Shown: in pieces, positions 1 through 64,000 of the stretch
Layout: each line of letters opens with the position of its first letter
How positions within the stretch are numbered: position 1 is the stretch's first letter
Source of the DNA: Nitrospirota bacterium
GTDB lineage: Bacteria > Nitrospirota > Nitrospiria > Nitrospirales > Nitrospiraceae
DNA: 64,000 nt
Assembly: GCA_040757595.1 (NCBI GenBank)
Contig: JBFLWP010000002.1
Span: forward strand, 263,832-327,831
Direction of reading: 5' to 3'
The notes under the pieces: generated by a model
The model's input: the letters and a program-made list of their open reading frames with translations, nothing else
What the model was told of the DNA's origin: nothing
The model's database searches: none
Program-made: the position numbers and the translations under genes

Positions 1-41
1 GCGAGGGACCGGGTCCCTCGCCCAAGACGGGCAGTCCATGA
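1..41 (+). CDS. mreC: C-terminal end of rod shape-determining protein MreC (partial)
   Basis: The third forward frame is open from the window edge to a TGA at 39-41 and ends in a Gly/Pro-rich tail (EGPGPSPKTGSP). Its stop overlaps the mreD start as ATGA, the usual coupling of mreC to mreD. Proline-rich C-termini are common in MreC, the periplasmic scaffold of the elongasome. Only 12 residues are visible, so the call rests mainly on position upstream of mreD-PBP2-rodA. Bases 1-21 form a perfect inverted repeat but lie inside this coding sequence. Confidence 0.6.
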   Translation, partial: EGPGPSPKTGSP

Positions 42-553
42 AGCCGGCTCTGTACGCGGGATTGGCGCTGGGGCTCGTTCCGATCCAGGTGACCGTGCTG
101 AACGGCCTCAGCCTCTGGGGCGTTCGTCCGGACCTCTGCCTGGTGGCGGCCTGTCTGGTGGGGATCGTGGCTGGCAGGCTGGAAGGGCTGCTCATAGGCC
201 TGGCGCTGGGCTTGGGGCAGGACCTCTTTTCGGCCGGCCCGCCGATGCTGAATATGGGTACCAAGGCCTTGGCCGGGCTCCTCGGCGGCCTGGTGGGCCG
301 GCACGTGACCGACGTGACCCCCGTGACGGTCATGCTGGCCCTGGCAGGTTTCTCGGCCCTCTCCGGGGCGGTCGCCATGGCCTCGGTCAAGACGGGGATC
401 GGGTTGATGGACCGTCTGGACATGGTCCGCTTCGTGCTGTTGCCGGAGGCGCTGTTCAACACGGTCGTCGGCGGAGGGCTGTACTGGCTCCTCAGCGTGA
501 CGGGACGGCGGCATCAGCAGGCCCCGCGGGCTCCAGTCGGGCTGGTGGGCTGA
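38..553 (+). CDS. mreD: Rod shape-determining membrane protein MreD
   Basis: A 171-residue, very hydrophobic protein with about five predicted membrane helices, the usual size for MreD. MreD is an inner-membrane partner of MreC in the elongasome, which directs lateral cell-wall synthesis. The ATG overlaps the end of mreC and the next gene, PBP2, starts 17 bp downstream, followed by rodA. MreD is poorly conserved, so the identification uses size, hydrophobicity and the conserved order mreC-mreD-PBP2-rodA. Confidence 0.85.
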   Translation: MKPALYAGLALGLVPIQVTVLNGLSLWGVRPDLCLVAACLVGIVAGRLEGLLIGLALGLGQDLFSAGPPMLNMGTKALAGLLGGLVGRHVTDVTPVTVMLALAGFSALSGAVAMASVKTGIGLMDRLDMVRFVLLPEALFNTVVGGGLYWLLSVTGRRHQQAPRAPVGLVG

Positions 554-570
554 GATCGGGAGCACGCATC

Positions 571-2451
571 GTGGTGGGGCACGGAGTTTCACAGGACGAG
601 TTGCGCGAGCTCCAGCGGCGACTGACGATCCTGAAGATCGCCGTGCTGCTGATCGTGGGGTTGCTGGCGCTCCGTCTTTGGCATCTGCAGATCCGGGACG
701 GGAGCTACTATCGGGACCTGTCCGAGAACAACCGGACCCGGTCGGTGATTCTCGCGCCGGCGCGCGGGCTGATCTACGACCGCAACGGAGTCCTCCTGGC
801 GAACAATGTGCCCAGCTTCACCCTCTACGTGACCCTGGAGGACGTGAAGGACCGTCACGTCCTGGTTCAGCGGCTCGTCCGCCTGATCGGGCTGGACGAG
901 AGCGCGCTTCGCAAGAAGCTGTCCGAGCGGGGGCCGAAGCTGGTGCCGAGGAAGTTGAAAGAAGGCCTGTCGCTCCGGGAAGCGGCGTTGATCGAATCGC
1001 ACCGGCTGGATCTTCCCGGCGTCATGATCCAGGCGGAATCCAAGCGGAACTATCCGGCCGGGGTCACGGCGGCGCACCTGATGGGTTACGTGGGACAGAT
1101 CTCCGCCGAGGAATTGGAAAAGGAAGAGGCGGAGGACCTGTACCAAGACAGCGTCGTCGGCCAGTACGGGGTCGAGAAGACCTACGACCGCATCCTCCGT
1201 GGGAAGCCCGGCCAGAAGGTGATCGAGGCCGACGCCCTGGGTCACGAGGTCCGCACGGTCTCGGTCCAGCGGTCTCGGCCCGGGGAAGACCTCTACCTGA
1301 CGATCGACGTTCGCCTGCAGCGGCTGGCCGAAGAGCTGTTGGGCGAGGAGGCCGGTGCGATCGTGATGCTGGACGTGACCGCGGGCGACGTGCTGGCGCT
1401 GGCCAGCCGCCCGACGTTCGATCCCAATCTCCTCTCGCGCGAGCTGACCGCCAAACAGTGGGCGGCGATCGTCCAGGACGAGTCCCGCCCGCTGACCAAT
1501 CGGGCCACGCAGGGCCAGTACCCGCCGGGCTCCACGTTCAAGATCGTCATGGCGGCCGCGGCGCTCGAAACCAAGACCATCGACCCGTCCGCGAAGATCC
1601 GTTGCGTGGGGGGCTTCGCGTTCGGCAACCGGGTGTACCGGGACTGGAAAAAGGGCGGGCATGGCCCCATGGACGTCACCCAGGCGCTCGTGGATTCGTG
1701 CGACGTCTTTTTCTATACGGTCGGCCAGCGGATGGGGATTGACACGATCGCCGCCTATGCCAGCCAGTTCGGGCTCGGACGCGAGACCGGCATCGACCTC
1801 TACTCCGAGCGGGTGGGGATCGTGCCGTCGCTGGCGTGGAAGCAGAAGGCCAAGGGGCAGGCCTGGCTTCCGGGCGAGACGATTTCGGCCTCGATCGGAC
1901 AGGGGTACGTGACGGTCACGCCGATCCAGATGGCGCACCTCATCGCGACCGTGGCCAACGACGGAGTCTCGTTCCGCCCTCATCTGGTCAGGGCCGTGAT
2001 GGAACGGGAGACCGGCCGGCTGCAGGAGCTCCCGGCGGTGCCCAACGGCCGGCTCTCGGTGGCCGCGGACACGCTTGGTCTCATCAGGGACGCCCTCGCG
2101 GGGGTCGTCACGAGGGGCACGGCGACGAGGGCCCGGTCCGCGCTCGTCTCGATCGCCGGCAAGACCGGCACGGCCCAGACCGCCGCGCTGCGGTCCGGGG
2201 ACGGGAAGGATCTTCCCAAAAAGCTGCGGGACCACGCCTGGTTCGTCTCCTATGCGCCGACGGACGAGCCGCGCGTCGCGGTCGCCGTCCTCGTCGAGCA
2301 TATGGGGCACGGCGGGTCGGCGGCCGCCCCGCTCGCCAAGCAGATGATCGAGGGCTATGTGAACCTGACGAAGCCGGTCACGCACCTGGCTCGGACGCCG
2401 GAGCCGGTCCGGCCGGACGGGATCGAGGTGGCGATGCGGGAGCGCCGATGA
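571..2451 (+). CDS. mrdA: Penicillin-binding protein 2 (peptidoglycan transpeptidase)
   Basis: 626 residues, class B PBP. One N-terminal membrane anchor (about 20-37) precedes the pedestal domain, which includes RGLIYDRNG (about 65-73), and a C-terminal transpeptidase domain. The catalytic motifs are PGSTFK with Ser321, SCD at 376-378 and KTGT at 531. The enzyme cross-links glycan strands in the periplasm during elongation and works with RodA, encoded directly after it with an ATGA overlap. The start is a GTG; no earlier start fits after mreD. Catalytic motifs appear intact. Confidence 0.95.
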   Translation: MVGHGVSQDELRELQRRLTILKIAVLLIVGLLALRLWHLQIRDGSYYRDLSENNRTRSVILAPARGLIYDRNGVLLANNVPSFTLYVTLEDVKDRHVLVQRLVRLIGLDESALRKKLSERGPKLVPRKLKEGLSLREAALIESHRLDLPGVMIQAESKRNYPAGVTAAHLMGYVGQISAEELEKEEAEDLYQDSVVGQYGVEKTYDRILRGKPGQKVIEADALGHEVRTVSVQRSRPGEDLYLTIDVRLQRLAEELLGEEAGAIVMLDVTAGDVLALASRPTFDPNLLSRELTAKQWAAIVQDESRPLTNRATQGQYPPGSTFKIVMAAAALETKTIDPSAKIRCVGGFAFGNRVYRDWKKGGHGPMDVTQALVDSCDVFFYTVGQRMGIDTIAAYASQFGLGRETGIDLYSERVGIVPSLAWKQKAKGQAWLPGETISASIGQGYVTVTPIQMAHLIATVANDGVSFRPHLVRAVMERETGRLQELPAVPNGRLSVAADTLGLIRDALAGVVTRGTATRARSALVSIAGKTGTAQTAALRSGDGKDLPKKLRDHAWFVSYAPTDEPRVAVAVLVEHMGHGGSAAAPLAKQMIEGYVNLTKPVTHLARTPEPVRPDGIEVAMRERR

Positions 2452-3569
2452 TCGATCGGGTTCTGGACAGCCGCAGGCTGGACAGCTTCGACTGGCAGTT
2501 CCTCGGGGTGATCGGCGCGATCCTCGTGATCGGGGTCCTGTCCATCTACAGCGTCACGTATGCGCAGGCGGGCACGGGGCTTCCGCTGTACGCCAAGCAG
2601 ATGGTCTGGATCCTGATCGGCTGCGCGGTCTTCCTGGCCATGCTCATGGTGGACTATCACGAGATCGCCCGCTGGTCTTACGTCCTGTACGCGGTGATGC
2701 TCCTCCTGCTGGCCGTGGTCCTCGTGGCCGGCAAGACCAGCCGAGGCGCGCAGCGGTGGATTCCGCTCGGGCCGTTCGCGTTCCAGCCGTCCGAGTTCGC
2801 GAAGCTGGTCCTGATCCTGGTGCTGGCGACCTATTACGCCAACGCGCCGCGCGAGGGCTGGCTGCAGCGGGTGGTCCTGCCCGGGCTGATCATGATGCCC
2901 GGCCTGCTCCTGATCCTGAAGCAGCCGGACCTCGGCAGCGGCCTCAGCTTCCTGTCCATCTACACCGGGATGCTGCTGGTGGTCGGCATGCGATCCAAAG
3001 CGCTCGGGGTGCTGCTGCTCGGGGCGCTGATGCTGTTTCCATTTGCCTGGGAGATGGTCTGGGGGGCGCTGCACGACTACCAGCGCGAGCGGATCATGAC
3101 GTTCGTGGATCCGGCTTACGACACGGGCGGGAAGGGGTACCACGGGCTCCAGTCGCGGATCGCAATCGGCTCAGGCGAGTTGCTGGGCAAGGGCCTCTAC
3201 GGCGGGACTCAGAGCCAGCTCAAGTTCCTGCCCGAGGGGCACACGGATTTCGTCTTCGCGGTCTTCGCGGAGGAATGGGGATTCCTGGGAGGGCTGGTGT
3301 TCCTGGGTCTGTTCGTAGCGCTGATCATGCTGTCGCTGGAGATCGCTCTGAAAGCCAAGGACGCGTTGGGAGCGCTCCTGGCGTCCGGCGTGATCGCCAT
3401 GATCGGCTTTTGTTTCGTCGTGAACATCGGGATGACCGCTGGCCTGCTGCCGATCGTCGGCATTCCGCTCCCCCTGATGAGTTACGGGGGGAGCGCGGTG
3501 GTGACGACGATGGCCGCCCTGGGCCTGCTGCTCAACATCAAGCGCCGGCGGTTGACGTTGTTTTATTGA
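2448..3569 (+). CDS. rodA: Peptidoglycan glycosyltransferase RodA (SEDS family)
   Basis: 373 residues from an ATG overlapping the PBP2 stop by 4 bp. The protein has about ten membrane helices and typical SEDS sequence, including SRGAQRWIPLG and FQPSEFAKL near residues 95-120 and a loop with the conserved SGELLGKGLYGGTQ. RodA polymerises lipid II into glycan strands and pairs with the preceding PBP2. This is the last gene of the elongasome cluster; a GC-rich stuttered palindrome follows before rng. The open frame extends upstream through PBP2 but only the ATGA start makes sense. Confidence 0.95.
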   Translation: MIDRVLDSRRLDSFDWQFLGVIGAILVIGVLSIYSVTYAQAGTGLPLYAKQMVWILIGCAVFLAMLMVDYHEIARWSYVLYAVMLLLLAVVLVAGKTSRGAQRWIPLGPFAFQPSEFAKLVLILVLATYYANAPREGWLQRVVLPGLIMMPGLLLILKQPDLGSGLSFLSIYTGMLLVVGMRSKALGVLLLGALMLFPFAWEMVWGALHDYQRERIMTFVDPAYDTGGKGYHGLQSRIAIGSGELLGKGLYGGTQSQLKFLPEGHTDFVFAVFAEEWGFLGGLVFLGLFVALIMLSLEIALKAKDALGALLASGVIAMIGFCFVVNIGMTAGLLPIVGIPLPLMSYGGSAVVTTMAALGLLLNIKRRRLTLFY

Positions 3570-3580
3570 TAATTTGGATT

Positions 3581-3643
3581 GGCGCGGGGTGCGTGGCTGG
3601 AGGCGATCGTGCGGTTGCCTCTCGCCCCGAGCCTCTCGCCTTC
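3581..3643. repeat. Stuttered palindrome, GAGGC/GCCTC word family (copy 1)
   Basis: Between rodA and rng. The left arm stutters GCGGGGTGCGTGGCTGGAGGC and the right arm repeats GCCTCTCGCC twice, separated by CCGA. The arms can fold back on each other around GATCGTGCGGTT. Closely related sequences lie at 26889-26956 and 27529-27604; the third shares the GGCGATCGT centre. I see no U-run that would make it a simple terminator. Confidence 0.6.
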
Positions 3644-3659
3644 GATTTGAGGAGTGACC

Positions 3660-5168
3660 ATGGGGCTCGAAATTGCGATTTCGGTGACTCGGGAAGAAAC
3701 CCGGGCGGCGGTCCTGGACAACCGCGTGCTCACCGATCTGTACGTGGACCGCGCCAAGAACAAGGACTTCGTCGGCAACGTCTACAAGGGGCGGGTCGTG
3801 AAGGTCCTGCCGGGCATGCAGGCGGCGTTCGTGGACATCGGGATGGAAAAGGCCGCCTTCATGCACGTCTCGGATTTGTCGTTCGACATCGAGGCGAACG
3901 ACACCTTGATGGACAGCGAGGAGGATGACAAGGGGCCCGAGATGCCGAGGCCCCGCAGGCAGACGGGCAAGCCGATCGAGCAACTGCTGGAAGAAGGCCA
4001 GGAGGTAACGGTGCAGATCTCCAAGGGGCCGATCGGCACCAAGGGCCCGCGGGTCACGACCTACGTCTCGCTGCCGGGTCGGTTCCTCGTCTTCATGCCG
4101 AACGTGGAGCACATCGGCGTGTCGCGCCGGATTCCCAAGGACGAGGAGCGGGCCAGGCTGAAGGAGATCATGAAGCGGATCCGCAAGCCTGGTTGCGGGT
4201 ACATCGTCCGCACCGTGAGCGAAGGCGTGAAGGAGGAGGAATTGCGCTCGGACGTCGAGTTCCTGGACTGTCTGTGGCAGGACCTGCTCAAGAAGCGGGA
4301 GCAGCAAGGCGCCCCCAGCCTCCTGCACAGCGACCTGACCCTGACCTTCCGGGTCGTCCGCGACCTCTTCACCAAGAAGGTGGACCGGCTGCTCATCGAC
4401 TCGCGTCGGGAGTACGAGGCCGTCAAGGATTTCGTCCATCGGTTCATGCCGGAGCAGACCTCCCGCATCCACTACTACGACAAGGAGGAAAGCCTGTTCG
4501 ACCACCTGGGGATCGAGATGGAGATCACCCGCGCCCTCAGCCGAAAGGTCTGGCTCAAATCGGGCGGCTACATCGTGGTGGACCATACGGAGGCGATGAC
4601 GGTCGTCGACGTGAACACGGGCCGGTACGTCGGCAAGCGGGATCAGGAGGAGACGATCCTGAAGAACAACCTGGAAGCGGTGAAGGAAATCGCGTACCAG
4701 ATCCGTCTGCGCGGGATCGGCGGGATCATCATCATCGACTTCATCGACATGGAGCGGGAGAAGAACCGGGAGCGGGTCTACCAGGCGCTGGTGGACGCCA
4801 TGGCCGGAGACAAGGCCAGGACGCGGATCTCCCGCGTCTCGGACCTGGGCCTCATCGAGATCTCCCGCGAGCGGGTCCGGGAGGACCTGTTGCGGACGAT
4901 GTCGGAGCCCTGTCGCTACTGCGAAGGGCGGGGATACACGAAGTCACCGTCGACCGTGGCCTACGAGGTGTTCCGGGAGATCCGCCGGATCGGGCGGGGA
5001 CCGGACGAGCAGAAGATCGTGGTCGGCGTCCACCCGGCCGTGTCGGACCTCTTGTACGACGAGGAACGGCAGGGGCTGGACGATCTGGAGCGGGAATATC
5101 ACGTCAAAGTCCTCGTGAAGCCCGACCCGTTGCTTCACCTGGAACAGTACGACATCGCCGTCCTCTGA
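3660..5168 (+). CDS. rng: Ribonuclease G / RNase E family endoribonuclease
   Basis: 502 residues, RNase G size, without the long RNase E C-terminal scaffold. An S1 domain (about 38-125) is followed by the DNase I-like catalytic domain with VVDVNTGRYVG and IIIDFIDMER, which carry the metal-binding aspartates, and a zinc-link CRYC near residue 418. The enzyme cleaves single-stranded AU-rich RNA and matures 16S rRNA ends. The ATG is chosen because GAGGAG lies just upstream; a GTG 6 bp earlier overlaps that site. Location after the rod-shape genes is the common mre-rng arrangement (rng was once called cafA for this reason). Confidence 0.93.
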   Translation: MGLEIAISVTREETRAAVLDNRVLTDLYVDRAKNKDFVGNVYKGRVVKVLPGMQAAFVDIGMEKAAFMHVSDLSFDIEANDTLMDSEEDDKGPEMPRPRRQTGKPIEQLLEEGQEVTVQISKGPIGTKGPRVTTYVSLPGRFLVFMPNVEHIGVSRRIPKDEERARLKEIMKRIRKPGCGYIVRTVSEGVKEEELRSDVEFLDCLWQDLLKKREQQGAPSLLHSDLTLTFRVVRDLFTKKVDRLLIDSRREYEAVKDFVHRFMPEQTSRIHYYDKEESLFDHLGIEMEITRALSRKVWLKSGGYIVVDHTEAMTVVDVNTGRYVGKRDQEETILKNNLEAVKEIAYQIRLRGIGGIIIIDFIDMEREKNRERVYQALVDAMAGDKARTRISRVSDLGLIEISRERVREDLLRTMSEPCRYCEGRGYTKSPSTVAYEVFREIRRIGRGPDEQKIVVGVHPAVSDLLYDEERQGLDDLEREYHVKVLVKPDPLLHLEQYDIAVL

Positions 5169-5173
5169 GGTCT

Positions 5174-5222
5174 CAGAAGCTTTCAGCCTTCAGCGGGATT
5201 ATTCAGGCTGACGGCTGAAGGT
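5174..5222. repeat. Stuttered palindrome, TTCAGC/GCTGAA word family
   Basis: Between rng and dprA. The left arm reads TTTCAGCCTTCAGC and the right arm CAGGCTGACGGCTGAAGG; the 8-bp ends CCTTCAGC (5187-5194) and GCTGAAGG (5214-5221) are perfect inverted repeats. There is no T-run after the stem on either strand, so a simple intrinsic terminator is unlikely. Confidence 0.6.
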
Positions 5223-5246
5223 TCCAAGCCGCCTGATTGAGGATTC

Positions 5247-6371
5247 ATGGACCTCGCGTCGCTGTGGCCGTGGTTTGCCCTGCGAGCCGTGCAGGAGATC
5301 GGCGATGCGGAGGTATGCGGCCTGGTTCGGACTTTCGGCTCGCCCGGGGCGGCCATGGGCGCGTCGGTGGACGAACTGGTCTCGTCCGGCGGCTTGAGTC
5401 CGTCGGCGGCGCGGGCCGTCCGGCGGGGGCCGGATGACGAGACCCGGCGGTCCCTCGACCGGGAGCTGAAGCGGCTGGAGCGGATGCGGGTGGCTCTAGT
5501 CACCTTCCTGGATCCGCTCTATCCCCGTCGGTTGGCCATGATTCCGGACCCGCCCCCGTTCCTGTACGTGACCGGGACGCTGGATCAGCGGGACCAGCAG
5601 GCCGTCGCGATCGTGGGTGCCAGGCGGGCGACCGAAGCCGGCAAGCTGGTGACCGAGGAGCTCGGCCGGGCTCTGGCGTCGGCCGGCTTGACGATCGTCA
5701 GCGGCATGGCCAGGGGGATCGACGCCGCCGCTCACCGCGGGGCGCTGAACGCGGGCGGGAGGACCGTGGCGGTCCTAGGCTGCGGGATCGACCGGACCTA
5801 TCCGCCGGAGCACGAGGGGCTCCGCCGGCAGATCGAGGCGTCCGGCGCCGTGCTGACCGAGCTACCCGTGGGCGCTTATCCGCACGGCTACCATTTCCCG
5901 CGCCGCAACCGCATCATCAGCGGGATGTCGCTCGGGGTCGTGGTCGCCGAGGCAGAACTCCAGAGCGGGTCCCTCATCACCGCCCGGCTGGCGGCCGAGC
6001 AGGGACGCGAGGTCTTCGCCGTGCCTGGCTCGGTCAGGTCCGCCAACAGCCGGGGTCCGCACGGGCTCATCAAGCAGGGGGCGAATCTCGTCGAACAGGC
6101 GGGCGACGTGATCGAAGAACTGTTGCCGCAGCTCGACGATTCCTTCCGGGAACGGCTGCGGACCAGCAATCTTGCGGCGACCCAGCCGGGCCCCAAATTG
6201 GAGGAACGGGAAGCGGCCCTCTGCACGACGCTGTCCGTGGAGCCGATGCACATCGACGAGGTGATCGCCAGGACCGGGCTGCCCGCTGCGGACGTCAACG
6301 GCCTGCTCTTGGGGCTGGAATTGAAAGGGCTCGTGCGTCAACTGCCGGGACCCTCCTACATTCGGGTATAA
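5247..6371 (+). CDS. dprA: DNA-processing protein DprA (Smf)
   Basis: 374 residues. An N-terminal helical region is followed by the Rossmann-like DprA domain with VGARRATEAG, SGMARGIDAAAH and VLGCGIDRTYPPEH, then GSLITARLA and GREVFAVPG. A C-terminal winged-helix (about 300-374) contains MHIDEVIARTGL. DprA loads RecA on incoming single-stranded DNA during natural transformation. The start has GAGG 5 bp upstream. It precedes topA, a very common dprA-topA pair. With comF (57131) and the HhH lipoprotein (46013) it is one of the few competence-type genes here; no pilus genes are in view. Confidence 0.93.
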   Translation: MDLASLWPWFALRAVQEIGDAEVCGLVRTFGSPGAAMGASVDELVSSGGLSPSAARAVRRGPDDETRRSLDRELKRLERMRVALVTFLDPLYPRRLAMIPDPPPFLYVTGTLDQRDQQAVAIVGARRATEAGKLVTEELGRALASAGLTIVSGMARGIDAAAHRGALNAGGRTVAVLGCGIDRTYPPEHEGLRRQIEASGAVLTELPVGAYPHGYHFPRRNRIISGMSLGVVVAEAELQSGSLITARLAAEQGREVFAVPGSVRSANSRGPHGLIKQGANLVEQAGDVIEELLPQLDDSFRERLRTSNLAATQPGPKLEEREAALCTTLSVEPMHIDEVIARTGLPAADVNGLLLGLELKGLVRQLPGPSYIRV

Positions 6372-6384
6372 TTAGCCGAAAAGC

Positions 6385-6412
6385 TTGCAAAGCGGAGGGC
6401 CGTCGGTATATA
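6385..6412 (+). promoter_or_regulatory. Candidate sigma70-type promoter for topA
   Basis: TTGCAA (6385-6390), 16-bp spacer, TATATA (6407-6412), about 43 bp before the topA ATG. By eye only. Confidence 0.4.
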
Positions 6413-6455
6413 TCACACGGCCCGACGCATTCACGACAATCCGTTGCGAGCAACC

Positions 6456-8801
6456 ATGGCCAAGTCGCTGATCATCGTCGAGTCGCCGGCCAAAGCCCGG
6501 ACCATCACCAAGTACGTGGGACGGGGTTATACGGTGATGGCGTCCGTCGGTCACGTGAAGGATCTGCCGACCAGCAAGCTGGGCGTGGATCTCGATCGGG
6601 ACTTCGCGCCGCAGTACGTGACCATCAAGGGCAAGGCCAAGGTGCTGGCGGAAATCAAGAAGAAGGCGGTCGAGGCGGAGAAGGTTTTTCTGGCCCCGGA
6701 CCCGGACCGGGAGGGGGAGGCGATCGCCTGGCACATCGCCCAGGAGATCAACGGGAAGGCCCCTGCCGGCAAGGCCAAGGGGAAAGGGCCCACGGTCTAC
6801 CGCGTGCTCTTCAACGAGATCACGGAGTCGGCGATCAAGCGGGCGCTGCAATCCCCCGGCCAGATCGACATGAACCTCGTCAACGCGCAGCAGGCGCGGC
6901 GCGTCCTGGACCGCATCGTGGGCTACCAGGGCAGCCAGTTGCTCTGGAAGAAGGTGCGGCGGGGCCTCAGCATGGGCCGGGTCCAGTCGGTGGCCGTCAA
7001 GCTGATCTGCGACCGCGAGAAGGAGCGGGAGGCGTTCCGTCCGGAGGAGTACTGGTCCATCACGGCGACGCTGGCCGGCGCGGCCCCCCCGCCGTTCGAA
7101 GCCAAGCTGCACAGCATCAACGGACAGGAGGCTGTCGTCTCCTCGGCCGACGAAGCCAACCGGATCGTCTCGGCGGTGCAGGAACGAGACTTCGTCGTCC
7201 AGTCCGTCGAGCGGAAGGAGAAGCGCCGCAACCCGGTGGCGCCCTTCATCACCAGCCGGCTTCAGCAGGAGGCGGCGCGCAAGCTGCGCTTCACGCCCAA
7301 GAAGACCATGATGCTGGCCCAGCAGCTCTACGAAGGGTTGGAGATCGGCAAGGAGGGCCCGGTCGGGCTCATCACCTACATGCGAACCGACTCGACGCGC
7401 ATCGCGAGCGAGGCGGCGGCGGAGGCCCGGGACCTCGTCCGCGAACGGTTCGGCCCGAACTATCTGCCGGCCAGCCCCAACGTCTACAAGACCCAGAAGG
7501 GCGCGCAGGAGGCCCACGAGGCCATCAGGCCGACTTCGGCCCACCGCGATCCCGAATCGATCAAACAATATCTGGATCGGGATCAGTACCAGCTCTACAA
7601 GCTGGTCTGGAACCGCTTCGTCGCCTCGCAAATGGCGCCGGCGATCCTGGAGGTCACCCGCGTCGACTGCGCGCCCGAAGGGACGCAAGACCGGTACCTG
7701 TTCCGGGCGAACGGGACCGTCGTCAAATTCCAGGGGCACTTGGCCGTGTACCAAGAGGGCAAGGATGGGGACCTGGCCGCCCAGAGCCGCAAGGCCGACC
7801 AGGAGGCTGAAGACGAGGCGGAGCGACAACTGCCTCCCCTGACCGAGGGCGAGCGGTTGAGGCTGGTGGTCAGGGAAGGGCAGCCGGTGCCCGGCCTCAT
7901 GCCCAAGCAGCATTTTACCCAGCCGCCGCCGCGCTACAACGAGGCCCTGCTGATCCGGGAGCTGGAGGAGAAGGGGATCGGCCGGCCGTCCACCTATGCG
8001 ACGATCATCTCCACGATCCAGGAACGGAAGTACGTCGAGAAGGTCGAAGGCCGGTTCGTGCCCACGGAGACCGGTCGGACGGTGAACGACTTCCTCGTGA
8101 AGGGGTTCCCGGACATCCTGAACACGGACTTCACCTCCCTGATGGAAAAGGAGCTGGACGAGGTCGAGGAGGGGGAGAAGCCATGGGTGGCCGCGGTCCG
8201 GGACTTCTACAACCCGTTCACCAGGGACATCGACAAGGCCCAAGGGATTCCCGGCCCCAAGGACACGGTGGAGCCGCCGACGAACATCCCGTGCGAAAAG
8301 TGCGGGCGCATGATGGAGATCAAGTGGGGCCGGAACGGGAAGTTCCTGGCCTGTCCGGGCTACAAGGAAGATCCGCCCTGCAAGAACACCCAGAACTTCG
8401 AGCGGCTGCCGGATGGGACCATCAAGGTTGTCGCCAGACAGGAGATCACCACCGACGAGAAGTGCGAGAAGTGCGGCTCCCCGATGGTCATCAAGACGGG
8501 GCGGTTCGGCAAATTCCTCGCCTGCTCGGCCTACCCGGCCTGCAAGACCACCAAACCCCTGCCGATCGGCGTGAAGTGTCCGATGGACGGGGGTGACCTG
8601 ACGCAGAAGCGCAGCAAGAAGGGACGCACCTTCTATGCCTGTGCCAACTATCCCAAGTGCGAATTTGCGATCTGGGACCGGCCGGTCAACAAGCCCTGCC
8701 CCAATTGCCGGGCGCCGTTCCTGGTCGAAAAGGTGAGCCGGCAGGCCGGCGTCACCGTCCAGTGTCGCAACGAAGACTGCGGCTACAAGGAAGCCGGCTG
8801 A
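6456..8801 (+). CDS. topA: DNA topoisomerase I (type IA)
   Basis: 781 residues. The TOPRIM domain begins with IIVESPAKARTI and includes DPDREGEAIAWH. The active-site tyrosine lies in TYMRTDSTR (Tyr308). From about residue 613 to the end there are four C4-type zinc ribbons (CEKCG, CEKCG, CPMDGG, CPNC). The enzyme relaxes negative supercoils. The ATG is preferred to a TTG 12 bp upstream. All catalytic motifs are present. Confidence 0.96.
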   Translation: MAKSLIIVESPAKARTITKYVGRGYTVMASVGHVKDLPTSKLGVDLDRDFAPQYVTIKGKAKVLAEIKKKAVEAEKVFLAPDPDREGEAIAWHIAQEINGKAPAGKAKGKGPTVYRVLFNEITESAIKRALQSPGQIDMNLVNAQQARRVLDRIVGYQGSQLLWKKVRRGLSMGRVQSVAVKLICDREKEREAFRPEEYWSITATLAGAAPPPFEAKLHSINGQEAVVSSADEANRIVSAVQERDFVVQSVERKEKRRNPVAPFITSRLQQEAARKLRFTPKKTMMLAQQLYEGLEIGKEGPVGLITYMRTDSTRIASEAAAEARDLVRERFGPNYLPASPNVYKTQKGAQEAHEAIRPTSAHRDPESIKQYLDRDQYQLYKLVWNRFVASQMAPAILEVTRVDCAPEGTQDRYLFRANGTVVKFQGHLAVYQEGKDGDLAAQSRKADQEAEDEAERQLPPLTEGERLRLVVREGQPVPGLMPKQHFTQPPPRYNEALLIRELEEKGIGRPSTYATIISTIQERKYVEKVEGRFVPTETGRTVNDFLVKGFPDILNTDFTSLMEKELDEVEEGEKPWVAAVRDFYNPFTRDIDKAQGIPGPKDTVEPPTNIPCEKCGRMMEIKWGRNGKFLACPGYKEDPPCKNTQNFERLPDGTIKVVARQEITTDEKCEKCGSPMVIKTGRFGKFLACSAYPACKTTKPLPIGVKCPMDGGDLTQKRSKKGRTFYACANYPKCEFAIWDRPVNKPCPNCRAPFLVEKVSRQAGVTVQCRNEDCGYKEAG

Positions 8802-8877
8802 TCGGCCTCCTTTCCGAATCTTTTCTGCCGCGTCGCCTCCCGCCTTGCCGAATTCGAGATTCGCCCTCGCTTTTACT

Positions 8878-8918
8878 TGTCAAATGGCTTGACAGAAGGC
8901 GCCCGCGCGTCGAAATAT
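8878..8918 (+). promoter_or_regulatory. Candidate promoter with overlapping palindromic operator, bacterioferritin-like gene
   Basis: TTGACA at 8889-8894 is the right half of a perfect inverted repeat, TGTCAA-ATGGC-TTGACA (8878-8894). A weak -10 (AAATAT, 8913-8918) follows at 18 bp. A palindrome over the -35 box suggests a dimeric repressor site. It does not resemble a 7-1-7 Fur box. Confidence 0.4.
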
Positions 8919-9006
8919 GATGGTGTTGCCATACGGCTGATATGGGTATGCAGGGAGCGCTCTTGAGCGCCGATGATGTCCACCGCAAAGAGGAGAGGGA
9001 GTCACC

Positions 9007-9486
9007 ATGAAAGCCAAAGAGGGCGTGCTTGATTTCTTGCAGAAGGTGGTCACGCTTGAGCTGACGGCGGTCCATCACTATCTCTTGCACGCGGCGATGT
9101 GTGAGAACTGGGGCTATGAACGATTGCATCAAGAGCTTCATGAGCGCACGAATGAGGAGTGCGCCCATGTGTCCAAAGTGATTGACCACATGCTCTATCT
9201 GGAAGGTGCTCCGGACGTGCAGAAGCTCGGTGCGGTCCATTCCGGGGAAAGCGTGCCGGACTTGTTCAACGCCGATCTGAAGCTTGAGCAGGAGGACGTA
9301 AAGCTCTTGCGAGAGGCCATCACGCACTGTGCAAAGGCCGGCGATTACACGACCCGCCATCTCTTGGAGGATATGGTGGTGGATTCTGAAGAACACATTG
9401 ACTGGTTTGAAACGCAACTGCGAACGATCAAGCAGGTCGGGCTGGAAAACTACCTGAGCGAGCAGATCAAGAAGGGTGGCTCGTAG
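9007..9486 (+). CDS. bfr: Bacterioferritin-like protein
   Basis: 159 residues, collinear with E. coli Bfr (158 aa) as I remember it. Ferroxidase ligands Glu18, Glu51, His54, Glu94 and His130 are present, and the C-terminus ends LENYLSEQI as in true Bfr. Two key positions differ. The ligand Glu127 is Ser127 (sequence DSEEHIDW), and the haem ligand Met52 is Cys52 (EECAHV), so haem binding and the second iron site are doubtful. The protein is probably a 24-mer iron store or a modified ferritin-like protein. GAGGAGAGGGAG precedes the ATG. A Bfd-like ferredoxin at 11630 could be its iron-release partner. Confidence 0.85.
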   Translation: MKAKEGVLDFLQKVVTLELTAVHHYLLHAAMCENWGYERLHQELHERTNEECAHVSKVIDHMLYLEGAPDVQKLGAVHSGESVPDLFNADLKLEQEDVKLLREAITHCAKAGDYTTRHLLEDMVVDSEEHIDWFETQLRTIKQVGLENYLSEQIKKGGS

Positions 9487-9552
9487 GAGCGCGTTCCAAG
9501 CGGATGCAAAAGCCTTTGGAGCATGACCGCGCCCGTTGGCTTGTGTGGAGAT

Positions 9553-9891
9553 TCATGGCTGGCAGACGGGGCACTTGAGCGGTTCAGCTCCGGCCATGTA
9601 CACGTAGCGATCCTGGTCGTACTCGACGATGAAGATCCATAGGCCATCAGCCGCAGCTTGGGCTTCAATTTCAGGAATCGTCTGCACAGTCCAGCCGGAC
9701 CAGGTGACCTGGTGTAGGGTCACGACATCGGGAACGCCGTCCCCGGTTCGGTCGTAATGCACTTCAATCAGCCCGTTTGGCAGGACCTCCCACCCGATCG
9801 GTTCGCCGGGGTTGTCTGGCTGGGCTGCCGTGGCTAGGCCGACGGAACAGACCAGACAGAAGAAACAAACCCGAAAAACCCATTTGCCCAT
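9553..9891 (-). CDS. Secreted hypothetical protein
   Basis: 112 residues from ATG 9891 (GAGGTG upstream). A clear signal peptide (GKWVFRVCFFCLVCSVGLATAA) is followed by a short soluble domain with HYDRTGDGVPDVVTLHQV, which resembles single EF-hand/FG-GAP-like calcium-binding repeats (DRTGDGVPD), and ends in CPVCQP. An alternative ATG at 9912 has AGGAGG only 2 bp away. Function unknown. It is the last gene of the leftward group of small genes and is convergent with the bacterioferritin-like gene. Confidence 0.6.
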   Translation of the reverse strand: MGKWVFRVCFFCLVCSVGLATAAQPDNPGEPIGWEVLPNGLIEVHYDRTGDGVPDVVTLHQVTWSGWTVQTIPEIEAQAAADGLWIFIVEYDQDRYVYMAGAEPLKCPVCQP

Positions 9892-9923
9892 GGCGGTCCA
9901 CCTCTTCAACATTTCCTCCTCTT

Positions 9924-10091
9924 CTATGGGATCTCGATGGGAGATGCGTTGAACATGGCCTCCGCGATCCGGGCGAGGATCTTCCACATCCACAAGCCGA
10001 CGATGGTCAGGATGATCATCCCGACCGAGGCCGTCAGGCTGATGAGCACCGCCCTCTCCCCGTCCGGCGTATGGAAACGCCGCCCAAACAT
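9924..10091 (-). CDS. Small single-pass membrane protein
   Basis: 55 residues from ATG 10091. One strong membrane helix (AVLISLTASVGMIILTIVGL, about 14-33) is preceded by a basic, Arg-rich N-terminus. The frame is open further upstream, but that region is already used by the zinc-ribbon gene in another frame, so a short start is preferred. No good ribosome site is visible. Eleven bases separate its stop from the alternative start of the next gene. Function unknown. Confidence 0.45.
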   Translation of the reverse strand: MFGRRFHTPDGERAVLISLTASVGMIILTIVGLWMWKILARIAEAMFNASPIEIP

Positions 10092-10132
10092 GCGCGTCTC
10101 GTATGACTGTAAATCTTTACGGAATTGTGTTC

Positions 10133-10297
10133 TCAGCCGGTGGACCCACCAACGGGAATCCTCCCTTTCGTTGGATATCCCAGCTCGACTGAAAGCGCTG
10201 CGCCGGTAATAGCGTAACGGCAGTTTCCGCAGGTCCAGTACGCCCCCGTTGGGGTCAAGCTGCGCTGTTGACACCTTGGACAGTGAAGAACCTTCAT
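10133..10297 (-). CDS. Tiny zinc-ribbon protein
   Basis: 54 residues beginning MKVLHCPRC with a second pair CGNC near residues 23-26, forming a C-X2-C...C-X2-C zinc ribbon, followed by a basic tail. GGGAGG lies 4 bp before the ATG, which fixes the start; the frame runs open upstream into the MITE-like element but has no start signal there. It belongs to a leftward run of very small genes, several with Cys pairs. Function unknown; a nucleic-acid or protein-binding adaptor is possible. Confidence 0.65.
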   Translation of the reverse strand: MKVLHCPRCQQRSLTPTGAYWTCGNCRYAITGAALSVELGYPTKGRIPVGGSTG

Positions 10298-10310
10298 GGA
10301 TCCTCCCGAT

Positions 10311-10518
10311 CTAGCAGGCTGTTGAAAAACCGTTTTGCTACCTCGGCACACAGCGCGGCGCGAGGTCGCAGACGTAATCAGAGGACACCACAGGATGTTC
10401 AAAAAGGCCGTCCAGCGCGGCCGCAGCCAGCGAGGAGGCGAGGCGTACTCTTTTCGGTACGTTGAGCCTCTGAGCGCCGCGAGAACAAAGCTGGCGGACT
10501 TTTTCAACATCCTGCTAG
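10311..10518. mobile_element. MITE-like palindromic element with 19-bp terminal inverted repeats
   Basis: The 208-bp unit starts CTAGCAGGCTGTTGAAAAA and ends with the inverse, TTTTTCAACATCCTGCTAG; the ends match at 18 of 19 positions. Both ends carry CTAG, which could be the target duplication. From about 10390 an inner sub-unit begins CAGGATGTTCAAAAAGGCC and pairs with GGCGGACTTTTTCAACATC near the right end, so a second, nested inverted repeat exists. The centre has GTAC-TCTTTTCG-GTAC flanked by GAGGC/GCCTC. No transposase is encoded, so it would be non-autonomous. I have seen similar GTTGAAAAA-type palindromes in other genomes but cannot name the family. Confidence 0.7.
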
Positions 10519-10733
10519 TGACAGACCATGTCGTTCTGTCCCTGAGCGAGGATTGACTCTCGGCCGGCGATGACGTGCTGGAGATGGGCAGCCAACCGGC
10601 CCACTTCTCCGGCAAAGCGCATGAACTCTTCGCGCTCGAAGTGCAGCGTCATCGGTCCATAGGTGAAGTGCAATCTCCCGCAGCCGCACACATTCAGCAC
10701 CGTCTGCCCATTGCCTTGGATCACTTTCTGCAC
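10515..10733 (-). CDS. Small conserved-looking protein of unknown function
   Basis: 72 residues from a GTG with GGAGGAG 8 bp upstream. It contains VCGCGRLHFTYG and a charged helix (FEREEFMRFAGEVGRLAAHL). Its TAG stop lies in the terminal CTAG of the MITE-like element, so the element may have truncated it or supplied the stop codon. It lies between the redoxin gene and the element in a leftward series. No family recognised. Confidence 0.65.
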   Translation of the reverse strand: MQKVIQGNGQTVLNVCGCGRLHFTYGPMTLHFEREEFMRFAGEVGRLAAHLQHVIAGRESILAQGQNDMVCH

Positions 10734-10762
10734 GTCGTTTTCTCCTCCTTGTTTGCGTTGAA

Positions 10763-10806
10763 AGTTCAGCCCTCAGCGATCACCGCGGTGGGCTGAGGGT
10801 TGAGTG
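10763..10806. repeat. Stuttered palindrome, TCAGCC/GGCTGA word family
   Basis: TTCAGCCCTCAGC and GGCTGAGGGTTGAG face each other around GATCACCGCGGTG, itself partly palindromic (CACCGCGGTG). The stem overlaps the 3' end of the redoxin-like frame, so its last residues are encoded by the repeat. Confidence 0.55.
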
Positions 10807-11327
10807 GCGAGCACCGGCGTTTGAGCCTGGCTACTCAGTCCTGCGGATCGGTGACGGCTGCCTACCGAGCACCGTGTATCCGGGCGTTGGCTCGCGCCGA
10901 CAATCTCCAGAATTGCGGCCATGCCCCGGCCATTGAGGTCATGCACCAGGTGGAACCGAAAGAGGCCGGCCGGATCGATCAGGAACGTCTGACACCTGGC
11001 TGCCCTGCTCGTCCGCGCCATTCCGTAGCTGCGACGGAGCCGCCCCAAGGGATCGGCCAGCAGGGGGACGCGAAGCTTCCCGAACTGGCTGCACCAGGAA
11101 CTGAGCAGCGTGGGGGTGTCGGGGATCGTCGCGAGAAGGGTCGCGTCCGCCTTGGAAAAGGCCTCGGATTGCCGATCCAGAAACACGCTCTCGATCAAGC
11201 CCAGCGAGGGAGGGAAGCACAAGGCTACCCATCGGCCCTGGAAGAGAGCGGAGTCAATGTAGGTCATGGCTCCCTGGATCAGTGCCGGAACCCGGAATCG
11301 AGGCGCTTTGTCGCCGATCTGTTGCAT
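10773..11327 (-). CDS. Peroxiredoxin-like (AhpC/TSA fold) protein lacking the peroxidatic Cys
   Basis: 184 residues from ATG 11327 with GGAGG 6 bp upstream. The N-terminus (IGDKAPRFRVPAL) and the following FQGRWVALCFPPSL are thioredoxin-fold peroxiredoxin sequence, and LLADPLGRLRRSYG and TFLIDPAGLFRF match later strands. Where peroxiredoxins have P-X3-T/S-X2-C, this protein reads PPSLGLIESVFL with no cysteine, so normal peroxidase chemistry is unlikely. Two other cysteines (in SSWCSQF and ARCQTF) could act differently. The C-terminal tail after about residue 150 is low-complexity and partly encoded by a stuttered palindrome. Confidence 0.7.
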   Translation of the reverse strand: MQQIGDKAPRFRVPALIQGAMTYIDSALFQGRWVALCFPPSLGLIESVFLDRQSEAFSKADATLLATIPDTPTLLSSWCSQFGKLRVPLLADPLGRLRRSYGMARTSRAARCQTFLIDPAGLFRFHLVHDLNGRGMAAILEIVGASQRPDTRCSVGSRHRSAGLSSQAQTPVLATQPSAHRGDR

Positions 11328-11340
11328 GGCAAGCCTCCGG

Positions 11341-11568
11341 TCATTGCGAACGATGGCGGTGCCGGTCTTGCGTATGTCCCGATCCGATCCCGCCTGGTCT
11401 GGGGCGCCTGTCGTGACAGTGAGCAGCGGGTCCATGCGGCTTACGTCCGGGCAGAATCTGCACCATGGGCAAGGCCCCGCAATTGATGCACTTCCACAGA
11501 TCTGCCCGCATGTAAAAATCCATCGATGGTTCGGATACCAGCAGGCCAGCGCACTTCGGACAAGTCAT
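11341..11568 (-). CDS. Small zinc-ribbon protein
   Basis: 75 residues, starting MTCPKCAGLL with a second pair CINCG about 25 residues later: a C-X2-C...C-X2-C zinc ribbon. The C-terminal part is His/Arg-rich. GAGGAG precedes the ATG. It ends 13 bp before the redoxin-like gene and starts after the Bfd-like gene, so the three probably form one transcript from the Fur-controlled promoter at 12047-12090. Function unknown. Confidence 0.65.
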   Translation of the reverse strand: MTCPKCAGLLVSEPSMDFYMRADLWKCINCGALPMVQILPGRKPHGPAAHCHDRRPRPGGIGSGHTQDRHRHRSQ

Positions 11569-11629
11569 GATCTCCTCGCTTGTTTAACAAACTGGCCAAG
11601 CCATCAGGTCTGAGTGCATCACCCGGCAG

Positions 11630-11902
11630 TCACCGCCGATCGGGCAGATGGCTTGCTCCGGCGGATGGGTTAGCAAATCGGTTCCCCGTTCGCTCTTGCT
11701 TTCGAGTTGCGTGTCGAAGCTGAACGGGCAAGCTCCTTACGGCGAGCTGGCCGACGATCGCGTCCAGCCGCTCTTCGCACCGACCGCAGCAGGTGTCGTC
11801 GAGACCCATCTCCAGCTTGATCTCGTGACAGGACCCGGAGTGGCGCTCGACCATTTCAAGAAACCGGGCCTCGGTGATTCCTTTACAGAGGCAGACATAC
11901 AT
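11630..11902 (-). CDS. bfd: Bacterioferritin-associated ferredoxin-like [2Fe-2S] protein
   Basis: 90 residues from ATG 11902 with GGGAGG upstream. It starts MYVCLCKGIT as E. coli Bfd does, and has CCGRC at 38-42, giving Cys4, Cys6, Cys39 and Cys42 as [2Fe-2S] ligands. Bfd reduces the iron core of bacterioferritin and releases Fe2+. The C-terminal 40 residues are an extra basic tail. It is the first gene after a consensus promoter overlapped by a Fur box, so low iron should induce it, as expected for an iron-mobilising protein. Confidence 0.8.
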   Translation of the reverse strand: MYVCLCKGITEARFLEMVERHSGSCHEIKLEMGLDDTCCGRCEERLDAIVGQLAVRSLPVQLRHATRKQERTGNRFANPSAGASHLPDRR

Positions 11903-11966
11903 GCGGCACCTCCCTGCAACGGCTTGCCCGATACTGTCTGGTCGCTGAGATGGGAACACGTTGTCC

Positions 11967-12010
11967 CCTTGAAAACAGAAAAGCCCAGCGCGACCGTGGT
12001 CGCCTGGGCT
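11967..12010 (-). terminator. Intrinsic-terminator-like hairpin in the leader of the Bfd-like operon
   Basis: Read leftward, AGCCCAGGCGACC pairs with GGTCGCGCTGGGCT (one bulge) and is followed by TTTTCTGTTTTC. It lies between the Fur-controlled promoter and the Bfd-like ATG, about 65 bp before that gene, so it would act as an attenuator or as a partial terminator rather than end an upstream operon. Confidence 0.65.
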
Positions 12011-12046
12011 CCGGGGTCTAGGCCCCTCTAGCCTTAGTAATAGTTA

Positions 12047-12090
12047 TGAGAATCAATATCAATTATATTGCGAGCCATCCTCTCTGTCAA
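12047..12090 (-). promoter_or_regulatory. Consensus sigma70 promoter with Fur box for the Bfd-like operon
   Basis: On the minus strand TTGACA (12090-12085), a 17-bp spacer and TATAAT (12067-12062) match the consensus exactly. TGAGAAT-C-AATATCA (12047-12061) is a 7-1-7 Fur box with two mismatches and covers the predicted start site. Fur-Fe2+ should block initiation. Confidence 0.75.
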
Positions 12091-12178
12091 CAACTTTTTC
12101 TCGCCCTTCGAAGAGCGGTTCCCGCCCATTCACTAAAGCCCCGAGCGAAGGGGAAAGAATCGATCCCGCTGTTCAGGA

Positions 12179-12300
12179 GAGGGGCGGGGGCCCGGAGGAA
12201 CCGGGGCCCCCGCTGGAAACCCGTTGCGCAGGGCTGCTACTTCTCTCGCGAGCACAGGCCTGTCGCAACGGGTGGATGGGCGGGTGGCACAACCCGCCCA
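12179..12300. repeat. Group of strong inverted repeats downstream of the HD-GYP gene
   Basis: Three hairpins fill this gap: GCGGGGGCCCGG/CCGGGGCCCCCGC (12184-12213), ACCCGTTGCG/CGCAACGGGT (12219-12228 and 12264-12273) and TGGGCGGGT/ACCCGCCCA (12277-12285 and 12292-12300). The last lies about 10 bp after the HD-GYP stop and may end that transcript, although no U-run follows. The middle word pair recurs inside thiC (39623-39650). Confidence 0.5.
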
Positions 12301-12309
12301 GATATGCAC

Positions 12310-12981
12310 CTATCCAAGCCCGTTAGCGAGAGTGAGAGGTACGCTGGTCACAGGCTGGAGCTCGAGCCGGACGAAGGTCTCAACGAGATCGGGCTCCAAT
12401 TGCGAGCCGGCGACCAACCGGAGCAGGCGCAGAGCCGACTCGTGGTCCCGCGCCGGACTGTACGGCCGGTCCGACGTGAGGGCGTCGAAGGTGTCGGCTA
12501 CGGCGAGCACGCGCGAACCAAGAGGGATGAGTGGGCCACGCAGCCCGTACGGATAGCCGGCTCCGTCCCACCGTTCGTGATGGTGCGCGATCCAAATGGC
12601 TGCGGTCTGGAGAAAACCGAACGGCTCCAGCAGCTCGGCGCCGGCCCTCGGGTGCGATTGGACCACGGCATATTCATCCATCGTGAGAGGACCGCGCTTG
12701 TAGAGAATCTCGTCTGGCATGGCCAGCTTGCCGAGATCGTGGAGCACCGCTGCGTACCACAGGTCGATCAAGTCGTCCGGGGAAAATCCGGCCGCACGTC
12801 CAAGGAGGACCGCGTAACGGGCGGTCCTGGTTCCGTGGTGATAGAGGTCAGGGTCCTTGATCGCCATGACTCTGGCGAGTCCGAGTAACATGTCGGAGCG
12901 CGAAGCGGCCTGGCACGCACGGTCGAGCAGATCTTCGGTCGCAGGATCGAGTTGGTACCGAGAGGGTTGTTTGACTGGCAT
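12310..12981 (-). CDS. HD-GYP-type cyclic di-GMP phosphodiesterase
   Basis: 223 residues, a stand-alone HD-GYP domain. VLHDLGKLAMPDEIL supplies the HD metal ligands and HHERWDGAGYPYGLRG is the GYP signature. Such enzymes hydrolyse c-di-GMP to pGpG or GMP. There is no sensor or receiver domain, so it must be controlled by expression or by partners. GAAGGAG precedes the ATG. Only about 20 bp separate the start from a perfect terminator hairpin, leaving no room for a promoter, so expression probably depends on read-through. The window's GGDEF regulator is at 54039. Confidence 0.85.
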   Translation of the reverse strand: MPVKQPSRYQLDPATEDLLDRACQAASRSDMLLGLARVMAIKDPDLYHHGTRTARYAVLLGRAAGFSPDDLIDLWYAAVLHDLGKLAMPDEILYKRGPLTMDEYAVVQSHPRAGAELLEPFGFLQTAAIWIAHHHERWDGAGYPYGLRGPLIPLGSRVLAVADTFDALTSDRPYSPARDHESALRLLRLVAGSQLEPDLVETFVRLELQPVTSVPLTLANGLG

Positions 12982-13000
12982 GGCAACTCCTTCTCTGTGT

Positions 13001-13041
13001 AAAAACAACAGAGCCCAAGGCCGCCGGCGGCCTTGGGCTCT
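13001..13041 (-). terminator. Perfect 32-bp palindrome with U-tract, end of the porin operon
   Basis: 13010-13041 is a perfect palindrome with a 16-bp half-site. Read leftward it is followed by GTTGTTTTTACAC, as in an intrinsic terminator. Just before it (13090-13042, minus strand) GGACGG and CCGTCC enclose about 37 nt that could form another structure. It separates the membrane-protein gene at 13092 from the HD-GYP gene. Confidence 0.75.
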
Positions 13042-13091
13042 GGACGGGAAGTCTCTGGCCTTGATCGCTCTTGTGAAACGCTAGCCGTCCA

Positions 13092-13604
13092 TCAACCTGG
13101 GCTCTTCCGAGCCACGAGTGGCTGCTTCAGAAACCACATCTCATAGAGCGGAACGACCATGGTGACAAGGAACGCGACGACCATGAGGATGTCGCCTGCC
13201 AGCAGCGTCAACACGAAGAATGGGGCGACGTAGGCGATCAGCCAGGGCGAGACGAGATCAAACCCTACGCCGGCGAAGGCCGCCCAGGTTGTCCAGGCCT
13301 TCGTACGGTCGCTGGCGCCGGTCAGGTAAAGTACATGCACGAGGATGATGAAGGTGACCGGCATGGTGAACAGATGAAAATGGGTGACCTCCGCTAGCTC
13401 CCGGAAGGACATGGGCTCCCCGAACGTGGCGTCCGAGCCCCGGTAGTGGTCGGCGATGCCTTGCGGAGACAAGCCCGTCATGCTGTGGGCCCAGTAGAAG
13501 CTGAAGGCAAAGGCGGCCAACGTGAACAGGAGAAACAACGTGTAGATGAGCCGGATGTGACGGTCCGTATCCCGCAGGCGGAAACGTGCGTTGAAATTGC
13601 GCAT
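13092..13604 (-). CDS. Four-helix integral membrane protein, possible electron-transfer partner
   Basis: 170 residues with about four membrane helices (near 18-40, 72-95, 103-125 and 128-155) and a periplasmic loop after helix 1. Histidines cluster at the start of helix 2 (THFHLFTMPVTF) and one is in its middle (ILVHVLYL), a spacing that could bind haem or a quinone, but this is inference. It follows the FMN-binding protein gene by 14 bp in the same operon, which suggests a membrane anchor or electron donor for that protein. No named family recognised. Confidence 0.7.
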   Translation of the reverse strand: MRNFNARFRLRDTDRHIRLIYTLFLLFTLAAFAFSFYWAHSMTGLSPQGIADHYRGSDATFGEPMSFRELAEVTHFHLFTMPVTFIILVHVLYLTGASDRTKAWTTWAAFAGVGFDLVSPWLIAYVAPFFVLTLLAGDILMVVAFLVTMVVPLYEMWFLKQPLVARKSPG

Positions 13605-13618
13605 GTCTGCCAGGTCCC

Positions 13619-14314
13619 TCAGCGTCCGAAGATCAGATCCAGGAAGCCCTTCTCTTGACGCCGAGCCACAACCTGGTCGCTGCCCTTGCCGATCGGCTTC
13701 AAGTACATCTCGTCAATCAGAACCAGCACCCGCTTGACCCCGGCGCTCATGGACCGGACCGACATCGTCGCGCCGGAAATGTTGATGATGTCCTTGTTGA
13801 GCCGGAGGGGATCGAGGACCGTCTTTCCTTCATACTGGTAGTTAAACCGCTTCCGGCCGACCTCGCTGCCGCGGGCGTCCCGGAACACCATCAGCTCGAC
13901 GTTCGTGACTTCGCCGGTGTTATCAGTCCCGACCATGTAAGTCATGTGCTTGTACTTCCCGATCGTGTTGCTGACCATTGCATACCCGTCAACCCTAGCT
14001 CCGGTCTCGCCGATGTAGATCTCGAATTCTTCCTCGGGAAACTTCCAGCCGATGCGGGATTCGACCACCTGCTTCTTCTCCGGAGTCAGACGGATGGTCT
14101 CTTTCTTGATCCGCTCGGACTTTGGCAGCATGAGCTTGAGGGCTTCCTCCTCGGTCATGAACTCCTCGCCCCATTTGGCGATTTCTTCCTCGGTGATGTA
14201 CCGGCGCAGCTCGTCGTCCCAGATCTTCTGGGCGGCCTGGACCGGTAGGGGCGCCAGGCCGATGACCACAGCGAGGGCGAAGGCTTTCGGGGCGGTTTTC
14301 AGGTCGGAGAACAT
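13619..14314 (-). CDS. Exported FMN-binding domain protein, likely flavinylated by ApbE
   Basis: 231 residues. A signal peptide ends near PVQAAQK (residue 28). The C-terminal half is an FMN_bind domain; ISGATMSVRS (about 179-188) matches the S/T-G-A-T-x-S/T flavinylation motif, with Thr183 the predicted FMN acceptor. A helical linker (EEEIAKWGEEFMTEEEALKL) precedes it. GGAGCGGGG precedes the ATG, which overlaps the upstream lipoprotein gene by 16 bp. ApbE, which transfers FMN from FAD, is encoded 3 kb away in the divergent operon. Role: extracytoplasmic one-electron carrier (inference). Confidence 0.85.
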   Translation of the reverse strand: MFSDLKTAPKAFALAVVIGLAPLPVQAAQKIWDDELRRYITEEEIAKWGEEFMTEEEALKLMLPKSERIKKETIRLTPEKKQVVESRIGWKFPEEEFEIYIGETGARVDGYAMVSNTIGKYKHMTYMVGTDNTGEVTNVELMVFRDARGSEVGRKRFNYQYEGKTVLDPLRLNKDIINISGATMSVRSMSAGVKRVLVLIDEMYLKPIGKGSDQVVARRQEKGFLDLIFGR

Positions 14315-14757
14315 CCCCGCTCCTTCAATTTGACGTTCAACCGCCGCATGAGACCGGCCATCTCCTCTTCCGACGGCTCGGCCGGCTCCCAACCGAAGAG
14401 GCGGGAGCCGCCGCGGAACTTCCAGCGCTCCCGCGTCTCGGCAAAGCTGACCTTGGTCACGTCGTTCAGCCTGGTCACCGTCACGGTGACGCGAGTCCGG
14501 TCCTTGGCGTCTTTCAGCTCGCGACCGAAGATTCCGTACGTCCGACCGGCCACCGGCACCTCCAGCCAACTCGTCTCGATCTTGCCGTTCTCCTTGTCCT
14601 TGAGCGTCACGGAACGGTCCTTCAGCGTGTCCAAGGAGGCGTCCCAGACCTGGGCGTAGGAGCAGACGAGGTACCGGTCCTGGACGCCTTCTATCGAAGC
14701 GCATCCGACGAAGAAGCTGCTGAGGGCGATAACGATGAGATTGCGAAGCAACAACAT
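14299..14757 (-). CDS. Lipoprotein of unknown function
   Basis: 152 residues with a type II signal peptide; the lipobox is FVGC with Cys19. The mature protein has alternating strands with TVTVTRLNDVTKVSF, a small beta-rich domain of the kind seen in many outer-membrane lipoproteins. It lies between the porin and the FMN-binding protein in the same leftward operon and overlaps the latter by 16 bp, so it probably serves the same envelope complex. No named family recognised. Confidence 0.75.
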   Translation of the reverse strand: MLLLRNLIVIALSSFFVGCASIEGVQDRYLVCSYAQVWDASLDTLKDRSVTLKDKENGKIETSWLEVPVAGRTYGIFGRELKDAKDRTRVTVTVTRLNDVTKVSFAETRERWKFRGGSRLFGWEPAEPSEEEMAGLMRRLNVKLKERGCSPT

Positions 14758-14819
14758 TGATAACCTTTTCGAAGGGTAGGTCCCTCCAGCCGATGACGGC
14801 TGGAGGGACCCACAACGGC

Positions 14820-16334
14820 TCAGAAGTACGTCGCGGCCATGGCCATGAACCCGTTTCCGTCAACCCGGTTACCTCGGGCCGTGGAGGTGGGGGTATTGGT
14901 CGCGTAGTTGTTGATGCTCGTGTTCAACTGGTTGTTGAACTGGTACTCGAACTTGAACACCGTGTCCTCGATCGGCCGGAAGTTCAAGCCGATCGTCAGA
15001 CGCGAGAGCTCCCGCGCATTGCCTGGGCAGGCAGAACCAGTAGTGATGCCAGCCAGGCAGGAGTTCCTCGTGATGTCGGTCGTGTCCGTGTCAATCTGCT
15101 CCCAGCGCACGACGGCGGTGAAGGTCGAGGCGTCCGTGAAATGGTCTGGGGCCAACTTCTTCAGGAAGTCCGGCAGGAAGTGGTAGTTGGCCTGGACATA
15201 GTAGCCGGCCATCCCGGACGGACCCACGGCGGTGGCCGTCTGGTTCCCGGTGATTCGGACCCAGTGCGCCTCGCCGATGAACTCCCAAGGCCCTTTCTGC
15301 AGGGTCCAGTCAACGGCGTACATGTTCACATAACTGTCGAAATTGTTGACGCCGTTGCTGTTCCTGTTGCCGAGCAGCCCATGATAGAAGGACCCGGCCA
15401 CTTCGATGCCCAACAGCGGGCTGTAGGCCAAGCGTCCGACGATCGCCTTGTCGCTGTTCGCGTCGCGCGCAAAGCTGCCCCGCGCGTTGCGGGTGCCGTT
15501 GAGGTCCGTGATGACCGTGCCCGGTGCAGCCAGGGTGCCGCTGCTGGTGTTCTGGAGTCCGTTGATCACGTAGAGTTCGTAGTCCACCTTGGCGAGCTTA
15601 CCGGGGTAAAAGGTGCCGTACATGCCGGCTCCGGCCTCTGTCCAGGTGGAAGGCATGATCATCCGGGCCACCATCGGCCGGTCCACCAGGTCGTTCAAGG
15701 GCGAGTCGTGCAAGAGGTTGAACTTGCCCATCGGGACCAGGATGAGCCCGGCTCGGACGTTGGCCGCCTCGTTGATCAGATAGTCAATCTGGGCGAATTC
15801 CAACTTGATCTCGCCGTCTGACTGGTTGTTGTTCGGTCCCCCCCGCTCGAATTCGATTTCCGTCGCGAACTTGATCCGATCCGTGATGTCCGAATAGATG
15901 AAGGGGATCATCCGGACCTGGTTGAAGGTGTTCCGGCTCCGGTTGTCCAGGTTGGACCGGGACAGGGCGTTGAACTGGATGTCCGCGTAGCCGCCCACCG
16001 TGGCCTTGGGCGCGCTCAAGAACGGCTTGGCATAGAGCAAGCGGCCCGAACCGGTAGAGGCGAAGGACAGGGGGACCTTCTCTTCGCCCGCCCGCTCTCG
16101 GGCGATCTCAGGGATCGGCCCGGTGCCGGTCGGCTTCTTGCCCTCGGGCAGGGGGGGGGCCGGTTCCCGCATTTTCTCCCGCTCCCGCTCTTTCTCCTCG
16201 AATTCCCTCATTTCCTGAAGTTGCTGCTCCAGCTTCTTGATCCGTTCCTCCAGGGTCTTGTCCTCCGCCTGTGCCGGAGCAGCCAGCATGGATGAACAGG
16301 CGACGAGAGCCCCGAGGATCAACCACGTCCTCAT
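14820..16334 (-). CDS. Outer-membrane porin with N-terminal coiled coil
   Basis: 504 residues. A signal peptide (to about residue 23) is followed by a coiled coil (EERIKKLEQQLQEMREFEEKE, about 28-56) and a Pro-rich linker, then a long beta-barrel with alternating polar and aromatic strands and a terminal Phe (AATYF), as in OprP/OprO-like porins. It would form a diffusion channel; the substrate is unknown. GGAGG lies 4 bp before the ATG. It follows the Com-like gene and a Fur-type promoter, so it may be made under iron limitation together with the FMN-binding protein. Confidence 0.8.
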   Translation of the reverse strand: MRTWLILGALVACSSMLAAPAQAEDKTLEERIKKLEQQLQEMREFEEKEREREKMREPAPPLPEGKKPTGTGPIPEIARERAGEEKVPLSFASTGSGRLLYAKPFLSAPKATVGGYADIQFNALSRSNLDNRSRNTFNQVRMIPFIYSDITDRIKFATEIEFERGGPNNNQSDGEIKLEFAQIDYLINEAANVRAGLILVPMGKFNLLHDSPLNDLVDRPMVARMIMPSTWTEAGAGMYGTFYPGKLAKVDYELYVINGLQNTSSGTLAAPGTVITDLNGTRNARGSFARDANSDKAIVGRLAYSPLLGIEVAGSFYHGLLGNRNSNGVNNFDSYVNMYAVDWTLQKGPWEFIGEAHWVRITGNQTATAVGPSGMAGYYVQANYHFLPDFLKKLAPDHFTDASTFTAVVRWEQIDTDTTDITRNSCLAGITTGSACPGNARELSRLTIGLNFRPIEDTVFKFEYQFNNQLNTSINNYATNTPTSTARGNRVDGNGFMAMAATYF

Positions 16335-16447
16335 TGTGCCTCCTTACAATGGTTGAGGTTGTTGGTTTGGCTCGGGACTCGGAGGTCTCTGACCTGGCTG
16401 CTGTGGAAAGGGTTCTCTTCCGGTGCCTCCTTAAGGTAAACGACTCG

Positions 16448-16624
16448 TCAGTTGACGGGCGTGGCCCAGCCTTCGATCAGCGAAAAGGGGATCAGAACGA
16501 TCCGCTTGCAACGTTTGCATTTCAACTCGATGCCGTCGCCGCGAAGCTTGGCCATCAACTGGCCGCACTCGCAGCGGGTCTCACCGGAGTCGGGACGGCG
16601 GATCATCTCGCTCTTGGTCGACAT
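16448..16624 (-). CDS. Com-like small zinc-finger protein
   Basis: 58 residues, easily overlooked. It contains TRCECGQLMAKL and ELKCKRCKRIVLIPF, giving C-X-C (18, 20) and C-X2-C (36, 39), the arrangement of the phage Mu Com zinc finger, an RNA-binding translational activator. Such Com-like proteins also occur in bacterial chromosomes with unknown roles. It is the first gene after the Fur-type promoter and precedes the porin. The Shine-Dalgarno is weak. Role unproven; translational control of the operon is one possibility. Confidence 0.65.
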   Translation of the reverse strand: MSTKSEMIRRPDSGETRCECGQLMAKLRGDGIELKCKRCKRIVLIPFSLIEGWATPVN

Positions 16625-16737
16625 TCCGTGTTCGAAAAGAATCGATTGGGAGAAGCCGACTTGCCGGCTCTGTCAGTGGCGATGCTCCGAGGCGAGCGAC
16701 GCAGTCCCTTTCGATTATCGAGGTAAAATTTCAAAAT

Positions 16738-16779
16738 TGAGAACGATTATTGATATCCTAATCATTGCTCGCCTGTCAA
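16738..16779 (-). promoter_or_regulatory. Fur-regulated promoter of the porin / FMN-binding operon
   Basis: On the minus strand TTGACA (16779-16774), an 18-bp spacer and TATCAA (16755-16750). A Fur box TGAGAAC-G-ATTATTG (16738-16752) overlaps the -10 and the predicted start site. The region 16730-16830 is strikingly AT-rich compared with its surroundings. Confidence 0.65.
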
Positions 16780-16809
16780 TAATAATTTTAACGATATCTA
16801 TCAATAGCT

Positions 16810-16844
16810 TGCGAATTATTCTCAGCTGGCGTGAGTGCTATGAT
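16810..16844 (+). promoter_or_regulatory. Second Fur box and extended -10 promoter for the divergent lipoprotein-apbE pair
   Basis: TGCGAAT-T-ATTCTCA (16810-16824) is a palindromic 7-1-7 Fur-like site. Downstream, TG-C-TATGAT (16836-16844) is an extended -10. A further TATAAT at 16916-16921 lies 7 bp before the lipoprotein ATG and may be a second, leaderless start. Confidence 0.5.
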
Positions 16845-16928
16845 TCAGGGTTGACGGCCTTGGTCGCGCTTGACCGGTGACGCAAGCGCGTCGTGCAATC
16901 CCTCGGACGGTTCCGTATAATATTATCC

Positions 16929-17552
16929 ATGCGAAGCGGAAGACCGGTGTCCTGGCTCAGCGTGATCGTGCTCGGCGCATTGGAGTGCCTGCTGGCTGCC
17001 GGCTGTGCCACGACCGCTCCGTCGCCGGATAGCCAGATCCCTCACGCCTCCGTCGTGTTCGGCCGGACCGTGACGGTTCTGACCGCTCCCTCAACCCGCC
17101 GGTACGAGCCCAAGGTCCGGTTTTTCGAGCTGGTGAATCGCACCACCCAGGAACGATACAAAGTCGAGGTCCAGTCCCAGGACAAGGTCTTCGCGATCGA
17201 GCTTCCGGCCGGGGACTATGTCCTGTCGCGTGTCCAGATCAGCGAGGGGCCCTTTCTCTCCATGGCCGACCTCGACGCGGCGTTCCAGGTGGAGAGTGAT
17301 CGCGTGCTGTACCTCGGCACCTGGCGATTCGGCGTGGATGGCCCCCGCTATGGCCGCATGCTCGTGGTCTCGGCGGTCCAGAATCAGGAGGATCAGGAGG
17401 AAGCGGAGCGACAGATCTTCGTTCGGTATCCCGAGCTCGCCGGACAACCGATCGCCAGCCTGTTGCCGGCCCCGGTCGCCGCCGAGGTCCGCCTCTACGA
17501 AGTCATGCCCTATCCCTACTACCCCCGCTACTACCGCCGCCATTGGTGGTAA
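16929..17552 (+). CDS. Lipoprotein of unknown function
   Basis: 207 residues from ATG 16929. A signal peptide ends at LAAGC (Cys26). The mature protein is beta-rich, with a probable Ig-like or DUF-type fold (LPAGDYVLSRVQI), and ends in an aromatic/Arg tail (YPYYPRYYRRHWW). No Shine-Dalgarno is seen, but TATAAT ends 7 bp before the ATG, suggesting a leaderless mRNA; a GTG at 16893 is an alternative start. It is divergent from the porin operon and is followed by apbE 23 bp later, so it probably belongs to the same envelope system. Confidence 0.75.
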   Translation: MRSGRPVSWLSVIVLGALECLLAAGCATTAPSPDSQIPHASVVFGRTVTVLTAPSTRRYEPKVRFFELVNRTTQERYKVEVQSQDKVFAIELPAGDYVLSRVQISEGPFLSMADLDAAFQVESDRVLYLGTWRFGVDGPRYGRMLVVSAVQNQEDQEEAERQIFVRYPELAGQPIASLLPAPVAAEVRLYEVMPYPYYPRYYRRHWW

Positions 17553-17575
17553 GCTTTAGCCCTGCTCTCGGCGTG

Positions 17576-18595
17576 ATGATCCGTCAATTCCTTCCAGGCG
17601 TTTCATGGCTGCTCCTCGGTGCTCTCCTGGGCTGTGCCCATGCCCCCGATCAGGCCCCGGTCGTGCTCAAGCGGGCGCAGATGCAGATGGGGACGCTCGT
17701 GCAGATCACCGTCGTCGCGCCCACGGAGCGGATCGCGCAGGAGGCGGCGACGGCCGGCTTTCAGGAGATTCGCCGTCTGGAAGAGCTGCTCAGCACGTGG
17801 ATTCCGGCCAGCGAGCTCTCCCGGGTGAATGCCGCTGCCGGGAGGGAGCCGGTCCGGGTCAGCCCCGACACGTTCCTCGTGTTGCAGCGCTCGCTCGACA
17901 TCGCCCGGCTGACGGAAGGGGGATTCAACATCGCCGTGGGACCGGCCGTGGAGGCCTGGAGCGTGACGGAGCGTCAAAAAGTGCCCGGCGATTCCGAGTT
18001 GGAGGCCCTGCAGCCCCTCCTGGACGTCGCCCAGATCCGACTGGATGAGGGGGCGGGAGCGGTGTTCCTGGCGCGCGCCGGGATGCGCGTTGACGTGGGC
18101 GGGATCGGCAAGGGCTTTGCGGCCGATCGGGCCGTGGAGGCGATGAAGTCAGCCGGGGCCACCGCCGGCGTCGTTGCCCTGTCCGGCGACATCAAGACGT
18201 TCGGCCGCCTGCCGGACGGAGCGCCGTTCCTCTTCGGCATCCAGCATCCGCGCCGCCCGGGCGTGCTGGCCAGGGTCACGCTCCAGGACGAGGCGATCTC
18301 GACCGCGGGAGATTATGAGCGGTATTTCGAGCGCGACGGGGTCCGCTACCACCATATCCTGGACCCGCGGACGCTCAAACCGGCCCGCGGCTGCCAGAGC
18401 GTGACCGTCGTCGCCGCCGAGGGCATCATGGCGGACGGGCTGGATACGGGCATTTTCGTGATGGGGCCGGAACGGGGCATGGAGCTGATCGAACGGCTGC
18501 CGGGAGTGGAGGGGGTGATCGTGGACGGCGAGGGACGGGTCCTCGTGTCGTCGGGCCTCAAGGGGCGTCTCGTCCTGGATCCGGACGCTCCGTGA
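17576..18595 (+). CDS. apbE: FAD:protein FMN transferase (lipoprotein ApbE)
   Basis: 339 residues. The lipobox is LLGC (Cys20), so it is anchored facing the periplasm. Conserved ApbE segments include MGTLVQITV, LSTWIPASELSRVN, VDVGGIGKGFAADRAVE and the metal-binding SGDIKTFG, and later YHHILDPRTLKPA and ADGLDTGIFVMG. ApbE transfers FMN from FAD to a Thr or Ser of FMN_bind proteins. The likely target in this window is the product of 13619-14314. A GTG at 17543 overlapping the upstream gene is an alternative start. Confidence 0.93.
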   Translation: MIRQFLPGVSWLLLGALLGCAHAPDQAPVVLKRAQMQMGTLVQITVVAPTERIAQEAATAGFQEIRRLEELLSTWIPASELSRVNAAAGREPVRVSPDTFLVLQRSLDIARLTEGGFNIAVGPAVEAWSVTERQKVPGDSELEALQPLLDVAQIRLDEGAGAVFLARAGMRVDVGGIGKGFAADRAVEAMKSAGATAGVVALSGDIKTFGRLPDGAPFLFGIQHPRRPGVLARVTLQDEAISTAGDYERYFERDGVRYHHILDPRTLKPARGCQSVTVVAAEGIMADGLDTGIFVMGPERGMELIERLPGVEGVIVDGEGRVLVSSGLKGRLVLDPDAP

Positions 18596-18606
18596 GCGCG
18601 GCGAGG

Positions 18607-19026
18607 TTATTTGAAGACGATCTTCTTCAAGCTGGAGACGGGGAGGAGCACCTCGCCGAAGTCGGACTCTCCCTTGAACTGTCCGCCGATCGCGAGCGGA
18701 AATTCTCCGGTCTTCCCCTTGTGCAGGGTGATGACGAAGAGGGTATGATCTTTGTCCACGCCGGGTTTCGTCTCGATCTGCTTGATGTCCTCGAACTTGA
18801 CGTTGATGGTGGCCGCCCCGCGCTTGACCGGCACGTGCCGCATTTCGTGCAAAGCCACGTGCGTCTCGTCGACCTTCTGCTCCCAGTAAAAGACGAGATT
18901 CTTGACCTCGGTTTCGGTCCCCTGGGCGTCGGTGATGACAGCGTGGAAGACTTTGTCGGATTTGCCCTGAGCCCAGACGATTCCTGTGAACAGGCACAAG
19001 GCGGCGAACAACGCGATCAGTCTCAC
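18607..19026 (-). CDS. Periplasmic protein of unknown function, end of the tonB operon
   Basis: 139 residues from a GTG preceded by AGGAGAGG. A signal peptide (to about WAQ, residue 20) is followed by a small beta-rich domain with regular strand-turn spacing (HAVITDAQGTETEVKNLVFYW). It is the last gene after exbB, exbD and tonB and is convergent with apbE, 11 bp apart. The position suggests a role linked to TonB-driven uptake, but I recognise no family. Confidence 0.7.
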   Translation of the reverse strand: MRLIALFAALCLFTGIVWAQGKSDKVFHAVITDAQGTETEVKNLVFYWEQKVDETHVALHEMRHVPVKRGAATINVKFEDIKQIETKPGVDKDHTLFVITLHKGKTGEFPLAIGGQFKGESDFGEVLLPVSSLKKIVFK

Positions 19027-19097
19027 GATTCCTCTCCTGGTTCCATGATGTCGGTTGAGCAAGGCCGTTCCTTCGCAAGTGTCTGGCAGAAGTGGTC

Positions 19098-20066
19098 CTA
19101 CCGCAATTTGTACGTGATCGGGATCTGAACGACGACCTGGGGGCGGCCCAGCTCGTGCGGAAGCTGGAGCGGCGTCGCGCGACGCACGGCTTCCAGCGCT
19201 GCCTGGTCCAACTCCTCGTGCCCCGAGCCTTCCAGGACGTCTAGGGACCTGAGCCCTCCATCGTCTCCGATCACCGCCCGCAGGAGCACGCGCCCTTCCA
19301 CTCGGTTGGCCCGCGCCGCGGCCGGATACCGTTTGAACCGTTCGACCCGGCTCCAAAGCGTCTGGGCCAGCCACCCATAGTCAGCCTTCGGCGCAGGGAC
19401 CGCGCGCACCCGCACCTCTTTGACGGAAGACTGCTCGACGGCCGGGGCTGATTGCACGGGAATCTCTTGGAGCTTGGGTTCCCGGACGACAGAGGCGGGG
19501 GGAGCCGCATCGGGGAGAGGGCGCGGCGGCGCCATCGGCTCGACGCTGGTTGCCTTGGCGACGATCTGTGCGGTTGTCGAGGTCGTTGCGGATTCGACGG
19601 ACGTGGCGGAGACGGGTGTTTCCTGAACGACCTGGCGCGTCTCACGGGTCGCCACCGACTCGGCTTGGGCTTGGGCCGGGGGCTGGGCAATCTCTCGAAT
19701 GGCCTGGGGAGATGGCGCCGTTTGGGTCGCCACCGGCACCGTCTCGACCTCGCGCACGATCGGTTTGATTTCGCGCACCTCCTGCCGGACGACGGTCTGA
19801 ACTTCCCGCACCTGCTCCACTGGTTGCACCGGTTGCACGGGCGGCTTGGTCTGTGCCGGAGCGGGGGGCGCCTCGGCGGGCGCGGGCGCCGGCTCATGGA
19901 CGACCGCGATCTCCCAGCGGAACGGCTCCGGTTGCGGCGCAAGGCGCAGGTTGCTCACCAGCAGGATCGCGACCCCGACGGCCAGCCCGTGCAGGAGAAC
20001 GGAGACGACCCAACTCCCCGCGTACCGCTGCAGTTCGCCCTGATGGCGGAGCGAGACGGTGCTCAC
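19098..20066 (-). CDS. tonB: Energy transducer TonB
   Basis: 322 residues. One N-terminal membrane helix (about 20-40), a long Pro/Ala/Val/Glu-rich periplasmic spacer (about 50-225, with TKPPVQPVQPVEQV-type repeats) and a C-terminal TonB domain with YPAAARANRVEGRVLLRAVI and a closing beta strand (VVVQIPITYKL). TonB carries proton-motive force from ExbB-ExbD to outer-membrane receptors. The ATG overlaps exbD by 4 bp. No TonB-dependent receptor gene lies in the window. Confidence 0.93.
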   Translation of the reverse strand: MSTVSLRHQGELQRYAGSWVVSVLLHGLAVGVAILLVSNLRLAPQPEPFRWEIAVVHEPAPAPAEAPPAPAQTKPPVQPVQPVEQVREVQTVVRQEVREIKPIVREVETVPVATQTAPSPQAIREIAQPPAQAQAESVATRETRQVVQETPVSATSVESATTSTTAQIVAKATSVEPMAPPRPLPDAAPPASVVREPKLQEIPVQSAPAVEQSSVKEVRVRAVPAPKADYGWLAQTLWSRVERFKRYPAAARANRVEGRVLLRAVIGDDGGLRSLDVLEGSGHEELDQAALEAVRRATPLQLPHELGRPQVVVQIPITYKLR

Positions 20067-20437
20067 GAGCGCTCGACCTCCAGGCTCACCTGCCGGAAGC
20101 CCAATCCCCGGACCTCGTCCACGACCTGGACGAACCGCTCCAGCAGGGTCACGCGATCGGCGCGGACGACGACCAGGGACTCGCGCGGATGCGGGGCGAG
20201 CACGGCCTTCAACCCGTCCTGGGTCACCGGCTGGTCGTTCAGGAACAGCCGCCCGTCGGCGGTAAGCGTGAGCACCAGCGGAACGTCCTTGCGGTCCCCG
20301 GCTTCCTTCGCTTTGGCGAGATCCACCGGGATCTGGCCGGTCGTGATGAACGTGGCGGTCGTCAACACGATGACCAGCAGCACGAGCATCACGTCCACCA
20401 GGGGAATGACGTTGATCTGATTCAACTCACGCTCCAT
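20063..20437 (-). CDS. exbD: Biopolymer transport protein ExbD
   Basis: 124 residues. One N-terminal helix with NVIPLVDVMLVLLVIVLTTA contains the key membrane aspartate of ExbD, followed by a periplasmic domain. ExbD is a stator component of the TonB motor. It overlaps exbB at its start and tonB at its end. Length and order are typical. Confidence 0.93.
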   Translation of the reverse strand: MERELNQINVIPLVDVMLVLLVIVLTTATFITTGQIPVDLAKAKEAGDRKDVPLVLTLTADGRLFLNDQPVTQDGLKAVLAPHPRESLVVVRADRVTLLERFVQVVDEVRGLGFRQVSLEVERS

Positions 20438-20852
20438 GCCGAACCTTGTAGAGCGTGATCAGCTCGGCCACCCGTCGCCGGAGCACGTTGTTCAGGACCA
20501 CGCAGGGAATGGCCACGAGCAGGCCCACCGCCGTGGCCTTCAAGGCCAGGCTCAGCCCGATCATGATCGTGCTGACCGCCATTTGCCCGGAGGTGCCCAT
20601 GGTGTGGAAGGTGAGCATGATGCCGAGCACGGTGCCCAGCAGGCCGATGTAGGGGGCGTTCGCCGCGACCGTGCCGATGATCACGAGGCGCTTGGTCAGG
20701 GCCAGTTCGAAGACCTGCAGGTTGGGGAACTGGGAGGCGTCCACGCGGCGGTAGAAGAGCCACCGCTCGACGGCGACCGCGACCGACCAGACGCTGAGGG
20801 CGAGCAACAGCCCGATCACTCCGTAATCGACGGTTTCTTTCAAGGCCTCCAT
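20427..20852 (-). CDS. exbB: TonB-system proton channel protein ExbB
   Basis: 141 residues, shorter than E. coli ExbB. Three membrane helices are visible; the region APYIGLLGTVLGIMLTF and the later LALKATAVGLLVAIPCVV match the MotA/TolQ/ExbB signature. It forms the pentameric channel around ExbD. It lies 68 bp after fbpC with no terminator apparent, so it may be co-transcribed with the iron ABC transporter. The TolQ/TolR alternative is less likely because a TonB gene follows and tolA/tolB do not. Confidence 0.9.
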   Translation of the reverse strand: MEALKETVDYGVIGLLLALSVWSVAVAVERWLFYRRVDASQFPNLQVFELALTKRLVIIGTVAANAPYIGLLGTVLGIMLTFHTMGTSGQMAVSTIMIGLSLALKATAVGLLVAIPCVVLNNVLRRRVAELITLYKVRHGA

Positions 20853-20920
20853 CGGGAGAGTTCCTCTGGAAGAAAATCGAAGTACGTTACCATATCGGGG
20901 CCGGAGAAGTCTAAGGGCTG

Positions 20921-22045
20921 TCAGGCCGGGAAGGAACTCGAACCCTCCTCGAACAGCACGGTGTGGGTGGCCAGGACTTGAACCTCCACCGGCGTTCCGA
21001 CGGGATAGACGCTGGTGGAGGTTTCGCTGCTGTGGAGGACGTGGCCGGACGGGAGACCGATCGTATAGAGGTTTTCCGAGCCGCGGAACTGCCGGGCCAG
21101 AATCCGTGCGGTGCAGTGCGGGGACGGAGCGATGTGGACGTCGTCCGGACGGATCATCACCACGACCTTGGCTCCGCCCCGGTAGCCGACCTGGTTGGGG
21201 AATTCGCCGATCTCGGTCAGCACCTTCCCGTTCTCCACGAGGCCGGGGATGAAGTCCGCCTGCCCGACGAAATCCGCCACGAACGGGGTGGCCGGCGTGT
21301 GATAGATGGCTTCCGGCGTGTCGAACTGCTCGAGGCGGCCGTGGCTCAGAACGGCCACCCGGTCGGCCATCGCGAAGGCCTCCTCGTGATCGTGCGTGAC
21401 CAGGATCGCGGTGGTTCCGGTGCGGGTCAGCAGCTCGTGCAGGTCCTCCCTCATCTTGCCCGTCATGTCCGGGTCCAGGTTGCTGAACGGCTCGTCCAGC
21501 AGCAGGACCACGGGCTTCTGCGCCAGGGCCCGGGCGAGCGCGACCCGTTGTTGCTGACCCCCGGACAGCTCATGGGGGTAGCGGCGATCCAGGCCGGCCA
21601 GGCCGGTCAGAGCCAGCATCGCCTGGACCTGCTCGCTCCGCTCCCGGGCGGGCAGTGACTGGAGCCCGAAGGCGATGTTGTCCGCCACGCGAAGGTGGGG
21701 GAAGAGGGCGTACTCCTGGAAGACCATCCCCACGCGACGATCCTCGGGCGGGACCAGGAGATGCGGGGAGGAGACCAACCGGCCCTCCAGGTAGACTTCG
21801 CCGTCCGTCACCCGCTCGAACCCGGCGATCGCGCGCAGCGTGGTGGTCTTTCCGCAGCCGGAGGGGCCCAGCAAGCAGAGGATCTCCCCGGCCCGCACGG
21901 AGAAGGTCACGTCGGCGATCGCGACGCGCCCCTTCTCGTAGGCGCAGGAGACGCGGCGGAGCTCCACGACGACCGGGCGGTCCCGCTCGTCGGACAGGCG
22001 TGCGGTCAGGACCGGATCGGCGCGCTGGCGTTGCCCGATGGACAT
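20921..22045 (-). CDS. fbpC: Ferric iron ABC transporter, ATP-binding protein
   Basis: 374 residues. Walker A GPSGCGKTT, Q-loop in FQEYALFPHL, signature LSGGQQQRVALARAL and Walker B VVLLLDEPFSNLD are intact. A C-terminal regulatory domain (about 265-374, TOBE-like) follows, as in FbpC. It powers import of Fe3+ delivered by FbpA through FbpB. It starts 32 bp after fbpB. Confidence 0.92.
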   Translation of the reverse strand: MSIGQRQRADPVLTARLSDERDRPVVVELRRVSCAYEKGRVAIADVTFSVRAGEILCLLGPSGCGKTTTLRAIAGFERVTDGEVYLEGRLVSSPHLLVPPEDRRVGMVFQEYALFPHLRVADNIAFGLQSLPARERSEQVQAMLALTGLAGLDRRYPHELSGGQQQRVALARALAQKPVVLLLDEPFSNLDPDMTGKMREDLHELLTRTGTTAILVTHDHEEAFAMADRVAVLSHGRLEQFDTPEAIYHTPATPFVADFVGQADFIPGLVENGKVLTEIGEFPNQVGYRGGAKVVVMIRPDDVHIAPSPHCTARILARQFRGSENLYTIGLPSGHVLHSSETSTSVYPVGTPVEVQVLATHTVLFEEGSSSFPA

Positions 22046-22077
22046 TCTTTCCTCTCAGAACCGTTGCATGTCCCGCA

Positions 22078-23628
22078 TCACGCCGCCCGCCAGTCCTTCG
22101 AGACCAGCAACAGCAGGGCCGGCAACGTCATCACCACGATCAAGAGGGCCGACGGGGCGGCGAGCTGATAGTACTCTTCGCTGGCTTCCAGCCAGACCCG
22201 AACGGCCAGGGTGTCGAAACCCACGGGGCGCAGAAGCAGCGTGGCGGGCAGCTCCTTCATGCACTGCAGGAACATCAGGACCCAGGCGGCGACGAAGCCG
22301 CCGCGCACGAGCGGCAACGTGACCCTCCACAGGGTCCGCAGGGTGCCGAAGCCCAGGCTCCGCGACGCCTCCTCCAGGTTCGGCGTGACCTGCTGAAGCG
22401 CCGGCTCCATCGTCTGCAAACCGGCCGGGAGGAAGTGGACGATGTAGGCGATGATCAGCACCAGGGCCGTGCCGTACCAGAACGGCGCCAGGTGGGAGAA
22501 CAGCAAGAGCAGGGCAAGGGCGCCGACGGGGCCGGGCAGGACGTACCCGACGTAGGCGGCCTGGAAGCAGAGCTGGTTGAGCCGGGACGGCCAGCGGGTG
22601 GCCAGGTAGGCGAGCGGGGTCCCGATGACCACCGCCGCGGTGGCTGCCAAACCGGACAGGAGCACGCTGTTCCAGACGAAGCCGAGGAACCGGCTGTCCA
22701 GCGCGCCTTCCGCCACCGCCCCGACGCTCCAGCGCAGGAGCAACCAAGCCGGCGCCCCGAACGAGACGCCGAGCACGAGCGCCAGGTAGCCGGTCACGAG
22801 GATCGTGCCGAGCAGCCTGCACCGTTTCCTCTGGGAAGCGCGGTAACGTCCGGTCGTCTGGTAAAACCGGCTGCGCTGCCGGAACCAGCGCTCGGCGAGC
22901 AGGAAGATCAGGGCGGACAGCACCAGCAGGAGGCTCAGGATCGACGCCGCGGCGTGGTCGTACCGGCCCGTCACCTGCTGGTAGACCGCGTAGGTGAACG
23001 TCTGGTAGCGCAGGAGCGAGACGGCGCCGAAGTCGGACACGACGTAGAGGATCACGAGCGAGAGGCCGGCCACGATGGCCGGGCGCAGCAACGGCAGGGT
23101 CACCCGCAGCCACACGCGAACGCGCGACGTGCCGCACACCCGCGCGACCTCCTCGAACGACACGTTGAAGTTGAGCAGGGCGGCCCTCGTGAGCAGGTAG
23201 ACGAACGGGAAGGTGTCCAGGGTCATGACCAGGGTGACGCCGGCGAAGCTGTGCGGGGGGAAGAGGGGGAAGGGGCCGCCGGACCCCAACAGGTAGCTGT
23301 ACACGTAGGCCAGAACGTAGGTGGGCATGGCGAGGGGCAGCGCCAGCGCCCATTCCCAGGTGCGACGGCCGGGGAAGTCGTACCGGACGACGAGCCAGGC
23401 GAGGGACACCCCCAACAGGAACGTGCCGGCTGCCACGCTCAGCGCCAGCGAGCCGGTATTGGCGAGGAGCTCGGGGATGCGGGTGATCCAGAGCCGGCCC
23501 CATACGGAGCGGTCGGTGGACAGGGCCAGGTAGGTGACGAGGAGGACCGGCAGGCAGATCAGGCCGGCGACCGCCACCGCGATGACCGAGAGCGACGAAG
23601 GGAACGACTGTCGAACCGCGACGCCCAT
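22078..23628 (-). CDS. fbpB: Ferric iron ABC transporter, permease
   Basis: 516 residues with about twelve membrane helices, the fused double-permease form typical of FbpB/SfuB. Each half carries an EAA-type loop (FEEVARVCGTSRVRVWLRVTLP and LEEASRSLGFGTLRTLWRVT), which contacts the ATPase. It lies between the binding protein and the ATPase genes. The operon starts after fur, which fits iron control. Confidence 0.92.
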   Translation of the reverse strand: MGVAVRQSFPSSLSVIAVAVAGLICLPVLLVTYLALSTDRSVWGRLWITRIPELLANTGSLALSVAAGTFLLGVSLAWLVVRYDFPGRRTWEWALALPLAMPTYVLAYVYSYLLGSGGPFPLFPPHSFAGVTLVMTLDTFPFVYLLTRAALLNFNVSFEEVARVCGTSRVRVWLRVTLPLLRPAIVAGLSLVILYVVSDFGAVSLLRYQTFTYAVYQQVTGRYDHAAASILSLLLVLSALIFLLAERWFRQRSRFYQTTGRYRASQRKRCRLLGTILVTGYLALVLGVSFGAPAWLLLRWSVGAVAEGALDSRFLGFVWNSVLLSGLAATAAVVIGTPLAYLATRWPSRLNQLCFQAAYVGYVLPGPVGALALLLLFSHLAPFWYGTALVLIIAYIVHFLPAGLQTMEPALQQVTPNLEEASRSLGFGTLRTLWRVTLPLVRGGFVAAWVLMFLQCMKELPATLLLRPVGFDTLAVRVWLEASEEYYQLAAPSALLIVVMTLPALLLLVSKDWRAA

Positions 23629-23646
23629 GACGATGCTCCGGGACCG

Positions 23647-24693
23647 TTATCGCAAGCCAGCCCGCTCGATCAGGTTCATGGCCGGCTCCCGCAGTTCGCC
23701 GAGCTTCGCCAAGGGCACGGCCGCGGCGCGGAAACTGTCCCGTTTGGGCAGGGCGGGATCGGCGGCGACGTCGGGGTGGAGGGGATACTCCTTGTTGAGG
23801 TCCGCGAAGAGCTTCTGCCCGTCCTGCGAGGCCAGGAATTCCACGAGCCGCTTGGCGGCAGCGCGGTGGCGCGAATGCTTGGCCACGCCGACGCCCGCGA
23901 CGTTCATGATGGCGCCCATGCCGCCGTCCTGCTGGTCCAGCATGAGCAGCGCGATCGGCGCGTCCGGATGGGCCGCCAGATGGCGATAGACGTAGTAGTG
24001 GTTGACCAGCCCGACCGCCGCCTCGCCCTTGGCCACGGCTTCCACGATCTGGGAGCTCTTGCCGAAGACGGAGGTGCCGGCGTTGGCCTTGAGCCCCTGG
24101 AGGAACCGCTCCGTCCGCTCGTCCCCGTACACGGCCTTGATGACCGACACGCCAGCCTGCAGATATTCGCTGCCGGCGTTGGGGATCGCGACCTTGCCCT
24201 TCCAGTTGGGATCTCCCAGCTCGAGGATCGAGGTGATCTCGCCCGGCTTGACCTGCCGCCGGTTGTAGACCAGGATCCAGAACCGGCCCGAGAGGCCGAT
24301 CCAACTGTTGTCCACCGCCCGGAAGGGCGCCGGGACGCCCCGCTCAACTTCCTTGAGGTCGAGCGGCAGGAGCAGGCCCAGTTCGCGGGCCCGCTCCAGG
24401 CTGCCCGCGTCGTTGGTGATCAGCAGATCGGCCTGGGTCCGGTCCCCCTCGGCTTGGAGCCGGTTGACGAGCTCCGTGGCCCCGGAGGAGAGCAGGTCCA
24501 CCTGGATGCCGGTCTTGGCTTGGAACGCGTCCAGGACCGGCTTGATCAGGCGCTCCGCGCGGCCGGAGTAGACGACCAGTCGGTCGGCGGCCCCGGCTTC
24601 CACGGCCGCGGTCAAGGTCCAAAGAGCCAGCAGAACCGCCAGCAGCCGGCCGGAAGAAGAGGAGAGAATTCGATGAAAATGAAATTGATTCAT
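23647..24693 (-). CDS. fbpA: Ferric iron ABC transporter, periplasmic binding protein
   Basis: 348 residues. A signal peptide (to about EAGAA, residue 35) is followed by a class II binding-protein fold: LVVYSGRAERLIKPVLDAF, TNDAGSLERARELGLL and NHYYVYRHLA, where the paired tyrosines are typical Fe3+ ligands of FbpA. It captures ferric iron in the periplasm. The ATG has no Shine-Dalgarno, but TATAAT ends exactly 7 bp upstream, so a leaderless transcript is predicted. It follows fur by 32 bp and leads fbpA-fbpB-fbpC. Confidence 0.92.
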   Translation of the reverse strand: MNQFHFHRILSSSSGRLLAVLLALWTLTAAVEAGAADRLVVYSGRAERLIKPVLDAFQAKTGIQVDLLSSGATELVNRLQAEGDRTQADLLITNDAGSLERARELGLLLPLDLKEVERGVPAPFRAVDNSWIGLSGRFWILVYNRRQVKPGEITSILELGDPNWKGKVAIPNAGSEYLQAGVSVIKAVYGDERTERFLQGLKANAGTSVFGKSSQIVEAVAKGEAAVGLVNHYYVYRHLAAHPDAPIALLMLDQQDGGMGAIMNVAGVGVAKHSRHRAAAKRLVEFLASQDGQKLFADLNKEYPLHPDVAADPALPKRDSFRAAAVPLAKLGELREPAMNLIERAGLR

Positions 24694-24700
24694 GCTCTCA

Positions 24701-24706
24701 ATTATA
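24701..24706 (-). promoter_or_regulatory. -10 box for a leaderless fbpA transcript
   Basis: TATAAT on the minus strand, 7 bp before the fbpA ATG, in an AT-rich gap after fur. No clear -35. ATTGA-N9-TCAAT around the start could be a weak Fur site, but the match is poor. Confidence 0.5.
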
Positions 24707-24725
24707 TGGGAAAAACAAAAAACGC

Positions 24726-25157
24726 TCAGTGCCGGCAGCCGGAGCAGAGGCCGTACAGCTCGAGCTTGTGGGTCTGAATCGTGAACCCGTTGCGTTTGGC
24801 GACTTCTTCCTGCAGTTGCTCGATGTCGCAGTTCTCGAACTCCACGATCTTTCCGCAGCCCGTGCAGATCAAATGGTCATGGTGTCCCTTGTGCGAGACG
24901 TTGTCGTACTGGGTCTGGGTACCGAAATGGCGGGCCTGGGCCAGGCCCGCTTCGCAGAAGAGGTTCAGCGTCCGATAGATGGTCGCCAGCCCGATGTGCG
25001 GATCCTTCTTCGCCAGGAGTCGGTACATCTGCTCGGCCGTGATGTGCTCGTTCCTCAGGAACACGTTGAGGATCTGCTCCCGCTGACGCGTCAGCTTGAG
25101 CTGGTGCTTGCCCAGGTGTTCCCTCAGGACCGTCATCTCCTTGAGTTGTCTGTTCAT
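24726..25157 (-). CDS. fur: Ferric uptake regulator, Fur family
   Basis: 143 residues. An N-terminal winged helix (LKLTRQREQILNVFLRNEHITAEQMY and IGLATIYRTLNLF) is followed by the dimer domain with the HHDHLICTGCG motif (regulatory metal site plus CxxC) and a second pair CSGCRH at the C-terminus, giving a structural zinc site. Fur represses iron-uptake genes when Fe2+ is plentiful. A Fur box lies just upstream, so it probably regulates itself, and the fbpABC-exbBD-tonB run follows directly. PerR or Zur are alternatives, but the iron context favours Fur. Confidence 0.9.
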   Translation of the reverse strand: MNRQLKEMTVLREHLGKHQLKLTRQREQILNVFLRNEHITAEQMYRLLAKKDPHIGLATIYRTLNLFCEAGLAQARHFGTQTQYDNVSHKGHHDHLICTGCGKIVEFENCDIEQLQEEVAKRNGFTIQTHKLELYGLCSGCRH

Positions 25158-25175
25158 GGGCCGCCCCCGGCAAAT

Positions 25176-25190
25176 TGATAATGAATATTA
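25176..25190 (-). promoter_or_regulatory. Fur box upstream of fur
   Basis: TGATAAT-G-AATATTA matches the 7-1-7 Fur consensus well (first half exact). It lies about 20 bp before the fur ATG and near a weak promoter (TTGCGC, TTAATA), consistent with autoregulation. Confidence 0.7.
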
Positions 25191-25278
25191 AAATAGGTGG
25201 GGGGTGGCGCGCAAGGGGGGCGCAGGGACGCGATCGGCCCCGCGTTGACTGGCTCCCGGGCCGGAGACTATAGTGCCC

Positions 25279-25356
25279 TCAGCGCAATGCTGAACGAGGA
25301 ATGAGGAACGAAGGCCTCCGAATATCCCGCGTTCGTCATTCTGCATTCAGCGTTGG
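25279..25356. repeat. Stuttered palindrome, GAATG/GAACG word family
   Basis: In the divergent gap between fur and the aldehyde dehydrogenase gene. The left arm reads GAACGAGGAATGAGGAACG and the right arm CGTTCGTCATTCTGCATTC, with words GAATG and GAACG alternating and mirrored. Confidence 0.55.
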
Positions 25357-25384
25357 TTGACAGTTGGTCTACGCGGAGGCTCCG

Positions 25385-26887
25385 ATGGCGTCGTTAGAGG
25401 TGCCCAACTTCATCAACGGCCTGTGGTGTCCGTCCCGGCCTGGTGCCTGGTTCGAGAGTCGGAATCCGGCCAATCCCGGCGAGGTGATCGGGCTGTTCCC
25501 GCAGTCGGGCCAGGCCGACGTCGACGAGGCGGTGGAGGCCGCCAACTGCGCCTTCGGCCCCTGGCGCGAGCTGGGGCTGGTCAAGCGGGCGGAGTATCTG
25601 CTGCGGGTCGCCCGGGTGATGGAAGAGGACGTGGAGGCCCTGGCCCGCGACGTCGCGCGGGAGGCCGGCAAACAGATCAACGAGGCCCGCGCCGACGTGG
25701 TCGAGGCGATCCACACGGCGCAGTACGCCTTCTCCTACGGGCACCTCGGCCAATACGGAAAGATCCTGGGCGACGAAGTGCCGACCAAGCGCTGTCACGA
25801 GGTGCTGGAGCCCAGGGGCGTGGTCGTCGCGATCACCCCCTGGAACTTTCCGGTGGCCCTCCCGTTCTGGCTCACCGGCCTCTCGCTCGTCCTGGGCAAT
25901 TGCGTGATCCTCAAGCCGAGCGAGCTGACCCCCCTGTGCGGGGCGCGGATCGCCGGCTATTTCGAGAAGGCCGGCATCCCGGCCGGCGTCTTCCAGGTGG
26001 TGCACGGGACCGGCGAGGCGGTGGGCGCGCCGCTGGTGGCCCATCCCCGCACCCACGTGGTCCTCTTCACCGGCAGCTACGAGGTGGGCCTCAGGATCAA
26101 GCAGGAGGTCGCCCGACATCCCCAGAAAGTGTGTACGATCGAGACCGGCGGCAAGAACGCCGTCCTCGTGATGGAGGACGCCGACCTGGACATGGCGGTG
26201 ACCGCGAGCCTCCTCTCCGCGTTCAAGACGGCCGGCCAACGGTGCGTGACGTCCGGCCGCCTGCTCGTGGACCGGCAGGTGGCGGACCGGTTTACGGAAC
26301 GGTTCGTGTCGGACGCCAAGCGGGTGAAAGTGGGAGATCCGCTGGACGAGTCCATGTTCTACGGCGCCATGATCAACCGGCAGGGGGTGGAAAAGGGCCG
26401 CCGTTTCAACGAGGCGGCGCGCAAGGAAGGATTCCAGGTACTGCTGGACCGGAACACGGAGCCGCCGCCGACGCCCGACGGCTACTGGCTCAAGCCGTTC
26501 GTCTACACGGGCCCCTGGCGCAGCGACAGCTACTGCCTCACCGAGGAGGCCTTCAGCCCGCACGTCGCCATCGTGCCGGTCGGCGGCGTCGAGGAGGCGG
26601 TCGCGGTCTACAACGACACCAAGTACGGCCTGGCCGGAGCCATCATCACCGAGGATTACCGCAAGGCCAAGTACGCCGAGGAGCATCTCCAGTGCGGGAT
26701 CTTTTACTGGAACTTGCCCAGCATCGGCGCCGGGGTGCGGATGGCGTTCGGAGGGGTCAAACAGTCGGGGAACCTGGTGCCCTCGGCCGCAGGCCTGATC
26801 CCGGTCCTGACCCATCCCAAAGCGGTCACCTACAACCTGGACCGGAAGATCGTGATGGCCCAGGGACTCAGCGCGGAGATCAAATAA
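25385..26887 (+). CDS. NAD(P)+-dependent aldehyde dehydrogenase
   Basis: 500 residues, ALDH superfamily. TPWNFPVALPFW and KPSELTPL form the cofactor site, IETGGKNAVLV carries the general-base glutamate, GQRCVTSGRLLV the catalytic cysteine, and EEAFSPHVAIV the second conserved Glu-Phe. CGGAGG precedes the ATG. The family includes succinate-semialdehyde, glutamate-semialdehyde and other dehydrogenases; I cannot assign the substrate. Neighbours give no pathway context. Confidence 0.9.
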   Translation: MASLEVPNFINGLWCPSRPGAWFESRNPANPGEVIGLFPQSGQADVDEAVEAANCAFGPWRELGLVKRAEYLLRVARVMEEDVEALARDVAREAGKQINEARADVVEAIHTAQYAFSYGHLGQYGKILGDEVPTKRCHEVLEPRGVVVAITPWNFPVALPFWLTGLSLVLGNCVILKPSELTPLCGARIAGYFEKAGIPAGVFQVVHGTGEAVGAPLVAHPRTHVVLFTGSYEVGLRIKQEVARHPQKVCTIETGGKNAVLVMEDADLDMAVTASLLSAFKTAGQRCVTSGRLLVDRQVADRFTERFVSDAKRVKVGDPLDESMFYGAMINRQGVEKGRRFNEAARKEGFQVLLDRNTEPPPTPDGYWLKPFVYTGPWRSDSYCLTEEAFSPHVAIVPVGGVEEAVAVYNDTKYGLAGAIITEDYRKAKYAEEHLQCGIFYWNLPSIGAGVRMAFGGVKQSGNLVPSAAGLIPVLTHPKAVTYNLDRKIVMAQGLSAEIK

Positions 26888-26888
26888 T

Positions 26889-26956
26889 GGGCCAGGGGCG
26901 CGTGGCTAGAGGCTAGAGGCCCCTCTCGCCTCGTGCCCCGAGCCTCTCGCCTGGCT
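26889..26956. repeat. Stuttered palindrome, GAGGC/GCCTC word family (copy 2)
   Basis: GCGCGTGGCTAGAGGCTAGAGGC faces CCTCTCGCCTCGTGCCCCGAG and CCTCTCGCC. It shares the CCGAGCCTCTCGCC end with the copy at 3581-3643. Confidence 0.6.
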
Positions 26957-26963
26957 TGAGTGT

Positions 26964-27524
26964 ATGCGGAAGCCACTAGAAATGACCATCGACCGGACGC
27001 TGCTGGTGCACCTGCTGCACCTGGCGGAGCCCCATGGGCTCATGACGGACGTGAAGCTGCAGCAACTGGCGTTCCTCTGCGAGCTGCAACTGTTCGGCAA
27101 GGGGCTCAAGGGGTTCCACTTCGAGTTCTTCCGCTACGCCTACGGAGCCTTCAGCAAGGATCTGGACAACGATCTCCTGTCGCTGCGGCGCAAGGAGCGG
27201 CTTGAAAACTTCAGCCCGTCGGACAAGGCTGGGGAGGTCCTCAAGCTCCTGCCGGAGGCCGTGGAGGGGGGCGAGACCAACGAAAAGGTCATGGAAATCG
27301 TCGAAGCGGTCGTGGCCAAGTATGCCCCGCAGGACAGCGGCGAGATCACCAAGTCCGTCGAGGCGGTCGAGCTGTCCACCCCCGAGCAGCCGGAGTTCAA
27401 GCTCCCGATCCGGGACATCTCCTTCCACACGGTCATCCTCGTGCCCTCCCGGATCGAGGTCCAAGGCGAATTCACCCTGTCTCCCAGGATGGCCGCCCGC
27501 CTCAACGCCGCGTTAGGCTACTAG
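26964..27524 (+). CDS. Hypothetical protein, weakly Panacea/SocA (DUF4065)-like
   Basis: 186 residues from ATG 26964 (a second ATG at 26982 is possible; neither has a strong ribosome site). The N-terminal 90 residues (MTDVKLQQLAFLCELQLFGKG...FFRYAYGAFSKDLDNDL) resemble the helical Panacea/SocA antitoxin domain, which usually starts with KLQKLLYFA. A charged linker and a small C-terminal beta-rich part follow. No toxin gene is adjacent. Function unknown; the family resemblance is tentative. It is convergent with the carboxypeptidase gene. Confidence 0.7.
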   Translation: MRKPLEMTIDRTLLVHLLHLAEPHGLMTDVKLQQLAFLCELQLFGKGLKGFHFEFFRYAYGAFSKDLDNDLLSLRRKERLENFSPSDKAGEVLKLLPEAVEGGETNEKVMEIVEAVVAKYAPQDSGEITKSVEAVELSTPEQPEFKLPIRDISFHTVILVPSRIEVQGEFTLSPRMAARLNAALGY

Positions 27525-27528
27525 CATA

Positions 27529-27604
27529 GGCGCGGGGCGCGAGGCACGAGGGGGCGATCGTCCTGCTGTTTCCGCCTCTTGCCTCTAGTCCCGAGCCTCG
27601 AGCC
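27529..27604. repeat. Stuttered palindrome, GAGGC/GCCTC word family (copy 3)
   Basis: GGCGCGGGGCGCGAGGCACG faces GCCTCTTGCCTCTAGTCCCG and AGCCTCGAGC around GGGGGCGATCGTCCTGC. The centre GGCGATCGT also occurs in the copy at 3581-3643. The right arm encodes the last residues and stop of the carboxypeptidase. Confidence 0.6.
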
Positions 27605-29129
27605 CATACAGTTCGCTGTACTTCCGTTCCAGATAGGCGAGAAACGGCTCAGGGCTGAGCGGGCGGCCGGTGACCCGCAGGATCAGGTGATCGGGCCGGA
27701 ACGTGCGCCCCCACCGGTGGACCTTCTGGTTCAGCCACTTCTTCAGGACCGTGAGCCGGCCTGCCGCGATCTCCGCCTCCAGGTCCGGCAGCTCGTGACG
27801 CGCCTGCTCGTAGAACTGCACGGCGTACAGGTTGCCCAGCGTGTAGGTCGGAAAATAGCCGATCGCGCCGAATGACCAGTGCACGTCCTGCAGGACTCCT
27901 TCCGCATCCCGCTCCGGCACGATCCCGAGGACCTCCCGCATCTTGTCGTTCCAGACCGCCGGCAGGTCTTCCACACCGACCTTCTCCTCGATCAAGGTCT
28001 GCTCGATCTCGAACCGCAGCATGATGTGGAGGTTGTAGGTCAATTCGTCCGCCTCCACCCGGATCAGCGACGGCTTCACCCGGTTGATGGCGGCATAGAA
28101 TCGCTCCAGTTCGACCCCGCCCAACTGCTGGGGAAAGGCCGCCTGCAGCATCGGGTAGAAGCAGCGCCAGAAGGGGCGCGAGCGACCCACGCAGTTCTCC
28201 CAGAGGCGGGACTGGCTCTCGTGGATGCCGAGCGAGAGGGCCTCTCCCAGCGGCGTCCCGTACCGTTCCTGGTCCAGGCCCTGGTCGTAGAGCCCGTGTC
28301 CGCCCTCGTGGATGCAACTGAACAGACAGGCCGGCAGCTCCTTCTCGTAGACGCGGGTGGTCACCCGCACGTCGGTCGGATGGAAGGAGGTCGTGAAGGG
28401 GTGGGCCGACATGTCCAAGCGTCCACGGGCGAAATCGTAGCCCATGGCGGTCAGGACCAGCCGCCCGAACTCCACCTGGCGGGACGGCTCGTAGCGCAGG
28501 AACAGCATCGAGTCGTCGATCTTCACGGAGGATGCGACCACCCGGCCGAGAAGCGGGACGAGCCGGGCCTTGAGCGTCGCGAAGAGCGGGCGCAAGGCGG
28601 CCACCGTGGCGCCCGGCTCGTAGGTGTCGAGTAGCGCGTCGTAGGGGGAGTCGTGATAGCCGAGGTATCGGGTCTCTTCGCGCTTCAACGTCACGACGGT
28701 CCGGAGATTCGGCAGGAACAGGGAGAAGTCGCTCTGCTTCCTCGCTTCCGTCCAAACCTGCTGGGCCAGCGAACATTCCCGGCCCAGGCGTTTGACGAAC
28801 TCCGAGGGCAGCCTCTTGGCGCGGCTGAAATCCCGCCAGACCTCCCGCAGCAGGGCGCGGGACGGCTCGTCCCAGGAATCGCCTGGCGTCTCGATCGGAA
28901 GCCCGGTAGCCGGGTCGATCCATCGGCCGAGCAGGTCCTCGATCTCCGGCGCGACCAGCTTGTCATGGGCGAGTCCCTGGAGCGTCGCCAGTTGTTCCGC
29001 CCTGGCCAGGCCTCCTCCGGACGGCATGTAAGTCTCCTGGTCCCAGGACAGGAGCGAGGCCGCGCTGGTCAGGTGCTGGATTTCCTTGAGTCGCGCCGTC
29101 AGGGGTTCGAGCGTCGCCAACGTTTTCAT
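27585..29129 (-). CDS. M32 family metallocarboxypeptidase (Taq-type)
   Basis: 514 residues, the usual size for carboxypeptidase Taq. The zinc-binding motif HEGGH (HExxH) is followed by HESQSRLWENCVGRS, the conserved M32 segment with the third ligand. LLSWDQETYMPSGG near the N-terminus is typical of the family. It removes C-terminal amino acids from cytosolic peptides. The C-terminus (LEARD) is encoded inside a stuttered palindrome. Confidence 0.92.
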   Translation of the reverse strand: MKTLATLEPLTARLKEIQHLTSAASLLSWDQETYMPSGGGLARAEQLATLQGLAHDKLVAPEIEDLLGRWIDPATGLPIETPGDSWDEPSRALLREVWRDFSRAKRLPSEFVKRLGRECSLAQQVWTEARKQSDFSLFLPNLRTVVTLKREETRYLGYHDSPYDALLDTYEPGATVAALRPLFATLKARLVPLLGRVVASSVKIDDSMLFLRYEPSRQVEFGRLVLTAMGYDFARGRLDMSAHPFTTSFHPTDVRVTTRVYEKELPACLFSCIHEGGHGLYDQGLDQERYGTPLGEALSLGIHESQSRLWENCVGRSRPFWRCFYPMLQAAFPQQLGGVELERFYAAINRVKPSLIRVEADELTYNLHIMLRFEIEQTLIEEKVGVEDLPAVWNDKMREVLGIVPERDAEGVLQDVHWSFGAIGYFPTYTLGNLYAVQFYEQARHELPDLEAEIAAGRLTVLKKWLNQKVHRWGRTFRPDHLILRVTGRPLSPEPFLAYLERKYSELYGLEARD

Positions 29130-29147
29130 CTCGCCTCGTGCCTTCCC

Positions 29148-29187
29148 CTTAACGCCTCTTACGTCTTACGTCTGACGTTTCACGGCT
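29148..29187. repeat. Half stuttered element, TTACGT word
   Basis: CTTACGT is repeated as TTACGTCTTACGTCTGACGT, then TTCACGG, upstream of both divergent genes. Only one arm is present. Confidence 0.45.
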
Positions 29188-29257
29188 TTTCGCGGTATGA
29201 TGCCCGGCCAGTGTACGCAACCGGTTCGCCGTTTTGCAATCAGCGGGAGGAGCGAGC

Positions 29258-29911
29258 ATGAAAGCGCTGGTCTTGCCTGAAATCGAAGCCTATGCCGAGG
29301 CGCACTCGGCCGCCGAGTCGGAGGTCTGTCAGGCGCTGCGGGAGGAGACCTATCGGACCATGGATAGCCCTCAGATGGTTGTCGGTCCGCTGGAGGGGGC
29401 CTTCCTCAAGATGGTCACGCAGCTCGTGGGGGCCAGGCACGTGTTGGAGATCGGGACGTTCACCGGCTACAGCGCGCTGTGCATGGCCGAGGTGCTGCCC
29501 GAGGACGGTCGCCTCATCACCTGCGAAATCGACCTGGACTCGTTGGAACTGGCCAGGAAGTACTTCGCCAGGAGCCCCCACGGGCGCAAGATCGAAATAC
29601 GGATGGGGCCGGCGTTGGAAACCTTGCGCGACCTGACCGGGCCGTTCGACCTCATCTTCATTGATGCCGACAAGGTCAACTACGTCAATTACTACCGCCG
29701 GTCGCTGGACCTGATCGCGCCGCGGGGCGTCATCCTCGTTGACAACGTGCTCTGGAGCGGGGACGTGCTGCTCGAGCCGCCGCCGGACCAGTCCACCGCC
29801 GTGATCCAGGAGCTCAACCGCCTGGTGGCCCGGGATCAACGGGTGACGTCGGTGCTGGTGACGATCAGGGACGGTGTCTTAGTCATCCGCCCGACAGGAC
29901 ACGCGAGTTGA
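29258..29911 (+). CDS. SAM-dependent O-methyltransferase (class I, YrrM/COMT-like)
   Basis: 217 residues. VLEIGTFTGYSALCMAE is the SAM-binding motif I, and FIDADKVNYVNYY and VDNVLWSG are the metal-binding aspartate motifs of the caffeoyl-CoA O-methyltransferase-like family. GGGAGGAGC precedes the ATG. Substrate unknown. A promoter for the EamA gene begins 6 bp after its stop. Confidence 0.88.
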   Translation: MKALVLPEIEAYAEAHSAAESEVCQALREETYRTMDSPQMVVGPLEGAFLKMVTQLVGARHVLEIGTFTGYSALCMAEVLPEDGRLITCEIDLDSLELARKYFARSPHGRKIEIRMGPALETLRDLTGPFDLIFIDADKVNYVNYYRRSLDLIAPRGVILVDNVLWSGDVLLEPPPDQSTAVIQELNRLVARDQRVTSVLVTIRDGVLVIRPTGHAS

Positions 29912-29917
29912 AAGATC

Positions 29918-29946
29918 TTGACGCGGTGGGGACGGCTTGCTATAGG
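29918..29946 (+). promoter_or_regulatory. Promoter of the EamA transporter gene, nearly leaderless
   Basis: TTGACG (29918-29923), 17-bp spacer, TATAGG (29941-29946). The ATG follows 10 bp later, so the predicted leader is only about 3 nt. Confidence 0.55.
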
Positions 29947-29956
29947 CCGTGGCCGT

Positions 29957-30865
29957 ATGAGTAAACCCTCGGAACTCTCGGCCTACGGCGCGCTCGTCAC
30001 GGCGGCGGTCGTGTGGGGCGGCTCGATCGTCGGCCAGAAGCTGGCCCTCGGGTCGTTCTCGGCGGTCGAAACCTCCGTGCTCCGCGGGATCGGGGCGCTG
30101 GGGATCCTGATTCCACTCTGGTGGTGGCAGGAGGGCGGCTCGGTCAAGTTCTCCCGCCGGGACCTCGGCATCTTCGCCGCGCTGGGGCTGGCGGTCCTGG
30201 GCAATCACCTGCTCACCCTGTTCGGGCTCCGGTACATCGGGGCGGCGGCGGCCGGGGTCATCATCGGCGCGAGCCCGGTCATCACGGCCCTGCTCTCCTC
30301 GCTGTTGCTCCGAGACCTGCCGTTCAAGGCGGTGGCGGCTGGCTGCGCGGTCTCGTTTGCCGGCGTGGCCCTCGTCTCAGGGATCGGAGCCGAGAGCGCG
30401 GCTGGAGAGCGACCCTGGCTGGGCGGGACGCTGGTGGTGCTGGGCCTGGTCAGTTGGGCCCTTTACACGGTCGGCGGTCGCCGGACGATGGAGCGCTTCT
30501 CCCCGCTCACCGTGAACTGGGCCACGCTGTTGATCTCCATCCTGTTTCAGATTCCGCTCCTCTTGACGGACCAGAAGCTGATGGTCGCCGGGATCGGTTC
30601 GGTGCCTCCGTCCGGCTGGTGGGCGCTGGGCTACCTGATCGTGTTTGCGACGGCTCTGGGACAGCAGGCCTGGCTGTACGGCGTGCAGGGGATCGGGCCG
30701 TCCCGGGCCGGCGTCTTCGTGAACCTGATCCCGGTGGCGGCTCTCGTGCTCTCCACGCTTGTCCTGGGCGAGTCCATCGGCGGCAAGGAGCTGGCCGGCA
30801 TCGCCTTGATCCTGGCGGGCGTCTGGCTGGTGAACCGGCAGTCGGCGAGGGCCGGCGGCCGGTGA
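29957..30865 (+). CDS. EamA/DMT-superfamily transporter
   Basis: 302 residues with ten membrane helices in two EamA repeats (about 10-140 and 155-295). FGLRYIGAAAAGVIIGASPV and SRAGVFVNLIPVAALVLS are typical. The family exports metabolites and amino acids; the substrate is not predictable. The start has no Shine-Dalgarno but a promoter lies directly upstream. Earlier in-frame starts would overlap that promoter. Confidence 0.85.
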   Translation: MSKPSELSAYGALVTAAVVWGGSIVGQKLALGSFSAVETSVLRGIGALGILIPLWWWQEGGSVKFSRRDLGIFAALGLAVLGNHLLTLFGLRYIGAAAAGVIIGASPVITALLSSLLLRDLPFKAVAAGCAVSFAGVALVSGIGAESAAGERPWLGGTLVVLGLVSWALYTVGGRRTMERFSPLTVNWATLLISILFQIPLLLTDQKLMVAGIGSVPPSGWWALGYLIVFATALGQQAWLYGVQGIGPSRAGVFVNLIPVAALVLSTLVLGESIGGKELAGIALILAGVWLVNRQSARAGGR

Positions 30866-30944
30866 TGTCCGCCCGTCGTTCCCGCAAATGGCGAGCCTGT
30901 CTCTCCCTTCGCAGCAGGCAGCCGTTTCGAGTATGATACGCGCC

Positions 30945-31352
30945 ATGAGCGAAGAAGCAGAGCGGGTCAGGCTGCAGATCGAGGCGGTGACGCGGGCGAA
31001 CGAGGCGTTCTACGAAGCCTTCGAGGGCCTCGACATCGAGCGGATGGACGAGGTCTGGCTCCAGCGGGACTATGTCACCTGCATCCACCCGGGCTGGACG
31101 CGCCGCGACGGCTGGCCGGCCGTGCGCGACTCCTGGGTCATCATCTTCAACAACACCTTTTCGATGGAGTTCGAGCTGACCGACGTGATGGTCCAGGTGG
31201 CGGAGGACGTCGCCTGGGTCATCTGCACGGAGAACATCACGAGCCGGATGGGCGACACCGCTCACGAAAGCCGGGTGCTGGCCACCAACCTGTACGAAAA
31301 GGTGGGGGATCGCTGGTACCTGATCCACCACCACGGCTCCCAGGTGAGGTGA
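30945..31352 (+). CDS. NTF2-like (SnoaL/YybH-type) protein
   Basis: 135 residues. An N-terminal helix (VTRANEAFYEAFEGLDIERMDEVW) is followed by HPGWTRRDGWPAVRDSW and a curved beta sheet with VAWVICTENI and RWYLIHHHGS, the pattern of small NTF2-fold proteins of unknown or ligand-binding function. TATGAT ends 7 bp before the ATG and no Shine-Dalgarno is seen, again pointing to a leaderless mRNA. An in-frame ATG at 30933 lies inside the -10 box. Confidence 0.8.
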   Translation: MSEEAERVRLQIEAVTRANEAFYEAFEGLDIERMDEVWLQRDYVTCIHPGWTRRDGWPAVRDSWVIIFNNTFSMEFELTDVMVQVAEDVAWVICTENITSRMGDTAHESRVLATNLYEKVGDRWYLIHHHGSQVR

Positions 31353-31367
31353 GGGAGGGAAGGGGCG

Positions 31368-31583
31368 CTACTTTTCCTCTACGACGAGGGTCTTGGCCCA
31401 TTCGGTCATGACGGCGTCCCGCTCTTCCATGGTCATGGCCGCGTACTTGTGGAACATCGCCGACCCCTTTTTCCGCCGCCAGGCGACGAAGTTCAGGAAA
31501 TGGTCCTTGCAAAGCGCGTTGGTTCCGGCGGGAGCGTAGGCCCGGACGGTGCAGTTCGCCACGGAACAGGTCTGGGTGCTCAT
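31368..31583 (-). CDS. Small putative zinc-finger protein
   Basis: 71 residues. The N-terminus has C-X4-C-X13-C-X2-H (CSVANC...LCKDHF), a possible zinc site, followed by an amphipathic helix-rich part (AMTMEERDAVMTEWAKTL). The gene is convergent with the NTF2-like gene, 15 bp apart. Function unknown. Confidence 0.65.
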   Translation of the reverse strand: MSTQTCSVANCTVRAYAPAGTNALCKDHFLNFVAWRRKKGSAMFHKYAAMTMEERDAVMTEWAKTLVVEEK

Positions 31584-31662
31584 TGCTGCGGTTCTCCACG
31601 ATGATGTGAAGTTCGACCGCAGTATGCCGGACCCACGAGCCCGAATGCAACGGGCTGCCGGC

Positions 31663-31692
31663 TTGACGCGAGCCGGTCCGGTTCAGTATGTC
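31663..31692 (+). promoter_or_regulatory. Promoter of the PhoD-like gene, nearly leaderless
   Basis: TTGACG (31663-31668), 18-bp spacer, TATGTC (31687-31692), then 8 bp to the GTG start. Confidence 0.45.
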
Positions 31693-31700
31693 AAAGCCCC

Positions 31701-33200
31701 GTGAAGATTTCCGGATCCGGTCCTTTCCCCTTCCTGCTGGCTTCGGCCCTGGCCCTGGCGGTTCCAGTCCATGGGTGCACGTCCGAATCCCGGCCGGGGC
31801 TCCCACCAAACAGCCCCTTCGCAGACGCCACCGTTGGCACGGACCGGCTCCTGAGCCACGGCGTGGCCGCGGGGGACGTCACGGCCGACTCGGCCCTGGT
31901 CTGGTTCCGGACGAACGGTCCCGCTCGGTCCCAGGTCGAGTGGTGGCCGGAGGACGGCCAGATGGGATCGCAAAGCATGCGATCCGCGGCGCCGATCAGA
32001 AGCGCGGTCGTGGCCACCAGCCGCGCGCGGGACTTCACCGCTGCCGTGCGATTGACGGGCTTGACGCCGGGCACTGGCTATCGGTACCGGATCCTGACCG
32101 GCCCGCCCGAGGGCGAGGCCGAGTTGAAGCCGGCGCGCGATCGCGGGGCGGGCCGCTTTGCCACGGCTCCCGGCCCGGATAGCTCCCGGCCCCTCCGGTT
32201 CGTTTGGAGCGGGGACCTCGGCGGGCAGGGGCGCTGCCGGGACGCAGGAACCGGCTATCGGATCTTCGACCAGATCGTTCAACGTCAACCCGCCTTCGTG
32301 CTCCTGCTGGGCGACCTGATCTACGGGGACGACCGGTGCCCGTCCCCGCCCAACGTGCCGGGCGGGGATTTCCTCGCGACGACGCTGGAGGAGTACCGGG
32401 CCAAGCACCGCTACCAGCGAGGCGACGCGGCGTTGCAGCGGCTGCTGGCTTCGGTGCCGGTCTATGTCATCTGGGACGACCACGAGGTCAGGAACAACTT
32501 CTCCGGCCCGCACGATCCCCTGATGCCGGTCGGCCGGCAGGCCTTGCTCGAGTACTGGCCGATCGGGACGTCCGGGGACGACGAGTTCCGGCTATATCGG
32601 CGGGTCCGGTATAGCGCCGATCTGGAGCTGTTCATCCTGGATACGAGACAGTATCGCAGCCGGAACGCCGAGCCGGACGGGCCCTCCAAGACGATGCTGG
32701 GCGAGGCCCAGCGGCGGTGGCTGTTGGAAGGGCTAGCCGCCTCGTCGGCCACGTGGAAGGTGATCGCCACCAGCGTGCCGCTGTCGAACCCCAAAACCGG
32801 GAACAAGCTGAACTCCGGCAACGACAGTTGGGCCCGGGGTGCGGACGGGACGGGCTTCCAGGTCGAGCTGCGCGGCATCGTCCAGATGATCCTGGACCGC
32901 CGGATCAGGAACGTCGTCTGGCTGGCCACGGACGTACACTACGTCCAGATCAATGCCTACGATCCGGACCGGGACGGAGCGACGGACTTTCACGAGTTCA
33001 TCTGCGGCCCCCTCTCCTCCGCTCCCGGCATCCTGCTTCCCCCGGACCGGGCCTTCAACCCGACGACGCTCCACGGCGAGAGCGGGTTCCTGAACTTCGG
33101 CCTGGTCACGGTCGGGCCGGACGCGCTCGGCCTGGCCATCGTTGACGAGGCCGGCCGGTCCCGCTTCACCACCACCATTCCTGCGAGGAAGGATCGTTAA
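31701..33200 (+). CDS. PhoD-like phosphatase, exported
   Basis: 499 residues from GTG 31701. A hydrophobic N-terminus ends at HGCTSES, a possible but non-ideal lipobox (Cys26). A PhoD N-terminal Fn3-like domain (HGVAAGDVTADSALVWFR) is followed by the metallophosphatase domain with SGDLGGQG, LLGDLIYGDD and VYVIWDDHEVRNN, which supply metal ligands, and LATDVHYVQI. PhoD enzymes hydrolyse phosphodiesters such as teichoic acids or phospholipids, using Ca and Fe. No pho-box was recognised. Confidence 0.88.
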   Translation: MKISGSGPFPFLLASALALAVPVHGCTSESRPGLPPNSPFADATVGTDRLLSHGVAAGDVTADSALVWFRTNGPARSQVEWWPEDGQMGSQSMRSAAPIRSAVVATSRARDFTAAVRLTGLTPGTGYRYRILTGPPEGEAELKPARDRGAGRFATAPGPDSSRPLRFVWSGDLGGQGRCRDAGTGYRIFDQIVQRQPAFVLLLGDLIYGDDRCPSPPNVPGGDFLATTLEEYRAKHRYQRGDAALQRLLASVPVYVIWDDHEVRNNFSGPHDPLMPVGRQALLEYWPIGTSGDDEFRLYRRVRYSADLELFILDTRQYRSRNAEPDGPSKTMLGEAQRRWLLEGLAASSATWKVIATSVPLSNPKTGNKLNSGNDSWARGADGTGFQVELRGIVQMILDRRIRNVVWLATDVHYVQINAYDPDRDGATDFHEFICGPLSSAPGILLPPDRAFNPTTLHGESGFLNFGLVTVGPDALGLAIVDEAGRSRFTTTIPARKDR

Positions 33201-33310
33201 CCCCCTTGCAATCTCGCCCGGAAGCCGGCTAGGGTAGGCGTCCGCCGGGGCGGGAGCGATCCGTCCTGGCGGCGGAACGACAACCACGGAGCGGTGAAGG
33301 AGAGCACGAC

Positions 33311-33793
33311 ATGGCTGGGTTGATGACGGCGGAAGAGGTGTTCGAAAAGGCGAGGGCAGCGGCCCTGGCCGCGACTGGGCCGGACGAGCGCGGTTTGCAG
33401 ATTGATTACCCGGCCCTCAAGGCGAATATCCAGGTGGCGCTCGGAGACCGGAAGGTGGCGCTGGTCCACGCGAACAAGTTTCTGCCCGAGGGATACGAGG
33501 AGCAGGGACGTTTCAACCTGCTGCTGTTGACGGCGGGGAAAGTCCTCTACGACATGGTCATCGGGGACTCCTATTTCCGGTATGATGTGGTCTCCCTTGG
33601 GGACATTGACAAGGTCCAGATCATTGACGCGGTCTGGGAAAACCGGGAGAAGCGGCGGGAGGAACCGTTCCTGAGCCTCCGCTTGATGCACGCGGACGAG
33701 ACGCATCTCCTTCTGGCGCTGGACGAGAACGAGCGCAAGAGCCTCCTCACCTTTGCCGCCGCCGTGACCGCGGCGCGGCATCCGGAACGGTAG
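33311..33793 (+). CDS. Hypothetical protein
   Basis: 160 residues with AGGAG 8 bp before the ATG. It starts with a helical segment (TAEEVFEKARAAALAA) and continues with strand-rich sequence (KVLYDMVIGDSYFRYDVVSL, PFLSLRLMHADETHLLLAL), a PH-domain-like pattern. No signal peptide or membrane helix. I do not recognise a family. Confidence 0.75.
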   Translation: MAGLMTAEEVFEKARAAALAATGPDERGLQIDYPALKANIQVALGDRKVALVHANKFLPEGYEEQGRFNLLLLTAGKVLYDMVIGDSYFRYDVVSLGDIDKVQIIDAVWENREKRREEPFLSLRLMHADETHLLLALDENERKSLLTFAAAVTAARHPER

Positions 33794-34157
33794 GCTGGAA
33801 CGGTGAACGATGAATGCTGAACGCTGAATGGGGGGGAAGACGACGGTCTTCAGTTCAGCGGCGGCAGCCGGGGAAACAATCTCCTGGGTGCCCGGTTGGC
33901 AAGGGATTGACGATGCCCGGTTGGTCTCGCAGAGGGTCCCACCGAGATTGACAATAGAAACTGCCGACAGTTGACAATAGGTTGACGATCTGCCCGCTTT
34001 GCCGGAACATCACCTCGGTCCTTCCCGCCATGGTCAGCCGCGTCTCGGTGCCTGATCGGCGTAAACTTTTCTTCAGACTGCCAGAGCCACGGGTTCAGGC
34101 ACGGTGGCTAACAACCACTCTCAGCGGTCACTGCAAGCGATCTGCTGAAGCGCGAAG
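33794..34157. other. 364-bp gene-poor stretch with a stuttered word repeat
   Basis: 33795-33862 carries GAACGGTGAACGATGAATGC and TGAACGCTGAATG, then TTCAGTTCAGCG: the GAATG/GAACG word family also seen at 25279. 33905-33995 has a second stutter (TTGACGAT, TTGACAATAG, TTGACAATAG, TTGACGAT). No convincing gene is visible. Confidence 0.5.
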
Positions 34158-34420
34158 TTAGCCTTGCTGCTTGATGCGTCGCTCATACTCTTCATGAGGT
34201 CCGACCCACACCCAAACGAAACTGCCCCATCCTCAACAGCCGGCGCCCGGTGATGAGGCCCCACCCTCACGGACCACAGCTTGCCAATCTTTTTGAAGTG
34301 TAGCGAAGGGTGTGCGGGATTTTCTTTCAGGAGGTCGAAGTTGTGTCGGGCCACTCTTTGGACAGCTTCCGGAAGGTGTGCATAGCAAGCCCAAAACCGA
34401 GCCGTTGTGCGATGTTTCAC
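34158..34420 (-). pseudogene. RelE/ParE-type toxin, frameshifted
   Basis: The start overlaps the antitoxin gene by 4 bp (ATGA). The first part (ARFWACYAHLPEAVQRVA, HFKKIGKLWSVRVGPHHRAPAVEDG) is RelE-family toxin sequence. After EDG the frame changes: the -1 frame continues SFVWVWVGPHEEYERRIKQQ and stops at 34158-34160, exactly the expected C-terminus. One base seems lost in GATGGGGCAG. As read, the frame runs on to 34121 with an unrelated tail. Either the toxin is dead or the base is a sequencing or assembly error. Confidence 0.8.
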
Positions 34421-34617
34421 AGGTCCTTTAGCGTCCCTTTTGCTTTCTCTTCGAGCGCTTCACGTATCAGGAAATCCAGCTTTCCAGCCTTGGAATCGGC
34501 TTCGATCTCCTTATCCCATCGCTCCCAGTCCTTTTCTGACAGCCACCGGACGAGTTCGGTGAACTCCTCCCGAGGAAGCTTCTCGATCTCCGTCTTAAGT
34601 TGATCTACTTTCGACAT
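34417..34617 (-). CDS. Antitoxin of a RelE/ParE-type pair
   Basis: 66 residues from ATG 34617 with GGGAGG upstream. It is a helical protein (VDQLKTEIEKLPREEFTELV, RWLSEKDWERWDKEIEAD) ending in a basic/acidic tail (LIREALEEKAKGTLKDL) typical of short antitoxins that wrap around RelE toxins. The frame is intact although the toxin is not. No separate DNA-binding domain is obvious. Confidence 0.75.
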   Translation of the reverse strand: MSKVDQLKTEIEKLPREEFTELVRWLSEKDWERWDKEIEADSKAGKLDFLIREALEEKAKGTLKDL

Positions 34618-34751
34618 GGTCTTTCCTCCCGACACGGCCGACCAACACCGATTTGCCAGGCTTGAAGTCTGACGCAACGTGCGGCCGGATTCACGAACTC
34701 AGTATGCCATCATTCCCGGCTACGCGCCACACCCCGCTGCGCGGTGAACGG

Positions 34752-35843
34752 CTAGCCTTTGGTGTGGAAGGGCAGGGCGTGGACGGTGGCGGGATATCGC
34801 CGACCGTCGTGTTCGACGGTCAACTCGGTGCCGGGCTGGGTGAAGTCGCGCAGAGGAAAGCCAAGCGCGATGACCTGGCCCAGTGAAGGGGAGGGGGCCG
34901 CGCTGGAGATCCAGCCGACTTCCCGCTCGCCGCTGAAGAGCTTGGCCCCTCTGGGCGGGACCACCGGATCCTTGAGCGCCAGCCCCACCAGCCGGCGCCT
35001 GACGCTTCCGTAGGTGTCCATCCTGGCGACCACCTCCTGCCCTGGATAGCAGCCCTTGCTCAAGCTGAAGGCCTTGCCTTCCAGGTTGGCCTCCGGCGGG
35101 ACGATTTCTTCGGTTAAGTCCATGCCGGCTCTTGGAAGCCCCGCCTCGATCCGGAGGGACTCGCGGGCTGCGATCCCGAAAGGCTTGAGCCCCATCGGAC
35201 CTCCTGCCTCCCAGAGCCGTTCCCAAACCGAAATGAATCTGTCTGCCGGCAGCAGGATTTCGATGTCGGTTTCGCCGGTCTCCTCCGTTCGGATCAGCAA
35301 CATCTCTTGCCCGTCGATCTGCTGCGTGAGGAAGGCCAGTGGTTTGAGCCCCGCCACATCGGCTCCGAGCGAGGCTTTGACCAAGTCATTGGACTTGGGG
35401 CCGCTGATAAGCAGGAGCCCCCAGGTCTCCGCGCAGTTCTCGATCTTGGCCTTGGTGCCGTAGAGGAGGAACTTGCGAAGGGCCTGGAACGTCGTTTCGC
35501 CGATCTCGCCCACGTCCTCCAGCATCAGGGCCTCGGCCAGGAGGTAGACCCGGAAGTAGGTGAGCATCTTGCCCTTGTGGGTGAGGAGGCTGGAATAGAG
35601 GCCCTGCCCGACGGTCAGCGGCAGGATGTCGTTGCTGATCACGCTCTGCAGCCATTTCACCCGGTCCTCGCCGAGGACCCGCAGCTTCCCGCGGTGGGAG
35701 AGGTCGGCCAGGCCGACGCCCGCCCGCACTGCCCGGTGCTCGGCCGCCGGATCGCCGTAATGGAGCGGCATGGTCCAGCCGGCGACCTCGCCGAAGACGG
35801 CGCCGAGCTTCTCGTGCTGGTCGTGGAGGCGGGTTTGCTTCAT
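34752..35843 (-). CDS. ygfZ: YgfZ/GcvT-family folate-binding protein
   Basis: 363 residues. GcvT-like N-terminal domain (LSHRGKLRVLGEDRVKWLQSVISNDI) and the diagnostic K-G-C-Y-x-G-Q-E motif (SKGCYPGQEVVARM). YgfZ/IBA57 proteins use folate to assist repair or assembly of Fe-S clusters in certain enzymes. ThiC, BioB and NadA, all Fe-S enzymes, are encoded in this window. It is preceded by a pseudo-receiver gene reading towards it on the same strand from 36294. Confidence 0.88.
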   Translation of the reverse strand: MKQTRLHDQHEKLGAVFGEVAGWTMPLHYGDPAAEHRAVRAGVGLADLSHRGKLRVLGEDRVKWLQSVISNDILPLTVGQGLYSSLLTHKGKMLTYFRVYLLAEALMLEDVGEIGETTFQALRKFLLYGTKAKIENCAETWGLLLISGPKSNDLVKASLGADVAGLKPLAFLTQQIDGQEMLLIRTEETGETDIEILLPADRFISVWERLWEAGGPMGLKPFGIAARESLRIEAGLPRAGMDLTEEIVPPEANLEGKAFSLSKGCYPGQEVVARMDTYGSVRRRLVGLALKDPVVPPRGAKLFSGEREVGWISSAAPSPSLGQVIALGFPLRDFTQPGTELTVEHDGRRYPATVHALPFHTKG

Positions 35844-35847
35844 GGGA

Positions 35848-35928
35848 TCGTGAGACGTGAAATGCCAGACGCGAGACGAAAGACCGGCTTCCTCTGAGAA
35901 CCCCTCACGCCTTACCCCTTACGGTAAG
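35848..35928. repeat. Stuttered palindrome, GTGAGACG / CTCACGCCTTAC words
   Basis: CGTGAGACGTGAAATGCCAG and ACGCGAGACG face CTCACGCCTTACCCCTTACG. The right arm encodes the final residues (VRGKA) and stop of the receiver-like protein. Confidence 0.5.
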
Positions 35929-36294
35929 TTCCTCGATCAGCTCCCGCGTCCTTGCCGAGAACTCGTTGCGGGAGACGATCTTGGTCACGCCCAGCTCTTT
36001 GGCGCGCCGCCACGCCTCGACTTCCTCGTGGTTGGCGAAGGCCAGGATCGGGAGGGCCGGCGCACCTGTTCGAAGGTCCTGGATTGCCCGGAAGGGGTCG
36101 AATCGCTCCTCGTTCAGGTTGACGACCAGGGCGGCCGGCGCAGCGGAGGCAGCCTTGACCGCCGCGTCTTCCTGCGTCCGCACCCGCTCGAGCGTGTAGT
36201 CGCCGCCGCGCAGCGCGTCCCGGACCTTCGTGTAGAAGAATACGTCGCTCACGGCGACGAGCACGACTTTGTCTTTGTGATCCGGTTGGTTCAT
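35905..36294 (-). CDS. Degenerate receiver (pseudo-receiver) protein
   Basis: 129 residues from ATG 36294 (AAGGA upstream). The fold follows a CheY-like receiver (VVLVAVSDVFFYTKVRDAL, ALPILAFANHEE, GVTKIVSRNEF), but the phospho-acceptor strand reads LVVNLNEERF: Asn replaces Asp and the early acidic pair is missing. It probably acts without phosphorylation. It lies between the TPR protein and the YgfZ-like gene on the same strand. Confidence 0.7.
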   Translation of the reverse strand: MNQPDHKDKVVLVAVSDVFFYTKVRDALRGGDYTLERVRTQEDAAVKAASAAPAALVVNLNEERFDPFRAIQDLRTGAPALPILAFANHEEVEAWRRAKELGVTKIVSRNEFSARTRELIEELTVRGKA

Positions 36295-36351
36295 AGGATC
36301 CTTGAACGAGTACCCGAAAAGCCGCACCCCTGCGCCTCGTGCCTGCTTCGT

Positions 36352-36867
36352 TCAGTTCAACATGCTGATCAGCCGGCTCAGCGAGCGCTTGGCCAGGGCG
36401 TACTTGGGGTTCAGCGTCAGGGCCTTCTTGTAACTTTCGATGGCCCGGTCCCACTGGCCCTTCCGCTCGTACACGCGCCCCAGGTTCAGGTGCGGAAAGG
36501 CAGGACTCTCGTAGCGCCTGGCCTGCATGGCCTTCTCGAACCAGGGGATGGCCTCATCGAATTGCCCCTTCTCGATCAGATAGGCGCCGATGTCGTTGTA
36601 CGGGTTCCCGAAGTCCGGGTCCTGCGCGATGGCGTGGTGGCACTCCTCGATCGCCTCGTCCAGCCGGCCCATGAAGCTGTAGGTCCAGCCCAGGAAGGTG
36701 TAGGCCTCGGCGGTCGGGTGTGTGTCGATCGAACGCTTGTAGAGGTTGACCGCCTCCTCGAGCTCGCCCTTCATCTGACGCTCGTAGGCCTGCTGGAACA
36801 AGTTCCAGGCGTCCCGTTTGGCCTCTTCGCCGCCTTCGCCCTGCAGGAGAAAATCCTGGATGTCCAT
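36352..36867 (-). CDS. TPR-repeat protein
   Basis: 171 residues with about four tetratricopeptide repeats (AYTFLGWTYSFMGRLDEAI, PYNDIGAYLIEKGQFDEAI, PHLNLGRVYERKGQWDRAI). A protein-interaction scaffold with no enzyme domain or signal peptide. ATG 36867 has no clear ribosome site. It precedes the pseudo-receiver gene by 57 bp and probably shares its transcript. Confidence 0.85.
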   Translation of the reverse strand: MDIQDFLLQGEGGEEAKRDAWNLFQQAYERQMKGELEEAVNLYKRSIDTHPTAEAYTFLGWTYSFMGRLDEAIEECHHAIAQDPDFGNPYNDIGAYLIEKGQFDEAIPWFEKAMQARRYESPAFPHLNLGRVYERKGQWDRAIESYKKALTLNPKYALAKRSLSRLISMLN

Positions 36868-36880
36868 GGATCGCAACGAA

Positions 36881-36980
36881 GAGCTGATGGCCTATGGCAA
36901 ACGGCCGATGGCACGGAACCGGGGTCAAAACCGCAGCCTCTTTTCCGGGCCATATGCCATCAGCTATAGGCCATACGCTT
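36881..36980. repeat. Stuttered palindrome, TATGGC/GCCATA word family (copy 1)
   Basis: CTGATGGCCTATGGCAAACG and GCCGATGGC face GGCCATATGCCATCAGC and TATAGGCCATACGC around about 40 bp. The same words build the element at 57022-57122. It fills the gap between thi4 and the TPR gene. Confidence 0.6.
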
Positions 36981-36981
36981 C

Positions 36982-37782
36982 CTATTCCTGCTTCAGTTTT
37001 TTCCTGATGAGTTCGGCGCCGTACCGGCCCGAGAGCAGCATGGAGCCGAAGGCCGGCCCCATGCGCGGCGTGCCGTAGACCGCGGCCACGGCCAGCCCGA
37101 CCACGAAGCAGTTGGGGTAGACTTCGCCGGTGCGCTCCATGACCGCCTCCTCGGAGCGCGAGACCCACATGGCCCCGTTGCCGGGCACCTTCTCGTACAG
37201 GTTCCGCCGGTGCAGCAGGTCCACGACCACCGCGTCGTGGCCGGTGGCGTCCACCACCACGCGGCTCTCCAGCGCGATCGGATCCACGTGGATCACGTCG
37301 TGCCCCGCCATTTCGGCCGTGGTGTTGTTGACCACGACTCCTTCGAGCACGCCGTCCTGCCGCAGGATCAGGTCCACCACGCGCGTGAGGTTCATGATCT
37401 TGGCGCCGGCCCGGTAGGCGGCGGCGATCAGGGCTCCGGTCGCGTGGGGCGGGTCCACCAGATACATCCCCTCGCAGTCCTTGACCTGCTTGCAGGGGAC
37501 GCCGAACTCCTCCAGGATCTCGTGGGCGGGCGCGCAGATCGAGGCCTTGTTCATCAGGTAGCCGCCGGACCAGAACCCGCCGCCCAAAGCCAGGGACTGC
37601 TCCACGATGAGCGTCCGGAAGCCCATGGCCGCCAAATCCCTGGCGCAGAGCAGGCCGGAGGGACCGGCTCCCACCACGATCACGTCGCTCTCGATGAGCT
37701 GGTCGAACTCTTTATAATATTCCCGCGCGATCTGGCGGGTGACGTCACGCTCCCGCAAGGGCGCCGGTTTGGGCCGTTCCAT
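36982..37782 (-). CDS. thi4: Sulfide-dependent ADP-thiazole synthase (Thi4)
   Basis: 266 residues. FAD/NAD-binding GAGPSGLLCARDLA, LGGGFWSGGYLMNK and a C-terminal VVGLAVAAVYGTPRMGPAFG identify Thi4. At the sulfur-donor position the sequence is IHVDPI with His165, as in archaeal Thi4, not the suicidal Cys of yeast. Such enzymes use free sulfide and iron and act many times, making the thiazole half of thiamine from NAD and glycine. GGGAG precedes the ATG. It follows thiC, which makes the pyrimidine half. Confidence 0.92.
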   Translation of the reverse strand: MERPKPAPLRERDVTRQIAREYYKEFDQLIESDVIVVGAGPSGLLCARDLAAMGFRTLIVEQSLALGGGFWSGGYLMNKASICAPAHEILEEFGVPCKQVKDCEGMYLVDPPHATGALIAAAYRAGAKIMNLTRVVDLILRQDGVLEGVVVNNTTAEMAGHDVIHVDPIALESRVVVDATGHDAVVVDLLHRRNLYEKVPGNGAMWVSRSEEAVMERTGEVYPNCFVVGLAVAAVYGTPRMGPAFGSMLLSGRYGAELIRKKLKQE

Positions 37783-37799
37783 GGTGACTCCCTCAGAGT

Positions 37800-37866
37800 G
37801 TTCAGTTTTCAGTCGTCAGTCTTCAGTTTGAAACTGACCACTGATCACTGAGAACTGACAACTTGA
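37800..37866. repeat. Stuttered palindrome, TCAGT/ACTGA word family (best example)
   Basis: The left arm reads TTCAGTTTTCAGTCGTCAGT then CTTCAGTTTG; the right arm AAACTGACCACTGATCACTG then AGAACTGACAAC. The word CAGT occurs four times and ACTG four times, mirrored around the centre. It fills the thiC-thi4 gap. Confidence 0.65.
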
Positions 37867-37867
37867 C

Positions 37868-39910
<2,043 letters not shown>

Positions 39911-39912
39911 TC

Positions 39913-39952
39913 TCCAAAACAAAAAAGCCGCACCAGGTAGAAGGGTGCGGCT
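39913..39952 (-). terminator. Riboswitch-controlled intrinsic terminator
   Basis: Read leftward, AGCCGCACC pairs with GGTGCGGCT and is followed by TTTTTTGTTTTG. It lies about 30 bp after the TPP aptamer and before thiC, the expected place for an expression platform that ends transcription when TPP is bound. Confidence 0.85.
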
Positions 39953-39979
39953 GCCAAGAGTCTCCAAGGCCAATGGGCC

Positions 39980-40068
39980 CTGCCGCTTCCCTACGCTGGT
40001 ATTATCCAGGTCAGGTTCTGAGGGTCGTCCGTGAGATTCGGACTCTCAGCCGTGAGGCTCCCCTAGCT
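39980..40068 (-). promoter_or_regulatory. TPP riboswitch (THI element) for thiC-thi4
   Basis: On the minus strand the conserved pieces appear in order: AGGGGAGCC, GGCTGAGAGT, then CCTCAGAACCTGACCTGG, ATAATACCAGCGTAGGGAA. These form the P1-P5 arms of the thiamine pyrophosphate aptamer. It should repress the thiamine genes when TPP is plentiful. Confidence 0.95.
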
Positions 40069-40078
40069 ATGGACGGTG

Positions 40079-40108
40079 ATCGTACACCCCGTTTTTTCCG
40101 GTTGTCAA
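40079..40108 (-). promoter_or_regulatory. Promoter of the TPP riboswitch-thiC transcript
   Basis: Minus strand TTGACA (40108-40103), 18-bp spacer, TACGAT (40084-40079). The predicted start is just before the aptamer. Confidence 0.65.
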
Positions 40109-40195
40109 CCGGCCCGCCGACCAACGGGCCGGCGCCGATCGGCCCCGGGAGGTCCGACGCACCGGATGCCCCGCCCTGGGAGGGAGGGCGGGCCG

Positions 40196-40224
40196 TTGAT
40201 TGTCCGGAGCGGCTGTCGTAGAAT
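40196..40224 (+). promoter_or_regulatory. Promoter of nadA
   Basis: TTGATT (40196-40201), 17-bp spacer, TAGAAT (40219-40224), about 96 bp before the nadA GTG. Confidence 0.55.
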
Positions 40225-40320
40225 GCGCACTTACGTCAGACGGGCGGCGGTCCAGGCTGGCTCCGGAGCGGTTGTGAACGGCTGGCCGCAACAGTCCGGG
40301 ATAAAGGAAGCCAAACCAAG

Positions 40321-41424
40321 GTGAAGGCCCTCGCGTCGGTCCCGACATCGGTGACGGAGTATCAGGCCCTGACGCCGCAGGAGCTGTTCGAGCGGACGGC
40401 GGCGGCCAAGAGGACCCTGGGCGACCGGGCGCTGATCCTCGGGCACAACTACCAGCGGGACGAAGTGATCGAGCACGCCGATTTTCGCGGCGATTCGCTC
40501 ATGCTGGCCAAGCTCGCGGCTGAGCGCGCCGAACGGCCCCACATCGTCTTCTGCGGCGTGCACTTCATGGCCGAGACCGCCGACATCCTCAGCCGCTCGG
40601 GGCAGACCGTCATTCTTCCGGACCTGTCGGCCGGCTGCTCGATGGCGGACATGGCTGCGATCGAGCAGGTGGACCAGTGTTGGGAGTCGCTCTCCCGCAT
40701 CCTGCCGGTTGAAGAGGCCGTGACGCCGGTCGTCTACGTCAACTCGGCGGCGGTGCTCAAGGCATTCTGCGGCGAGCACGGCGGGATCACCTGCACTTCT
40801 TCCAACGCCAAAGCGGTGATGGACTGGGCCTGGGCCCGTCGCGAGAAGCTCCTGTTCTTCCCCGACGAGCACCTGGGCCGCAACACGGCCAACAGGATGG
40901 GCTTGCCGCGCGAGCAGATGATCGTGTGGGACCCCTTCATGCCGAACGGGGGGCATACGGCGGACGCAGTCCGCAAGGCCCGGCTCATCCTGTGGAAGGG
41001 CCATTGCAGCGTGCACCAGATGTTCCAGCCGGCCCACGTGGACTACTTCCGGCGGAAGTACCCGGACGGCAAGGTCATCGTGCATCCGGAATGTCACGAG
41101 GACGTCGTCAACAAAGCCGACCTGGTCGGCTCCACCGAGTTCATCATCCGGACGGTTCGCTCGGCCCCAGCCGGAACGACCTGGGCGGTGGGGACCGAGC
41201 TGAATCTGGTCAATCGCCTGAAGCGAGAGCAGTCCGACAAGCACGTCTTCTTCCTTTCCTCCACGGTCTGCCAGTGCGCCACCATGTTCCGCATTGATGC
41301 TCCCCACCTCTGCTGGGCGATGGAAAACTTGGCCGAAGGCCACGTCGTGAACCGCATCGTCGTGCCGGACGATGAAAAGGCCTGGGCCAGGATCGCGCTG
41401 GACCGCATGATGGCGGTGAGTTGA
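40321..41424 (+). CDS. nadA: Quinolinate synthase NadA
   Basis: 367 residues from a GTG with GGAAG upstream. LGHNYQRDEVIEHADFRGDS, LPDLSAGCSMADM, YVNSAAVLKAF, VHPECHEDVV and the final STVCQCATM region are NadA signatures, with the cysteines that hold the [4Fe-4S] cluster. NadA condenses iminoaspartate with DHAP to quinolinate in NAD synthesis. nadB and nadC are not in the window. Confidence 0.93.
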   Translation: MKALASVPTSVTEYQALTPQELFERTAAAKRTLGDRALILGHNYQRDEVIEHADFRGDSLMLAKLAAERAERPHIVFCGVHFMAETADILSRSGQTVILPDLSAGCSMADMAAIEQVDQCWESLSRILPVEEAVTPVVYVNSAAVLKAFCGEHGGITCTSSNAKAVMDWAWARREKLLFFPDEHLGRNTANRMGLPREQMIVWDPFMPNGGHTADAVRKARLILWKGHCSVHQMFQPAHVDYFRRKYPDGKVIVHPECHEDVVNKADLVGSTEFIIRTVRSAPAGTTWAVGTELNLVNRLKREQSDKHVFFLSSTVCQCATMFRIDAPHLCWAMENLAEGHVVNRIVVPDDEKAWARIALDRMMAVS

Positions 41425-41427
41425 AAG

Positions 41428-41490
41428 CGCTCAGCGGCAGCTCACAGCCCGGACCACTTTCAATCGCTGCATGCTGATGGCTGACTGCTC
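41428..41490. repeat. Stuttered palindrome, CAGC/GCTG words
   Basis: GCTCAGCGGCAGCTCACAGC faces GCTGCATGCTGATGGCTGAC, then TGC, between nadA and ileS. ileS has no recognisable Shine-Dalgarno after it. Confidence 0.5.
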
Positions 41491-41504
41491 TACGGGCGGT
41501 CTCA

Positions 41505-44336
41505 ATGGACTATAAAGCGACGCTCAACCTCCCGCGCACCGATTTCCCGATGAAGGCGAACCTGCCGCAGCGGGAGCCGGAGCAGCTTGCCTGTTGGGAA
41601 GAAGAACGGCTCTACGAGCGGATTCAGGAGGCCGGGCGGGGGCGCCGGCCCTATATCCTTCATGACGGCCCGCCGTACGCCAACGGGCGCATCCACATCG
41701 GCCACGCGCTCAATAAGATCCTCAAGGACATCATCGTCAAGTCCAAGACCATGGCCGGCTACTGGGCCCCCTACGTGCCGGGCTGGGATTGCCACGGGCT
41801 GCCGATCGAGCACCAGGTGCTGAAGGAGCTCGGCGAAAAGAAGAAGGGGCTGGACACGCCGGCGATCCGCAAGCTCTGCCGCGACTATGCAGAGAAATAC
41901 CTGAACATCCAGCGGGACGAGTTCAAGCGCCTGGGCGTGCTCGGGGACTGGGACCATCCCTACCTCACGATGGACCCGGCCTATGAGGCGACCATCCTGC
42001 GCGAGTTCAGCAAATTTGTGGCCAAGGGCGGTGTGTACAAGGGGCTTAAGCCGGTCCTCTGGTGCACGGTGGATCAGACCGCCCTCGCCGAGGCTGAGGT
42101 GGAGTATGAAGACCATACCTCGCCGTCCATCTACGTTAAGTTCCCGCTGGTCAACGGACCGGATATTCTGGGCAGCGCAGCTGTATGGAAGCTGCCGTTT
42201 CCCAAAGAGGTGAAGAGCGTCTCGGTGGTCATCTGGACCACGACCCCTTGGACGCTGCCCGCGAACCAAGCGGTCTGTCTCCATCCCGAAATTGACTATG
42301 CCTTCGTGAAGGTGGGCCAGGAGGTGCTCGTCGTCGCGCGCAACCTCGTGGACGGGGTTGCCAAGGCCTGCGCGCTCTCGGATTATCGAGTGCTCGGAAC
42401 CAGGAAGGGGAACGAGGGATTCCTGGGGTTGGAAACCCATCGGCCCCTAGCCGACGGGCTCTCGCCCATCCTGCTGGGGGATTTCGTTACGGTGGATCAG
42501 GGGACCGGTTGTGTGCACATCGCGCCGGGACACGGGCAGGAGGACTATGAACTGGTCCTTGAATACAACCGGCGGGCTGCAGCGCCGGGCGAGCGGCTGG
42601 AGATCGTGGCGCCGGTGGATGGCGCCGGACGGTTCACCGAAGCCGTCAGGGAGTTCGCCGGGCAGCACGTGCTGAAGGCCAACCACGGCATCGTCGAGCG
42701 GTTGCGCGCCAACGGCCGGCTGCTTGGGAGCGGCACGCTACCCCACTCCTATCCCCACTGCTGGCGGTGCAAGCAGCCGGTGATCTTCCGGGCGACGGAA
42801 CAGTGGTTCGTCTCGATGGAGACGAACCACCTGCGGGCGAAAGCGCTCGCCGCCATTGACCAGATCGCGGAGCACAAGGGCTGGATTCCGCCCTGGGGGC
42901 GGGATCGCATCCACGGGATGATCGAGAACCGCCCGGACTGGTGCCTCTCCCGCCAGCGGGTCTGGGGCGTGCCGATCCCCGGCTTCACCTGCACAGCCTG
43001 TAAAGAGGTCTTGGCCGATCCCAAGGTGATCGAGCATGTCGCGGCGCTGGTCGAGCGGCAGGGGGCGGACGTGTGGTTCGAGAAGCAGGCGGCGGAGCTG
43101 ATCCCTGGCGGCACAACCTGCCGAAAGTGCGGCGGGGGTTCGTTCGAAAAAGAGCGGGACATTTTGGACGTCTGGTTCGAATCGGGCGTGAGCCACGCGG
43201 CGGTGCTGAAGCCCCGCCAGTGGTGGCCCGCCGACCTCTATCTGGAAGGCTCCGACCAGCACCGGGGCTGGTTCCACAGCGCGCTGCTCTCTTCCGTGAC
43301 GACCGATGGCCAGGCGCCGTACAAGGCGGTGCTGACTCACGGGTTCGTGGTGGACGGGGCCGGCAAGAAGATGTCCAAGTCGGCCGGCAACGTCGTGGCG
43401 CCGCAGGACGTGATCAAACAGTCCGGCGCCGAGATCCTGCGCCTGTGGGTGGCGGCCCAGGATTACCGGGAGGATCTCCGGATCTCGCCGGAGATCCTGA
43501 ACCACCTGGTCGAGGCCTACCGGAAGATCCGGAACACCTGCCGGTTCCTGCTGAGCAACCTCTACGATTTCGATCCGGCGGCCCATCGGGTGCCGTACGA
43601 GCGCCTGCCCGAGCTGGACCGGTGGGCGCTCTTACGGCTGGGCGAGTTGATCCGTCGTGTCGAGGAGGCCTACGAGGACTTCGAGTTCCACGCGATTTTC
43701 CACGCGCTGAACAATTTCTGCTCGGTGGACCTGAGCTCGGTCTACTGCGACATTCTCAAGGACCGGCTCTACACGTTCCGGGCGGATTCGCCGGAGCGTC
43801 GCGGGTCGCAGACCGTGTTCTTCGACGTGCTCGTGGCCGTGACCAAGCTGATGGCGCCGATCCTCAGCTTCACCGCGGAGGAAATCTGGCGGACGATGCC
43901 GGAGGCCTGCAAGAGGAGCCTGGGGACGTCCAGCGTGCACCTGGCCTCGTTCCCCAAGCCAGACGACCGTTGGAGCGACGCCGAGCTGTCGAGCCGGTGG
44001 GAGCGCCTGCTGGCGGTGCGGGTCGCCGTGCAGGGGGAGTTGGAGAAGCAGCGGCGGGACAAGGTGATCGGGTCGTCGCTGGAGGCTCATGTCCGATTGC
44101 GCGCCAATCGAGAGACCTACGATTTCCTCGCGCGCTACGAGACCGACCTGCCGACGTTGTGCATCGTCTCGCAGGTGTCGTTGGCGTTGGGGGACGAACA
44201 GGGGGAGAGTCTGCAGGTGGCCGTGGCAAAATCCGAGCATGCGAAGTGCGAGCGGTGCTGGAACTATCGCCGCGCGGTCGGGTCGTTCCCCGATCACCCG
44301 ACCCTGTGCGACCGCTGCGTCGAGGCGATCCGGTGA
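41505..44336 (+). CDS. ileS: Isoleucyl-tRNA synthetase
   Basis: 943 residues, class I synthetase. The HIGH-type motif is [12 protein letters not shown], the KMSKS loop is KKMSKSAGN, and an editing domain lies between them ([13 protein letters not shown]). The C-terminal zinc finger CERCWNY...LCDRC is present, as in the bacterial type. lspA follows with its first possible start overlapping the stop, the classic ileS-lspA pair. Confidence 0.96.
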
Positions 44337-44347
44337 GCGGCGGGACG

Positions 44348-44851
44348 ATGCGATACAGCCTGCTGGCCCTGATCAGCCTGGGCACGATCGTGCTGGACCA
44401 GGTGACCAAGGTGCAGATCATGCAGACCATGCGCCTACACGAGTCCATCCCCATCGTTCCCGGCTTTTTCAGCCTGACCTACATCCGGAATCCCGGGGCG
44501 GCCTTCGGCATCCTGGCTTCGAGCAGCAACGGATTCCGGCTGTTCTTCTTCGCGTGCACGTCGCTGTTCGCGCTCGGGCTGCTCGGCACGATCTTTTTCC
44601 GGCTCCGCCAGGACGACTGGATCGGGCGGCTCAGCATCGCGGGGATCCTGGGCGGGGCGATCGGCAACTTTCTGGACCGGCTGCGGTTCGGGGAAGTGAT
44701 CGACTTTCTGGACTTCTACGTCGGCACCTACCACTGGCCGGCGTTCAACGTGGCCGACTCGGCCATCAGCGTCGGCGTCTGTTTCCTGATCGCCCACTTT
44801 GCGTTCGAGAAGAAAGAGCCGGACGAGGCCTTGCAGCAGAACCGTCCGTAG
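44348..44851 (+). CDS. lspA: Prolipoprotein signal peptidase (signal peptidase II)
   Basis: 167 residues, four membrane helices. The catalytic aspartates lie in FLDRLRFGEVIDFLDF and FNVADSAISVG. It cleaves lipoprotein signal peptides; this window encodes at least five lipoproteins. ATG 44348 is preferred, although an in-frame GTG at 44333 overlaps the ileS stop. It is convergent with uppP. Confidence 0.93.
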   Translation: MRYSLLALISLGTIVLDQVTKVQIMQTMRLHESIPIVPGFFSLTYIRNPGAAFGILASSSNGFRLFFFACTSLFALGLLGTIFFRLRQDDWIGRLSIAGILGGAIGNFLDRLRFGEVIDFLDFYVGTYHWPAFNVADSAISVGVCFLIAHFAFEKKEPDEALQQNRP

Positions 44852-44880
44852 CCCGACGCGTTTTCTCCCCCGAGGTCCCT

Positions 44881-45777
44881 TCAGCGGAAGATCATCAGCA
44901 CGAGGGCCCCGAGCGCCATCCGGTAGAAGGCGAAGACGCGGAGCGTGTGCCGCTTGACGAAGGCCAGAAATGCGGCGATCACCGCCCAGGCGACGAGGTA
45001 CGACACGATCAGCCCGATGAGCAGAGCGAACGTGTCTTCGGTCGTGAACAACTCGCGGGACCTGACGAGCTTGTAGCTCGTGGCCGCGATCATGGTGGGC
45101 AAGGCCAGGAAGAAGGAATACTCCGTGGCCACTTTTCGATCCATGCCGGTGAGCAGGCCGCCGACGATCGTCGCCCCCGAACGGGAAACGCCCGGGATGA
45201 GCGAGAAGCACTGGGCCAGCCCGACCAGGATCGCGGTCATGAAGTTGACGCGCTGGAGATCGGTGATGTGCGAGCGGTGCGGTCTCGCTTCGACCATGAG
45301 GATGACCAGCCCGCCGACGATCAGGGCTGCGGCGACGGTCCTCGGGTTGAACAGATACATCTCGATCCATCCCCTGGCCAACAGGCCCACCACCGCGGCC
45401 GGGATGAACGCCAGGCTCAGGCCGATGAGGAACCACAGGTTCGGGTGAGTGTCCGAGGAGCGGTAGAGGATGTAGCTCCAGCCCTCCTGCATGGAGCGCT
45501 CGCTGGCCGAGCGGGAGGATTCGATGAGACTCCGGAAGGAGGCCTGCTCCTTCGCCGCGCTGGCCAGCACCGCCGCGATCCGTTCCCGCTCGTAGGTGAT
45601 GACGGCGAGGATGGCGCCGAGCTGAATGGAGATCTCCACGCTCACCGCCACCGCGCCGGTGAACCTCAGCCAGTATCCGAGGATGATGAGATGGCCGGTG
45701 GAAGAAATTGGCAAAAATTCCGTGAGCCCTTCCACCAGGCCCAGCAAGGCCGCCAGACCCGGTCCCCAATCCGACAT
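44881..45777 (-). CDS. uppP: Undecaprenyl-diphosphatase UppP (BacA)
   Basis: 298 residues with about eight membrane helices. Family motifs are EGLTEFLPISSTGHLI near residue 15 and PGVSRSGATIVGGL near residue 180. The enzyme recycles undecaprenyl diphosphate, the lipid carrier for peptidoglycan precursors. GGGAGG precedes ATG 45777. A loop of about 45 residues (AAKEQASFRSLIESSRSAS) is longer than in many homologues. Confidence 0.93.
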   Translation of the reverse strand: MSDWGPGLAALLGLVEGLTEFLPISSTGHLIILGYWLRFTGAVAVSVEISIQLGAILAVITYERERIAAVLASAAKEQASFRSLIESSRSASERSMQEGWSYILYRSSDTHPNLWFLIGLSLAFIPAAVVGLLARGWIEMYLFNPRTVAAALIVGGLVILMVEARPHRSHITDLQRVNFMTAILVGLAQCFSLIPGVSRSGATIVGGLLTGMDRKVATEYSFFLALPTMIAATSYKLVRSRELFTTEDTFALLIGLIVSYLVAWAVIAAFLAFVKRHTLRVFAFYRMALGALVLMIFR

Positions 45778-45902
45778 CGCGCCTCCCCGCGTGCGCCGCG
45801 CCCACTGCCTGGTCGCGAGCAAGGCGCATAATCACAGAGTCGTATGGCCGAGTCAAGACAAACGGCGTACAGTCGGGAACCGCATGGAAGTCGCGGCCTC
45901 TA

Positions 45903-45931
45903 TTGACAAAATGGGGCTGATGGACTACACA
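45903..45931 (+). promoter_or_regulatory. Promoter of the HhH lipoprotein gene
   Basis: TTGACA (45903-45908), 17-bp spacer, TACACA (45926-45931), about 80 bp before the gene at 46013. Confidence 0.55.
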
Positions 45932-46012
45932 TCTGCCCGGAAACGCTCGGCGGCGGCGATCGGCGGCGGGAGAGGCGGCTGCCTGCTTCCGGCTACGTGA
46001 AGGGAGGGCTGA

Positions 46013-46783
46013 ATGAGCAAGTTTCTCGCATCAGGCGTGGTCCTTGTCGCGGCGATGGCTGCTAGCGGCTGCCTCGTTTCGGAGAGCAAGTACAAGATGG
46101 CGGTGGAGGAGACCGAAGCCGCCAGGACCGAGTTGGAGAAGGTGCGGGCCCAGAAGAACGCGCTCGAGCAGCAGATGAAAAGCATCAAAGAATCCAACGC
46201 CAAGCTGGTCGGTGAGGCGGAGACGGCCTTGGCCGAGTTGCAGCGTTTGAAAGACAGCCGCGACCGGGATCGGGAGGCGATCGAAGCGCGGATCCGGGAC
46301 CAGGAGCAGAAGATCAAGGATCTCACCGCCCAACAGAAGGCGCTGAAACAGGAATACGATGAGGCCAAGCACCGCAGCGAAACCTTGCAGGCAACCGTGG
46401 CCCGGTACCAGAAGGAATTGAAAGATCGGCAACGCCCCGTCGAGATGGCGCCGCCTGCCGCTTTGCGGCCGCAGGCCAAGAGCATGCCGACTCCTCCGGC
46501 GCCGGTCGCGCCGGCCCCCAAGATGCCGGCCCCTCCGACGCAGCCGTTGCCGGGAGCCTCGCCCGTTCCCTCCCCGCCAGGCCAGCAGGCCGGCCTAGCC
46601 CCCGTGAACATCAACAAGGCCTCGGCCAACGACATGGTGCTGTTCTTGGGGCTGAGCAAAGAGGTCGCCGAGCGGGTGGTGGCAAACCGGCCGTACAAGC
46701 TCAAGGGCGAGCTGGTCGCAAAGAACGTGCTTCCGAAGGGGACTTTCGACGTGATCAAAGACCGGATCACCGTCGCTCCCTGA
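46013..46783 (+). CDS. Lipoprotein with coiled coil and C-terminal helix-hairpin-helix
   Basis: 256 residues. The lipobox is ASGC (Cys20). Residues 28-140 are a long coiled coil, 145-195 a Pro/Ala-rich linker, and about 197-256 a helix-hairpin-helix region (VNINKASANDMVLFLGLSKE, VAERVVANRPYKLKGEL) of the ComEA type. ComEA-type HhH domains bind DNA during uptake; here the domain is carried by a membrane-tethered lipoprotein. An intrinsic terminator at 46870 ends the transcript. Confidence 0.8.
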   Translation: MSKFLASGVVLVAAMAASGCLVSESKYKMAVEETEAARTELEKVRAQKNALEQQMKSIKESNAKLVGEAETALAELQRLKDSRDRDREAIEARIRDQEQKIKDLTAQQKALKQEYDEAKHRSETLQATVARYQKELKDRQRPVEMAPPAALRPQAKSMPTPPAPVAPAPKMPAPPTQPLPGASPVPSPPGQQAGLAPVNINKASANDMVLFLGLSKEVAERVVANRPYKLKGELVAKNVLPKGTFDVIKDRITVAP

Positions 46784-46784
46784 C

Positions 46785-46866
46785 CCAGGCAGCATACGGC
46801 GAGCAGCGGGCAGCGAACATCCGCTGACGGCTCTGAGAGCTTTCGCGATGAGCCGTTGGCAGCGTT
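46785..46866. repeat. Stuttered palindrome, GCAGC/GCTGACGGCT words
   Basis: GGCAGCATACGGCGAGCAGC and GGGCAGCG face CCGCTGACGGCTCTGAGAGC between the HhH lipoprotein and the terminator. Confidence 0.45.
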
Positions 46867-46869
46867 GAG

Positions 46870-46909
46870 ACAGGCCATTCGTCTCTGGGCGGATGGCCTG
46901 TTGCTTTTT
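46870..46909 (+). terminator. Intrinsic terminator
   Basis: ACAGGCCAT (46870-46878) and ATGGCCTGT (46893-46901) form a 9-bp stem followed by TGCTTTTT. It ends the HhH lipoprotein transcript and lies just before the MacA-like gene. Confidence 0.75.
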
Positions 46910-46927
46910 GGACTGACTGACCGCAGA

Positions 46928-48274
46928 ATGATGCCGACGCCGTCGTTCGGCGCCGGTGGGAGCTGGGGGCGCGTGCGCAAAGCAGTCTGGATCATCGGCA
47001 TTCTCGCCGTCGGGTTGGCCATCGGGGGCTACGTGTTCTTCAGCGGGGAGCGCAAGGTCCCGATCCGGTACCGGACCGCGCCGCTCGAGCGGGGCGCGAT
47101 CGTCTCGGTGGTCACGGCGACCGGCACGATCAACCCGGTCACGACGGTCCAGGTGGGGAGCCAAGTGACGGGGATGATCCAGAACCTCTACGCGGACTTC
47201 AACTCGACGGTAAAGACCAACCAGATCGTGGCCCGCATCGATCCGTTCCCCTACCGCGCCCGGCGGGACCAGGCCGCGGCGAGCCTCGCCAACGCGAAAG
47301 CCGCCGTGGTCAAAGCCAGGACGGAGATGGCGCAGCGGAAGCGGGAACTGGACCGGGTGCAGTCGCTGGTCAAGCAACAGTTCGTGTCCCAGAACGACGT
47401 GGACGTGGCGGTCACGGCCCACGAAAGCGCGGTCGCCCAGTTGGCGGTGGCCGAGGCGGCGGTCAAGCAGGCGCAGGCGGCGCTGGAGGCCGCCGAGTTG
47501 GACCTCACGTACACGGTCATCCGTTCCCCGGTGGACGGCGTCGTGATTTCGCGCTTGGTCGAGATCGGTCAACGGGTCTCAGCCAGCTTTTCCATTCCCA
47601 CCCTGTTCGTGATCGCCGAGGATCTGACCAAGATGCAGGTGGATACCAACGTCAGCGAGGCTGACATCGGCGGCATCGTCGAGGGAGGGAAGGCGGCGTT
47701 CACGGTGGACGCGTATCCGGGCGAGCAGTTCCAGGGAACCGTCCGGCAGGTCCGCAACGCCCCGATCAGCGTCCAGAACGTGGTGACCTATGACGTGGTG
47801 GTCGGGGTGGACAACAGGGATCTGCGGCTGAAGCCCGGCATGACCGCGAACGTGTCCATTATCGTGGCCGCGAAGGACGGCGTGCTGAAGGTGCCCAACG
47901 CCGCGCTGCGGTTCGTTCCGCCGAAGCCTGCCCTCGTCCGCGCCGAGGGCTCGGAACGGACCGGCTCTGCCGACGGATCGGGCCCCGGCGCGGGCGGGCA
48001 GCGGCCTCGGCCGACCGGGGGAGCGGGAGCCCAGGGCGTACCGGGGAGGACGGTCTGGCGGCTGGGCAGCTCGGGCGATCCGGAGCCGGTGCGGATCCAG
48101 ACGGGCATTTCCGACGGGAACGTGACCGAACTCGTCGCCGGAGACATCAAGGAAGCCGACGAAGTCATCGTCGGCGTCGAAACGCTCAGGAGCGGTCGCA
48201 AGCCGGGCAGCCTGCCTCCGGGGTTCGGAGCCGGCCAGCCGCGGCGCGGCAGCTCGCGGGACCGCGGCCTCTGA
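46928..48274 (+). CDS. macA: MacA-like periplasmic adaptor (HlyD/RND-type MFP)
   Basis: 448 residues from ATG 46928. One N-terminal membrane helix (about 17-38) is followed by a split lipoyl domain (GTINPVTTVQVGSQVTGMI and VIRSPVDGVVISR), a coiled-coil hairpin (about 105-180) and beta-barrel domains. The C-terminal region has a Gly/Pro/Arg-rich insert (about 340-375). It links an inner-membrane MacB-type transporter to an outer-membrane channel. The upstream frame is open but contains a terminator, so the short start is used. No Shine-Dalgarno. Confidence 0.85.
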   Translation: MMPTPSFGAGGSWGRVRKAVWIIGILAVGLAIGGYVFFSGERKVPIRYRTAPLERGAIVSVVTATGTINPVTTVQVGSQVTGMIQNLYADFNSTVKTNQIVARIDPFPYRARRDQAAASLANAKAAVVKARTEMAQRKRELDRVQSLVKQQFVSQNDVDVAVTAHESAVAQLAVAEAAVKQAQAALEAAELDLTYTVIRSPVDGVVISRLVEIGQRVSASFSIPTLFVIAEDLTKMQVDTNVSEADIGGIVEGGKAAFTVDAYPGEQFQGTVRQVRNAPISVQNVVTYDVVVGVDNRDLRLKPGMTANVSIIVAAKDGVLKVPNAALRFVPPKPALVRAEGSERTGSADGSGPGAGGQRPRPTGGAGAQGVPGRTVWRLGSSGDPEPVRIQTGISDGNVTELVAGDIKEADEVIVGVETLRSGRKPGSLPPGFGAGQPRRGSSRDRGL

Positions 48275-48278
48275 AAAT

Positions 48279-48366
48279 CGTGACGGGTGACAGGTGACGC
48301 GTGAAAAGCATGAGGAGAGAATCGTCTGTTCGCTGCTCGTCACGCGTCACTCGTCACGCATCACGG
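48279..48366. repeat. Stuttered palindrome, GTGACG/CGTCAC word family
   Basis: CGTGACGGGTGACAGGTGAC and GCGTGAAAAGC face CTCGTCACGCGTCACTCGTC and ACGCATCACGG. The element fills the gap between macA and macB; the macB ATPase ATG follows 7 bp later without a Shine-Dalgarno. Confidence 0.65.
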
Positions 48367-48373
48367 TAACAAG

Positions 48374-49084
48374 ATGGGTTCTCTGATCGTCTGCAAGGAC
48401 GTCTGGAAGATCTACCGGATCGGCGACATCGAGGTTCAGGCCCTGCGCGGCGTCAGTCTGGAGGTCGACCGCGGCGAATTCGTGGCGATCATGGGGGCCT
48501 CCGGGTCCGGGAAGTCCACTCTCATGAATATCCTGGGCTGCCTCGATGTTCCCTCCAGGGGCGACTACCGGCTGGATGGGCTGGACGTGGGGAAAGCCAG
48601 CCAGGACGAGCTGGCGGAGATCCGCAATCTGAAGATCGGGTTCGTCTTCCAGAACTTCAACCTGATTCCGCGCACCAGCGCGCTCGAGAACGCGCAGCTC
48701 CCGCTGTTCTACCGGGGGCTTTCCCTGCGCGAGCAGCGTGCCAGGGCCGCCGCGGCGCTGGCCCGGGTCGGCCTGACCGGGCGTGAGCACCATGCCCCGA
48801 ACCAACTGTCCGGCGGGCAGCAGCAGCGCGTCGCCATCGCCCGCGCGCTGGTCTCCGAGCCGTCGATTCTCCTGGCCGACGAGCCGACGGGGAACCTCGA
48901 CACGGAGTCCAGCCGGGAAATCATGGGCGTGCTCGAGAGCCTCAACCGCGAGGACGGCCTCACCGTCATCCTCGTGACGCACGAGGTAGACATCGCCGCC
49001 TCCGCGGCTCGGCAGATCCTCGTCAAGGACGGGCAGATCGTGAGCGACCGGCGCCGTGCGGCGGCTCAGGTGAGGCGCGGGTAG
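48374..49084 (+). CDS. macB: MacB-type ABC transporter, ATP-binding protein
   Basis: 236 residues. Walker A GASGSGKST, signature LSGGQQQRVAIARAL, Walker B ILLADEPTGNLD and the H-loop in VTHEVDI are complete. This is the LolD/MacB branch (LADEPTGNLD). The ATPase is separate from the permease, which follows 8 bp later. It energises mechanotransmission of the MacB-like permease. The start overlaps no other gene but lacks a Shine-Dalgarno. Confidence 0.9.
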   Translation: MGSLIVCKDVWKIYRIGDIEVQALRGVSLEVDRGEFVAIMGASGSGKSTLMNILGCLDVPSRGDYRLDGLDVGKASQDELAEIRNLKIGFVFQNFNLIPRTSALENAQLPLFYRGLSLREQRARAAAALARVGLTGREHHAPNQLSGGQQQRVAIARALVSEPSILLADEPTGNLDTESSREIMGVLESLNREDGLTVILVTHEVDIAASAARQILVKDGQIVSDRRRAAAQVRRG

Positions 49085-49092
49085 GGACCGCC

Positions 49093-50328
49093 GTGGGCGC
49101 GTTCATCTTCTTGACGGTGGTGACGGCCTTCCGTATCCTGAGCCGGAACCGGCTGCGGGCCGGGCTGACCATGCTCGGCATTATCATCGGCGTCGGGGCC
49201 GTGATCGCGATGGTCAGCATCGGGCAGGGGGCCAGGGCGGCGGTGGCGGCGCAGGTGGCCAGCATCGGGACGAACGTGATCATCATCCTGCCGGGGGCCA
49301 CGACGGTTGGGGGCGTTCGCGGGGGACAGGGGAGCGCCGTGACGCTGACGGTGGCCGATGCGCTGGACCTCAAGAAGAAAGTTCCCTTGTTGAACGAGGT
49401 AGGGTGGGCCAAGCGGGACGTGATGCAGATCGTCTACGGCAACCGGAACTGGAACGGGCCGGTCAACGGGATCTCGCCCGGCTATCTCACGATCCGGGAC
49501 TGGTCCTATGCCAGCGGCGGGCCCTTCAACCAGGCCGACATGGACGCGGGGGCCCGCGTCGCCTTGATCGGCCAGACGATGGTGGAAAATCTCTACGACC
49601 CCGGCGAGGAGCCGGTTGGCTCCACGATCCGGGTCAAGAACGTGCCGTTCCGGGTCATCGGGGTCTTGGCGCCGAAGGGACAGTCGGCGCAGGGGTCCGA
49701 TCAGGACGACATCCTGTTCATTCCGTTCACCACCGCGGAGCGCAAGCTGCTCGGCACCAATTTTCTCGGCTCCGTGGGGGCCCTGTTCGCCTCCACCGAT
49801 CGTCCGGAGGACCTGGTCCCCGCAGTCGAGGGGATTCGCGAGGTCTTGCGGGCCCGGCACCGGCTGCAACCCGATCAATCCGATGACTTCACGATCCGCA
49901 CACAGGTGGACATCGGGCGAGTCCAGGAGGGGGCCAGCCGGACCCTGACCCTGATGATGTTCTCCGTGGCGTCCATCTCGCTCCTGGTCGGCGGGATCGG
50001 GATCATGAACATCCTCCTCGTGTCGGTCACCGAGCGGACCAGGGAGATCGGCGTGCGGATGGCGGTCGGGGCCAAGCGCCGCCACATCCTGCTTCAGTTC
50101 TTGATCGAGGCCATGACCCTCAGCCTGGTCGGGGGCCTGCTCGGCATCGTCTTCGGCATCGTCGGCGCGCGGGCGACCACGGCGGTAGCCGGCTGGCCTA
50201 CGATCATCTCGGCCGAGTCCATCGTGGTCGCGTTCCTCTTCTCGCTGGCCGTCGGGCTCTTCTTCGGGCTCTACCCGGCCAACAAGGCTTCCCGCCTCAA
50301 CCCCATCGAGTCCTTGCGATACGAGTAA
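49093..50328 (+). CDS. MacB-like ABC transporter permease (FtsX/MacB fold)
   Basis: 411 residues from a GTG. One N-terminal membrane helix, a large periplasmic domain (about 45-280) and three C-terminal helices, with VTERTREIGVRMAVGAKRRHILLQF, the typical coupling-helix region. With the preceding adaptor and ATPase it forms a tripartite efflux or secretion system. No outer-membrane TolC gene is in view. Confidence 0.9.
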   Translation: MGAFIFLTVVTAFRILSRNRLRAGLTMLGIIIGVGAVIAMVSIGQGARAAVAAQVASIGTNVIIILPGATTVGGVRGGQGSAVTLTVADALDLKKKVPLLNEVGWAKRDVMQIVYGNRNWNGPVNGISPGYLTIRDWSYASGGPFNQADMDAGARVALIGQTMVENLYDPGEEPVGSTIRVKNVPFRVIGVLAPKGQSAQGSDQDDILFIPFTTAERKLLGTNFLGSVGALFASTDRPEDLVPAVEGIREVLRARHRLQPDQSDDFTIRTQVDIGRVQEGASRTLTLMMFSVASISLLVGGIGIMNILLVSVTERTREIGVRMAVGAKRRHILLQFLIEAMTLSLVGGLLGIVFGIVGARATTAVAGWPTIISAESIVVAFLFSLAVGLFFGLYPANKASRLNPIESLRYE

Positions 50329-50332
50329 AGCT

Positions 50333-50349
50333 TCGGCAATCATTGCCGA
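50333..50349. promoter_or_regulatory. 17-bp perfect palindrome
   Basis: TCGGCAAT-C-ATTGCCGA between the MacB-like permease and the CheY-like gene. It has no U-run and could be an operator for the response regulator transcript. Confidence 0.35.
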
Positions 50350-50371
50350 TGAGAAAAGGAAGTGATGAGTG

Positions 50372-50773
50372 ATGGAGAAGCGTGGCGTGAACGAACCGAG
50401 CGGCGTGAAAGCGCTCGTGGTTGACGACGAGCCGACCACGCGGCTCCTCGTCAAGAGGCTTCTGAGAGACCTCGGATGGAAGGCGTTCGAGGAGGCGAAG
50501 GACGGGAAAGAAGCGGTGCAAAAGCTCCAGGCCGAGCCCTTTGATCTTCTCGTTCTCGACTGGAACATGCCGGAGATGACCGGACTGGACTTGCTGAAGG
50601 CCGTTCGTGCCGACGACAATCTGAAGGACTTGCCGGTCCTCGTCGTGACCGGGGAGGCGAAGAAAAGCGTCGTCTTGGAGGCGATGGAAGCGGGGGCCAG
50701 TTATTACGTGGTCAAGCCGATTTCACCGCAGGCGTTCCAGGACGCGATCGCGGAGGTCTTCAAGAACCGCTAG
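50372..50773 (+). CDS. CheY-like response regulator
   Basis: 133 residues, a single receiver domain. The acidic pair is in VVDDEPTTR, the phospho-acceptor Asp in LLVLDWNMPEMTGLDLL, the conserved Thr in VVTGEAKK and the Lys in YVVKPISPQAF. AGGAAG precedes the ATG. It is convergent with the hybrid histidine kinase, 26 bp apart, so a phosphorelay pairing is plausible. Confidence 0.9.
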   Translation: MEKRGVNEPSGVKALVVDDEPTTRLLVKRLLRDLGWKAFEEAKDGKEAVQKLQAEPFDLLVLDWNMPEMTGLDLLKAVRADDNLKDLPVLVVTGEAKKSVVLEAMEAGASYYVVKPISPQAFQDAIAEVFKNR

Positions 50774-50799
50774 GACGGGGACCGTTGCCGGGGCGCTCC

Positions 50800-53700
50800 T
50801 CACCTGGCGACGCACTCCGCCTCGAGCCTGGTGCGCACGCGGGCGAACTCCGCTTCCAGGTCGTCCAACAGCTTGTCTGCTCGCGACAGATCCTGAGCTG
50901 CGCCGATCGTCTGAAGGTCCGCGCAGAGGCGGGCCATTGACCGTGCGCCGAGGTTGCCACAGGCTCCCTTCAACCCGTGGGCCGCACGTTCCAGCGCCTG
51001 CCCGTCCTTCCGTCGAAATGCCTCACGCAGACTGGCCAAGCGCCGCGGCGCGTCGTCCAGGAATTGCGCGATCAGCGTTTCCAGGAACTGAGGATCCTGT
51101 ACGCCCCCGAGTTCCCGCAACACGTTCAGGACTTCCCGGTCGACTGAGTCCGGTACGGGCTGGACGGTGTCCCGCTCTTTGTCCGCTCCCCGATCCTGCC
51201 GAGCCCCGTCCGTCTCGGCGTGCTGCGGGAGCCACCGCTGCAATACCGCGCGGAGGTCATCCCGCTTGACCGGCTTCGCCACATAGTCGTCCATCCCCGC
51301 CGCCAGGCAACGCTCCCGATCACCCTGCATGGCGTTGGCCGTCATGGCGATAATCGGTACGCGCTGCGCGCCGCGTCTCTCGCCATGCGTCGTTCGTATC
51401 TCGTCTGGCGCTTCACGCTTCACGTGCGACGCTTCACGTTTTCTGATTTCACGCGTGGCTTCAAAGCCGTCCATTTCCGGCATTTGACAATCCATGAGCA
51501 CCAGGGCGTAAGGGATGCGCGCCAGCGCATCTATGGCTTCGATCCCGTTCGCGGCGATGTCGGCGCTGCAGCCGAGTTTCTCCAGCATCCGCACGGCCAC
51601 CTTCTGGTTCACCACGTTGTCCTCCGCGACGAGGACGCGGGGGCGCGAACGCGAGCGGGCCTCCTCCAGGCTGTGGCGGGTGATAAGCGGAGCGGGGGCT
51701 GGAACCGGACTGCCCTGCAGGGCCGCCGGGACCGGATTCGAGGCTTGCTCGCCCGTTCGTTCCATCACCGTGACGATACAGTCGTGCAGGTGGGCGCCCC
51801 GAACGGGCTTGGTGAGGTAGGCGGAAAATCCGGCCTGTCTGGCGCTTTCCGCCTCTCCGCGCTGGCCATAGGAAGTCAGCAGCACCAGGCGAAGGGCTGA
51901 AAGAGCCGGATCGTCCTTGATCGCACGGGCCAACTGAAGCCCGTCCATGCCGGGCATGTGCATGTCGATGAGCGCCAGGTCGTAGGGCCTTCCCTGCCCC
52001 GCCGCCCTGCGAAGCATCTCCAGCGCTTCCTGGCCGTCTGCGGCGCAACAACTCTCCAGGTTCCAACCCCGCAAGTACTGCTCCAGGATGCGGCAATTGG
52101 TGGCGTTGTCGTCCACGACCAACGCGCAGAGTCCTTGCAAATCGACCCGGGGTTGCGGCCGGGCTTGCTCGGTCACGGCTGGCCTGCTGAGGCTGGCCGT
52201 GAACCAGAACGTGCTCCCCTTGCCGGGCTTGCTCAACGCGCCGATCTGCCCGCCCATCAACTCGGCAAGCTGCTTGGAAATGGCCAGGCCCAGTCCGGTC
52301 CCGCCGTATTTCCTCGTGTGCGAGCTGTCACATTGGGAAAACGCCTGGAAGAGGCGGGTCAGCCCTTCCGGGGAGATTCCGATTCCGGTGTCGGTCACCT
52401 CGAAACGCAGGACGACGGGCGGTGAGCCCTGAGCGGGAGCGCCGCTCCCATCGGCTCCTTGTTCGGTGTGCGGCACCTCGTGGCCCGCGTTCACCACTGC
52501 GACTTGAACGATCACCTCCCCCCGATGCGTGAATTTGACCGCGTTGCTGACCAGATTCAGGAGGATCTGGCGCAGGCGGGTGGGGTCGCCGTGGAGGGCC
52601 GTCGGGACGTCCGCATGGAGGAGGGCCGTCAACTCCAGCCCCTTGCTGTGGGCCTGCTCGGCGCACAAGTCCATGACTTCCTCGACCATCGTGCGCAGGT
52701 CGAAGTCGATGAGTTCGAGTTTGATCTTGCTGGCCTCGATTTTGGAGAAATCGAGGACATCGTTGATGATCGCGAGCAGGGCTTCGGCCGACGAGCGGAT
52801 GCTGTCGGCGTATTCCCGTTGCTCCGCGTTCAGGCTTGTGTCGAGGAGGAGCCCGGTCATCCCGATGACCCCGTTCATCGGCGTGCGGATCTCGTGGCTC
52901 ATGGTGGCGAGGAATTCCGATTTCAGACGAGCGGCCTCCAGAGCTTGGTCGCGGGCCACGGCGAGCTCGGTGTTGCTCCGCTCCAGGTCTCGGGCCAGCC
53001 GGCTGAGACGCTGGGTGGTCCAGAGCAGGACGCCGAGCATCGGAATGAACATGAGCGTGCCGGCCGTGCCCAGCCGCCGCATGATGGTCTCGACCGGGGC
53101 CAGGATGTCGTCCCGGTCCATTCGCACCAGGATTCCCCAGTGGAATCCCGCAAATTCCTCGGTCCCCCTGGTGGTGGCATAACCGGTCAGGACCGGCACC
53201 TGCCGGCGCTCGTGATGCTCTTCGACGAATCCAGGCGGGGCGGCGTTGAACAACTGGGCCGAGGCGACCCCGATCCGCCTCAGGTTGACCCGGCCCTCTT
53301 CCCGCAGGATGGAGTCGACGATGAGTTCCCCGTCCCGGGTCAGGAACTGGTACTCGACCCGCGCATGGGTCCCGTGCTGCGCTTGCAGCGCGGTGACGGT
53401 CCGGGCAAAAATGTCCTCAAGCACGGGGAGGCCGACCTGTGCGGTCACCGCCCCCAGGAACTCGCCTCTGGCTCCCGTGATCGGTGCTGTGAAGGAGACG
53501 GCCACGACTCCGTCGGCTTCTTGGGAAACCGCCGCATCCTGCGCGTAGATTCCGCGCCGGCCTCGTACGGCCAGGAACCAAGGCGCTCCGCTCCGATCCC
53601 GCCCCACCGTGGCCGGGTCCGTGGCCGCGACGATCGCCCCCTGCGCATCGGTCACGCCCAGCCAGAGGTACAGGGGGTAGGCCTCCTGCAGCGTCTGGAG

Positions 53701-53967
53701 GCGGCGGGTCATCGCTGCGCGATCCTGTCCCCGGAACACCGGCATCTGCGCCATGATCTGGAGATCACCGTAGCGCTCGGCGAGAAGGAGATCCAGCTTG
53801 CCCGCGATGTCTGCGGCCGAGAGGGCCAGGGTTTCCCCCGTCGCGCTGACCAATCGGCTTTCGACGTCATGGAGGACGATGGCGCCCATCGCCAGCACCA
53901 CCACGGTCATGGCCAGGATGAGGGCTGGAAGCCACCGATAGGGGCGGGTGTCTAGGGGGCGGTGCAT
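50800..53967 (-). CDS. Hybrid sensor histidine kinase with two receivers and Hpt
   Basis: 1055 residues. Two membrane helices (about 12-34 and 302-318) enclose a large periplasmic sensor (dCache-like). Then HisKA with SHEIRTP (His358), HATPase with DTGIGIS and [12 protein letters not shown], receiver 1 (Asp668 in [11 protein letters not shown]), receiver 2 (Asp826 in [11 protein letters not shown]) and an Hpt domain (His997 in [11 protein letters not shown]). This is the BarA/EvgS-type phosphorelay layout. Receiver 2 has a basic insert (about 843-868) after TREIRKR, encoded by a stuttered repeat. The upstream GGDEF gene is probably co-transcribed. Confidence 0.92.
51402..51456. repeat. Stuttered word repeat inside the histidine kinase gene
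   Basis: GCGCTTCACGCTTCACG, TGCGACGCTTCACG and TTTCACGCG repeat the word CTTCACG in frame. It encodes the extra segment of receiver 2 ([14 protein letters not shown]). It resembles the intergenic GTGACG/CTTCACG elements. Confidence 0.6.
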
Positions 53968-54038
53968 GGCTGCCGTTCGCTCCGTGTCTTTGAGAGGACT
54001 GATCGCACTTGGGGCTTCGACTGCCTGGGAGCGACAGC

Positions 54039-54977
54039 TCACGGAGCGCCGGCGGCGATGCGGCTGACCGAGCCCAGCTCGGTGCGGTTGCCCCCGCTTT
54101 CCTTGGCACGGTAGAGCGCCGCGTCCGCCGCTTTGACGAGCGCGTCTGGTTCCCCCGCGTCGTCGCCGCGGCCCGCCGCCACGCCCAAGCTGGCCGTGAT
54201 GGGAACGATCTGGCCTTCGGCAACCTCGACGGACGCGCGTTCGAGGGCCTCCCGGACCCGCTCCGCGACCGCCACGGCGTCCGGTCCGTTGCATCCCGGC
54301 AACACCGCCAGAAACTCCTCCCCGCCATAGCGACCGATCGCGTCGTAGGGCCTCACGGCCGCGCTCATCCGTCTGGCGGCTTCGCAGAGCACCCGGTCGC
54401 CGGCCAGGTGCCCATAGGTGTCGTTCACCTGTTTGAAGCTGTCGAGGTCGGCCAGTACGACGCCGATGGCGGCCTGCTCGCGCTTCGCTCGGGCGAACTC
54501 CTGCCCCAAGGTTTCGAAGATGGCGGCCCTGTTCCAGAGGCCCGTAAGCGGATCGTGCGTCGCCTGAGCCTGAAACGCCTCACGCGCCGCGATCAGCTCC
54601 GCCTGCAGATCCAGAATACGCTGGCCGGCTCGGAGACGTGCGCGGAGCTCTTCGAAGTCTACGGGCTTGGTCAGGTAATCGTCTGCGCCGGCGTTCAGAC
54701 CTTTGATGATTTCGGTCTTGCAGCTTCTGGCGGTCAACAGGAGGAGGTACATGTAGGGCTGGGCGGCCCGCTGCCGGATCCTCTGGCAGACTTCGGTGCC
54801 GTCCAGCTCCGGCATCATCCAATCGAGGATGGCCAGTTGCGGCGCCTCGGCGCGTTGCAGGATTTCCCAAGCCGCCTGTCCGTCGCGGGCCACGACGACC
54901 TGATACCCCCACGCCGAAAGGGCGGTTTCCAGGATGCGACAGGTCAGCGAGTCGTCATCGGCGATCAAGATTCTCAT
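54039..54977 (-). CDS. Response regulator with GGDEF domain (diguanylate cyclase)
   Basis: 312 residues. An N-terminal receiver ([12 protein letters not shown], Asp in [20 protein letters not shown]) and a C-terminal GGDEF domain with [16 protein letters not shown] and the active-site GGEEF; the inhibitory RxxD site (RPYD) precedes it by five residues. This is PleD/WspR-like: phosphorylation should activate c-di-GMP synthesis. GGGAAGG precedes the ATG. The hybrid kinase follows 71 bp downstream, probably its partner. Confidence 0.93.
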
Positions 54978-55246
54978 GGCACGGCCTTCCCGACCGTTTG
55001 GCCCGGAGCCCTCAGCGGTTGCTGCCTTCCCTGTTGGGAACCGTGTCCGCGCTCGCGGGCGGGTCCCCGTCGTTCTATCGGACTTGCCGCTGGAAGTGCT
55101 GCTTCAAGCCGGTGCGGGTAGACGATGACGACCAGCCATTGCCCTTATCGGCCGATCCATCGCTCTTCTTGAGGGCGGATGCCCCGAAAATGTGCTGGGT
55201 CGGGACTGGTCAATATCGGGTGGTTCGGATCTCGCGAGGGCTGGGT
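54978..55246. other. 269-bp intergenic stretch without recognised features
   Basis: Lies between the GGDEF gene start and the RusA-like gene end. It must carry the GGDEF promoter, but I see no consensus boxes, hairpin with U-run or repeat. Confidence 0.4.
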
Positions 55247-55879
55247 TCAGGGGAGGCGATGAGGAGCTTGTCTGGAAACGCAAGACGCCTTGGAGCAGAG
55301 CGAGATCTCCATCCGCGGGCGGGCGGCGTCGTGGCGCTTGTAGAGGTGAATCTCGACGAGGCGGTTGTCGTTGAGGCCCAAGGCTTCGCAGAGGGCGTCC
55401 TGGGCGATCTTGAGCCCGCCGTCCACGTCCCGGCGGAGCGGCGAGGCGAAATGGAAATGGATGGACAAGGCCAGCGAGTCGTGCTGGAGGGTCTTGAGCA
55501 GGTTCTGCCGGAGCGGGGAACGGGCCAGGGCGACGAGCACCTGTTGGGCGACGAGCGCCTTGTAGTTCCGTCCCACCGCGGAGAGCACGCGCCGGCCGTT
55601 CACGGTGGCGTACTGGTGGTTGATGCTCGGGGGGATGGGGAGCGTCAGAGCGAGCCGGTCCGCAGAAACCTCGGCTTGGAGTTGTTGGACTGGCGTCGCA
55701 ACGGCCGGCAAGGCCTGGAGGCGCGATCGGCGGAACGGTCGAAGCTCGTTGGACGATTCCCTGGTCGCCCGGCCTTTACGGTCGTCCGGGATGGCCTTTC
55801 TTGTGGGAGCGCGGTAGGAGGTCAGGCGAAGCGGAACAGGCTTCAGGCGGGCGGCGATCCTGCGGGACTGGCGTGGCAC
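55247..55879 (-). CDS. RusA-like Holliday-junction resolvase
   Basis: About 210 residues from GTG 55879, 8 bp after the mraZ stop; a TTG at 55711 would give 154 residues, closer to usual RusA length, and the extra N-terminus is basic and low-complexity. The core has LPIPPSINHQYATVNGRRVL and RRDVDGGLKIAQDALCEALG, matching the RusA motif with catalytic aspartates, and DNRLVEIHLYKR. RusA resolves four-way junctions and is often phage-derived. It follows mraZ on the same strand. Confidence 0.8.
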   Translation of the reverse strand: MPRQSRRIAARLKPVPLRLTSYRAPTRKAIPDDRKGRATRESSNELRPFRRSRLQALPAVATPVQQLQAEVSADRLALTLPIPPSINHQYATVNGRRVLSAVGRNYKALVAQQVLVALARSPLRQNLLKTLQHDSLALSIHFHFASPLRRDVDGGLKIAQDALCEALGLNDNRLVEIHLYKRHDAARPRMEISLCSKASCVSRQAPHRLP

Positions 55880-55887
55880 CGACCGGC

Positions 55888-56328
55888 TCAGAGGAGGTTG
55901 GAGATCTTGCTGAGGCTCTGCTCGAGTTTGTAATCGCTCTTGCTGAGATGTCGGCGCCAATCGGCCGGATTCCAGATCTCCATCCGGTTGTACAGGCCCA
56001 CCAGGACGACTTCCTGGTCCTCGTCCACCGGCACCATCTTGCGCAACCGTCCCGGAATCAACACCCGCCCGGCCTTGTCCACGTCCGAGGTCCCGGCCTC
56101 GGAGACCACGTGGTACATGAACAGCCGGCTCTCCTCTTCATCCAGCTTGGCCTTGGCTCCTTCCAGGATCTTGCCCCACTCGCCGGAAGAGTACATATAG
56201 AGCGGCTGCTCCGGCCCCTTGATGAAGACGACGCCCTTGCCCTCCGCTTCCAACTGCTCCCGGATCGGGGAGGGCACGATGAAGCGGCCCTTCTCGTCCA
56301 GCTTGCACGGGTAGACGCCTGCGAACAT
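55888..56328 (-). CDS. mraZ: Transcriptional regulator MraZ
   Basis: 146 residues with two AbrB-like SpoVT motifs, LDEKGRFIVPSPIREQL and VDKAGRVLIPGRLRKM. GGAGG precedes the ATG. MraZ usually starts the dcw cell-division cluster upstream of rsmH, but here it is followed by a RusA-like gene and preceded by a small HTH gene; no dcw gene is near. It may still regulate the dcw promoter in trans. Confidence 0.93.
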   Translation of the reverse strand: MFAGVYPCKLDEKGRFIVPSPIREQLEAEGKGVVFIKGPEQPLYMYSSGEWGKILEGAKAKLDEEESRLFMYHVVSEAGTSDVDKAGRVLIPGRLRKMVPVDEDQEVVLVGLYNRMEIWNPADWRRHLSKSDYKLEQSLSKISNLL

Positions 56329-56352
56329 GGTGCGCCTCCTTGCCGCGTCAGC

Positions 56353-56562
56353 TCATCGCGGCCTGCGAGGGCCGGGAATGCGCCGCCGGAGCCACTGTTC
56401 GAGGTCCGAGCGCACGAACCGCCATTCTTTACCCAGCTTGAATGCGGGCATGCGGCGATCCTGGATGTATCGGTACAGGGTCCGCGGCGCGATCTTCAGG
56501 TATCGGCAGGTCTCGGCCGCGGTCAACAACTCGTCTTTGCTGGAATTGGCGTGAACGGGCAT
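56353..56562 (-). CDS. Excisionase-type helix-turn-helix protein
   Basis: 69 residues. LTAAETCRYLKIAPRTLYRY with IQDRRMPAFKLGKEWRF and RSDLEQWLRRR is the MerR-like HTH_17 (excisionase/DNA-binding) pattern. It lies 25 bp upstream of mraZ on the same strand. The ribosome site is weak. It may control mraZ or be a relic of an integrated element. Confidence 0.85.
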   Translation of the reverse strand: MPVHANSSKDELLTAAETCRYLKIAPRTLYRYIQDRRMPAFKLGKEWRFVRSDLEQWLRRRIPGPRRPR

Positions 56563-56662
56563 GGCCGGTCGCTCGTCCGTCGTGCCTGATGGTCCGATTC
56601 ACAGGGAGGCAGTGTAGGATGGGAGCGGGGAATTGTCAAGCAAATCACCCTGCCGATACATG

Positions 56663-57007
56663 TCAGTCCATGTCAGTCGGTACCGATTCTACCCCGTCCC
56701 CTTCCGGCTGTTCGAGCGCCTGCTCGACGTCGTCGCCCAAGTCCTCACCCATTTCCTGCCCCATCTTTTTCATGAAGCGGGCCATGCTCTTGGGATCGTT
56801 CTCGTCCAGGTCTCCGAAGTGGCTCGGATCGGCCAGGGATTCCAGGCGCGCCTCGTCGGACTTGGGAGCGGCGAACCGGGACATGACCCGCTCAAGCCTG
56901 GCGCTCTGGCAGTGCCGGCAGACGAGCTGGGGCTGGCTCTTGAGGTTGAGGATGAGCTGGCTGGTCCGCTTTCCGCAGTCCCGGCAGCGATATTCGTAGA
57001 TCGGCAT
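56663..57007 (-). CDS. FmdB-family zinc-ribbon protein
   Basis: 114 residues. MPIYEYRCRDCGKRTSQLI and LVCRHCQSARLERVMSRF form the FmdB/CxxC zinc ribbon. The C-terminal half is acidic (DENDPKSMARFMKKMGQEMG). FmdB-type regulators are widespread with unclear roles. A stuttered palindrome lies upstream and separates it from comF. Confidence 0.88.
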   Translation of the reverse strand: MPIYEYRCRDCGKRTSQLILNLKSQPQLVCRHCQSARLERVMSRFAAPKSDEARLESLADPSHFGDLDENDPKSMARFMKKMGQEMGEDLGDDVEQALEQPEGDGVESVPTDMD

Positions 57008-57021
57008 GGTCCTCCTCTAAT

Positions 57022-57122
57022 AAGAGCTTATGGCGTATGGCTTATGGCAGATGGCATCAGACGAAAGCCGTCCTTCTTTCTCTTGCTCTAGCCATAAGCT
57101 ATTCGCTTTATGCCATACGCTC
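57022..57122. repeat. Stuttered palindrome, TATGGC/GCCATA word family (copy 2)
   Basis: AAGAGCTTATGGCGTATGGC and TTATGGCAGATGGC face GCCATAAGCTATTCGC and TTTATGCCATACGCTCTT. Outer ends AAGAGC and GCTCTT are perfect inverts. It shares its words with 36881-36980. Confidence 0.65.
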
Positions 57123-57130
57123 TTTGTACT

Positions 57131-57868
57131 TCAAACCGTGCGGGCCAACGTGTACACGTAGACGTCAGCCGCCCCGGCCCGGCGCAGGGCTTTGGCGCAT
57201 TCGTTGACGGTGGTGCCGGTTGTCAACACGTCGTCCACCAGCAGGATGCGCTTCCCTTCAATGTCCCCCGGTCGCCGAACCGCAAAAGCCCGGCGCAGAT
57301 TTTTCAGCCGGGCCGAACGGGTCAGCTCGGTTTGCGGATCGGTTCGACGGACCCGCAAGAGGTTGTCGTAGGACAGCGGCAGCCGGAGCCGGCGGTTGAG
57401 CCGATCGGCCAGCAGGAGCGACTGGTTGAATTCCCGCTCCTTCAGCCGCGTGGGGTGGAGCGGCACGGGCACCAGGAGGTCGAACGCGGGAAGTTGATCC
57501 ATGGCCGTACCCATGAGGTCCCCCAGCGTGGCGGCCAGCGCCACCTTGCCGCGGTACTTGAGCAGATGGATGGCTTCCCGCAGGGGCGACACGTACGGGT
57601 ACCGGGACCAGGCCCGGGTATATGAAGGGCGGCGAAGCCGGCATGGCTGGCACAGGTGATCGGGGGAATACGTCAGCGCGACCGGCGAGGCGAAGGGCTG
57701 CCCGCATCGAGGACAGATCGGGCCGCACAACGGCGTGAGTTGCGTCCAACAGACGCGGCAGAAAAAAGGGATCGGGTCGTCGCCGAGTTCCGCGCCGCAT
57801 GCTGCACATGCCTCCGGGAGCACCCAGTGAAGGAATAGCCGGAGGGCTGAAACGAGCCTGGGTTTCAC
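57131..57868 (-). CDS. comF: ComF-family phosphoribosyltransferase-like protein
   Basis: 245 residues from GTG 57868. An N-terminal zinc region (CAACGAEL, CRVCW, CPRCGQPF, CQPCR) is followed by a PRTase domain with VPVPLHPTRLKEREFNQS and the PRPP-loop-like VDDVLTTGTTVNE. ComF links DNA uptake to RecA/DprA handling in competent bacteria and is also widespread elsewhere. The frame is open upstream to a TTG that belongs to the promoter (57941-57946), so the later start is used. Confidence 0.88.
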   Translation of the reverse strand: MKPRLVSALRLFLHWVLPEACAACGAELGDDPIPFFCRVCWTQLTPLCGPICPRCGQPFASPVALTYSPDHLCQPCRLRRPSYTRAWSRYPYVSPLREAIHLLKYRGKVALAATLGDLMGTAMDQLPAFDLLVPVPLHPTRLKEREFNQSLLLADRLNRRLRLPLSYDNLLRVRRTDPQTELTRSARLKNLRRAFAVRRPGDIEGKRILLVDDVLTTGTTVNECAKALRRAGAADVYVYTLARTV

Positions 57869-57916
57869 CTGATGGATGCCCCGGTTGCCGCTGCACTGTC
57901 GGCCCGCTCCAGGGCA

Positions 57917-57946
57917 GTTGTAAGCGCTCCGCTCCGGGACTGTCAA
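57917..57946 (-). promoter_or_regulatory. Promoter of comF
   Basis: Minus strand TTGACA (57946-57941), 18-bp spacer, TACAAC (57922-57917). Confidence 0.6.
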
Positions 57947-57961
57947 GGGGCCGGCCCGTCC

Positions 57962-57991
57962 TTGTGAGGCTTGGAGACGATGTGGTATAGG
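57962..57991 (+). promoter_or_regulatory. Promoter of the LolD-like ATPase gene
   Basis: TTGTGA (57962-57967), 18-bp spacer, TATAGG (57986-57991), divergent from the comF promoter. Confidence 0.45.
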
Positions 57992-58035
57992 AATGGCGCG
58001 TTGCGCACCGGCGTGCGGCGCGGGGTGCCCGGAGC

Positions 58036-58698
58036 GTGGTCAAGCTCGAGCATGTTTACAAGGAGTATGCGAGGGGGGCCGTGCTGGTGATGGCGCTCCG
58101 GGATGTCTGCCTGGACGTGTCGGCCGGTGAGTTTTGCGCCGTGATGGGGCCGAGCGGGTGCGGGAAGAGCACGCTCCTGAACCTGATTGCCGGACTGGAT
58201 CGCCCCACCGCCGGTCAGATTCTGATTTCGGGCCGCTCAACGCACGGGTTCTCGGACGCGGACTGGACCAGGCTGCGGCGGGAGCGGATCGGAATGATCT
58301 TCCAGGCCTTCCATCTGATCCCCGGTCTCACCGCAGGAGAAAACGTCGCCTTGCCGTTGCTGCTCCAGGGGGAGAATGGACGGACCGTCCGCGATCGGGT
58401 AGCCGAGTGCCTGGAGGCGGTGGGCATGGGGCATCGGGAACGGCACCGGCCGGGGGAATTGTCCGGTGGAGAGCAGCAGCGTGTGGCGATCGCCCGTGCG
58501 CTGATTCACCGGCCGCACCTCATCCTGGCCGATGAGCCGACCGGCAACCTGGATTCCAAACACGGCGGAGAGATCGTGGAACTCCTGCGGACCCTCTCGG
58601 TCCGGCCCGGGCAGACCGTGATCATGGTGACCCATAGTCAGGACGCGGCGCGGGTGGCGAATCGCGTCTGCCTGATGAGGGACGGCTGCATTCAATGA
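58036..58698 (+). CDS. ABC transporter ATP-binding protein (LolD/MacB type)
   Basis: 220 residues from a GTG. Walker A GPSGCGKST, signature LSGGEQQRVAIARAL, Walker B LILADEPTGNLD, H-loop VTHSQDAA. It belongs to the LolD/FtsE/MacB branch. No permease follows directly; the large FtsX-like permease at 60159 is the nearest candidate partner, with pyrD and a LuxR-type gene between. Confidence 0.9.
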   Translation: MVKLEHVYKEYARGAVLVMALRDVCLDVSAGEFCAVMGPSGCGKSTLLNLIAGLDRPTAGQILISGRSTHGFSDADWTRLRRERIGMIFQAFHLIPGLTAGENVALPLLLQGENGRTVRDRVAECLEAVGMGHRERHRPGELSGGEQQRVAIARALIHRPHLILADEPTGNLDSKHGGEIVELLRTLSVRPGQTVIMVTHSQDAARVANRVCLMRDGCIQ

Positions 58699-58710
58699 GT
58701 GCGAGTTGCC

Positions 58711-58741
58711 GAAACCGATCACAGACCACTGATAACTGAGC
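58711..58741. repeat. Half stuttered element, ACTGA word family
   Basis: GATCACAGACCACTGATAAC then TGAGC, the right-arm type of 37800-37866, ends at the pyrD ATG. pyrD has no Shine-Dalgarno; the repeat occupies its place. Confidence 0.5.
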
Positions 58742-59668
58742 ATGGATCTGTCCACCACCATCGCCGGAGTCCGTCTCCCCAGTTGCTTCATGAACGCGGC
58801 CGGCGCGCTCTGCGTGACGCGCGAGGAACTGGAGGCGCTGGGCCGGTCCCGTGCGGGTGCGATCGTCACCAAGTCGATGACTCTGGAACCGCGCCAGGGG
58901 AATCCCGAGCCGCGCTACTACGGGTTCCCGCTGGGCTCCATCAACTCGATGGGGCTCCCCAACCTCGGGTATCGGGCCTACGTCCAACTCATTCCCGATC
59001 TCAAGAAGTTCAACAAGCCGGTCATCGCGAGCATCGCCGGGTTCGGTGAAGAGGACTTCGTCACGATCGCCAAGGCGGTGAATGAGAGCCGCCCGGATCT
59101 CGTGGAAGTCAACCTGTCTTGTCCCAACATCCCCGGAGAGCCCCAGATCGGCTACGACGCGGAGGCGTCCGAGCGCCTCTTGAAGCGCGTGCGGAAGGTC
59201 CTGTCGGTGCCGATGGGCGTCAAGCTCCCTCCCTACTTCGATCCGGCCCATCATGAAAAGATCGCGAAAGTCCTTGCCGGCGTCGGCGCGGACTTCCTCT
59301 CCCTCATCAACTCGGTCGGCAACGGGCTCGTTGTCGATCCGGACAGGGAAGCCGCGGTCATCAAGCCGAAAGGAGGGTTTGGGGGGCTCGGAGGCCCGTT
59401 GATCAAACCGGTCGCGCTGGCGAACGTCAGGGCGTTCTGGAGGCTCTTCGAAGGCCGGCTCCCGATCATCGGCACCGGCGGGGTGGTCAACGGAGCCGAT
59501 GCGTTCGAGCACCTGCTGTGCGGGGCGTCGGCCGTCCAGATCGGGACGACGCTGGTCGAGGAGGGGCTCGGTTCGTTCGAGCGACTCGAGCGGGAACTGT
59601 CGGCGTGGCTGCAGAAGAAGGGCTACCGCTCTCCGGCAGACTGCCGTGGGAAGCTCAAGGAGCTCTGA
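58742..59668 (+). CDS. pyrD: Dihydroorotate dehydrogenase, class 1A-like
   Basis: 308 residues. NSMGLPNLGY, EVNLSCPNIPGEPQIGYD (catalytic Cys in SCPN), IGTGGVVNGADAFEHLLCGA and QIGTTLVEEG are DHODH motifs. The SCPNIPG-PQ sequence fits the soluble class 1A family, which commonly uses fumarate. No PyrK electron-transfer subunit is next to it, unlike class 1B. It makes orotate in pyrimidine synthesis. Confidence 0.9.
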   Translation: MDLSTTIAGVRLPSCFMNAAGALCVTREELEALGRSRAGAIVTKSMTLEPRQGNPEPRYYGFPLGSINSMGLPNLGYRAYVQLIPDLKKFNKPVIASIAGFGEEDFVTIAKAVNESRPDLVEVNLSCPNIPGEPQIGYDAEASERLLKRVRKVLSVPMGVKLPPYFDPAHHEKIAKVLAGVGADFLSLINSVGNGLVVDPDREAAVIKPKGGFGGLGGPLIKPVALANVRAFWRLFEGRLPIIGTGGVVNGADAFEHLLCGASAVQIGTTLVEEGLGSFERLERELSAWLQKKGYRSPADCRGKLKEL

Positions 59669-59674
59669 GCGCGG

Positions 59675-59953
59675 TCAGCGCGACGCGAAGCTCTTGGGCA
59701 GGAGGCGAAGGAGCAGGGCCTGCCGCAGCAACTGAGCGACGTTTCGCACCTTGAGGCGCCGCATCAGGTTGAACCGATGCACCTCGACGGTCCGGACGCT
59801 GATATCCAGGTGCTCGGCAATTTCGCGGTTGGTGAGGCCCTGGGCCACCAGGCGCAGAATTTCCTTCTGACGCGGCGTCAGCACGTGAGTGCCTCCCGTG
59901 CGGCCTCCTCGCCGTCCGCTCTGCCTCCGCTTCATGCTTCGTGCTCGCGCCAT
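59675..59953 (-). CDS. LuxR/GerE-type DNA-binding protein
   Basis: 92 residues, a stand-alone HTH. LTPRQKEILRLVAQGLTNRE, IAEHLDISVRTVEVHRFNLM and RRLKVRNVAQLLRQAL are complete GerE motifs. No receiver or ligand domain precedes it; the basic N-terminus (MKRRQSGRRGGR) is probably unstructured. GAGG precedes the ATG. A promoter (TTACAG, 16 bp, TAGAGT at 60006-59979, minus strand) lies upstream. Confidence 0.88.
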   Translation of the reverse strand: MARARSMKRRQSGRRGGRTGGTHVLTPRQKEILRLVAQGLTNREIAEHLDISVRTVEVHRFNLMRRLKVRNVAQLLRQALLLRLLPKSFASR

Positions 59954-59978
59954 GATCGTCCTCGCCTCCTTTTAATTT

Positions 59979-60006
59979 ACTCTAACAGAGGGATGCGGCT
60001 CTGTAA
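59979..60006 (-). promoter_or_regulatory. Promoter of the LuxR-type gene
   Basis: Minus strand TTACAG (60006-60001), 16-bp spacer, TAGAGT (59984-59979). Confidence 0.4.
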
Positions 60007-60158
60007 ATACCGAATCAGGGGTTATAGCCAGAAATCCGTCTGAAGGGTTGGCGCGCTTGATCATAACTGCGTATCCGCGCGGATTCAGGGAATTTCCGGT
60101 CCGTCGGTCAGGAAAACCCTGAGGCGCGGCGTCTCGTCAACAAGGTGGAGTGCGGCCC

Positions 60159-62774
60159 ATGGTCGGAGCGTTGGGACTGCTCGGAGTCGGACAGCTTGTG
60201 GAGCGTCCGGTCCGCACGCTCGTGACCGTTCTCGGGATCGCCATCGGCGTGTCCGTGTCCGTTGCGATCCAAACGGCCAACGTCTGGGTGCTGAAATCCT
60301 TCGAGGAGACCGTTGCAACCGTTGCCGGTCGGGCGACGTTGCAAGTGTCCGGAGGAGATCTCGGCCTGGACGAGACGGTGATCGAGTCACTCCGCCGGCA
60401 GCCGGACGTGCTCGCCGCCACGCCGATCCTGCAGCAGACTGCGAGGATGGCGGGCGGGCCGCGTCAGGGTGCGCCGGTCCTCGTCGTCGCCCTCGATCTG
60501 CTCGAAGCGGCCGACCTGAAGGGGTTCCGCCTTCGCAACGAGAGGAAGGATGCGGCCGCCACGGTGGGGCTGGACGAGCTGCTCGCCGAGAATTCCCTGT
60601 TCGTGGGAGCCCGCCTGGCGTCCGAATGGCGGCTGCAGGTGGGCAGTCCGCTCGACCTGCTGGTGGGCACCCGCGTCTATCGGCTCGTGGTGCGGGGCAT
60701 CGTGGAGTCGGAAGGCGGACTTCCCTCCGCCTGGGAAAGTCTGGCCGTGATGGACATCGCCGCCGCGCAGAGCTTGTTCGGGCTGGTCGGTCGGCTGGAC
60801 CGGGTGGATCTCGTCACCGATCCGGCCCGGCCGGTGGCGGAGGTGGCCCAAGCCCTCCAGGCCCTGCTGCCTCCTCCGCTCACGGCGAGCCGCCCGGCGC
60901 GGCGCGCGGAGCAGGTAGAGCGGATGGTGCGGGCCTTTCAGCTCAACCTGGCCACGTTGAGCGCGGTCGGACTGTTGGTCGGGCTGCTCCTGGTCTACAA
61001 CACGGTCTCGTTTGCGGTCGTGACGCGGCGGCGGGAGATCGGCATCCTCCGCACCTTGGGCCTGTCCCGATTCGGCGTGAGCCTGCTCTTCGTGGGGCAG
61101 GCGACCATGCTGGGGGGGCTGGGCGGACTGGTGGGGAGCGGGTTGGGCGGGCTGTTGGCGCGCGGGCTGGTCTCCCTCCAGAGTCGGACGGTCTCTGAGC
61201 TGTACGTGCCTCTCGTCGATCCCGCAGCCGAGGTGTTGGCCCTGCCGCCCGCTCTGTGGCTGCAAGGGGTTGCGATCGGCGTCCTGGTGTCGATCCTCGG
61301 CGCGCTCGTGCCCAGCCTGGAGGCGGGCCGGACGGATCCGGCGCGGGCCCTCGCGCCCGGCGACTATGAAGTCGCGCAGGCCTCCCGCTCCGGACTGCTC
61401 GCCTGGCTCGGCGCCGGCGGATTGCTCCTGGCCGGATTGTTCGCGCTGCCCGGCCCGATCAAGGGGCTTCCGCTGTTCGGCTACGCCTCCGCCTTTTGCC
61501 TGTTGCTGAGCCTGTCCTGTCTGTCGCCGGCGCTCGTCGGCCTGTTCGGTCGGACCGTGGCGGGGGGGCGGGCCCGATGGGGGAGACTGGTCGGCGCGGT
61601 CGGCCGGGTGGCGGCGAGCCAGGTCGAGCGGTCGCCGGGGCGCAGCGCGGTCACGGTCTCGGCGCTGATGGTCGGCATCGCCGTCATGGTGGGGGTCGGA
61701 ACCATGATCCAGAGCTTCCGTCACACGGTCGAGGCCTGGGTCGATCAGACCGTGCTGGCGGATCTGGTCTTGGCTCCTCCGTCCTGGCCGCAGGGGGACG
61801 AAAGTGGCCTGCTGTCACGGCGCATCCCGCAGGCTTGGGCCGGCGTCGTGGCTGGCGTGCCGGGCGTGGCGGCGGTCGATCCGTTCCGACAATTGCGCGT
61901 GGAGATTCAGGGACGGCCGATGTCGTTGGTGGCGAGGGATCTCGGGGTCCACGGGGAGCGGAGCCGGTATCTGTTTCTGGAGGGGGACTCGAGGGACACG
62001 TTGCGGCGGACGGCGGCGGCCGATGGCGTGATCGTGTCGGAGGTCCTGGCCGCGACGCTCAACGTGAGGCGGGGCGACTCGCTGCGGTTGACGACGCCGC
62101 TCGGGGAACGAACCTTTCCGATCGCGGGCGTGTTTTACGACTATGCCACCGACGGAGGGAAGGTGGTCATGGACCAGGCCCTCTACCATCGGCTCTGGCC
62201 GGATCCCACGACCACCGTGCTGGCGATCTACGTTCGGCAGGGGGAGGACGTGGGCGTGGTGCGAGAGCGGATCCTCGCCCAGATGCGGGAGGTAGCCGGT
62301 CCGGAGGAGCAGATGGCGGTGATCCGGAACGGCGAGATCAAGGCCGAGATCCTGGCGATCTTCGACCGGACCTTTCGGGTAACGTACGCGCTGGACCTCA
62401 TCGTGGTCGTGATCGCCCTGCTGGGCATCTTCAACACGCTCCTGACCTCCGTCCTCGAACGGCGGCGGGAGCTGGCCACGTTGCGGGCGATCGGCGCCAG
62501 CGAGCGGCAGATCGGGCGGCTGGTGTTGTGGGAGGCGTCGTACCTGGGCGTCCTCGGCGGGCTGCTGGGGCTCGTGGGAGGCGGGCTCCTGTCCGCCCTC
62601 CTGATCTACGTCGTCAACAAACAGTCCTTCGGCTGGACGATCCAGCTCACGGTTCCGACCGGGCTGGTGGGGCAGGCGATCGGCTTGGCCCTGGGCGTGG
62701 CGCTCATCGCCGGCTTCCTGCCGGCCCTCTGGGCGGCCAGGCAGGTCATCGCCGACGGCTTACGCTACGAATAG
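60159..62774 (+). CDS. Large FtsX-like ABC permease (two FtsX repeats)
   Basis: 871 residues from ATG 60159 with GGAG 8 bp upstream. An N-terminal helix (VRTLVTVLGIAIGVSVSVAI), a first periplasmic domain, three helices with VTRRREIGILRTLGLSR, a second set of helices and periplasmic domain, and final helices with LERRRELATLRAIGASERQI: the YbbP/LolC-like duplicated FtsX design. Such permeases pair with LolD-type ATPases to move lipids or lipoproteins. The ATPase at 58036 is the likely partner. Confidence 0.88.
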   Translation: MVGALGLLGVGQLVERPVRTLVTVLGIAIGVSVSVAIQTANVWVLKSFEETVATVAGRATLQVSGGDLGLDETVIESLRRQPDVLAATPILQQTARMAGGPRQGAPVLVVALDLLEAADLKGFRLRNERKDAAATVGLDELLAENSLFVGARLASEWRLQVGSPLDLLVGTRVYRLVVRGIVESEGGLPSAWESLAVMDIAAAQSLFGLVGRLDRVDLVTDPARPVAEVAQALQALLPPPLTASRPARRAEQVERMVRAFQLNLATLSAVGLLVGLLLVYNTVSFAVVTRRREIGILRTLGLSRFGVSLLFVGQATMLGGLGGLVGSGLGGLLARGLVSLQSRTVSELYVPLVDPAAEVLALPPALWLQGVAIGVLVSILGALVPSLEAGRTDPARALAPGDYEVAQASRSGLLAWLGAGGLLLAGLFALPGPIKGLPLFGYASAFCLLLSLSCLSPALVGLFGRTVAGGRARWGRLVGAVGRVAASQVERSPGRSAVTVSALMVGIAVMVGVGTMIQSFRHTVEAWVDQTVLADLVLAPPSWPQGDESGLLSRRIPQAWAGVVAGVPGVAAVDPFRQLRVEIQGRPMSLVARDLGVHGERSRYLFLEGDSRDTLRRTAAADGVIVSEVLAATLNVRRGDSLRLTTPLGERTFPIAGVFYDYATDGGKVVMDQALYHRLWPDPTTTVLAIYVRQGEDVGVVRERILAQMREVAGPEEQMAVIRNGEIKAEILAIFDRTFRVTYALDLIVVVIALLGIFNTLLTSVLERRRELATLRAIGASERQIGRLVLWEASYLGVLGGLLGLVGGGLLSALLIYVVNKQSFGWTIQLTVPTGLVGQAIGLALGVALIAGFLPALWAARQVIADGLRYE

Positions 62775-62777
62775 ATG

Positions 62778-62803
62778 CCGTGACGCGTCACGCGTCACGC
62801 GCC
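62778..62803. repeat. Stuttered element, GTCACGC word
   Basis: CCGTGACGCGTCACGCGTCA then CGCGCC, convergent gap between the permease and bioB. It encodes the last residues (AARDA) and stop of BioB. The word matches 48279-48366. Confidence 0.5.
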
Positions 62804-63786
62804 GCGGGGCTATAGTCCACCTCGATGTCGAACCCCAGGTCGGCGATCATCTTCCAGGCTTCGGGGGCCGGCTGGCCCGGGGTGGTCAGGTACCCGCCGA
62901 TAAAGAGGGAGTCGGCGGGGTAGAGGGCCAGGGGCTGCAGGGTCCGCAGGTTGAACTCCCGTCCGCCGGCGATCCGGATCTCGGTCCGGGGATGGAGGAA
63001 CCGGAACAGACACAGGACCTTCAGGCACCGTTGCGGCGACAAGTGGCGCGCCTGCTCCAACGGGGTGCCCGCAACGGGATGCAGCGCGTTGAGCGGAATC
63101 GAGTGGGGTTTGACCTCCCGGAGCGCCAGCGCCAGGTCGATCACGTCCTCGTCGGTTTCCCCCATGCCGATGATGCCGCCGGAGCAGATCTCGAGCCCCG
63201 CGGCTCTGGCGTGCTCGATTGTGTCCAGCCGGTCGCGGAAGGTGTGGGTCGTGCAGATGGCCTGATGGTAGGCCTCGCTCGTGTTCAGGTTGTGGTTGAT
63301 TCGGTCCACGCCGGCGCTCTTCAGGGTCCGGGCCTGTCCCTCGCTCAGCAGCCCCAATGAGCAGCAGACCTGGATCGGGACTTCCCTCTTGATCGCCCGC
63401 ACGGCCTCGGCAATCTCCTGAAGCTCCCGGTCCAGGGGGCTCCGGCCGCTGATCACGATGCAGTAACGCTGCGCCTTGGCGGCCGCGGCGCGCCTGGCTC
63501 CCTCCATCATCTGCTCGCGCGGCACCAGCCCGTACCGTTCGATCTCGGCGGTCGAGATCGAGGATTGGGAGCAGTAGTGGCAGTCCTCCTGGCAGGCGCC
63601 GCTCTTGGCGTTCAAGAGCATCTGCAGCCTGACCGTCCGTCCGAAGTGCCGCTCGCGCACGCGGAACGCGGCGCCCAGGAGGTCCATGAGCCGCTCATTC
63701 GACGTCTGCAGAACCGTCCGGCATTCCTCGCGCGAGAGGACTTCGTCGCGCAGGGCTTTTTCGGCGAAGAGCTGAAAATCGGTCAT
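62788..63786 (-). CDS. bioB: Biotin synthase
   Basis: 332 residues from ATG 63786. The radical-SAM motif is CQEDCHYCSQ, with further BioB segments KSGACQEDCHY, INHNLNTSEAYH, CSGGIIGMGETDED and NALHPVAGTPLE. It inserts sulfur into dethiobiotin using a [4Fe-4S] and a [2Fe-2S] cluster. An in-frame start at 63825 is less likely; GGAG precedes 63786. No other bio gene is in the window. Confidence 0.95.
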   Translation of the reverse strand: MTDFQLFAEKALRDEVLSREECRTVLQTSNERLMDLLGAAFRVRERHFGRTVRLQMLLNAKSGACQEDCHYCSQSSISTAEIERYGLVPREQMMEGARRAAAAKAQRYCIVISGRSPLDRELQEIAEAVRAIKREVPIQVCCSLGLLSEGQARTLKSAGVDRINHNLNTSEAYHQAICTTHTFRDRLDTIEHARAAGLEICSGGIIGMGETDEDVIDLALALREVKPHSIPLNALHPVAGTPLEQARHLSPQRCLKVLCLFRFLHPRTEIRIAGGREFNLRTLQPLALYPADSLFIGGYLTTPGQPAPEAWKMIADLGFDIEVDYSPAARDA

Positions 63787-63844
63787 CGTCCTGGCTCCAA
63801 TCTGGTTTGGCAAGGGTTGGTTCACGGGCGGGCCGTCCGTCCCT

Positions 63845-64000
63845 TCACACGGTCTCGAAGGGGGCGGCGATGCCCTGATAGGGGATGGAGCGGGCGCCGT
63901 GGGGGCCCTCCTCCCTGTGCAGATCCGCGCCGGAGGGAGCCACCCAGGGCAGGGCCACGTAGGTGTTCCATTGGCCGCAGCGGCGACAGCGCCCCGACCA
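63845..64000 (-). CDS. Fragment of a zinc-ribbon protein, RadA-like N-terminal signature (partial)
   Basis: The reverse strand is open from the window edge to a TGA at 63845-63847. It reads WSGRCRRCGQWNTYVALP..., like the second half of the RadA zinc ribbon (GRCxxCGEWNT), then ends after about 37 residues with GIAAPFETV. RadA would continue with an ATPase domain, for which there is no room. It may be a small zinc-ribbon protein or a truncated RadA. The start lies outside the window. Confidence 0.55.
   Translation of the reverse strand, partial: WSGRCRRCGQWNTYVALPWVAPSGADLHREEGPHGARSIPYQGIAAPFETV

Follow-up and report, generated by a model that had tools for sequence, protein, structure and literature searches.

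We conclude that a seven-gene cluster in the 64,000-nucleotide stretch of Nitrospirota DNA analysed here (the window) probably encodes a periplasmic module for flavin-based electron transfer, repressed by Fur, which aids iron acquisition in Nitrospira and feeds an iron ABC importer. The gene set, its synteny and co-loss, the exclusive pairing of ApbE with the FMN_bind protein, the Fur boxes and the iron-importer neighbours are established at the level of sequence.

Results

All seven genes named in the original prediction are present, with reading frames open at the following coordinates:

13092..13604, minus strand: four-transmembrane (4-TM) membrane protein (MEM), N-terminus probably cytoplasmic, with H53, H75, H77 and H90 invariant in Nitrospirales
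13619..14314, minus strand: exported FMN_bind protein of 231 aa (PF04205), SGATMS motif with Thr183
14299..14757, minus strand: lipoprotein LIP1, lipobox FFVGC, sub-threshold DUF3576 match
14820..16334, minus strand: outer-membrane porin, N-terminal coiled coil followed by a beta-barrel in the structure model
16451..16624, minus strand: 58-aa ORF with a CxC...CxxC ribbon, Com-like by eye
16929..17552, plus strand: lipoprotein LIP2, lipobox LLAAGC, present in some relatives
17576..18595, plus strand: ApbE FAD:protein FMN transferase, lipoprotein form (PF02424, 4e-83), lipobox LLGC

The LIP1 gene and the start of the FMN_bind gene overlap by 16 bp. The lipobox of ApbE makes it a lipoprotein in its own right, exported by sequence, which corrects the earlier description. 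Labelling the 58-aa ORF as Com-like was borne out in part, as the CxC...CxxC pattern is conserved in 31 sequences but has no Pfam match. The functional neighbourhood extends to about position 25190 and includes fur, the iron ABC importer, exbB, exbD and tonB. Four further labels in the locus listing (TBDT6372, P8752, O25394 and G27649) are probably antisense ORFs and were disregarded.

The cluster is not peculiar to this genome. Porin, lipoprotein, FMN_bind and 4-TM genes keep the same arrangement in 41 of the 42 distinct loci from Nitrospirales (46 were retrieved, four being the same contig fetched twice), which excludes a lack of synteny; the sole exception is a contig that begins inside LIP1. 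Because the four core genes recur in this way, the arrangement is not due to chance.

The FMN_bind domain was matched above the cut-off by PF04205 (1e-5), and a profile search of the PDB matched the protein to RnfG at 4.7e-9. Thr183 is the correct position within SGATMS when translation starts at the ATG at 14314, and the [S/T]GATMS motif is kept in all 15 aligned FMN_bind sequences. In the complete genome, FMN_bind and ApbE each occur as a single copy, within the cluster. Both are found in 19 of 19 genomes that carry the 4-TM gene, and of the 11 genomes lacking that gene, 9 contain neither module type (Fisher p 3.8e-6); in the two exceptions the contig ends on the module side. Furthermore, in some families of the class that belong to other orders, ApbE and FMN_bind are naturally fused (loci L114-L117 and L119). 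These sole copies, the joint loss and the fusion back the functional pairing that had been predicted, and indicate from sequence that it is exclusive.

The two operons are separated by a control region of 304 bp (48% GC). Both Fur-like boxes predicted there were confirmed, and a further one precedes fur:

16738..16752, unstranded: Fur-like box TGAGAACGATTATTG, retained in most of the loci from Nitrospirales
16810..16824, unstranded: Fur-like box TGCGAATTATTCTCA, 11/12 positions; the genome has three such sites in all
25176..25190, unstranded: Fur-like box before fur, 10/12 positions

The box at 16810-16824 outscored 500 of 500 shuffles of the control region, and the 64-kb window holds 3 sites matching at least 10/12 positions, against 0.27 expected. 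Two of the three best Fur boxes in the genome lie in or next to the cluster, while the third precedes bfd-bfr. A longer motif, GAGAACGATTATTRATATC, was rejected in that form as a regulon-wide motif, as the genome holds a single copy when up to 3 mismatches are allowed; a shorter palindrome replaced it for scoring. The promoter box, together with a fur gene in the genome, marks the module as a predicted member of a Fur regulon.

The genes beyond ApbE are as follows:

19098..20066, minus strand: TonB (PF03544, 2.6e-16)
20063..20437, minus strand: ExbD (PF02472, 2.7e-23)
20427..20852, minus strand: ExbB (PF01618, 1.6e-26)
20921..22045, minus strand: ABC transporter ATPase
22078..23628, minus strand: two-domain ABC transporter permease (PF00528, two stretches)
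23647..24693, minus strand: periplasmic iron-binding protein of the FutA/FbpA type; the iron-site YY motif is present
24726..25157, minus strand: Fur-family regulator, the top-scoring of three in the genome

The FutA/FbpA-type protein matched solved iron-binding proteins by phmmer (7li0, 5e-62; 2pt1, 4.9e-50), with the Tyr pair conserved. In distant relatives, fur adjoins the module as well, identified by Pfam in L114, L117 and L120 and by a helix motif in L115, L116 and L119. ABC importers lie near the module in L115, L116 and L119, ferritin adjoins it in L120 and FeoB in L121. No strong FeoB match, for Fe2+ uptake, was shown in the genome studied here. Iron control, as originally proposed, is supported by the Fur boxes, the neighbouring fur and iron importer, and the FeoB or ferritin genes beside distant relatives. 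No PepSY match was obtained in the module and the Plug-domain genes sit on other contigs, so that the operon organization of FoxB/HiuABC is not found here.

By Pfam, the porin gave a sub-threshold Porin_O_P match only. Its model (pLDDT 65) matched OmpC, OmpM1 and OprP by Foldseek, general porins in the PDB with E values of ~1e-12. CxxCH is absent from the module proteins, which therefore include no multiheme cytochromes and form no MtrCAB-type porin-cytochrome conduit.

The 4-TM protein has no match in Pfam, NCBIfam or the PDB, so that by Pfam it falls in none of the NapH, MsrQ, PepSY, DsbD, NQR/RNF and DUF4405 classes. H75 and H77 are kept across the 4-TM superfamily, and the four histidines listed above are invariant within the order. 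Since the conserved transmembrane histidines (H75/H77/H90) are confined to one helix, a bis-His heme would need a dimer of the protein. The structural model, moderately confident at pLDDT 72, has no cytochrome match; a fold search with it gave no significant match, and VIA-align returned only generic helical bundles, the best Z of 9.9 being in the usual range for bundles. A sister family of the 4-TM protein carries CxxCH, the heme-c motif, in a periplasmic loop, and one member has Rieske/cytochrome b genes on one side and cytochrome c genes on the other.

Discussion

In the mechanism that we favor, scarcity of iron would cause Fur to leave the boxes at 16738 and 16810, allowing transcription of both operons. 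The exported, lipid-anchored ApbE would then place FMN on Thr183 in the FMN_bind protein, which is also exported. Electrons would pass from the quinol pool to the 4-TM protein, which we propose as the electron donor, and on to the FMN. We infer that the reduced flavoprotein would reduce ferric chelates arriving through the co-expressed porin or, alternatively, ferrisiderophores entering via TonB receptors, and that the FutA/FbpA-type protein would bind the freed iron and deliver it to the adjacent ABC transporter for import. Reductive iron release in the periplasm has precedents in FoxB, FpvG, FrcB, FsrB and HiuB (PMC8891985, PMC10760861, PMC12424826).

Several observations count against this mechanism. 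The locus survey found no ApbE near the module in families f2 and f4. The 4-TM protein has its conserved transmembrane histidines in a single helix, and its moderately confident model resembles no cytochrome. Proteins of the FutA/FbpA type are classically Fe3+ binders, which leaves no obvious need for reduction, and the genome shows no strong FeoB to import Fe2+. One proteobacterial cassette, on a Methylocystis plasmid, lies near copper-oxidase genes, so iron may not be the substrate in every case. Together with a Massilia FMN_bind homologue beside ABC and DsbD-domain genes, this cassette would suit a role in redox handling of another metal such as copper, or in general periplasmic repair, with iron control secondary. 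Across several orders and classes of Nitrospirota, however, the module has iron genes beside it, and we consider such a role very improbable.

The original prediction placed the module at the cell surface, where electrons would pass to ferric minerals via the porin. The porin is a constant partner of the FMN protein, and in the sister loci an exported CxxCH protein of ~400 aa occupies a similar place. However, the modelled porin looks like those of the general diffusion type, which favors periplasmic action, as do the other parts; the module encodes no cytochrome and the surrounding genes are assimilatory. The cell-surface placement is thus unsupported, and extracellular electron transfer seems highly unlikely. 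An iron-sparing role is somewhat easier to envisage but still unlikely. Here Fur would turn on a heme-free FMN carrier during iron starvation, substituting for a cytochrome-c periplasmic chain, and the target would be a respiratory or other reductase rather than iron. The heme-c loop motif of the sister family and its adjoining cytochrome c genes fit this role, and flavin/cytochrome interchange and its advantage in iron-poor settings have been discussed (PMC8238504). Nevertheless, the module has no oxidoreductase gene, its recurrent neighbours are iron importers, fur, ferritin or FeoB, and the porin belongs to the set, all of which argue against this role.

More tentatively, the 4-TM protein may found a new transmembrane electron-transfer family with two interchangeable forms, one feeding a separate flavinylated protein under Fur control for iron acquisition, and the other working with cytochromes by means of a heme c held in its periplasmic loop. 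In this reading, which we regard as doubtful overall, porin, FMN protein and 4-TM protein would together span the envelope and reduce ferric chelates as they enter.

The module resembles the flavinylation-associated iron assimilation systems (PepSY-like, MsrQ-like and P19; PMC8238504) in having ApbE, an exported FMN_bind or similar protein with [S/T]GA[S/T], and a link to iron transport; Fur control has been reported for the PepSY-like clusters (PMC8238504). In contrast to those systems, its membrane part belongs by Pfam to none of the six classes named above, its porin is a fixed partner, and its importer is of the FutA/FbpA type rather than VIT1/FTR1. The main text of PMC8238504 contains neither "porin" nor "Nitrospir". 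The claim of an undescribed system holds for the gene set, which is absent from the open-access papers searched, but not for its kind, since flavinylation tied to iron assimilation has been described (PMC8238504). Among the open-access papers searched, none on Nitrospira dealt with the module.

FoxB, FpvG, FrcB, FsrB and HiuBC share with the module a small inner-membrane component with few transmembrane helices, iron regulation (predicted for the module) and reductive iron release in the periplasm (proposed for the module). These ferrisiderophore reductases use heme or PepSY proteins and no flavinylated carrier, several beside TonB receptors, whereas the Nitrospira module has a flavoprotein and a porin without a PepSY domain. 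As with FutABC/FbpABC-type importers, binding protein, permease and ATPase lie next door with fur adjacent, but here they are linked to the FMN_bind/ApbE/porin set, a linkage that to our knowledge is not seen in described loci.

Outside Nitrospirota, where the distribution was drawn from plasmids only, Proteobacteria have homologous porin, FMN_bind and ApbE genes in one row (L077, L078 and L080). Their context is not clearly iron. The protein in the 4-TM slot also has four transmembrane helices, two of which hold four conserved histidines, but it is unrelated to the Nitrospirales family by profile comparison (hhalign probability 1.9%). This substitution, like the heme-c motif of the sister family, supports a role of the 4-TM slot in electron transfer. 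Plasmid tblastn searches with the 4-TM protein, a remote homologue and the CxxCH sister gave no match.

Nitrospira are leading nitrite oxidisers, include comammox organisms and have iron-rich enzymes. Their iron acquisition is little described, and an iron module conserved across the order and built on the genome's single FMN_bind/ApbE pair is a candidate acquisition route. Its transmembrane component, moreover, falls outside the classes so far described in association with flavinylation.

Results

All open reading frames named in the original prediction are present in the window, which comes from a 3.37-Mb genome rated 100% complete, with relatives in Nitrospira and other Nitrospirales.

Genes of the module
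13092-13604, leftward: 4-TM protein
13619-14314, leftward: FMN_bind protein (Pfam; 16-bp overlap with LIP1)
14299-14757, leftward: LIP1 lipoprotein
14820-16334, leftward: porin (predicted model)
16451-16624, leftward from the control region: Cys-ribbon ORF, 58 aa
16929-17552, rightward: LIP2 lipoprotein
17576-18595, rightward: ApbE, itself a lipoprotein (Pfam)

Pfam confirmed the FMN_bind and ApbE identities. The porin is weak by sequence; its model (pLDDT 65) resembles OmpC, OmpM1 and OprP (E ~1e-10 to 1e-12). Synteny extends well beyond this genome, the order porin-LIP1-FMN_bind-4TM being kept at 41 of 42 distinct loci of Nitrospirales; at the other, the contig begins within LIP1. In families f1 and f3, most loci also have the Cys-ribbon ORF and a divergent ApbE. 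In f2 the core adjoins an ABC importer and no ApbE lies close by; f4 loci hold the core only. A 4TM profile matched 81 of 245 genomes in a phylum-wide sample. Outside Nitrospirales, eight distant loci spanning several orders and classes (L114-L121) carry FMN_bind and 4TM together, and the porin too where the contig extends far enough. An HD-domain (HD_5) protein at 12310-12990 adjoins the module, and its homologues lie near the module in many relatives.

A Fur-like sequence, TGAGAACGATTATT[A/G], lies upstream of the Cys-ribbon/porin operon in most loci. Sites matching at least 10 of 12 positions numbered three in the 64-kb window, against 0.27 expected.

Fur-like sites in the window
12047: before bfd
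16810: module control region
25176: before fur

Genome-wide, one mismatch or fewer is seen at just three sites: those at 12047 and 16810, and one before a second bfd, which is followed by bacterioferritin (locus L143) and carries this third best box upstream. At two mismatches the count was 23, as against 6 with the reversed control; weaker sites are thus individually unreliable. The bfd-type [2Fe-2S] gene (PF04324) occupies 11630-11902, with its Fur box (12047-12061) about 145 bp upstream.

Past ApbE, the minus strand encodes a small exported protein, TonB, ExbD and ExbB, followed by the ATPase and two-domain permease of an ABC transporter, a periplasmic binding protein and a Fur-family protein. 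The binding protein is nearest to solved iron-binding proteins of the FbpA and HitA types (7li0, 5e-62; 2pt1, 4.9e-50) and retains the YY of the iron site. NCBIfam phosphonate labels for it all scored far under their cut-offs. TonB receptor genes are located elsewhere, outside the module neighbourhood. A FeoB_N search of the genome gave weak, GTPase-like matches only, and from match scores and frame lengths, rather than full annotation, we read it as lacking FeoB. The small exported protein (about 18607-19059, between tonB and apbE) has no assigned family. Among the eight distant loci, six have fur nearby (by Pfam in L114, L117 and L120; by sequence motif only in L115, L116 and L119), an ABC importer lies near the module genes in L115, L116 and L119, L120 has ferritin, and L121 has FeoB upstream.

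The predicted functional pairing of ApbE and FMN_bind is supported by sole genomic copies, joint absence and natural fusions. The genome has exactly one match to each, both in the module. In 30 genomes picked as with (19) and without (11) the 4TM gene, module-type FMN_bind and ApbE were found in 19/19 of the former, whereas 9/11 of the latter lacked both and two had ApbE alone (Fisher p = 3.8e-6, kinship ignored). In both ApbE-only genomes the contig stops on the module's expected side, and three of the nine hold a different pair, with frames of 277 aa for FMN_bind and 353-354 aa for ApbE. In other families of the class (L114-L117, L119) both domains occur in one ~500-aa protein (in L114, residues 13-288 are ApbE and 415-493 FMN_bind); such fusions are useful single-chain flavinylation models.

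ApbE-FMN_bind fusion genes (locus positions)
L114: 5107-6630
L115: 7943-9466
L117: 7395-8906
L119: 9729-11255

A second, different pair (frames of 277-290 aa for FMN_bind and 353-386 aa for ApbE) occurs in genomes G073, G080, G124, G138, G246, G258 and G038, its genes about 3 kb apart in most of the seven; it may be Na+-NQR.

The 4-TM protein has four hydrophobic segments and no relatives in Pfam, NCBIfam or PDB, and a fold search with its moderate-confidence model gave no significant match. H53, H75, H77 and H90 are invariant in the order; H75 and H77 are kept superfamily-wide. H90 is retained in short forms adjoining FMN_bind genes and is Gly in a ~250-aa sister family, which carries a CxxCH motif in the TM1-TM2 (first periplasmic) loop.

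CxxCH sister-family genes (locus positions)
L122: 8725-9480
L123: 8800-9561
L125: 8506-9312
L127: 8817-9548
L128: 8948-9724

The L128 gene has a Rieske/cytochrome b pair on one side and a cytochrome c gene on the other, and that of L127 adjoins a cytochrome c gene. These contexts suggest, without proving, electron transfer at the quinol pool. Proteins of ~400 aa with an N-terminal CSxCH adjoin the sister family (L127:10022-11248, L128:10175-11362) and had no match in Pfam or NCBIfam.

Discussion

Most likely, low iron would lift Fur repression, ApbE would flavinylate the FMN_bind protein, and quinol electrons would reach FMN through the 4TM protein. Ferric chelates arriving via the porin, or ferrisiderophores via TonB receptors, would then be reduced, and the FutA/FbpA-type protein and its ABC importer would take up the iron. 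Cyanobacterial FutABC uptake is also proposed to follow iron reduction. The genes, their pairing, the Fur boxes and the importer are present in the sequence; every chemical step we infer. Periplasmic reductive iron release has precedents (PMC8891985, PMC10760861, PMC12424826).

The best rival is iron-sparing, in which the flavin carrier substitutes for a cytochrome under iron shortage; the CxxCH sister family makes this credible, but the iron-uptake genes that recur as neighbours count against it. The original prediction placed iron reduction or release at the cell surface; the type of porin and the absence of cytochromes make such action, including ferric mineral reduction there, unlikely. 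The module is of the same kind as ApbE-based extracytosolic electron transfer, yet falls outside all its named subsystems, and is thus a new variant. No description of it was found in the open-access literature searched.

Porin, FMN_bind, ApbE and 4TM genes follow one another in that order on plasmids of Ideonella, Methylocystis and Bradyrhizobium. In Bradyrhizobium, FMN_bind and porin are homologues of the Nitrospira proteins (hhalign 5.7e-21 and 1.2e-21), whereas the proteobacterial 4TM protein, with four conserved histidines across two helices, is unrelated in sequence. This swapped membrane partner in a constant trio supports a putative electron-donor role for the 4TM slot. One proteobacterial 4TM gives a sub-threshold match to DUF4405, for which heme b binding has been demonstrated (PMC11334425). 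Among the plasmid cassettes with FMN_bind, ApbE and the four-histidine protein (L077, L078, L080, L081), the first three have a porin homologue and L081 a DUF6662 protein instead; one cassette adjoins copper-oxidase genes.

Follow-up and report, generated by a model that had tools for sequence, protein, structure and literature searches.

What are the ragged palindromes that recur in the gaps between genes of a 64,000-nt stretch of a 3.37 Mb draft Nitrospira genome (C2:263832-327831; hereafter the window)? An earlier note on this DNA described eighteen loci at which a word of 5-8 bp is repeated imperfectly and its reverse complement is repeated on the opposite arm, and held them to be one architecture, built from many word families and placed mostly between co-directional genes, for which it knew no named family. 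The Thi4 protein encoded in the window has its nearest matches in Nitrospira/Nitrospirota genomes. Here, we combine a statistical analysis of these gaps with comparisons of orthologous loci and with an analysis of a protein family whose genes are enclosed by similar arrays.

Results

Paired arrays of 7-nt units in intergenic gaps

Each gap was given a score for a 5-nt core that recurs at a constant step along one arm, with its reverse complement recurring at an equal step elsewhere; the sample was the window and contig C1 (417 kb in all, with 218 gaps between 35 and 400 nt long). At period 7, 44 of the 218 gaps scored at least 4 and 28 scored at least 5, compared with 0-3 and 0 gaps, respectively, in five dinucleotide shuffles; the comparison with shuffled gaps that the earlier note had proposed thus came out in its favor. 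No coding segment of the same sample reached these scores, and at the other periods from 4 to 14 at most 11 gaps reached 4 (at period 14, a harmonic) and at most 2 reached 5. Autocorrelation of the window gaps revealed self-matching at lag 7 (z = 6.2), lag 14 (z = 4.0) and lag 21 (z = 2.9); the unit is therefore a fixed 7-mer and not a word of 5-8 bp. Each unit comprises approximately five constant and two free bases (for example, TCAGTnn, GTGACnn, TGAACGn, TATGGCn and GAGGCnn), with 2-6 units per arm and a loop of roughly 5-60 nt; cores pair with the opposite arm more than spacers (about 66% versus 46%), and the hairpins fold with low energy (median z -3.6). Among the relatives, 67 of 589 gaps in 80 other Nitrospira loci scored, versus 1 after shuffling, and a period-9 signal in these relatives may be partly explicable by the elements with 9-nt units described below. 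We conclude that the paired 7-nt-word hairpins are a real, non-random feature.

Fourteen of the eighteen loci score at least 4 for paired 7-nt arrays, against 0 of 330 coding windows of equal size (Table 1), and the shared architecture, the many word families, the intergenic location and the dissimilarity to REP and ERIC elements were all borne out. As to exceptions, 33795 has one clear array, and 35848, 41428 and 46785 score 3-3.5; at 29148 and 58711 the words pass, but folding is no better than in shuffles. The preference for co-directional gaps is real in the count (38 of 44 scoring gaps) but only mild as an enrichment, because 171 of all 218 gaps are co-directional; the avoidance of divergent gaps in the relatives, where 0 of 70 carry a hairpin, is the clearer signal. 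In the gaps inspected by eye, no T-run is obvious after the hairpins. A TPP riboswitch is the only Rfam match above the gathering score in the window, and the hairpins have none; the TCAGT hairpin of the thiC leader (region 39812-40074) lies between this aptamer (39971-40074, minus strand) and thiC.

Table 1. Heptad arrays and hairpins of the window, in positions counted from its first nucleotide
Feature	Position	Strand	Score	Folding z	Remarks
Heptad hairpin, GAGGC family	3581..3645	+	4.5	-2.1
Heptad hairpin, TCAGC family	5181..5225	+	4.0
Short heptad hairpin, TCAGC family	10763..10812	.	4.0		1/100 shuffles as high
Heptad hairpin, TGAACG/TGAATG family	25279..25350	+	5.0	-2.3
Heptad hairpin, GAGGC family	26888..26955	+	6.5
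Heptad hairpin, GAGGC family	27528..27600	.	4.5		Convergent gap
Heptad array, ACGTC family	29130..29205	.	5.0	+0.7	Partner arm weak or missing
Single heptad array, TGAACG/TGAATG	33795..33845	+	Tandem 4.0, double-arm 0		Second arm not found
Weak heptad hairpin, GTGAGAC family	35848..35915	-	3.5
Heptad hairpin, TATGGC family	36876..36975	-	7.0	-4.3
Heptad hairpin, TCAGT family	37790..37860	-	8.0	-3.1	thiC-thi4 gap; same-family hairpin in L009
Heptad hairpin, TCAGT family	39837..39905	-	6.0	-5.8	thiC leader
Weak heptad hairpin, TCAGC-like	41428..41500	+	3.5
Weak candidate	46785..46860	+	3.0		Indistinguishable from shuffles at period 7 (17/100 as high)
Heptad hairpin, GTGACG family	48277..48368	+	7.0	-5.6
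Heptad hairpin, TATGGC family	57015..57120	-	5.5	-5.4	AAGAGC ends
Short array, TCAGT-like	58711..58745	+	4.5	+1.4	Single arm
Short GTGACG array with partner	62778..62805	.	5.5	-1.8	Convergent gene ends; other periods 3-3.5

Turnover at orthologous gaps

Alignment of sister species, also proposed in the earlier note, revealed gain, loss and word switching: orthologous gaps with 92-97% identical flanks can differ in content, being empty in one species and occupied in others by a hairpin, by one built on a different word or by another kind of repeat element. Between thiC and thi4, the gap is empty and only 9-14 nt long in about 26 species, and others have hairpins of TCAGT, TCAGC, CGTTAA or TGATGGC, or a REP-like 140-nt element, the hairpin lying between the stop codon and the ribosome-binding site. 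Four loci (L013, L024, L037 and L068) have at this place a small PF05635 gene between arrays, one (L036) retains the truncated start of such a gene, and L034, L051, L067, L073 and L075 retain apparent scars of a single arm. The few pairs available for empty/filled comparison at thiC-thi4 gave no clear target-site duplication. Where orthologous hairpins persist, cores differ at 7.2% of positions and spacers at 17.3% (14 pairs, counting only those with a detectable hairpin).

Seeding of arrays by the local stop codon was suggested by a CGTTAA array that starts in the thiC stop codon, but it is not general, because other words occupy the same place. In two comparisons (L009:6288 with L045 and L037:7716 with L046) the hairpins are 86-89% alike and the coding flanks 77-80%, a difference that may reflect either transfer or constraint. 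An inverted element of ~130-150 nt (AAAAAGGTC...GGCAAGGCCGCAGGGAGTGCG...CTTTTTCAGC) stands beside thi4 in many Nitrospira (L020, L023, L031, L042, L054, L060, L081 and others); it is separate from the heptad hairpins and looks like a REP/MITE-type family.

PF05635 genes lie between complementary arrays

PF05635 is the 23S rRNA intervening-sequence protein (IVP or S23p, 'four helix bundle protein'). Six genes of this genome match the family, and of these three are degraded or partial; the genes are located outside the window, hence the link was invisible from the window alone. By eye, at least five of the six lie between complementary heptad arrays. For a cross-gene test we used 100 IVP genes whose flanks were complete, some from Nitrospirales and others on plasmids of other phyla, and required that an array on one side of the gene have its match on the other side; this test replaced an earlier flank control permitting both arms on one side, because solo hairpins beside control genes had contaminated that control. 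Arrays were found at 72 of the 100 IVP genes at period 7 and at 92 of 100 at any period from 6 to 9, compared with 4 of 311 ordinary genes, 0 of 100 shuffled flanks and 24 of 100 sets of flanks swapped between genes. On plasmids of Cyanobacteria, Alphaproteobacteria, Gemmatimonadota and Bacteroidota, 13 of 15 IVP loci (L248-L262) score at least 4.5.

The unit of the array-flanked elements is 7 nt in 71, 8 nt in 14, 9 nt in 4 and 6 nt in 3. Period 8 (L154, L198, L208, L209, L142, L201 and L257), period 9 (L226, L230, L194 and L197) and period 6 (L210, L229 and L014) are grouped by protein clade. As judged with a simple in-house gene finder, 77 of 87 IVP genes point the same way as the co-directional genes on either side of them, and one is antisense; the 5' array has more G than C in 47 elements versus 6. 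The closest IVP paralogues of any one genome share no more than 41-59% identity. An IVP gene on an Oscillatoria plasmid (L260) is flanked by GGGAGAGTGG arrays that run in the same direction instead of being inverted.

Array word and unit length follow the protein

For IVP pairs in different genomic contexts, sharing of arrays rises from 15% at 25-35% protein identity to 39% at 45-55%, 63% at 55-65% and 84% at 65-75%. On the IVP tree, period requires 9 changes (shuffled mean 20.1, minimum 17) and word class 12 (shuffled mean 35.3, minimum 31); phylum shows no clear clustering (64 of 500 shuffles as low), and plasmid copies from other phyla are scattered among those of Nitrospirota. Thus, gene and arrays travel together, and word and unit length (6-9 nt) track the protein tree across phyla and contexts. 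When proteins have diverged this far, one would expect short non-coding arrays to have become scrambled if they were free of constraint. Judging from these sequence comparisons, the IVP protein may read the words of its arrays; co-inheritance alone, without recognition, may be the source of part of the co-variation.

Solo hairpins compared with IVP elements

Solo hairpins and IVP elements have period, strand polarity and insertion gaps in common; in solo hairpins the G-rich arm is 5', in the direction of the host gene, in 57 cases versus 8. Hairpin density is 3.8 per 100 kb in 13 IVP genomes versus 0.8 in 7 IVP-free genomes (p = 0.01, Spearman 0.56, uncorrected for phylogeny), and some IVP-free genomes (G054 and G022) still carry hairpins. 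None of 162 hairpin gaps holds an IVP trace, which gives no sign of a gradually decaying ORF within them. Near-identical copies are also absent: ten window hairpins compared with the rest of the genome reach at best 81% over 69 nt, which is unlike MITEs or REPs, and possible explanations are serial horizontal acquisition with subsequent loss of the ORF, or arrays that are rapidly rewritten. The words of solo hairpins match the IVP words of their own genome no better than those of other genomes, and the measure does not discriminate between genomes.

Discussion

The paired arrays around IVP genes suggest one overlooked, horizontally spread parasitic element, and the hairpins of the window are probably ORF-less members of this IVS-type selfish element, inserted in sense inside operons. 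This reading brings together the paired arrays in gaps, the arrays around nearly all IVP genes and the way in which word and unit length vary along with the protein, as well as the sense orientation between co-directional genes, the turnover at orthologous gaps and the mixing of phyla on the IVP tree. The interpretation of the earlier note is supported in part. A full element would consist of a 5' degenerate 7-nt array, G/purine-rich in the sense strand, a PF05635 gene and a complementary 3' array. We propose that the IVP protein recognizes its own arrays in units of 6-9 nt and that the arrays fold back in the host mRNA, where the insert would be tolerated or cut out, by analogy with the action of RNase III on 23S rRNA IVSs. 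Solo hairpins would arise from or alongside full elements, the ORF being lost or never present. A self-encoded retro-mechanism is unlikely in this genome, because it has no recognizable RVT_1; a reverse transcriptase partner was also considered across 81 genomes, of which 23 have RVT_1, with no evident agreement with the IVP pattern.

Alternatively, the hairpins may be intercistronic RNA structures kept by the host to adjust how its mRNA is processed or how long it lasts (RNase III/E sites, operon balance), for which any pairing word would serve and IVP genes would be present by chance or as guests. The sense polarity (57 versus 8), the placement between stop codon and ribosome-binding site, the low folding energy and the conserved cores all fit such a role, yet presence and word change quickly in the same gap between sister species with 92-97% identical flanks, and IVP genes of several phyla are flanked by the same arrays, with word and period tracking the protein; we consider this explanation unlikely. 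Still less probable is a neutral origin as simple-sequence repeats, proposed by Mrazek et al. (cited in PMC4679880), in which the polymerase would generate the repeats by slippage and template switching and its contact would fix the unit at 7 nt. Among the long SSRs of many genomes, heptamers are the most frequent class, with unit-wise indels reported (PMC4679880), and near-identical copies are lacking here as well; against this, array pairs straddle one gene family (92/100 versus 4/311), unit lengths of 6, 8 and 9 are tied to protein clades, cores are more conserved than spacers, and strand polarity is present. A REP/REPIN or MITE family moved by a standard transposase (RAYT, DDE) would likewise be intergenic, palindromic, quick to turn over and, by extrapolation, present in hundreds per genome, but it is highly improbable given the many unrelated words, a best copy of 81% over 69 nt and Y1_Tnp genes that lack such flanking arrays. 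The genome has three Y1_Tnp matches, and neither of the two loci inspected is array-flanked.

The IVS-type reading connects the hairpins with known systems. In Coxiella burnetii, the S23p ORF of the 23S rRNA IVS is preceded by tandem GACAGAT heptamers of variable copy number, the ends of the IVS form a stem, and RNase III excises this insert, which has been termed a selfish element (PMC4990558). The Nitrospira hairpins have the complementary stem-forming ends of such an IVS, and their full-length relatives have the PF05635 protein and tandem heptamers upstream of the ORF. In contrast, the hairpins lie between protein-coding genes and not in a 23S rRNA helix, use many word families and, in the window, have no ORF or IVP trace, unlike their full-length relatives at other sites of the genome. 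Because both the rRNA insertion and the ORF are missing in the window, we do not class these hairpins as proven members of the rRNA IVS family.

Cyanobacterial STRRs are grouped with TAACTGA-type 7-nt tandem repeats as a related system, and the Nitrospira hairpins share the tandem 7-nt unit of heptameric repeats (SSR/STRR) in general. The TAACTGA repeats of Beggiatoaceae, Cyanobacteria and Bacteroidetes (PMC4679880) resemble the hairpins in their 7-nt tandem units, intergenic location and patchy occurrence across phyla, and TAACTGA is complementary to the word of the TCAGT(TA) family; however, they are described as direct, mostly without a partner arm, and with no reported IVP association. The GGGAATC repeats of Xanthomonas and the GGGGA(C/T)T repeats of Nostoc are intergenic, degenerate 7-nt units, with 70-75 convergent inverted pairs per genome in Xanthomonas; the authors found no connection with mobile elements and do not mention IVP genes (PMC4692102). 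One main word prevails per genome in Xanthomonas and Nostoc, whereas Nitrospira hairpins use many. The design is thus not wholly without precedent (PMC4692102, PMC4679880 and PMC4990558). Heptamer repeats and rRNA IVSs were each described before, but a full-text literature search, with most subscription papers outside its coverage, returned no paper that connects such arrays to IVP genes.

More broadly, and tentatively, these systems may belong to one class of mobile element in at least five phyla, made up of nothing more than the gene of a ring-forming four-helix-bundle protein and the inverted short-word arrays around it, read by the protein in steps of 6-9 nt, and which would move without a known transposase or self-encoded reverse transcriptase; it would cover 23S IVSs, the heptamers of cyanobacteria, Xanthomonas and Beggiatoa, and the Nitrospira hairpins. 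If so, the long-unexplained heptamer repeats and the 23S rRNA intervening sequences would have a common origin, and there would be a simple way to ask what the ring protein binds. XCC0516 of Xanthomonas campestris (PDB 2gsc), an IVP-family protein of solved structure, is a pentameric ring. IVP is also distantly related to Avd of diversity-generating retroelements (NCBIfam Avd model, E 3e-6; Pfam bAvd, 5e-4), a homology also stated in PMC10053308; unlike those retroelements, this Nitrospira genome has no reverse transcriptase.

To our knowledge, PF05635 'four helix bundle' genes are common and have no known function. Surveys have listed them among the possible components of CRISPR systems or retroelements (PMC10910872, PMC10053308), associations that would need another reading if PF05635 is the ORF of a heptad-armed parasite. 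Two array-bearing copies on cyanobacterial plasmids (L255 and L256) lie inside cas operons, one between cas6 and cas4 and the other between cas10 and a Cmr3-family gene.
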